Source of the DNA: a virus
Strand: one strand, 5' to 3'
Virus record (IMG/VR): IMGVR_UViG_3300009001_000098
Location: 1-23,503 of that record
Length of the DNA stretch: 23,503 nucleotides
Within the stretch, counting starts at the first letter, position 1. Each line of letters begins with the position of its first letter. A program made the position numbers and the translations under genes. Under the pieces are notes generated by a model. That model did no database searches and was not told the origin of the DNA. It saw only the letters and a program-made list of their open reading frames with translations. Below, in pieces: positions 1 through 23,503 of the stretch.

Positions 1-186
1 CAAACCCCTTGGAGTGGCGGCTCTAACGGGTCAATCCTGCAAGACCTTTTCAGCGGTTGGGAAGACCTTGATATGGACAGTTTCTCAAGACGTAGTCGAT
101 ATAGTGACGATGATGATAGACGGTCGTCAAGGAAAAAGTACTTTGGCAGTTCTTTCGGGGATATGTGGAAACATGACAGACGTTAG
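1..186 (+). CDS. C-terminal part of an unidentified phage protein (possibly portal)
   Basis: An open frame enters from the left edge in frame 1 and ends at TAG 184-186, giving the last 61 residues of a larger protein. The tail is Ser, Asp and Arg rich, with a run of four Asp followed by basic residues, and it ends in WKHDRR. I prefer this frame to the overlapping GTG-started frame at 14 because the stop sits one base before the ATG of the next gene, as is usual in this genome, and because the composition is protein-like. By position, just before the scaffold and major head protein genes, it could be the disordered C-terminus of the portal protein. I recognise no motif that proves this. Confidence 0.6.
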   Translation, partial: QTPWSGGSNGSILQDLFSGWEDLDMDSFSRRSRYSDDDDRRSSRKKYFGSSFGDMWKHDRR

Positions 187-187
187 T

Positions 188-403
188 ATGTACAAAGATG
201 AACACTTGGCTAAAGAGGCTGACAGGCTTCTGCATGACGACGTTCTTAATCATGCTATAAAAGAGGCAAAAACAGAATACACTGACAAACTTTGTGTTGT
301 AGACCCAGAGGATGCAATAGAAATTATCAAGATACAGTCTGTCATAGTGGCGTTGGATGAGGTCCACACTACATTGAACAGGTACATCTTAAAACAAGTT
401 TAG
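188..403 (+). CDS. Small conserved phage protein upstream of scaffold
   Basis: A 71-residue, mostly helical, acidic protein beginning MYKDEHLAKEADRLL. The start at 188 was chosen because it follows the upstream stop by one base. The same frame stays open to 14, but that stretch is better explained by the upstream gene. There is no strong ribosome binding site, so translation may be coupled to the upstream gene. The pattern of residues (EADRLLHDDVLNHAI, then an Ile/Leu-rich helix around IIKIQSVIVALDEVHTTL) resembles short proteins found between portal and scaffold genes in many podoviruses, whose function I do not know. Confidence 0.75.
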   Translation: MYKDEHLAKEADRLLHDDVLNHAIKEAKTEYTDKLCVVDPEDAIEIIKIQSVIVALDEVHTTLNRYILKQV

Positions 404-454
404 AGAAGGCACTCATACTGAGCCAGCCACTAAAAGCCCATGAGGAGATAAATC

Positions 455-1513
455 ATGGCAGAACAGACACTGAGCAATCAACCCAATAGTGGGCCTGTCG
501 GTGGTGATGAAGCACTTTCATTTGATGAAGGAGTTTCAAGTTTGGAGACCCTTGTGGACCCTGATGTTCAGGACAATCCGAAGGCTGTTGAAGAAGACAC
601 TAAAAATGAAGCGGAGGACGACGTTGAAGAGCAACCTGAAGAGGACTCTGAGGATGAAGATACCCCCGACGACACGGGAGAAGAAGACGAGGAAGACAGT
701 ACCGAAGAGTCTGAAGAAACTGAGGAGGAAAACGAAGATGTCATCGCCTATGCTGATGATGTGGTCGTAGAATTTGAAGGTGAACAGACTACCCTTGGTG
801 AGATTGTCGATTCAAGACTTCAGGAACGTGTTAAATCTTTTCAGGCTGACTACACACGAAAGACTCAGGAAGTAGCTGAAGAACGTCGTGTAATTGATAG
901 CCAGACTGAAAAACTAGTAAATATCGCAGAGCAAACAAAACAGCAAAGAGACACTTTCTTAGCTTTCCAGCGTCAGTTTGCCCCTGACCCACCTGATGTT
1001 CGTATGGTCGATACAGACCCTGCTGCATATCAGCGTCACAAGGCATACTACGATGAATGGATGAATGGGTACAATCAGTTCGAGCAGGAGTCCCAGAGGT
1101 ATAACCTACAGCAGCAGCAGGAAATGCAGCAGCAGCAGGAGATGTTCCTTGAGGACCAGAAACGGATGATGGTTGAAACCCTTCCAGAATTGGGAACTGA
1201 AGAAGGCTTTATCAAGTTTAAGGAAGACCTAGGGGAGTATTTTGTCCCTTATTATGGTTATAGCGTAGAAGAACTCAATCAAGTTACGGATCACCGTTTC
1301 GCTAAGTTGGCTAAGGATGCAATGTCCTACAGGCAGCTAAAAGGTACGGCCCCTGAGACTAGAAAGAAGTTGGAAGGCAAACCTAAGATTCTTAAACCTG
1401 GTGCTAAAAAGGTCTCTAAGAAAGTTACAGCAAGCAAGGCTAGACAAGACCGTTTGGCTAAGACTGGTGAACTTGATGCTGCTATTGATGCTCTGATGGA
1501 TTTCGATCTTTAA
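455..1513 (+). CDS. Head scaffolding protein (probable)
   Basis: This 352-residue protein lies directly upstream of the major head protein, the usual place for the scaffold that guides prohead assembly and is removed before DNA packaging. Residues about 35-100 are extremely acidic (Glu/Asp runs). The middle is charged and coiled-coil-like, with a Gln-rich stretch near residues 218-230 encoded by two 18-bp repeats. The C-terminus is basic, with Lys-rich segments near residues 305-330 as in scaffolds that bind the head protein. The start is supported by GAGGAGAT at about 441-448. Identification rests on position and composition, because scaffolds diverge too far for motif recognition. Confidence 0.8.
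   Translation: MAEQTLSNQPNSGPVGGDEALSFDEGVSSLETLVDPDVQDNPKAVEEDTKNEAEDDVEEQPEEDSEDEDTPDDTGEEDEEDSTEESEETEEENEDVIAYADDVVVEFEGEQTTLGEIVDSRLQERVKSFQADYTRKTQEVAEERRVIDSQTEKLVNIAEQTKQQRDTFLAFQRQFAPDPPDVRMVDTDPAAYQRHKAYYDEWMNGYNQFEQESQRYNLQQQQEMQQQQEMFLEDQKRMMVETLPELGTEEGFIKFKEDLGEYFVPYYGYSVEELNQVTDHRFAKLAKDAMSYRQLKGTAPETRKKLEGKPKILKPGAKKVSKKVTASKARQDRLAKTGELDAAIDALMDFDL
1109..1144 (+). repeat. Two 18-bp tandem repeats in scaffold gene
   Basis: Units 1109-1126 and 1127-1144 differ by one base (GAAATG versus GAGATG). Each encodes four Gln followed by Glu-Met. The in-frame CAG-rich unit suggests replication slippage and a helical, glutamine-rich linker in the scaffold protein. Confidence 0.9.
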
Positions 1514-1543
1514 CATTAAAAGCCAGATACAAGGAATCAAACA

Positions 1544-2548
1544 ATGGCTCAAGTAACTAATACATACGAGTCTTACGATGCCATCGGTAATCGTGAAGAA
1601 CTCGCTGATAAGATTTATCAGATCACTCCAGAGGAAACACCTTTCATCTCTATGATTGGTCGTAAGTCAGTTTCATCTGTACATCCTGAGTGGCAGACCG
1701 ATACGCTTGCTACTCCTGTAACCACTAACGCCCAACCAGAGGGTGACGACTGGTCCTATGATGCAATCACTCCTACCACTCGCGTAGGTAACTACACTCA
1801 GATTGCCAACAAGACCTTCATCATCTCACGTACTCAGGACAAGACCTCCAAAGCTGGTCGTAAGTCAGAATTGGCTCGCGAAGTTGCTAAAAAAGGTGTT
1901 GAACTCCGTACTGACATGGAAGTTCAGTTGTTGTCTAACACTGCTTCTAGTGCAGGTACTGGCGATGGTGCAACTAACCGTGTCTCCGGTGGTTTCCGCG
2001 CATGGCTGACTTCCAATGACGATCTTGGAGCAGGCGGTGCATCCGGTGGCTTTAGTAGCGGTACTGTTTCAGCAGCTACCAATGGTACTCAACGTGCCTT
2101 CACCAAGGCTATCCTTGATGCTACTATCCTAAGCACCTACAACAATGGTGGCAACCCATCTTCAATGATGATGTCCCCATACGTCAAGACTGTGTTCTCA
2201 GGGTTTATGGACGATGCTAATGTTGCACCGTTCCGCTATGCTGCTGAGAAAGGGAAAAAGAACGCTATTATCGCAAGCGCAGAGGTTTACCTCAGTGACT
2301 TCGGTGAGATCGCAATGATCCCTAACCGTCAGATGGCCCGTGCTGGTGCTGCTGTAGCTCGTAATGCTTTCCTTGTAGACCCTAAAATGGTCTCTCTTGG
2401 TGAGTTTGATGCAATCAAGTTGGAAAAGCCTGCTAAGACGGGTGATGCTGAAAAACGTGTTCTGATTTGTGAATACACCCTGTGTGTCCACAATGAGGCT
2501 GCACACGGTGTTGCTGCTGACCTTTACGGCCTGACAGCTTCTAGCTAA
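1544..2548 (+). CDS. Major head (capsid) protein, SU10-type (DUF5309)
   Basis: This 334-residue protein resembles the SU10 major head protein family, which has the HK97 fold and forms the icosahedral shell. The N-terminus has the family-typical order: a short helix with ELADKIYQITPEETPF and then MIGRKSV, a segment with HPEWQTDTL, and a TRVGNYTQI segment leading to TFIISRTQD. The long helix ELAREVAKKGVELRTDMEVQLL follows. The C-terminal part holds a P-domain-like region and an EYTLCVHNEAAHG segment. AAGGAA at about 1531-1536 serves as ribosome binding site. Regular use of common codons fits a highly expressed gene. Recognition is from memory of the family, not from a search. Confidence 0.92.
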   Translation: MAQVTNTYESYDAIGNREELADKIYQITPEETPFISMIGRKSVSSVHPEWQTDTLATPVTTNAQPEGDDWSYDAITPTTRVGNYTQIANKTFIISRTQDKTSKAGRKSELAREVAKKGVELRTDMEVQLLSNTASSAGTGDGATNRVSGGFRAWLTSNDDLGAGGASGGFSSGTVSAATNGTQRAFTKAILDATILSTYNNGGNPSSMMMSPYVKTVFSGFMDDANVAPFRYAAEKGKKNAIIASAEVYLSDFGEIAMIPNRQMARAGAAVARNAFLVDPKMVSLGEFDAIKLEKPAKTGDAEKRVLICEYTLCVHNEAAHGVAADLYGLTASS

Positions 2549-2572
2549 TCTCCATAAGAAAGGAATAACATT

Positions 2573-2983
2573 ATGGATTCATACGTCCCTAAGTCTGTAG
2601 CTGACGCTGCTACAGTTACGCTTTCGACCCGTGATAGTGGTCGTTTGCACATCATGCCTGATTTGACAGCAGATACTGTCATTTCGCTTCCTACTGCTGC
2701 TGCTGGGCTTACCTATAAGTTCATCATTGGTGCAGTAACTACGGATGCACAGGATTGGCAAGTCGATACTGGTTCTGACACCAATTACTTCCTTGGTGGG
2801 GTAATGTGGCAGATCGGTGCTGGCGCTGCTGAGTTTGTTGGCCCAGATGGTAACTCTAACTCTATTATAAACATCCTTGCTCCTGAGCCTGGTACTGTTG
2901 TAGAGTTTACTTGTGATGGCACTAACTGGGTTATTAACGGCCTTGTTGTTGCTGCCACTACTCCTACTTGGGCTGACCAGTAG
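2573..2983 (+). CDS. Putative capsid decoration or head-associated protein
   Basis: A 136-residue protein, Ala, Thr, Gly and Val rich, with the look of a small beta-sandwich: alternating hydrophobic strands and a terminal motif of the type VEFTCDGTNWVINGL that recurs in phage surface and fibre proteins. It begins 24 bases after the major head protein with AAAGGA upstream of its ATG, so it is probably co-expressed with the capsid. The position suggests a head decoration or head-fibre protein. No catalytic motif is visible, and the function is inferred from context. Confidence 0.7.
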   Translation: MDSYVPKSVADAATVTLSTRDSGRLHIMPDLTADTVISLPTAAAGLTYKFIIGAVTTDAQDWQVDTGSDTNYFLGGVMWQIGAGAAEFVGPDGNSNSIINILAPEPGTVVEFTCDGTNWVINGLVVAATTPTWADQ

Positions 2984-2993
2984 AATAACAAAA

Positions 2994-3021
2994 GTGAGGG
3001 CTGCTTAACGGTGGCCCTCAC
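2994..3021 (+). terminator. Hairpin after capsid genes (possible attenuator or processing site)
   Basis: GTGAGGGC at 2994-3001 is the exact reverse complement of GCCCTCAC at 3014-3021. Two G-U pairs and one C-G pair can extend the stem inward around a six-base loop (TTAACG). It lies just after the head gene block and before the tail genes. No U tract follows, so it is not a classical intrinsic terminator. A second CCCTCAC at 3035-3041, just upstream of the next ribosome binding site, could pair with the same left arm instead. Confidence 0.5.
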
Positions 3022-3061
3022 ACCCACAATTGAACCCTCACATGAATTAGGAGATCACCGG

Positions 3062-3391
3062 ATGCCCGGCCCTCAGAAAAAAGACACAACTGAAACTGCA
3101 ACAGCAACCCCTCAGAATGAGAAATTGTACCCTGTAAAGCTAGTAAGAAACTACCGTCCAATTGGAGAGTTTAAGGTTCTTGAGTTGTTGGACGAGGAAG
3201 ACCCAAACTCAGGTTGGGAAGAACGTAAGCCTGATGGAGAATTTGAAGTCCTTGATGACAAGGGTAAGATCACCCAAGTAGCCTCTGGTGAACGGTGGAA
3301 AGTTACAGCAGGGTCTAGGCTCATGCTAAATAAGGATGAAGCTAGAAACCTTCTTAAAATTGGTGTTGCGGAGAGGCACGATGACCTATGA
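3062..3391 (+). CDS. Conserved phage protein between head and tail genes
   Basis: A 109-residue protein of unknown function starting MPGPQKKD. The ATG at 3062 is chosen because TTAGGAG sits 8 bases upstream. The longer GTG-started frame from 3011 would run through the hairpin and lacks such a site. The N-terminal 25 residues are Thr, Ala and Gln rich and probably disordered. The rest contains YPVKLVRNYRPIGEF and a likely small beta domain ending in EARNLLKIGVAER. In related phages, proteins at this place between capsid and tail adaptor tend to be minor head or neck proteins, but I cannot show that here. Confidence 0.75.
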   Translation: MPGPQKKDTTETATATPQNEKLYPVKLVRNYRPIGEFKVLELLDEEDPNSGWEERKPDGEFEVLDDKGKITQVASGERWKVTAGSRLMLNKDEARNLLKIGVAERHDDL

Positions 3392-3776
3392 TGAGTTGAA
3401 GGAGCAGGGTTTCGATGCTGCCCAGATACCTGAAAGTTCATGGGAGATTTTTAGAGTTGACCCTGATGGAGTGTGGAGAGAAGACATACATTGGATAGAG
3501 AGACCCCGTGATGGTTTTGGTGGTATCTCTATCAAGCGTAAGGTAAACCTCCATGAAGATGCTCTACTAAGGGCCAACAGAGAGGAATATGAAGACGGTA
3601 AGGGGATGGTAAGGAACAACGGGACATCACTAGATGCTAAAGTTGCCTCCATTCCTCTCAACGTCTACTTTGCTGAACTCAACGAACACGTTAAAAATGG
3701 CGATAAAGAGCATATAAAGTGGTGGTTGAACCAGGAAAAGAACAGACCTTACAGGACTCAAAAAGGTAAAGTATAA
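3381..3776 (+). CDS. Conserved phage protein upstream of tail adaptor
   Basis: A 131-residue protein beginning MTYDELKEQGF. The start at 3381 overlaps the previous gene by 11 bases and is preceded by GGAGAGG, which decides it over an in-frame ATG at 3336. The C-terminal half has KVASIPLNVYFAEL and then IKWWLNQEKNRPYRTQKG, a pattern I associate with conserved hypothetical proteins placed just before the adaptor gene in several podoviruses. The final TAA overlaps the A of the next ATG. The function is unknown, with head completion a reasonable guess from position. Confidence 0.75.
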   Translation: MTYDELKEQGFDAAQIPESSWEIFRVDPDGVWREDIHWIERPRDGFGGISIKRKVNLHEDALLRANREEYEDGKGMVRNNGTSLDAKVASIPLNVYFAELNEHVKNGDKEHIKWWLNQEKNRPYRTQKGKV

Positions 3777-4387
3777 TGGCATTATCTAACTACGCAGAAT
3801 TACAGACAGCACTCACAGCTTGGGTTGACAGCCGTAGTGATGTGACTAACCTAGATGCTGATGTAGTTAGGCTTGCTGAATCTCACTTTAACTTGGAACT
3901 CAGAGCTAGGCAAATGCTCACTTCTACAGACCTTACACCGTCTAGTGGCAGTGTGACGTTGCCTAGCGATTTTTTAGGTGCTTACAGTGTCGTTGAAAAA
4001 GCTACTCCAAGGCGTGTACTACAATATTACGGGAAAGAGCATCTTGAAAGCAATTTTGACACCACAATCTCTGGGTTGGCTGTTGGTTACACTATTGTCG
4101 GTAGTTCACTTACTATGGCTCCACAGCCTTCTAACGACATTGAATTAACCTACTACCAAGAGATACCAAACCTAGAGGCAAACTCTACAAACTGGTTGAT
4201 GACAAAGTACCCTGCCCTTTACCTTGAGACCTGCCAGATGGAAGTCTACAGGAACCTCAAGATGGACACTGACCTACAGATTTCATCTCAAAGGGTAGAG
4301 AACATGATCAAGAGGTTGAACGCATCTTCAGACAATGAGTTGTTGTCTATGGCAACCTCTGTTAACAATGTTGGACCTGTATTCTAA
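3776..4387 (+). CDS. Head-to-tail adaptor protein (T7 gp11 / SU10 adaptor-like)
   Basis: This 203-residue protein has the features of podoviral adaptor or tail tubular A proteins, which form the ring joining portal to the tail hub. The N-terminal helix (YAELQTALTAWVDSR) is followed by a helix beginning VVRLAESHFNLELRARQM. A small beta domain comes next (TPSSGSVTLPSDFLG to SLTMAPQP). The C-terminal helical part contains YYQEIPNL, LMTKYPALYLETCQMEVYRNL and a final helix bearing RVENMIKRLN. The LPSDFL and YPALYL segments are the landmarks I rely on. The neighbouring hub gene directly downstream supports the assignment. Confidence 0.85.
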   Translation: MALSNYAELQTALTAWVDSRSDVTNLDADVVRLAESHFNLELRARQMLTSTDLTPSSGSVTLPSDFLGAYSVVEKATPRRVLQYYGKEHLESNFDTTISGLAVGYTIVGSSLTMAPQPSNDIELTYYQEIPNLEANSTNWLMTKYPALYLETCQMEVYRNLKMDTDLQISSQRVENMIKRLNASSDNELLSMATSVNNVGPVF

Positions 4388-4388
4388 G

Positions 4389-5834
4389 ATGATACCTTTC
4401 CCAGATTACGAACCAGATAAAAGTATCTTTGACCCTTCAGGCGCTACTGTTGTCACTAACGTAGAGCCTGTTGAGGGTGGTTGGGGGCCAATAGCTAATC
4501 ACGTCCCTGTGGCTACAGCACTCCCTACAGGTGTTAAAGGCGCTATTGCAACCTTGGATTCATCTGGAACCTACAGTATCTTTTGTGGGACAACAACCAA
4601 GCTGTACAAGTACAATTCAGGCACTTTGTCGTTTGATGACGTGTCCACAGCAGCAACCACATACGCTGTCCCCCAAGGGTATAACTGGTCGTTTCACCAA
4701 TGGGGTGACTTGTTGTTGGCTACAAATCAAACTGACGGGCTGTACAAGTTTGATCTAACTTCGGGGACAGAGTTTGTTAATGTATCCTCCGCACCTCTTG
4801 CTAGAGCAGTTACAAACGTAGGTGAGTTTGTCGTGTTGTTGTATATCGACGGCTCACCAAGACGGGTGCAGTGGTCTGAGATCGGGGATGTTGATAGCTG
4901 GACTGTAGGTCTTAACGGTTCAGATTTCCAGGATTTCCCTGACGGTGGTGACATTAGGGCTGCACAACCAGGTGAAGGTGGGGCTGTAATACTCCAACAA
5001 CGTGCTATCAGGAAGATGGATTATGTTGGAGGTGACTACACATTTGCGTTTTCACAACTCTCAACAGCAAGGGGGTCAGTATCTAACCTATCCTCTGTTG
5101 TTGCTAACAATGGGATTTTCTTCCTAGATGAAGATGGCTTCTACTATTTGTCTAACCAAGGTCCTGAGCCTATTGGGGCTGAAAAGGTAAACAGGACGTT
5201 CCTAGAGGACATTGACCTTGATTATATAGCAGAGGTTCAAGGTTCTGCTGACCCTGTTAACAAGATGGTTTGGTGGGTCTACAGGAAAGTAGATGCCTCA
5301 CGGGGTATCATAGGGTATGACTGGCAGCTTAAACGCTGGACTACTATGGACAAGAACTACAACTACCTGTTCTCAGCGTCTATCCCAGCATACACATTGG
5401 AGGCTCTTGACGCTATCAGTGCTTCAATTGATGCCCTTGGTGTATCACTAGACTCTAGGATATGGACAGGTGGAAGACCTACTTTTGCAGCCTTTGACAG
5501 CAACAATGAGTTTGGATTCTTCAGTGGCAACCCTATGGATGTTGTTGTTGAGACTACAGATCAGGTCTTGGGGAATGAGGGCGGTAGGGCGTTTGTCAAT
5601 GGATACAGGTTCGTTACAGACGCTGCTACACACACTGGTAAGGTAGGCACTAAGGACACACATGCAGGAACTAGGTCTTGGTCAACTGAGGGAACTCCTG
5701 ATAGTGACACAGCTCTAATCCCATGCAGAGAGAACGCTAGGCTCCATAGGTTCAGGGCTATAATCCCACAGGACGAGCCTTGGAACCACATACACGGTGT
5801 TGAAGCCAAGGTTAGAGATGGGGGACGACGCTAA
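4389..5834 (+). CDS. Tail hub / stabilisation protein (gp10/gp12-like)
   Basis: A 481-residue protein following the adaptor gene, in the place of T7 gp12 (nozzle) and P22 gp10 (tail hub). It begins MIPFPDYEPDKSIFDPSGA, a form common at the start of such proteins. The rest is rich in beta strands, with repeated propeller-like segments such as LYKYNSG, DLLLATNQTDGLYKFD, FVVLLYIDGSPRRVQWSEIGDVDSW and GIFFLDEDGFYYLS. The start at 4389 is one base after the adaptor stop. An in-frame ATG at 4335 lies inside the adaptor gene and has no separate support. The last residues overlap the next gene's start by one base. Confidence 0.83.
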   Translation: MIPFPDYEPDKSIFDPSGATVVTNVEPVEGGWGPIANHVPVATALPTGVKGAIATLDSSGTYSIFCGTTTKLYKYNSGTLSFDDVSTAATTYAVPQGYNWSFHQWGDLLLATNQTDGLYKFDLTSGTEFVNVSSAPLARAVTNVGEFVVLLYIDGSPRRVQWSEIGDVDSWTVGLNGSDFQDFPDGGDIRAAQPGEGGAVILQQRAIRKMDYVGGDYTFAFSQLSTARGSVSNLSSVVANNGIFFLDEDGFYYLSNQGPEPIGAEKVNRTFLEDIDLDYIAEVQGSADPVNKMVWWVYRKVDASRGIIGYDWQLKRWTTMDKNYNYLFSASIPAYTLEALDAISASIDALGVSLDSRIWTGGRPTFAAFDSNNEFGFFSGNPMDVVVETTDQVLGNEGGRAFVNGYRFVTDAATHTGKVGTKDTHAGTRSWSTEGTPDSDTALIPCRENARLHRFRAIIPQDEPWNHIHGVEAKVRDGGRR

Positions 5835-6214
5835 TGGCTATCCTACAGCATCAAACCCATGAACGGCTGATAACAAAGCCTCTTGAGCTGACCACCAGCA
5901 GACAGACGTTCTACACCTGTCCTGCTAAATTGTCGCCAAGATTGAGCCATGTTCTGTTGTCTAACAAGACAGGTGCTACAAGTCCTGCAACAGCAAGTTT
6001 CACCCTTGAGTATTATCAGGCATCGACAACAACATATTTCAGCCTTGCTACAACAGAAGACATTCTTGTAGATAGCAGGGTTCTCTTGGACTCTAACAAC
6101 ATGCCATTGCTGAGTATGAAAGAGGGAGACCTTATAACCTGTAAGGCATCTGCTAACAGCTCTATTGATTGCATTGTTGTTGTCATCGAACAGGAAGCCC
6201 GTAAGGTAGTATGA
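5834..6214 (+). CDS. Small virion-associated protein, unknown function
   Basis: A 126-residue protein, predicted to be mainly beta, with SNKTGATSPATASFTLEYYQ and later SMKEGDLITCKASANSSIDCIVVVIEQEA. This alternation and the GD-containing turn resemble small immunoglobulin-like or neck-attached domains of tail accessory proteins. It sits between the hub and the internal virion protein genes, with one-base overlap before and four-base overlap (ATGA) after, so it is translated with the virion block. Its role is unknown. Confidence 0.72.
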   Translation: MAILQHQTHERLITKPLELTTSRQTFYTCPAKLSPRLSHVLLSNKTGATSPATASFTLEYYQASTTTYFSLATTEDILVDSRVLLDSNNMPLLSMKEGDLITCKASANSSIDCIVVVIEQEARKVV

Positions 6215-6606
6215 AGATACAATCCATACACCCTCATAATGTTGATGATACGTGGCCTTTAATAGCGGGTGGCCTTATTAAAGCCTGTAACAGGACAGGT
6301 GGAAGGGTTACACCTGATTATCTTTACAGGTGCTGTATAACAGGTGATAAGACTTATGTGGTCACTTCAGATGAAGAAAACCTGCCGTTTATGGCTTGTG
6401 TGGTTACTTTTGAGAATTGGGGTGGTGAGCGAGTATGCTATATAAATGCAACACATGGAACTAGGATGAGAGAGTCAATGGAACTTCTTAAAGGTTGGGC
6501 TAAATACCACGGTGCTACATCTGTGACTTGGGATGGCACTGAAGGTTACAAAAAGACTTTCCCTGAGGCTGAAACAGTAAGTCAAACTTACAAACTGGAG
6601 ATTTAA
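6211..6606 (+). CDS. Internal virion protein A-like (T7 gp13-like, GNAT-related)
   Basis: A 131-residue protein with the outline of the acetyltransferase-like family found in podovirus virion clusters, of which T7 gp13 is the best-known positional counterpart. It has an N-terminal helix around WPLIAGGLIKACNRTGG, a central strand FMACVVTFENW, then a helix MRESMELLKGWAKYHGA and a strand-turn SVTWDGTEGYKKTFPEA. The GxxGYK/R-xx-P end is typical. It lies between tail hub and ejection protein genes, exactly where gp13 does. A true acetyl-CoA-binding loop is not obvious, so it may act in assembly rather than catalysis. The start overlaps the previous stop as ATGA. Confidence 0.68.
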   Translation: MKIQSIHPHNVDDTWPLIAGGLIKACNRTGGRVTPDYLYRCCITGDKTYVVTSDEENLPFMACVVTFENWGGERVCYINATHGTRMRESMELLKGWAKYHGATSVTWDGTEGYKKTFPEAETVSQTYKLEI

Positions 6607-6607
6607 T

Positions 6608-7780
6608 ATGTCAGGTGGCGGCGGTGAAAAAGTTACAAACACCACAATCAACAACACAGACCCTTGGAGTGAGGCACAACCTTATCTCGAAAAGAGTATG
6701 TCGGAAGCTGAGAGTCTTTATGACGCTGGTGTAGGTCACAACCCATACAATCAGAGTTTGGTTATCCCTTATGCTGATGCTACTATGCAGGGTATGCAGG
6801 GGGTACAAGATACTGCTGGGATGTACCAGAACGCCCTACAGAACCCAATGTCGTTCAACACAAATATGTTTGACACAGGTGGATTGAACGCTGCCCAACA
6901 AACATCTCTTGGGCAACTTGGGTATGCTGCACAGGGTAACCCTTACAACGCACAGTCTCAGCAAGGTGTTAATTCTCTACAGAACATGAACACACAATTG
7001 GATGCTAGTGGTGGTCTAAGTCCTGCTCAACAGGCATCACTACAGCAGAGTGCAGGGTTAGCCGCTGGTAATGAGCTTTATGGTAGTAATCCTGGTTTCC
7101 AGAGGAACCTACGGGAAGCCCAGAACGACGCTATGAACTCTGTTAACGAGCAGGCTATGAAAGCTGGCAGGTATAGCTCAGGGGCGCATCAGGGTGTTAT
7201 GGCAGACCGTATCGGTGACCTGACAGCTAATATGTACTCTAATGAGTATGGTCGTCAATTGGGTCGTCAGGATGCTGCAAGAGGAGAGCAGTTCCAGATG
7301 GGACAGCAGGGTCTTGGTAACAGGACATCCTCCGCTAAAGACCTCTTTGGTGCTGGTAATACAGGTTATGGAAACCAGTACGATGCTGTGATGAACCAAT
7401 TCAACGCTGGTCAGCAGGGTACTCAAAATATGTTTGGTGCTGCTGCTGCAATGCCATCAGACTACAGCACAGCTTCATCAGGCTACAGAGATATGATGGG
7501 TATCGGTAGTATGTACGAAGACCTTGCCACAAGAGAGGCTAATGACCAGTTGCGTAGGTACAACGAGGCTGACATGGAGGAACTTAACAGACTTGCACAG
7601 TACAACTCTTTGATTGGTGGCGCTGGTAAGATGGGTTCCTCTACAACTAACCAGACTATTTCACCTACAGCTTCCCCGTTCCAAGCTGCTGCTGGCGGTG
7701 CTATGACAGGACTTGCTAGTGGTGGTACAACAGGTGCAATGATCGGTGGGGGTCTTGGTCTGTTAGGGAGCCTATTCTAG
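6608..7780 (+). CDS. Internal virion / DNA ejection protein (gp14-like)
   Basis: A 390-residue protein dominated by Gly, Ala, Asn and Gln, starting MSGGGGEKV and ending with a glycine- and alanine-rich hydrophobic segment (about residues 355-390). Proteins like this at this position are ejected into the cell ahead of DNA and form part of the trans-envelope conduit (T7 gp14, P22 gp7). A central helical segment with RNLREAQNDAMNSVNEQAMKAGRYSSGAHQGVMADRIGDL (about residues 160-200) recurs in such proteins in my recollection. GGAG lies upstream of the ATG, two bases after the previous stop. Confidence 0.75.
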   Translation: MSGGGGEKVTNTTINNTDPWSEAQPYLEKSMSEAESLYDAGVGHNPYNQSLVIPYADATMQGMQGVQDTAGMYQNALQNPMSFNTNMFDTGGLNAAQQTSLGQLGYAAQGNPYNAQSQQGVNSLQNMNTQLDASGGLSPAQQASLQQSAGLAAGNELYGSNPGFQRNLREAQNDAMNSVNEQAMKAGRYSSGAHQGVMADRIGDLTANMYSNEYGRQLGRQDAARGEQFQMGQQGLGNRTSSAKDLFGAGNTGYGNQYDAVMNQFNAGQQGTQNMFGAAAAMPSDYSTASSGYRDMMGIGSMYEDLATREANDQLRRYNEADMEELNRLAQYNSLIGGAGKMGSSTTNQTISPTASPFQAAAGGAMTGLASGGTTGAMIGGGLGLLGSLF

Positions 7781-7794
7781 GAGGAGTGTAAGAT

Positions 7795-9279
7795 ATGGCT
7801 AATTCAATGCGTGGTCTGACCCCTGAAATGACTGCTGAGTGGGTAAAAAGGATGCAAGAGGCTTATGAAAAAAAGGGGGCTAAAAGTAAAGCTGTACGAC
7901 CTGCTGGTATGAACCCAAGGTCAAGGGCGTTACCTAGTTATGTGCCGCTAAAACAAGAAACTCCATTACCTGCAAATGCAAATAATTCTCCAGACAGGTT
8001 CCCATTCAATCCTCCACCTATACCTGTACAAGACTTAGGCTACCCTCCACATGCTAGTGGAGCTTTGGGGAGTAACCAAGGTCAAGGCTTAGGCTACCCT
8101 CCACATGCTAGTGGAGCTTTGGGTCAAGCACCAAGTTACCAAGACCAGTTTCCTGTTGACGGTGCAGTGCAAGGGACTAATCCTAATGCTGCTATGATGG
8201 GTGGTGACGAGACTGCTGGACAACCTAGCATGATGGATAAGATCATGGGCTACAAACCTGACATGGGTATGCAGCAGTTGTTTGAGGCTACAGGAAAGGC
8301 GTTTGGTAATCCTCTTATAGGTGTTGCCCCTAGCGCAGGCGGTACTAGCATAGGTGGTGAGTACTCAAACCTCAATCCTGCATATGCTGAGAAGAAAAGG
8401 ACAAAACTTGCTGCTGATAAACTTCGTGAACAAGAAGAGTCCCAAGAAAATGAGAAGCGCCAGTACATAAAAATGGGCTTGGAGTCAGGTGCAATCACTC
8501 CTAAACATGCACAAAGGCTCATGGCACTTAAAGGAGTTCCAAAAGGAATTAAAGATATTATCGAAGCTAAGACTTTTGGTAATGTTGATAATCTTGGTAC
8601 GTACAAGGGCGGTCGTATCTTAAAAGCACCTACATCTAAAAATGTTGGACACTACCTAGATAAGGAAACTGGAAATACGCTACCATTTTCTCAAGAGGAT
8701 TGGATAAATTCCTCCCGTAAAGGACAGTCTAAGTCAGCCTCAGAAGCTAATGAAGATGCTTTTTCTGAAATGGGTATTTCGTCTGCTGAGAACGCTCTTG
8801 CTGTTATAAGGAAAGAAAAAGAATCCCCAATTTGGGAAAAACTTATTGGCCCGGGTACGTTTAGTGGGAGGATTGCAGATTATTTGAGCGCAGATACTCC
8901 ACTTGGTAGGATAAGACAAGCTATGGAGCCTATTTTAGCTACACAAAGTTTGGATGAGATGAGAAGACTTAGGGAAGCCTCACCTAATGGCAGCACAGGC
9001 CTTGGTCAGGTTACAGAGTTTGAACATAAAATAATGCAAAGCAAGATAGCTGCGCTAAACCCAGAGACTACAGACATCAAAGTCTTAGAGAAAAACGTAG
9101 AAGAGGTGTTGAACTATCGTAGGTGGTTGTTTAATAGGAAGTCTCGCCCAGATGAAGGTGGCCTTTCTTACAAAGAGTGGTTATCAAAAAATAAGACAGA
9201 TACTAAGGTGAAAAACTTAGAGTCTGAATTAAAGAGACTTAAAATAACTCCAGTAGGAAGGGTTCCTCAAGGTGGCTAA
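7795..9279 (+). CDS. Internal virion protein with proline-rich repeats
   Basis: A 494-residue protein with a disordered Pro, Gly and Asn-rich part (about residues 35-150) containing two copies of a 12-residue block, LGYPPHASGALG. A charged coiled-coil-like segment follows (about 195-225, KKRTKLAADKLREQEESQENEKR), then a more globular helical C-terminal half. AGGAGGAG lies 9 bases upstream of the ATG, the strongest ribosome binding site in the window. By order it stands among the ejection proteins, between gp14-like and gp16-like genes. I do not recognise a domain. Its last 8 bases overlap the GTG start of the next gene. Confidence 0.72.
   Translation: MANSMRGLTPEMTAEWVKRMQEAYEKKGAKSKAVRPAGMNPRSRALPSYVPLKQETPLPANANNSPDRFPFNPPPIPVQDLGYPPHASGALGSNQGQGLGYPPHASGALGQAPSYQDQFPVDGAVQGTNPNAAMMGGDETAGQPSMMDKIMGYKPDMGMQQLFEATGKAFGNPLIGVAPSAGGTSIGGEYSNLNPAYAEKKRTKLAADKLREQEESQENEKRQYIKMGLESGAITPKHAQRLMALKGVPKGIKDIIEAKTFGNVDNLGTYKGGRILKAPTSKNVGHYLDKETGNTLPFSQEDWINSSRKGQSKSASEANEDAFSEMGISSAENALAVIRKEKESPIWEKLIGPGTFSGRIADYLSADTPLGRIRQAMEPILATQSLDEMRRLREASPNGSTGLGQVTEFEHKIMQSKIAALNPETTDIKVLEKNVEEVLNYRRWLFNRKSRPDEGGLSYKEWLSKNKTDTKVKNLESELKRLKITPVGRVPQGG
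8034..8123 (+). repeat. 36-bp direct repeat pair inside virion gene
   Basis: Two identical 36-base units occupy 8034-8069 and 8088-8123, set 54 bases apart, so the reading frame is kept. Each encodes LGYPPHASGALG. Perfect identity at the nucleotide level implies a recent duplication in a disordered linker. Confidence 0.93.
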
Positions 9280-10804
9280 GTTTAGGTTTGAACATGATGG
9301 GACTATGTATGATGTTGAAGCTGACTCTCAGGAAGAAGCAGGCAACAAAATGCTACAGGCCTTCGGTGGGCAAGAACAAGAAGTAAGCACTGCACGTCAA
9401 CTTGAGGCTGGTGTACAAGGTGCAGCTAATTTGTTGACTGCTGACCATGCAGATAGAATTTTAGCTGGGATTGGTACTGGTGGTGGATACCTTGGAGACT
9501 ACGACAAAACCCTAGAGTCTATCCGTGAAAGGATGGATGAGACCAGCCGACTTGCACCTGGTTCTGAACTACTCGGTGGTGTTGCCGCTGGATTTGTTCC
9601 TGTTGCTGGTCAAGTAGGTAGGGTTGCATCTGTAGTTAAGGGCGGGAGTAAACTCTTAGGCATAGGTAAACTTGCAGCTAAAGGCGCTGGTGCTGGTGCT
9701 GCTTATGAGGGTTTGTCTACACACGGTAGAGATAGGGGAGACACAACACCTGATGACTATGTAGACAATATGTTGAAAGGGGGCCTTGTAGGTGGTGTCG
9801 CTGGGCCTGTTGGTGCAGGTATTTTAGCTAGTGGTCGTTGGCTCGCTAAGGGGAAAAGTAAGGCCTCTAGTTATTCTGACAGACTAGATGAAGTACATAA
9901 GATGAAACCTGACTCCTATAAAAAAGTTGATAAAGACACTACAGCAGTCAGAGACAATCCTCTTAGAGATGCTATTGACGAAGGTAAGGCTAAGTTAAAA
10001 GGGTCTGGATATGCGAAAAACTCAGTCTCTAGTAAGTTGATCAGGCTTTTAGAAAGGGATTTGAAAGACAGTAACCCAACAAAAGTTCCTGGAAAAACTA
10101 CAAAAAAGTACTCTGGTATGGATGACGATGGCTACCCTAGGTACGAAACAAAGACTACAAAAGCTATTAAAAAACCCGCTAAGAAAAATTTCACAGTAAA
10201 AGACAGCATGGATATGTTAGAGAAAATCAACATGGCTGTCAATAAAGCAAGGGGGAAAGGTGGGAAGGACTACACAACAGCCCTTGCTATAAAAAAGTCT
10301 TACATGGATTCTCTGCAAAAGGCAGTGACACCGAAAGCTTGGGATAATATAAAGACTAGAAACAGCTTGCATCAAAACACAAAAACCTATGAAAAACTAA
10401 AAAAAGAACTTAGTAAAGATGTCTTGGATGTTGATAAGGTAAAGGCATTAGCTAGAGATACTAGTTTGCCACCAGAGGTAAGAAAGTTATTGAGTGATGC
10501 TGCTAAAGACCCGTCTAAAGCAAAAAGTGCAATCAAAACACTAGCTAGACTTCCTTTTGGTATAAGTGGAGGTATTATTGATATTGCTAGTGGTAGGGGA
10601 CTGCAAGGTGCAGCTCGTCTTACAGCAGCATTAGGGTCAAGGGCAATAAACAGTAAGCAAAGAGGTAAGTTAAACTATGATTTGCAAGACAAGTTGTTTG
10701 ACCAGTTTGCCAAGAAAGAAGCCCTAGCACCTATGAACAAGGGGTTGTTAAGCACAGGACTTGGGGCTAGCGGTGCAGGATTATTTTCGGATGGGGAATA
10801 CTAA
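9272..10804 (+). CDS. Internal virion / ejection protein (gp15-like position)
   Basis: A 510-residue protein starting with GTG at 9272, with GGAAGGG about 9 bases upstream. It opens with a small domain of the form FRFEHDGTMYDVEADSQEEAGNKM (residues 4-28), a motif I know from the N-terminus of several phage and gene-transfer-agent virion proteins. The region 90-190 is Gly/Ala rich with amphipathic or membrane-active character (GVAAGFVPVAGQVG, GAGAGAAYEGL, GGLVGGVAGPVGAGILASG), fitting insertion into the host envelope. The C-terminal half is Lys rich and helical. Position and features suggest a protein ejected with the DNA, but I cannot tie it to a named family. Confidence 0.75.
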   Translation: MAKFRFEHDGTMYDVEADSQEEAGNKMLQAFGGQEQEVSTARQLEAGVQGAANLLTADHADRILAGIGTGGGYLGDYDKTLESIRERMDETSRLAPGSELLGGVAAGFVPVAGQVGRVASVVKGGSKLLGIGKLAAKGAGAGAAYEGLSTHGRDRGDTTPDDYVDNMLKGGLVGGVAGPVGAGILASGRWLAKGKSKASSYSDRLDEVHKMKPDSYKKVDKDTTAVRDNPLRDAIDEGKAKLKGSGYAKNSVSSKLIRLLERDLKDSNPTKVPGKTTKKYSGMDDDGYPRYETKTTKAIKKPAKKNFTVKDSMDMLEKINMAVNKARGKGGKDYTTALAIKKSYMDSLQKAVTPKAWDNIKTRNSLHQNTKTYEKLKKELSKDVLDVDKVKALARDTSLPPEVRKLLSDAAKDPSKAKSAIKTLARLPFGISGGIIDIASGRGLQGAARLTAALGSRAINSKQRGKLNYDLQDKLFDQFAKKEALAPMNKGLLSTGLGASGAGLFSDGEY

Positions 10805-13800
10805 TGGCTACTAAGGCTGAAAAACGTGCAAAACTTGAAAAGGCTTTGAAAGACCCTAATGTAAAAGCTGCATTGGAGACTATTAAAAAGGCAGAGGGAA
10901 CTTCAGAATTTTCAGACCCGTACCGAAAGGGATTCAACGGCAACTCTTATTCTAGTTTGTCAGATCACCCAAATAAAGTTTGGTCAGCTAAATCTGGCAA
11001 GAAAACAATGAAATCCTCTGCTTCTGGCCCTTACCAGATTATGAAAGACACTTGGTACGGAACAAAGAAAAATGGCTGGAATGGGATTAAGTCTCAACTT
11101 GGTCTTACAGACTTTTCCCAAGAGTCTCAAGACATAGCTGCTCTACACTTAATAAACCAAAAAAAGGCCCTTGACCCTTTGTTGAAAGGAGATTTCAAAA
11201 CTTTTGCAAATAGGGTCGGCCCTGTGTGGGCATCTTTTCCTAACAACACTTATGGACAGCCTAAGAAATCAATCTCTAAATTAGAATCTTGGTTTAAGGA
11301 AGCAAAGGGTAAAACGCAAAGTACACCAGAAGCTCTAACATTCTCAGATGTAACGACTGACCCAATATACAACGGATTGCTTGGTGATCTCAATGCAACC
11401 CCTGAGAATACCGGCCTAACAGACTTAGAGAAACTTGGCTCGTTTCGTGAGGCACAAGACCTACAACATGATCCTGTGACTGCTCCTACACAAAGACCAA
11501 GTATCCCCCAAGGAACCAGCCCAAGAACTTCTGTTGACGCAGCTCCTAGTTATCAAGATACAGATATAGGCGCACTTGGTAGGGCTGCTAGTAACCCTAT
11601 TGAGGCTGCTATAGCTAAAGCTGAGATTGACCAAGGCATAGACCCAAGAGGAGATCAGCTTGCCCCAACACCTGGTAGGGATAGTCACATACTAGCAAAT
11701 ATTGCTGCTAAGGATAATGCAGTAAACGCAGGTGATCCTAACAGGTACACTGACAGTTTCACAGAATACAACAAAATGGTAGGTAGGGTTGACCCTGTTG
11801 AAAAGGCCATCACCGAGGAAGAGGTTAAGCAAGGGGTCAAACCACCAGAAGCTATGTACAATTCATTGTTGAACGATGAGCTTAACAAAGGGTTGACCAA
11901 CTTTGATGATTTACCTACTGTAGGGGACTATCCTGCTGATCCACCTGTAACTACCCCTACGTTCAGACCGTCTGTAACTACACCTACGTTCAGACCTGAT
12001 AGTTTTGCTGGTGGTGATATACCTGTACCTAAGCCTAGACCTCATTATGTTGACCCTAGCCTTGGTGGGCCTATCTTAGATGAAGCAGACCCTATGGCTG
12101 GTAAAGGGCCGACAGGTTTTGAAGGGCCACAGACACCATCTGGAGTAGCGTTTCCTGAACCTACATTTGAAGGGTTACAAGAACCTAGTGTAGATTCTAA
12201 CATTCCTCCAACAGGCGGCACTCCTTTCGTACCTGGAACTGGTCATAATGCACCTGTCCAACAGCAGAATGTTGTACCTACCGACACCTTAAATGGTAGC
12301 TACAATACTGAGAGAGAATTAGAAGGCCGGGTAGACAGGGAAGATGCTGTCACACGCTTAATGGCAAGTGAAAGTATACCTAATGGTCTTGCCCCGTTTA
12401 ATCCGCCTGAGTTTGCACTTAAGCCAAACCCTGTACAATCAGTGTCAACCGACTCCAACGGTATGCTCCCTAATGCCCCGACACCTGTTAAAACAACCCC
12501 TGTAAGTTTTCAAGAGCCTTACCAAAGGGCGTCAACCCCACACGACAGGAACTATGAAGAAACCCTTATGCAGGGCTATATGCCTAAGAGTACCTTACCT
12601 AATGTAGCCCGTGGGCCTGATGTACCGTCTGCTGGCTTAGATACCTCATATCTCACAGGGGACAGGTCAAGTCAGTTTGACAGGGCTTTTGACCCATTTA
12701 ACACAACAAACATTCATAAGTCTGAAGGTAGGTTGTACCAAGACGGTTCTTCAAGCAGCAATATTCTAGGCCCATCTTCAGTAAACACTACGCAAGATAA
12801 CACAGGTGTGGTGCAAGATAACTATGAAAGAGAGAGCGCGGCTTCTGGTGCTTCTTGGGGACCAATAGCAAGTTCTGTTGCAGCTAAAGTTAGGTCGGTA
12901 GCACCTAGCAATGATAGCCCTCAAGAAAACTTTTTCAGGGATATACCATCAACGCCTATAGCCAGCCAAGCAGGAAGCTACGAATCTAACTTAGGTAATG
13001 TTAACTTAGCTGCTGATAGTGGAGGAAGTTATTACACAAGCCCTCAACAACAACAGACACAACCTATAAGTTATGAGCCAATGGCACTTAGTGCAGACAC
13101 TAGCTCGTTAACAAACGATGGGTTTTATAATGGGCTGACAGAACTGGATTGGACTGACCCTGCTGCAAATGGTATGCAGTACACTGATGCTAAAGACGCT
13201 ATAGAAAAAACCCAAGTTGGGATAAGTACCCTAACAGACCCAAGTCTTTTGCCAGCAAAACCAACCGTTGTACAACAACTGCTTGGCGTCAACCCAAATA
13301 GGTATGGAACAAAAGGGTTACTCACTAACATTGCAAAAGCTGCTGGTAAAGGTGGGTCTGCTGCTGGTCCTTTAGGTGCTGTCGCTGGTGCGTTATTTGG
13401 AGCAGTCAATTCAGCGCCAAAACGGACGTTTGACCAGGCTATGTCTATGTATCAGAACAACCCTAACATGACACAAGTGAAAAATGCTCACAACGCCCCT
13501 TCAAGGTCAGGTTCATTTTCTGTCCACACAAGTCCAGGGGGCAGAACTAGCGTAGTATCCGGTAAGGGTGAGTATGGTGATGGGTCATACACAGTTACTT
13601 CTAAGACAAGTGATGGTGGGTCCGTAAAAACTGTACATCTTGGAGAAGGTAGTGCAAACCCTGGTGGGCAGGCATCTACAAAAATTGTCTGTACAGCAAT
13701 GCTGAATGAGTACGGATTTGGGTCTTACAGGCAGAAAATCTGGTTGTTGTATTCCAAGAGATACACAGGCCCAGCACATGAGGTTGGCTACCATGCAATG

Positions 13801-14025
13801 TTCCTGCCACTAATCAAGTGGGCATACAAGGACAAGAAAGAGTGGGTACGTAAGCCTCTTGAGCATGTAGTAAGACTGAGAACTGTAGCTTGTGAAGACA
13901 TTATGAAGAAACGTAAGAGGTGGCATGTCGGACACTTGTACAACACTGTGTTCTGTGCAGCTTGCTATACATTAGGTAAGGTAATCACTATGGTTAAAAA
14001 GGATAAGCAACCATGTCAGGCGTAG
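10804..14025 (+). CDS. Virion protein with N-terminal lambda-R-like muramidase (GH104) domain
   Basis: A 1073-residue virion protein at the position of T7 gp16. Residues about 17-170 match the lambda endolysin R fold: KKAEGTSEF with the likely catalytic Glu31, SDHPNKVW, SGPYQIMKDTW, LGLTDFSQESQDIAAL and VWASFPNNTYGQ each have clear counterparts in lambda R. It probably cuts peptidoglycan during DNA entry. The long centre (about 175-850) is Pro, Thr and Asn rich and likely extended. A hydrophobic Gly/Ala segment lies near 845-870. Residues about 960-1050 form a separate domain (KIVCTAMLNEYGFGSYR and HEVGYHAMFLPLIKW) that I recall at the ends of alphaproteobacterial phage virion proteins. The start overlaps the preceding TAA. 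Confidence 0.87.
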   Translation: MATKAEKRAKLEKALKDPNVKAALETIKKAEGTSEFSDPYRKGFNGNSYSSLSDHPNKVWSAKSGKKTMKSSASGPYQIMKDTWYGTKKNGWNGIKSQLGLTDFSQESQDIAALHLINQKKALDPLLKGDFKTFANRVGPVWASFPNNTYGQPKKSISKLESWFKEAKGKTQSTPEALTFSDVTTDPIYNGLLGDLNATPENTGLTDLEKLGSFREAQDLQHDPVTAPTQRPSIPQGTSPRTSVDAAPSYQDTDIGALGRAASNPIEAAIAKAEIDQGIDPRGDQLAPTPGRDSHILANIAAKDNAVNAGDPNRYTDSFTEYNKMVGRVDPVEKAITEEEVKQGVKPPEAMYNSLLNDELNKGLTNFDDLPTVGDYPADPPVTTPTFRPSVTTPTFRPDSFAGGDIPVPKPRPHYVDPSLGGPILDEADPMAGKGPTGFEGPQTPSGVAFPEPTFEGLQEPSVDSNIPPTGGTPFVPGTGHNAPVQQQNVVPTDTLNGSYNTERELEGRVDREDAVTRLMASESIPNGLAPFNPPEFALKPNPVQSVSTDSNGMLPNAPTPVKTTPVSFQEPYQRASTPHDRNYEETLMQGYMPKSTLPNVARGPDVPSAGLDTSYLTGDRSSQFDRAFDPFNTTNIHKSEGRLYQDGSSSSNILGPSSVNTTQDNTGVVQDNYERESAASGASWGPIASSVAAKVRSVAPSNDSPQENFFRDIPSTPIASQAGSYESNLGNVNLAADSGGSYYTSPQQQQTQPISYEPMALSADTSSLTNDGFYNGLTELDWTDPAANGMQYTDAKDAIEKTQVGISTLTDPSLLPAKPTVVQQLLGVNPNRYGTKGLLTNIAKAAGKGGSAAGPLGAVAGALFGAVNSAPKRTFDQAMSMYQNNPNMTQVKNAHNAPSRSGSFSVHTSPGGRTSVVSGKGEYGDGSYTVTSKTSDGGSVKTVHLGEGSANPGGQASTKIVCTAMLNEYGFGSYRQKIWLLYSKRYTGPAHEVGYHAMFLPLIKWAYKDKKEWVRKPLEHVVRLRTVACEDIMKKRKRWHVGHLYNTVFCAACYTLGKVITMVKKDKQPCQA
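11945..11996 (+). repeat. 27-bp tandem repeat in the virion lysozyme gene
   Basis: Copies at 11945-11969 and 11972-11996 agree in 24 of 25 bases at 27-base spacing. They encode TTPTFRPSVTTPTFRP in the proline-rich central linker, another slippage-type expansion in a disordered region. Confidence 0.88.
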
Positions 14026-15083
14026 ACGAATACAGCACTACCCCAGGTAGCAACACAACTATCAACTCTATCGATATAGCTGAAGGTTGTGCGCCTAGTG
14101 GGATTAACAATGCTATCAGGCAGGCTATGGCAGACACTGCTTCAAATCTTGCATGGCTTGAGAAAACCACAGCCTACACCGCTGTAAGATACAATAGTGT
14201 GTTGTGCGACACAGTTACAACAGGTGCTTTCACCCTTACACTTCCCGCTACACCAGCTAACGGTGATTGGGTGCGTGTGGGGTCAAGTTCAAGCTGGGCA
14301 TCAAACAACCTGACAATAGGAAGGAACTCCCAGAGTATCAGGGGTGCAGGCTCTGACTTGACTCTCAGTGATGCTGGTAACGTGTCTTATCTGTTTGTCT
14401 TTGATGGGACTACATGGCAGTATTATGTGACTGCTGATGATACCACAGGTGTTATCACTTCAGGCACTCCTGTGGCTAACGACTTTGCTAGGTTCACAGA
14501 TGCCAGTACTATTGAGGGCAGGTCGTATGCTGAAGTTAAGGCTGATCTTAGCCTAGAACCGGGTACTGACATTCAGGCTGCACTAGCTGAAGGTGTTTTT
14601 GCTGATGGTGATAAAACAAAACTTGATGGTATTGAAGCAAGTGCAGACGTAACTGATGTTACAAACGTGACCGCAGCAGGAGCCCTTATGGATAGTGAGT
14701 GCACAAGCCTTGCTGACGTGAAAGCACTTGACCAATCTGTGGTTACGACTGCAAGTCCTACCTTCGTACAACCTACTGTCAAGGCCGTCATTGAAACACG
14801 TTACGCAGTCACAGGAACCACACCAGCAATCGACCCTGCTAACGGTGGTATCCAGACGTGGACACTGAGCGGCAACAGCACACCCACGGATAGCTTGGGG
14901 GATGGAGAATCTGTCACACTACACATCGATGACGGCACTGCATACACGATCACATGGACTTCCCTTGTGGGCGAATGGATTGGTGGGACAGCACCAACAC
15001 TAGCGACTACAGGCTATTCTGTAGTTGAACTTTGGAAAGTGAACACCACCGTTTATGGTGCAGGTCTAGGAGATTTAAGCTGA
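14013..15083 (+). CDS. Tail fibre / receptor-binding protein
   Basis: A 356-residue fibre. The N-terminal section SIDIAEGCAPSGINNAIRQAMAD (about 19-42) is a widespread virion-attachment motif of podoviral fibres. It is followed by a beta domain (residues 55-140) with TLPATPANGDWVRVG and VFDGTTWQYY. A linker KTKLDGIEASADVTDVTNVTAAGAL (about 204-230) is typical of phage fibre collars. The C-terminal module, about 250-356, includes GGIQTWTLSGNSTPTDSL and SVTLHIDDGTAYTITW, a unit I recognise from several marine phages, and its GC is visibly higher. AAGGAT upstream supports the start, which overlaps the preceding gene by 13 bases. The fibre probably decides host binding. Confidence 0.86.
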   Translation: MSGVDEYSTTPGSNTTINSIDIAEGCAPSGINNAIRQAMADTASNLAWLEKTTAYTAVRYNSVLCDTVTTGAFTLTLPATPANGDWVRVGSSSSWASNNLTIGRNSQSIRGAGSDLTLSDAGNVSYLFVFDGTTWQYYVTADDTTGVITSGTPVANDFARFTDASTIEGRSYAEVKADLSLEPGTDIQAALAEGVFADGDKTKLDGIEASADVTDVTNVTAAGALMDSECTSLADVKALDQSVVTTASPTFVQPTVKAVIETRYAVTGTTPAIDPANGGIQTWTLSGNSTPTDSLGDGESVTLHIDDGTAYTITWTSLVGEWIGGTAPTLATTGYSVVELWKVNTTVYGAGLGDLS

Positions 15084-15550
15084 TGGTATATGCACTCATA
15101 AAAAATGGTCAAGTAGACACGTATCCGTACAGCTTCGCACAATTGCGTAAGGACAACCCAAACGTCAGTTACCCGCGAGACCCTGATGACACGAAGCTGA
15201 GAGAGTTTGACGTTTATCTTGTCAACGAGACTGCCAAACCAGCTTACGACATGACCAAGAATATCACAGAAGGTACGCCGCAAACCATCAACGATGTGTG
15301 GTTGCAGATGTGGGAAGAAACGCCAGCCAGCGCGGAAGAAATTGCGGTGCGACAAGCCCGTGAGAAAACCAAGGCTGAACGGATTGAGGTAAAACAGGAC
15401 ACCTTCGTCGGCAACTTTATCAGCATGTCTCCTGCGGAGGTGAACACCTACATTGACAGCAACGTCACTGACCTCTCCTCTGCCAAAAACGTAATCAACA
15501 AACTGGCACTTATGGTGCTGTTGCTGGCAAGGGCGGAGTTCGGGGAATGA
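15083..15550 (+). CDS. Small fibre-associated protein (possible tail fibre chaperone)
   Basis: A 155-residue protein starting MVYALIKNGQVDTYPYSFAQLRKDNPN. The start at 15083 is chosen because it shares a base with the fibre stop (TGATG). An in-frame ATG at 15032 lies inside the fibre gene. The N-terminal pattern (YALIKNGQV-x-YPY-x-x-x-LRKDNP) recurs in small proteins next to phage fibre genes, including the XkdW and fibre-assembly type. The rest is helical and charged. Codon use is notably richer in GCG, CTG and GTG than that of the neighbouring genes. A fibre assembly or accessory role is inferred from position. Confidence 0.75.
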   Translation: MVYALIKNGQVDTYPYSFAQLRKDNPNVSYPRDPDDTKLREFDVYLVNETAKPAYDMTKNITEGTPQTINDVWLQMWEETPASAEEIAVRQAREKTKAERIEVKQDTFVGNFISMSPAEVNTYIDSNVTDLSSAKNVINKLALMVLLLARAEFGE

Positions 15551-16194
15551 GCGGGCATCATCAAAGACGCGCTGCCGCTGCTGCTGGTGGCCTTACAACT
15601 TTAACCACTCAATACGAAGTGTCTGCACAAAGTGGTGCACAGCTTTCTGTAAGTGGTCAGGTAGCGGCTGGGGATTTAATCCTATGTTTTCGGAGTGATG
15701 CTGATGAGCCTTCCTCCGCCCCATCAACACCCACAGGATTCACATCAGTATCGTCGGGTCTTGTTACAGACACGTGGGGGTTTAGAACATCATTCAAGGT
15801 CTCAGATGGTACTGAGGGAAATATTCAATACTGTTCTACTGCCAACCAAGGTTCCGCAGTGGTTCTTCGCCCAGATGCCCCACTGACCGGGGCTAGTGTG
15901 TATGCAGAAACTAGTGATACTAGCTCCACCCAACAGGACGCCACAATCACCGGAGCGACCCTACCCACGGTCATCACAGGGTGGACTGCTAACTCTGGGG
16001 GTAACGCTAGCAGCGAAAGCTTCAGCCCAACGGAAGATGACGTTTATGACACTGGTGCATCTCTCCACGTTCACCATGTCTTCTATAAATTTTACAACGA
16101 AGATGATACCTTAGGGACGACTGTGTCAACAAACCGGGGTAATTCCTCTGGAAGTGAAGCAATAGCCTCTGCCGTCCTAAACTTAACATACTGA
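15547..16194 (+). CDS. Putative secondary tail fibre or receptor-binding protein
   Basis: A 215-residue protein starting MSGHHQRRAAAAAGGLTTL with an ATGA overlap to the previous gene. The body is Ser and Thr rich and strand-forming, with QVAAGDLILCFRSDADEP, TPTGFTSVSSG and a final EAIASAVLNLTY. This is the layout of small beta-sandwich proteins at the end of phage fibre clusters: a short Ala-rich N-terminus, GDLLI/VL strand, and terminal strand with a VL-x-L pattern. It contains no catalytic motif. Position after fibre and accessory gene suggests it is a distal fibre tip or second receptor-binding protein. Confidence 0.72.
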   Translation: MSGHHQRRAAAAAGGLTTLTTQYEVSAQSGAQLSVSGQVAAGDLILCFRSDADEPSSAPSTPTGFTSVSSGLVTDTWGFRTSFKVSDGTEGNIQYCSTANQGSAVVLRPDAPLTGASVYAETSDTSSTQQDATITGATLPTVITGWTANSGGNASSESFSPTEDDVYDTGASLHVHHVFYKFYNEDDTLGTTVSTNRGNSSGSEAIASAVLNLTY

Positions 16195-16196
16195 GA

Positions 16197-16766
16197 ATGA
16201 GCCACAGCATGTATAAACTCAATAAAGCATCAATGAACCTCATCAAGTCCTTCGAGGGCTGGCGCTCCAAAGCATACAAAGACTCTGTAGGCGTGTGGAC
16301 AATCGGCTATGGGCACACCTCAATGGCAGGGCCACCCAAGGTAAGGGCAGGCATGAAAATTACCAAAGCCTTTGGTGAAGACCTGCTACAAAAAGACCTA
16401 CAGAAATATGCCAAGGCTGTAGATGATGCTGTAAAGGTAGAATTGAACTCTAACCAGTTTGGCGCTCTAGTCAGCTTCTGCTACAATGTAGGCCCTGGAA
16501 ACTTCAGAAAGTCCTCTGTCCTACGTTACACAAACAAGTCAAGATTCAGTGACGTACCTGCTAGACTTATGTTGTGGAATAAGGCTGGTGGTCTTGTCCT
16601 CAGAGGCTTAACACGTAGGCGTAAGGCAGAGGGCAAGCTGTTTATGTCAACAAGTGAGAAATTTAACAAAGTAACCGTTCCAACTGTAACCACAGTAACA
16701 ACCACAGCCGTTGTTGTAGTTGCCTTCTGGGATAAAATCAAAGCGTTTTTTGAGGGGCTAATCTAA
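16197..16766 (+). CDS. Endolysin, GH24 (T4-type) lysozyme with C-terminal hydrophobic anchor
   Basis: A 189-residue lysozyme that hydrolyses peptidoglycan at lysis. The catalytic triad is Glu20, Asp29 and Thr35, in the motifs SFEGWRSKAY, KDSVGVWTIGYGHT; the 9- and 6-residue spacings are those of T4 lysozyme (Glu11, Asp20, Thr26). Further family marks are NQFGALVSFCYNVG and GLTRRRKAE. The C-terminal 30 residues add a hydrophobic segment (TVTTTAVVVVAFWDKIKAFF), unlike the soluble T4 enzyme, whereas SAR endolysins have it at the N-terminus. There is no signal sequence, so export needs a holin. The start at 16197 or the Met five codons on (16209) are both possible. It lies two bases after the previous gene. 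Confidence 0.92.
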   Translation: MSHSMYKLNKASMNLIKSFEGWRSKAYKDSVGVWTIGYGHTSMAGPPKVRAGMKITKAFGEDLLQKDLQKYAKAVDDAVKVELNSNQFGALVSFCYNVGPGNFRKSSVLRYTNKSRFSDVPARLMLWNKAGGLVLRGLTRRRKAEGKLFMSTSEKFNKVTVPTVTTVTTTAVVVVAFWDKIKAFFEGLI

Positions 16767-16957
16767 TGTTTGAGAAAATCTGGTACAAGTCTAAAACCTA
16801 CTGGTTCAACATCCTGAGTTTTGTTGTCCTTGTGTTGTCAATGCCTGAACTTATTGGTGTGTTGCCATCTGGCATAGTTCCTTGGGTTGCTCTGTTTGCA
16901 GCACTTGGCAATATGTACCTCCGGTCAATTACACACAGCCCTGTCTATTTCAAATGA
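16766..16957 (+). CDS. Small membrane protein, holin candidate
   Basis: A 63-residue protein with two hydrophobic segments (about residues 14-30, FNILSFVVLVLSMPELI, and 37-53, IVPWVALFAALGNMYLR) and a short basic tail. It starts inside the endolysin stop (TAATG) and overlaps the next gene by four bases (ATGA), so the three genes are translationally coupled. The SKTYWFN start is familiar from small membrane proteins of marine phage lysis clusters. A class II-like holin topology is plausible, but I cannot separate it from the other membrane proteins downstream by sequence alone. Confidence 0.75.
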   Translation: MFEKIWYKSKTYWFNILSFVVLVLSMPELIGVLPSGIVPWVALFAALGNMYLRSITHSPVYFK

Positions 16958-17307
16958 TAAGGTGGCTGGTGGGGGCTATCTTGTCACCCTTCTTGAGGAT
17001 AGGTGAAAAATATCTGGACAACGAAAAAGACAAGGTGAAACTAAGAGAGGGTACAAAGCGTGTATCCATAGAGGCTGACACAAGTGTAAGAAAGATCAAG
17101 TTCAGCTCATGGATGGGACGACTGCCTCTCTTTGTTGCTGAACTGACTTGTAGCATGTACATAGCTGCTATCTTCATTGACAGCACTTTCGCCAGTGACT
17201 ACATAAACCCCCTTGAACTCCCAGAATGGTTTAAAGAACACTTTTATATCATAGTAACCTCTGTTTTTGGAATAGCGGTAACACAGAGGTTCTTGAACAG
17301 AAAGTGA
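16954..17307 (+). CDS. Membrane protein, probable holin (GTA holin-like)
   Basis: A 117-residue protein. The start at 16954 is chosen because it overlaps the previous stop as ATGA; a longer frame from 16882 lies inside the preceding gene. An amphipathic N-terminal helix (IRWLVGAILSPFLRIGEKYL) is followed by a charged stretch with DKVKLREGTKRVSIEADTSVRK. Two hydrophobic segments follow (about 55-75, PLFVAELTCSMYIAAIFI, and about 93-112, FYIIVTSVFGIAVTQRF). This layout resembles the three-segment holins of gene-transfer agents and alphaproteobacterial phages (PF11351-like). It directly follows endolysin and is my first holin candidate. Confidence 0.7.
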   Translation: MIRWLVGAILSPFLRIGEKYLDNEKDKVKLREGTKRVSIEADTSVRKIKFSSWMGRLPLFVAELTCSMYIAAIFIDSTFASDYINPLELPEWFKEHFYIIVTSVFGIAVTQRFLNRK

Positions 17308-17312
17308 TAAGG

Positions 17313-17377
17313 CTATGGAACCTGATCTTACAGACGAAGAGAAGATTGAACTAAGAGAAATAATTGAGAAAGACAAA
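17313..17377 (+). repeat. 65-bp perfect direct repeat, left copy
   Basis: Bases 17313-17377 are identical to 17819-17883 at 506-base spacing. The unit starts two bases before an ATG and covers 21 codons of MEPDLTDEEKIELREIIEKD plus one Lys. The flanking sequences are unrelated apart from this unit. The left copy lies between holin-like gene and glycine-rich gene. Confidence 0.97.
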
Positions 17378-17398
17378 GGAGCATTTCCATGCGTATAA
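17315..17398 (+). pseudogene. Truncated duplicate of the 60-residue membrane protein gene
   Basis: A 27-codon frame whose first 21 residues (MEPDLTDEEKIELREIIEKD, K) are identical, at nucleotide level too, to the start of the gene at 17821. It then diverges to GAFPCV and stops, so the transmembrane part is missing. AAGG lies just upstream of its ATG, and the frame overlaps the start of the glycine-rich gene by 10 bases. It may be a non-functional remnant left by insertion or duplication. It could also still be translated as a soluble acidic peptide that couples translation into the next gene. Confidence 0.75.
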
Positions 17399-17793
17399 TT
17401 ATAACCATTCTGTTTGCCGTTATAGTAAGCACGGCAGCACACGCTCAATCAGGTGGCGGTAACTGCGGAATAGGAGTTGGAAACGGAGGTGGCAACGGAA
17501 CAGGAAACGAGTCCGGTGGTGGCGGGTGTGGAAACAACAACGGTGGAGGAAATAGCGGCGGCTCTGGCGGAGACACGGGTAGCTCTGGCGGAGACACGGG
17601 TAACTCTGGTGGAAGCGCGGGCGGAAGTTCGAACGGCTCTGGAAGCGCGGGTGCAGACTCTGGAACAGAAAGTTACGACGACCGTGAGCGCATGTCTCGC
17701 AGACCGCTACTGAAGTGTTGTAACAAAAACGGCAACGTGAAATACGATCAGACGTTCTGCCCTAGGTCTTACAGAGCGGATAGATGCAAATGA
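17389..17793 (+). CDS. Glycine-rich secreted protein with six cysteines
   Basis: A 134-residue protein with a clear signal peptide: basic start, hydrophobic core IIITILFAVIVSTA and an AHA site, predicted cleavage after residue 19. The mature part begins with a Gly, Asn and Ser-rich region to about residue 93 (mostly GG-x repeats). A basic C-terminal part follows with Cys110, Cys111, Cys124 and Cys133; Cys26 and Cys47 lie in the glycine region. Six cysteines suggest disulfides in the periplasm or outside. AAAGGAG lies 7 bases upstream. Base use (GGC, GGA, GCG, AGC) differs from neighbours. It sits inside a direct-repeat pair, so it was probably acquired recently. I recognise no family. Confidence 0.75.
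   Translation: MRIIITILFAVIVSTAAHAQSGGGNCGIGVGNGGGNGTGNESGGGGCGNNNGGGNSGGSGGDTGSSGGDTGNSGGSAGGSSNGSGSAGADSGTESYDDRERMSRRPLLKCCNKNGNVKYDQTFCPRSYRADRCK
17560..17601 (+). repeat. 21-bp tandem repeat in the glycine-rich gene
   Basis: Units 17560-17580 and 17581-17601 differ only at the first base and each encode a seven-residue block of the form G/S-SGGDTG. A partial third unit follows (GCTCTGG-type), so the region grew by slippage or unequal recombination. Confidence 0.88.
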
Positions 17794-17818
17794 CCAATCA
17801 ACGAGGGAGGGCCATTAC

Positions 17819-17883
17819 CTATGGAACCTGATCTTACAGACGAAGAGAAGATTGAACTAAGAGAAATAATTGAGAAAGACAAA
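17819..17883 (+). repeat. 65-bp perfect direct repeat, right copy
   Basis: Identical to 17313-17377. Here the repeat is the intact 5' end of the gene at 17821, preceded by a different, stronger ribosome binding site (GAGGGAGGG). The two copies diverge immediately after GACAAA. Confidence 0.97.
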
Positions 17884-18003
17884 AGGTGGAAGTGGTTGGC
17901 AACTACAGTAAGGAACACCGCTGGTTGGATAGCAGCAGTGGCACTAGGAATCACAGTAGGGTGGGACTGGCTGCTAAAGATTATAAAACAAGGGGCATCG
18001 TAA
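17821..18003 (+). CDS. Small single-span membrane protein of the lysis cluster
   Basis: A 60-residue protein: an acidic N-terminal helix (residues 1-21, MEPDLTDEEKIELREIIEKD), then KRWKWLATTVRN, one membrane segment (about 34-50, GWIAAVALGITVGWDWL) and a short basic end. This form (a W-rich basic border followed by a W-A-A-x-A segment ending in GWD) is familiar from small proteins near lysis genes of alphaproteobacterial phages. Its function is unknown, with a holin, antiholin or pinholin-like role possible. GAGGGAGGG sits 9 bases upstream. Its 5' end is duplicated 506 bases upstream. Its stop overlaps the next start as TAATG. Confidence 0.75.
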   Translation: MEPDLTDEEKIELREIIEKDKRWKWLATTVRNTAGWIAAVALGITVGWDWLLKIIKQGAS

Positions 18004-18476
18004 TGAAAGCCACAGAGTTCTTAGCTGGTTTGATCATAGCTGTTGCCTTCCTTGTGTTGTCAGCATCTTCTATCCCTACAACTTACTGGTACAAATACCT
18101 TAGCATCAAACCTACAAAAGAGGTTTACACTGTTGGGGAGCCTCTCAAATTTATCTCTACAGTAGAGAACTACACCTCTGGAGACTACTCTATTGAATGG
18201 CACGACGAGCTAAGGTGTGTAGTGAAAAACGAAGATACCTTGGTAGGAAAAGTTACCTCAACAGGGAGCCTATTTTTTAACAACAGACTTCCTAACAAAA
18301 CTGTGTGGTCGTGGGGTTCAGTACCTAAAAACACACCTCTTGATGTACCCTGTTACATTAGGAGTATTCAGACAATTGAGGTGTTGTTTGGGATAGATAG
18401 GAAGACTACCTACGAAAGTTCTTTTTTCAAAATATCAGAGTTTGATTACACAAGACAGCAACAACAGAAAGGCTGA
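18003..18476 (+). CDS. Membrane-anchored or secreted protein, unknown function
   Basis: A 157-residue protein with an N-terminal hydrophobic segment (about residues 5-22, EFLAGLIIAVAFLVLSAS) that serves as signal anchor. An outside domain of beta type follows, with KEVYTVGEPLKFISTVENYTSGDYSIEWHDELRC, and a C-terminal FFKISEFDYTRQQQQKG. The wording VYTVGEPLKF and single cysteine pair (Cys76, Cys117) suggest an immunoglobulin-like extracytoplasmic domain. The start at 18003 shares a base with the preceding stop; a longer frame from 17886 overlaps the preceding gene and is not used. It could be a spanin-like or superinfection-exclusion protein, with no decisive sign for either. Confidence 0.7.
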   Translation: MKATEFLAGLIIAVAFLVLSASSIPTTYWYKYLSIKPTKEVYTVGEPLKFISTVENYTSGDYSIEWHDELRCVVKNEDTLVGKVTSTGSLFFNNRLPNKTVWSWGSVPKNTPLDVPCYIRSIQTIEVLFGIDRKTTYESSFFKISEFDYTRQQQQKG

Positions 18477-18482
18477 CATATC

Positions 18483-19292
18483 ATGGTATGGGATAGAAAC
18501 TACGGCACAAGGGAAGACGACTTCTGGATTCGCCATGCTATTGAAGAGATAGACAACACCTATGGTGACAGGGTACGACCTAAAGCCAAGTCACTGTTGA
18601 AATTTGGTAAGAACGAGTCTCTGGGCACTTCTATCGAAACCATCTGGGAACAGGGAGGTAACGAGACTTATGCAACCACAAACGCAATCGATTCAATATC
18701 AAGCTCTAGTGGTAGTGACACAGAGGTCATGACTATAGAAGGGCACACTGTTAGCGGTACAGGGACAGATGCACAGTTTACCTTTGTCATTCAAACAGTC
18801 ACCCTGGCCGGTCAAACAGAGACACCTTTGGTTACACCTCTAGCTAGAGTCAGCCGTGCTTTCAACGCAGGTGCAACGACACTTGTTGGTGATGTTTATA
18901 TCTATGAGGATGATACTGTAACTAGCGGTGTGCCTCAGACAGCTTCCAAGATACACATGAAAATTCCTGCTGGGCAGAACACAAGTTTCAAAGGCTCAAC
19001 AACATTTAGTAACACTGACTATTTCATAATGACAGAAATGCACTTTGCAGTCGGTAAGAAGGCAAGTGCTACTGTCGATTTTGATATGGAAATCCGTAAG
19101 GTTGGTGGCCTGTTCCTGCCTAAATTCCAAACCACGTTAGCTACCACAGGATCTAACTCAGAGAACATAGAGTTCAGGCCTTACTTTATCGTGCCTAAAA
19201 ATGCAGACATAAGAATTAGAGCAATCGGCTCAACTACTGCAATTGAAGCCGACTGCAATTTTGAGGGTGTGATCTGTGAGATTGCAGATTAG
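18483..19292 (+). CDS. Putative virion structural protein at the end of the late arm
   Basis: A 269-residue protein. The N-terminus, MVWDRNYGTREDDFWIRHAIEEIDNTYGDRVRP, is helical. A Ser-rich turn leads to a beta-rich body with DTEVMTIEGHTVSGTGTDAQFTFVIQ, TPLARVSRAFNAG, GDVYIYEDDTVT and KIHMKIPAGQNTSFKGSTTF, and an end containing FRPYFIVPKNADIRIRA. The FVIQ-x-x-LAG to PAG-x-N to YF-x-P-K-N-ADIR order is one I recall from structural proteins of marine cyanophages and pelagiphages. It probably forms a capsid-surface or fibre domain. The last four bases overlap the end of a leftward gene. Confidence 0.72.
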   Translation: MVWDRNYGTREDDFWIRHAIEEIDNTYGDRVRPKAKSLLKFGKNESLGTSIETIWEQGGNETYATTNAIDSISSSSGSDTEVMTIEGHTVSGTGTDAQFTFVIQTVTLAGQTETPLVTPLARVSRAFNAGATTLVGDVYIYEDDTVTSGVPQTASKIHMKIPAGQNTSFKGSTTFSNTDYFIMTEMHFAVGKKASATVDFDMEIRKVGGLFLPKFQTTLATTGSNSENIEFRPYFIVPKNADIRIRAIGSTTAIEADCNFEGVICEIAD

Positions 19293-19426
19293 TGTAGGGT
19301 TGTAGCTTCAAACTGGTCTGGGGCCACAAAGTTTTCAAGTAGCTCCAGCCTAAGTTCTAGCATTACAATCCTCTCTGTCATCTCCTGTAGAAGCTCTTGG
19401 AGGCTCCTCTCCTTACTACTCTCCAT
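19289..19426 (-). CDS. Small 45-residue coiled-coil peptide
   Basis: A reading frame of 45 residues starting MESSKERSLQELLQEMTERI and ending ATTLH. The middle has heptad-like leucines (LQELLQEMTERIVMLELRLELLENF), so a coiled coil is likely. GGGGAG lies 8 bases upstream of its ATG, as good as any in this unit. The start overlaps the end of the glutaredoxin gene by 11 bases, as other neighbours here do. Its stop overlaps that of the opposing structural gene by four bases. It is the last gene of the leftward unit. The function is unknown. Confidence 0.62.
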   Translation of the reverse strand: MESSKERSLQELLQEMTERIVMLELRLELLENFVAPDQFEATTLH

Positions 19427-19697
19427 CCAGTTTCTCCCCAAAGCTGTACTGGTCATCCATGTATGGTTCGTTATCCTCTAGGAATTGCTTCAAGTCCTCA
19501 TAACCTCCTATGTACTGCCTATCTACAAATACAGCAGGTGCAGTGCGTATCCCTTGGCTATCGAACAACCTCCGTAACTCCGTACTACCTTGATGGTCAA
19601 GAGAACATATTGAGAAATTGACGTTGTGGGAGTCTAAGAGTCCCTTTGCCTTTGTACAACTCTCACAGTAAGCCTGTGTCACAAGTGTCACTTTCAT
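19416..19697 (-). CDS. Glutaredoxin
   Basis: A 93-residue protein with the thioredoxin fold order: strand MKVTLVTQ, active-site CESC at residues 11-14, then helix KAKGLLDSHNV, strand, helix ELRRLFDSQGI, the cis-proline turn TAPAVFVD and GGYEDLKQFL. The active-site CESC replaces the usual CPYC; both cysteines are kept, so dithiol chemistry is possible. Next to a class II ribonucleotide reductase it is a natural electron donor for the C-terminal cysteine pair of that enzyme, which is an inference from position. GGGGAG lies 8 bases upstream of the ATG, which comes two bases after the preceding stop. Confidence 0.88.
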   Translation of the reverse strand: MKVTLVTQAYCESCTKAKGLLDSHNVNFSICSLDHQGSTELRRLFDSQGIRTAPAVFVDRQYIGGYEDLKQFLEDNEPYMDDQYSFGEKLDGE

Positions 19698-19699
19698 TT

Positions 19700-20374
19700 C
19701 TAAAACTCCCCACCTGACTTAATTCTAGCGTTCATCCACTGTGCTGTTACACCTGTAGGCTCCAAGAACTTTGACACAGGTGTGTTGTCATCACTGGATA
19801 CAAACATCATGTCCAAGAGTGCCTTGTCTGTGAAAACAAAAAAGGTGTTTACAGAGGTCTTTGCTTGGATGAAGTATGCCAACTGGCTGTTGTACCCCAT
19901 TTTGATAAGATACCACACTGTGAAGCCACCGACCTGCTGACCATCACCAAACAACTCGTTCATACCAAGTGACTTGTCTTCTGTGTATGCTCTGTGGAAA
20001 GCAAGTGTGCCATTAAGAGCCTGTTTCTTCCCACCTAGAAATGCAAACGCACAAGAGCTGATACAATACTGGTTCTTCAACACCACTGTTGTCAATCCTT
20101 TTTCATCAAACAACAACCCAAGCATAATCCCCTCTGCAAACAGGCCACCCCTGCTGCTGAGAATGATGGTGTCTGTCTTTTTGTTATTTTCCAGGTAAGC
20201 CTTAAGCTCTTTTGTAGCCCCTGCATCTATATCCCCGCTCATAAAAACAGTTGTCTCATTTGATTTGGTGAACTCATGTGCCCCTACAAGAAGTGTGGAC
20301 ATGAAGATAGCAACAAGTGCGATGAGTACCACAAGGGCTGTAATCTTCCAAGGTGTCTTAACATCGTTATTCAT
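19700..20374 (-). CDS. Membrane-anchored ClpP-like serine protease (COG3904 type)
   Basis: A 224-residue protein with one N-terminal membrane segment (about residues 12-31, TALVVLIALVAIFMSTLLVG), then a domain of the ClpP/crotonase fold. TIILSSRGGLFAEGIMLG (residues 69-86) carries the GG turn of the oxyanion region. YCISSCAFAFLGG (103-115) carries the probable nucleophile, Ser106 of the S-x-C motif. LAFHRA (124-129) carries His127. These resemble predicted periplasmic proteases of the COG3904 group. The topology places the domain on the periplasmic side. The third acid residue is not clear. It lies between reductase and glutaredoxin genes with AGGAGA 8 bases upstream of the ATG. Its substrate is unknown. 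Confidence 0.8.
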   Translation of the reverse strand: MNNDVKTPWKITALVVLIALVAIFMSTLLVGAHEFTKSNETTVFMSGDIDAGATKELKAYLENNKKTDTIILSSRGGLFAEGIMLGLLFDEKGLTTVVLKNQYCISSCAFAFLGGKKQALNGTLAFHRAYTEDKSLGMNELFGDGQQVGGFTVWYLIKMGYNSQLAYFIQAKTSVNTFFVFTDKALLDMMFVSSDDNTPVSKFLEPTGVTAQWMNARIKSGGEF

Positions 20375-20386
20375 TTTTCAATTCTC

Positions 20387-22276
20387 CTATATTAAGTCTA
20401 CAATTTCACAAGAGTCACCAGAGCAAGCTAGGGTCTGACTACCAAGGGTATTGTCTTCAGTCTCATAAGTTTTCAACAACTCCCAATCAAGTTCTTTAGG
20501 CATTTCCTTTCTAAGGTCAACAATATCTTTCCAACTGACTTCTTGGTAGGGAGCCTGCTGATAAGTGTGACTGTCGTATGGCAGGAAACTAACACCTGAC
20601 ATTTCATCGAAGTGCTTGTACACAAACGCACCAACTTCAACCCACTCATCATCCCTTACGCTGATGGTTACACTAGGCTTGTGTTCACACCAATGCCTCT
20701 GGTACATGAGCCAAGTCTCTAGCTGGTCAATGGCACTAACATCAGATGTGACAATAGCCCCTTTTGGTGACGACATTGGGAAACTGAACACAGTGGTCGT
20801 GTCAGGACTAAATGCCGCAGGCTCATTAGGAACACCGCTGTCCTTCAGGAACTGAGTTAGAGGATCACCATTATCCCCACGAACAGTCCGTATGTAATGC
20901 CTGCTATAACGAGTGTGAATACCGGATGAAGAGTCAACCAACTGCGAAACCGTCCCACTAGGCTTGTTACAAGTGATAGCAGCGGCCACAGGAATCCCAA
21001 GACGATCAGCCCAAACTTTGTTAGTATCAACAGCGACATTACGAAGATGTTCAAGAGTTTTCTCCAAACCTTTGTTTTTTGTTGTCATCAAGGTGTTGTC
21101 CATCACACCTGTTAACGACACACCTAGAAGACGCTCTTCCTCAGTGTTCTTCTGCCACACCTTGCGTAGGTATGGGAAGTGTGTATAGGTTGATTGGATA
21201 GTACCTAGGATGGTTGCCAGTTTTACCTTACGCTCAAGGTCATCGATTGTGTCTGTGGCTCTTACAACAACCTCTGTAAGGTTACAAAACTGGTAGGGTC
21301 GAAGGATGATCTCTGAGCAAGGATTCGTGCCAAACATATGTGCAGGATCACGCCTACCGTTCTTCCCAGCCTGTTTCTGACTTGACTCACGGTTGAAGAT
21401 GCCTCTCTCACCTGAACCGCTCTCCATAAGACTAAGCCACTCACGCATGAACGCATTTACGTCAGGCTTGCTTGTGTAGGCCACAGAGTTATTAGCATAT
21501 TGGCGTTGAGGGTTGTTCTCCCACCAGGATCCTGACTTAGCTGTTGCCATTCTGTTGCTGCTAAGGTTGCTCAAGCTAATCATTGCAGACCGCCTCACAC
21601 CACCAACAACAACTACCTTCCCTATCTTACACATGATGTCGTGGCACTCAAGGTCAGTCAGTTTACGACCAGCAGCACCCTTAAAGACATCAATGGTGAA
21701 ATTGAACAGGTCAACAAGAGGAGCGGGGCCACTGGCACGACCACCAAAGGTCTTTAGTTTAGAACCAGCAGGTCTTATCTTTGACACGTCCCAAGTAGGT
21801 ATGTAACCGTCCCACAGGTCAGCCAAGAGTTCCTTGTAAGCCCTAGCCCACCCTTCCTTACTGTCAGCAACAACGATTTCACCTGTGCTGCGAAAGGTCT
21901 CACAGATTGGTGGTAGCTTCTCAATGTTCTCACGTTCCACACTGAACCCCACACCAGTGCCACACAACAGGATGAACATAGCCTCATCAAATGACCTTGG
22001 GTGATCAACAGGAAGATATGAGCAGTTGTAGGCACAGGTGTTATCCCTATCCATTGCCTTACCTGCTGTCATCAAGGCTCTCATACTAGGCATGATATCA
22101 AGGTTGACAATCGCCTCCTCAATCTCAAAGTAGCAATCAACATCACCCACTACGTTTTTCATGTAACGCTCAACAGTCTCAGGCCATTCTTCTCGTCGTC
22201 CCTCATCCTCTAGCCACTTGGCGTATCGTGACTTGTGGATAAACGATTGGTAGTCAGTCGGTAGGTAATTACTCAT
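20387..22276 (-). CDS. nrdJ: Adenosylcobalamin-dependent (class II) ribonucleotide reductase
   Basis: A 629-residue enzyme that reduces ribonucleotides to deoxyribonucleotides for phage DNA synthesis, resembling the monomeric Lactobacillus leichmannii enzyme. The substrate-site triad is visible in NPCSE: Asn318, Cys320 (thiyl radical) and Glu322, with partner Cys85 (AYNCSYLP) and Cys331 eleven residues on, the same spacing as Cys408-Cys419 there. The C-terminal CSGDSC (Cys618, Cys623) is the redox shuttle pair. Other landmarks are LLCGTGVGFSVER, VGGVRRSA and NKPSGTVSQLVD. It is shorter than the 739-residue bacterial form. No NrdB-type subunit is encoded in the window. The start overlaps the preceding stop as ATGA. 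Confidence 0.93.
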   Translation of the reverse strand: MSNYLPTDYQSFIHKSRYAKWLEDEGRREEWPETVERYMKNVVGDVDCYFEIEEAIVNLDIMPSMRALMTAGKAMDRDNTCAYNCSYLPVDHPRSFDEAMFILLCGTGVGFSVERENIEKLPPICETFRSTGEIVVADSKEGWARAYKELLADLWDGYIPTWDVSKIRPAGSKLKTFGGRASGPAPLVDLFNFTIDVFKGAAGRKLTDLECHDIMCKIGKVVVVGGVRRSAMISLSNLSSNRMATAKSGSWWENNPQRQYANNSVAYTSKPDVNAFMREWLSLMESGSGERGIFNRESSQKQAGKNGRRDPAHMFGTNPCSEIILRPYQFCNLTEVVVRATDTIDDLERKVKLATILGTIQSTYTHFPYLRKVWQKNTEEERLLGVSLTGVMDNTLMTTKNKGLEKTLEHLRNVAVDTNKVWADRLGIPVAAAITCNKPSGTVSQLVDSSSGIHTRYSRHYIRTVRGDNGDPLTQFLKDSGVPNEPAAFSPDTTTVFSFPMSSPKGAIVTSDVSAIDQLETWLMYQRHWCEHKPSVTISVRDDEWVEVGAFVYKHFDEMSGVSFLPYDSHTYQQAPYQEVSWKDIVDLRKEMPKELDWELLKTYETEDNTLGSQTLACSGDSCEIVDLI

Positions 22277-22479
22277 TTGTTCAACCCTTCGATAATCTCA
22301 TTGAACTCATCTTCTGTTGTGTAGTAACGTAGTGTAGTACAAAATGCACTGATGTCTGATGCCTTCTTATCAAAGGTCACATCCACGTCAGTATTTGGGT
22401 TCAACAAAACCTTTAAGCGTGAGGTCAGCGACTCTACAACAACCTTATCCATTTGGTAGTAATTCAACTTAATTTTCAT
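22273..22479 (-). CDS. Small conserved protein between MazG and reductase genes
   Basis: A 68-residue protein starting MKIKLNYYQMDKVVVESL with four-base ATGA overlaps to both neighbours, which marks it as part of the translated unit. It is a mix of helix and strand, with KVVVESLTSRLKVLL and FNEIIEGLNK, and one cysteine (Cys47). I do not recognise the family. The company it keeps suggests a role in nucleotide metabolism or its regulation. Confidence 0.75.
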   Translation of the reverse strand: MKIKLNYYQMDKVVVESLTSRLKVLLNPNTDVDVTFDKKASDISAFCTTLRYYTTEDEFNEIIEGLNK

Positions 22480-22811
22480 CTGTAGTCTCCACTTCCACCA
22501 ATAACACCACGCTCCATACGTGACTTGAGTTTTTCCAGGTTTGCTATAGGTATCTCCTCAAAGTCAATGTCTAGGTCTGTAGCTAGTGCTGCCATGTACC
22601 ACAACACATCACCCAGTTCAGCAACCATATCCTCCCTGTCTAGGGGTGTACCGTCCCTGAAGTGCTTCTTGATCTTGTTCAAGAGTTCTCCCACCTCGCC
22701 AGCAAGACCCATAGCAGGATACATAATGTCCAAACTACCAGAGTAAACTGCTGTCTTGTTAGCCTCTAGCTGGTAATCAGCAAAGGTCAATTCATCTAAA
22801 TTATAGTCCAT
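22476..22811 (-). CDS. mazG: MazG-like nucleotide pyrophosphohydrolase
   Basis: A 111-residue single-domain protein of the all-alpha NTP pyrophosphatase group, which cleave NTPs or dNTPs to monophosphate and pyrophosphate. The metal-binding motif ExxE-x22-ExxD is visible as Glu39-Glu42 (GLAGEVGELL) and Glu65-Asp68 (AELGDVLWY). The start at 22811 is chosen because AGGAGG lies about 8 bases before it; an upstream in-frame ATG at 22841 gives a basic extension without such support. In phages such enzymes may clear host nucleotides, remove damaged or modified dNTPs, or dampen (p)ppGpp. Which applies here is unknown. Confidence 0.88.
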   Translation of the reverse strand: MDYNLDELTFADYQLEANKTAVYSGSLDIMYPAMGLAGEVGELLNKIKKHFRDGTPLDREDMVAELGDVLWYMAALATDLDIDFEEIPIANLEKLKSRMERGVIGGSGDYR

Positions 22812-22986
22812 ACTCTTTCTCCTCCTTTGTAAATACTTCAACAGCAGTGTATTCTCCTACAGACTGACCACCCCACCTTTGCACCTCGCTATGTACCATT
22901 TCCTTTGTGGAATATATACGTGGCTCGTAGTCATAGTGCTTCTTCCACTTCCACCTGATTACGTATCCTAAGCTAACTTCACGCAT
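22801..22986 (-). CDS. Small conserved protein, unknown function
   Basis: A 61-residue, Tyr, Trp, Lys and Glu-rich protein (MREVSLGYVIRWKWKKHYDYEPRI) that overlaps the phosphoesterase stop by 8 bases and the MazG start by 11 bases. This tight nesting and the absence of other good frames support it as a real gene. Strand-turn-helix content is suggested by VIRWKWKKHYDY and GEYTAVEVFTKEE. I do not recognise the family. Confidence 0.7.
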   Translation of the reverse strand: MREVSLGYVIRWKWKKHYDYEPRIYSTKEMVHSEVQRWGGQSVGEYTAVEVFTKEEKEYGL

Positions 22987-23503
22987 ACTCTTTCTCCAGT
23001 CTGCTCATTGATATAAACTCAGGGTCGTACATACCGTTCTCGATATTACGTTTCACCAGGATACCTGTCCACCATTCTCCGTTTGATTGTCCTGCCCATC
23101 CTTCATCACCACCTTTGTAACACCCAACAACAGCACCAATGGCGTTGGCTTCATCCTTAAAATACATTCCTCGTTTGTGAGAATGACCTACAGTCGCTGA
23201 ATTATACCGTTTCTGTACAATGCCATAAGAATGATGTATGCCGCTGATAGCCCTGCCATAGTTCCCAGCACCAATGAAATGAGCATAATCCACCCCATCG
23301 ATATTTGCAATTGCAGGGGCTCCATTAGAATACTCATGGTAAGCATCAAACCACCTGTTACAATTAAGGTGATCAAAAGATACACCATACCTAAGACCGT
23401 GTATTCTAGGATCGTGTGAAATAGCAGTTTTAATCCTGTTCTCATGGTTTCCCTCGAACCCAATGAACTTTGGCTTTTTCTTTTTTGCCTTGTTGAACTC
23501 ATG
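22979..23503 (-). CDS. Calcineurin-like metallophosphoesterase (partial, 5' end outside window)
   Basis: A frame open from the right edge, giving the last 174 residues of a longer protein. It has GNHE at fragment residues 18-21 (after KFIGFE), HH at 90-91 (SGIHHSYG) and GHSH at 106-109, which match the GNH[DE], mid-domain His and GH[ST]H metal-binding motifs of the calcineurin-like phosphoesterases. A possible internal GTG at 23293 is not the start, because the motif GNHE lies upstream of it. In phages such enzymes occur in replication and nucleotide clusters. The substrate is not known. The C-terminus, WWTGILVKRNIENGMYDPEFISM, is strand rich. Confidence 0.85.
   Translation of the reverse strand, partial: HEFNKAKKKKPKFIGFEGNHENRIKTAISHDPRIHGLRYGVSFDHLNCNRWFDAYHEYSNGAPAIANIDGVDYAHFIGAGNYGRAISGIHHSYGIVQKRYNSATVGHSHKRGMYFKDEANAIGAVVGCYKGGDEGWAGQSNGEWWTGILVKRNIENGMYDPEFISMSRLEKEYA

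Follow-up and report, generated by a model that had tools for sequence, protein, structure and literature searches.

How did a single gene come to lie, in the lysis region of a marine phage, between two identical copies of the start of its downstream neighbour? The locus that raises this question is contained in a window (the whole stretch of DNA analysed here) of 23,503 nucleotides. As stated in a preliminary description of this DNA, the segments 17313-17377 and 17819-17883 are identical (65/65 positions; start-to-start spacing 506 nt). No longer exact repeat occurs in the window, the runners-up being 36, 21, and 14 nt long; among 100 first-order Markov sequences of window length, the maximum was 18 nt.

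The repeat pair and its gene neighbourhood

The following features were recognized, all on the plus strand:

16197-16766: endolysin (phage lysozyme), start of the lysis operon (PF00959, 9e-47; PHROG endolysin)
16766-16957: 63-aa membrane protein, weakly holin-like (DUF7940, 0.0026, below the cut-off; PHROG holin, 0.018)
16954-17307: m117, conserved membrane protein, left neighbour of the putative insertion (PHROGs of unknown function)
17308-17314: 7-nt m117/s60 junction at copy 1, taken as ancestral from the comparison with contig L063
17313-17377: repeat copy 1, CT plus s60 codons 1-21 (65/65 identical to copy 2)
17315-17398: 27-codon remnant ORF, MEPDLTDEEKIELREIIEKDKGAFPCV, opened by copy 1
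17375-17381: AAAGGAG, Shine-Dalgarno sequence of gly134, spanning the end of copy 1, 7 nt before the ATG (from the sequence)
17378-17818: segment between the copies, 441 nt, GC 54% vs. 46% in the window
17389-17793: gly134, 134 aa (ORF), filling 405 of the 441 nt between the copies
17803-17811: GAGGGAGGG, Shine-Dalgarno-like sequence for s60 inside the cassette, at a fitting distance from the ATG (from the sequence; GAGG shorter in contig L002)
17819-17883: repeat copy 2, CT plus codons 1-21 of the intact s60 (sequence comparison)
17821-18003: s60, intact 60-aa protein with one transmembrane segment (TM) and an acidic N-terminus (ORF, hydropathy)
18003-18476: p157, N-terminal TM plus a further domain, start overlapping the s60 stop (ORF, hydropathy)

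The plus-strand order is thus endolysin, 63-aa protein, m117, copy 1, gly134, s60, p157, and p269 (18483); beyond p269, genes for a glutaredoxin, a protease-like protein, and ribonucleotide reductase lie on the minus strand. Two further statements of the preliminary description also held: the repeat coincides with the 5′ end of the gene at 17821 (copy 2 starts 2 nt ahead of the s60 ATG and covers codons 1-21 of 60), and the bases between the copies are nearly all a glycine-rich gene with a ribosome binding site of its own. The gene just upstream had been called a holin, a name that is not supported: m117 matches only PHROGs of unknown function, and the weakly holin-like gene (16766-16957) stands one gene before it. 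The major capsid protein belongs to the SU10_MCP family and shares 66% identity with its counterpart in Rhizobium phage RHph_I1_23.

The product of gly134 has a signal peptide (MRIIITILFAVIVSTAAHA, recognized by eye), a Gly-rich middle, and a Cys-containing C-terminus with an SYDDR motif. The signal peptide predicted from its sequence makes the periplasm or the surface of the infected cell its probable site of action; receptor masking (superinfection exclusion) or aid in disrupting the outer membrane are guesses at its task. A lipobox, as in an outer-membrane spanin lipoprotein, was not seen by eye (AHAQSGGGNC has no Cys at the cleavage site). No name could be assigned to gly134, s60, or p157 from Pfam, PHROGs, NCBIfam, or PADLOC, and the PDB likewise yielded none for p157 or the C-terminus of gly134; PADLOC defence models had no match to gly134 up to E 1. 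No transposase was found between the copies, where gly134 (no Pfam match, no significant PHROG) is the sole gene. In a scan limited to consensus sequences, promoter and terminator sites of the cassette's own were no more frequent than in shuffled sequences, and a promoter-like match at 17370-17399 was within chance.

Two smaller repeats were noted in the window. One, exact over 36 nt (97.6% identical over 41 nt) and with a spacing of 54 nt, is located at 8034-8123 in the gene starting at 7795, where the peptide LGYPPHASGALG is repeated. A 9-nt match, TCTTACAGA, occurs a third time at 17767, exactly 65 nt ahead of its occurrence in copy 2, and was taken as chance.

The same structure, with both copies and the cassette, was found in a sister contig (3300009000_000025). 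Over about 23.4 kb, this contig and the window differ at 27 sites, of which eight lie between the copies, in the Gly-rich tract. An assembly artefact would have had to arise twice and in the same way in two differing contigs, and we consider it very improbable, even though contigs L002 and L081 end within Gly-rich tracts, an indication that such tracts are difficult to assemble. The eight differences sit within 47 bases (17572-17618), a pattern that fits reshuffling of internal 21-nt repeats.

Copy 1 might also have been retained for a function, either as a coupled leader from m117 to gly134 or as an off-switch acting by excision. The stop of the remnant ORF does overlap the gly134 start (ATG at 17389) by 10 nt, and the gly134 Shine-Dalgarno sequence lies inside the remnant, so we infer that translation of gly134 may be coupled to it. 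However, that Shine-Dalgarno sequence is strong in itself, the predicted RNA fold of the copy is not unusual (z 0.30), which also speaks against a regulatory RNA, and constraint on copy 1 is not evident from any strain comparison. Retention for a function thus appears improbable.

The m117 junction in related phages

Distant relatives were reached via the endolysin and m117. Homologues of m117, 48-70% identical, were detected in 15 viral contigs, not counting the near-identical sister contig, and the identities by relative were as follows:

L063/L064: 70%
L012/L013 and L021: 62-63%
L007/L008: 60%
L070-L072: 51-53%
L078 (Chelativorans genome): 52%
L014-L019 group: 48%

Since L078 is a Chelativorans genome, it is probably a prophage. 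Against 50,697 phage records m117 had no match, nor did s60 and gly134 at E up to 1 and 0.1.

No gly134-like gene was found behind m117 in L012/L013, L021, L007/L008, L014-L019, L063, L070-L072, or L078. The gene next after m117 in L012, L021, L007, L063, L070, and L071 is a small one-TM gene, separated from the m117 stop by 5-11 nt or overlapping it; in L063 and L021 it is followed by a gene for a protein of about the size of p157 with an N-terminal TM. No homologue of s60 was detectable in these distant relatives, whose small genes show no detectable homology to it (that of L063 encodes 67 aa and is XhlA-like), so that the empty layout is read from position and gene type, and the slot is conserved while its content varies. 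In L070 (2861-3478), L071 (3588-4205), L072, and L078 (3818-4435), a trypsin-type protease-like protein with a lipoprotein-like signal and the motifs TAAHVVG and GQSGG is encoded shortly behind the m117 homologue.

The nearest relative, L063, has the same 7-nt spacing after its m117 homologue as is seen at copy 1, and the flank of copy 1 (AGAAAGTGATAAGGCTATGGAA) is identical to that of L063 (AGAAAGTAAGAGGGCGATGGAA) at 18 of 22 positions counted by eye. This agreement in flank and spacing points to copy 1 as the old junction and copy 2 as the new one.

A gene directly behind the glutaredoxin gene and on the opposite strand was found in L063 (4390-4854, minus) and at the end of L081; its product has a signal peptide and a Gly-rich middle, and in L063 its C-terminus carries SYDDR and CPKNY. 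In an alignment of the C-termini of gly134 and the L063 protein, the observed score was reached by 13 of 20,000 shuffles with gap 11 and by 2 of 20,000 with gap 8. HMMER gave 8.8e-9 for the L063 protein against gly134 of the sister contig, a value to be read with caution for composition, since both proteins are Gly-rich and the homology test is weakened accordingly. A scan of viral sequences with the C-terminal alignment matched only the two known close contigs. Judged from these sequences, related phages probably carry the gly134 family in two slots on two strands, which we take as support for gain by insertion. In the window, the slot of the L063 and L081 gene is occupied by a 55-aa ORF (19292-19456, minus) that starts inside the glutaredoxin gene.

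Origin and age of the cassette

We regard it as probable that a one-gene, moron-type cassette inserted at the m117-s60 junction and duplicated the start of s60. Entry of a cassette that duplicated 21 codons and left a 27-codon remnant had been proposed in the preliminary description and is still the simplest reading, given that gly134 is missing from this junction in the distant relatives. The raised GC content of the segment between the copies also speaks for insertion. The cassette would consist of gly134 with its own Shine-Dalgarno sequence and a Shine-Dalgarno-like stretch for the next gene, and could have entered by illegitimate recombination or by a template switch during phage recombination. 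A single illegitimate join of s60 codon 21 (ACAAAAGG) to the gly134 leader (AAAGGAG), the partner being a genome or fragment with gly134 already ahead of s60, would yield the observed order in one step and is the mechanism we prefer. The product expected from a staggered break followed by fill-in is identical, and the two are indistinguishable on present data. The first 65 nt of s60 would thereby be kept on both sides, which would leave s60 intact and turn the first copy into the remnant, and the Shine-Dalgarno-like stretch of the cassette would substitute for the lost closeness of s60 to m117. The direction of change would be insertion here rather than loss elsewhere, in one event rather than two, and the source would be exchange with a phage that already had gly134 before s60, with homogenization of the copies at a later time. 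Annealing of the 65-nt copies would excise the cassette and restore the m117-s60 junction. The sister contig (31.5 kb) continues with genes for a T7-like DNA polymerase, a primase/helicase, an exonuclease, and an endonuclease; the polymerase and the two nucleases suggest a genome suited to annealing-type recombination.

Besides the window, s60 was detected in only two IMG/VR contigs, namely the sister contig and L002 (3300025892_001960); neither an allele lacking the 506 bases nor a donor with gly134 ahead of s60 was found. L002 is 97.8% identical to the window and starts inside gly134, hence ends before the region of copy 1. It carries the 3′ part of gly134, the same right junction, and s60, and its divergence is similar there. 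The cassette is older than the split from L002, since the right half and the right junction are shared. A recent insertion, one of two causes that the preliminary description had offered for the identity of the copies, is therefore not supported; the other, conversion between them, still fits. It had also been held that a recent insertion would lose its support if all relatives carried the cassette and both copies: the distant relatives have neither, and the near-identical contig has both.

Copy 2 of L002 differs from that of the window at 3 of 65 sites, all synonymous, and all of the six differences tested in s60 were synonymous (6/6). Were copy 1 and the cassette of equal age, the copies should differ from each other at about 1.2-3 sites; the observed number is zero (P between 0.05 and 0.29, according to the rate; Fisher P 0.24). 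Gene conversion, chance, and a later origin of copy 1 are all consistent with the perfect identity. At 18392-18398, four differences fall within seven bases, and the sister contig and L002 agree with each other against the window, a pattern suggestive of the exchange of a short tract.

A later origin of copy 1 would follow if gly134 had entered without duplication and a template switch had afterwards copied the first 65 nt of s60 before it. Perfect identity would then be explained by the youth of copy 1, which shows no differences from copy 2 while copy 2 itself has diverged from L002. The flanks without copy 1 could read TGATAAGGAGCATTTCCATG, with a good Shine-Dalgarno sequence for gly134, and that of s60 was already supplied by the cassette. 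Yet two events are required, copy 1 would have to match the spacing and flank of the uninterrupted L063 junction by chance, and the missing divergence is not significant in the Fisher test given above. We consider this sequence of events unlikely, though deserving of some weight.

The two copies could also be what is left of two full s60 genes that once flanked gly134, the first having lost codons 22-60 by deletion at AAAGG-like matches. The break at ACAAA/GGAG can be matched with ACAAAAGGTGG in copy 2, a short match of the Shine-Dalgarno type, and a similar join is present at 20384-20395, the site of a gene present in L002 but absent from the window. A duplication and a deletion would both be needed, however, and a relative with two full copies of s60 was not seen; we doubt that the locus arose in this way. 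The join at 20384-20395 is a CTCC match (Shine-Dalgarno-like on the minus strand) in the interval between the ribonucleotide reductase and protease-like genes; the L002 gene at this position encodes 59 aa (L080:4318-4497) and is missing from both the window and the sister contig.

Insertion with duplication of the s60 start, our preferred reading, is a commonplace form of gene gain in phages, and this instance of it is unusually legible. The case would show one route by which a gene can be taken up into a tightly packed operon without damage: the next gene is kept whole by duplication of its start, and the cassette supplies translation signals for itself and its neighbour. If such copies are common, they would mark datable and reversible gene gains, with excision measurable directly in phage populations. 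A far bolder idea, to which we give little credence, is that gly134-type genes form a family of one-gene mobile units of marine phages that switch slot and strand among related genomes. Such a unit would land at a start codon and duplicate several tens of bases from the 5′ end of the adjoining gene, whereby the target gene would be preserved and annealing of the copies could excise the unit.

Comparison with known mobile segments

The locus resembles a transposon or insertion sequence in that an insert lies between direct repeats of target sequence, but no transposase and no inverted ends are present here. The usual target-site duplications are far shorter than 65 bp. The mycobacteriophage mobile elements MPME1 and MPME2 are 439 bp long, have terminal inverted repeats, and add 6 bp (PMC3029335). 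The segment described here is of nearly equal size and likewise lies near the 5′ end of a gene; in contrast to MPME, its cargo is a secreted protein and it lacks clear terminal inverted repeats, the only candidates being weak pairs of 9-13 nt. One inverted pair near both ends (17385-17395 and 17816-17826, 82%) corresponds to the two start-codon regions.

The term moron denotes a gene that separates, in one phage, two genes found side by side in its relatives (PMC3029335; PMC6316719). In the broad sense the term may suit gly134, in that m117 is followed directly by a one-TM gene in most distant relatives, a gene not detectably homologous to s60. The strict sense demands a promoter and a terminator of the moron's own, whereas this cassette brings translation signals only.

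The closest likeness in structure is to a 1.35-kb segment in LRRHood, flanked by 29-bp direct repeats of a sequence that is single in related phages (Pope et al., 2011; PMC3029335). The authors considered two origins, acquisition through recombination with another phage and loss through recombination between the repeats (PMC3029335). Both cases have extra phage genes with direct repeats on either side, and in LRRHood these genes are missing from close relatives. They differ in that the repeat here measures 65 bp rather than 29, one gene is carried instead of four, and the copies here correspond to the start of the gene downstream. For LRRHood a single-copy relative is known, whereas here the s60-bearing contigs besides the window are one with both copies and one starting inside gly134. 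Two repeat copies around an extra segment, the mark of an LRRHood-type arrangement, are present at this locus with identity over the full 65 of 65 positions.
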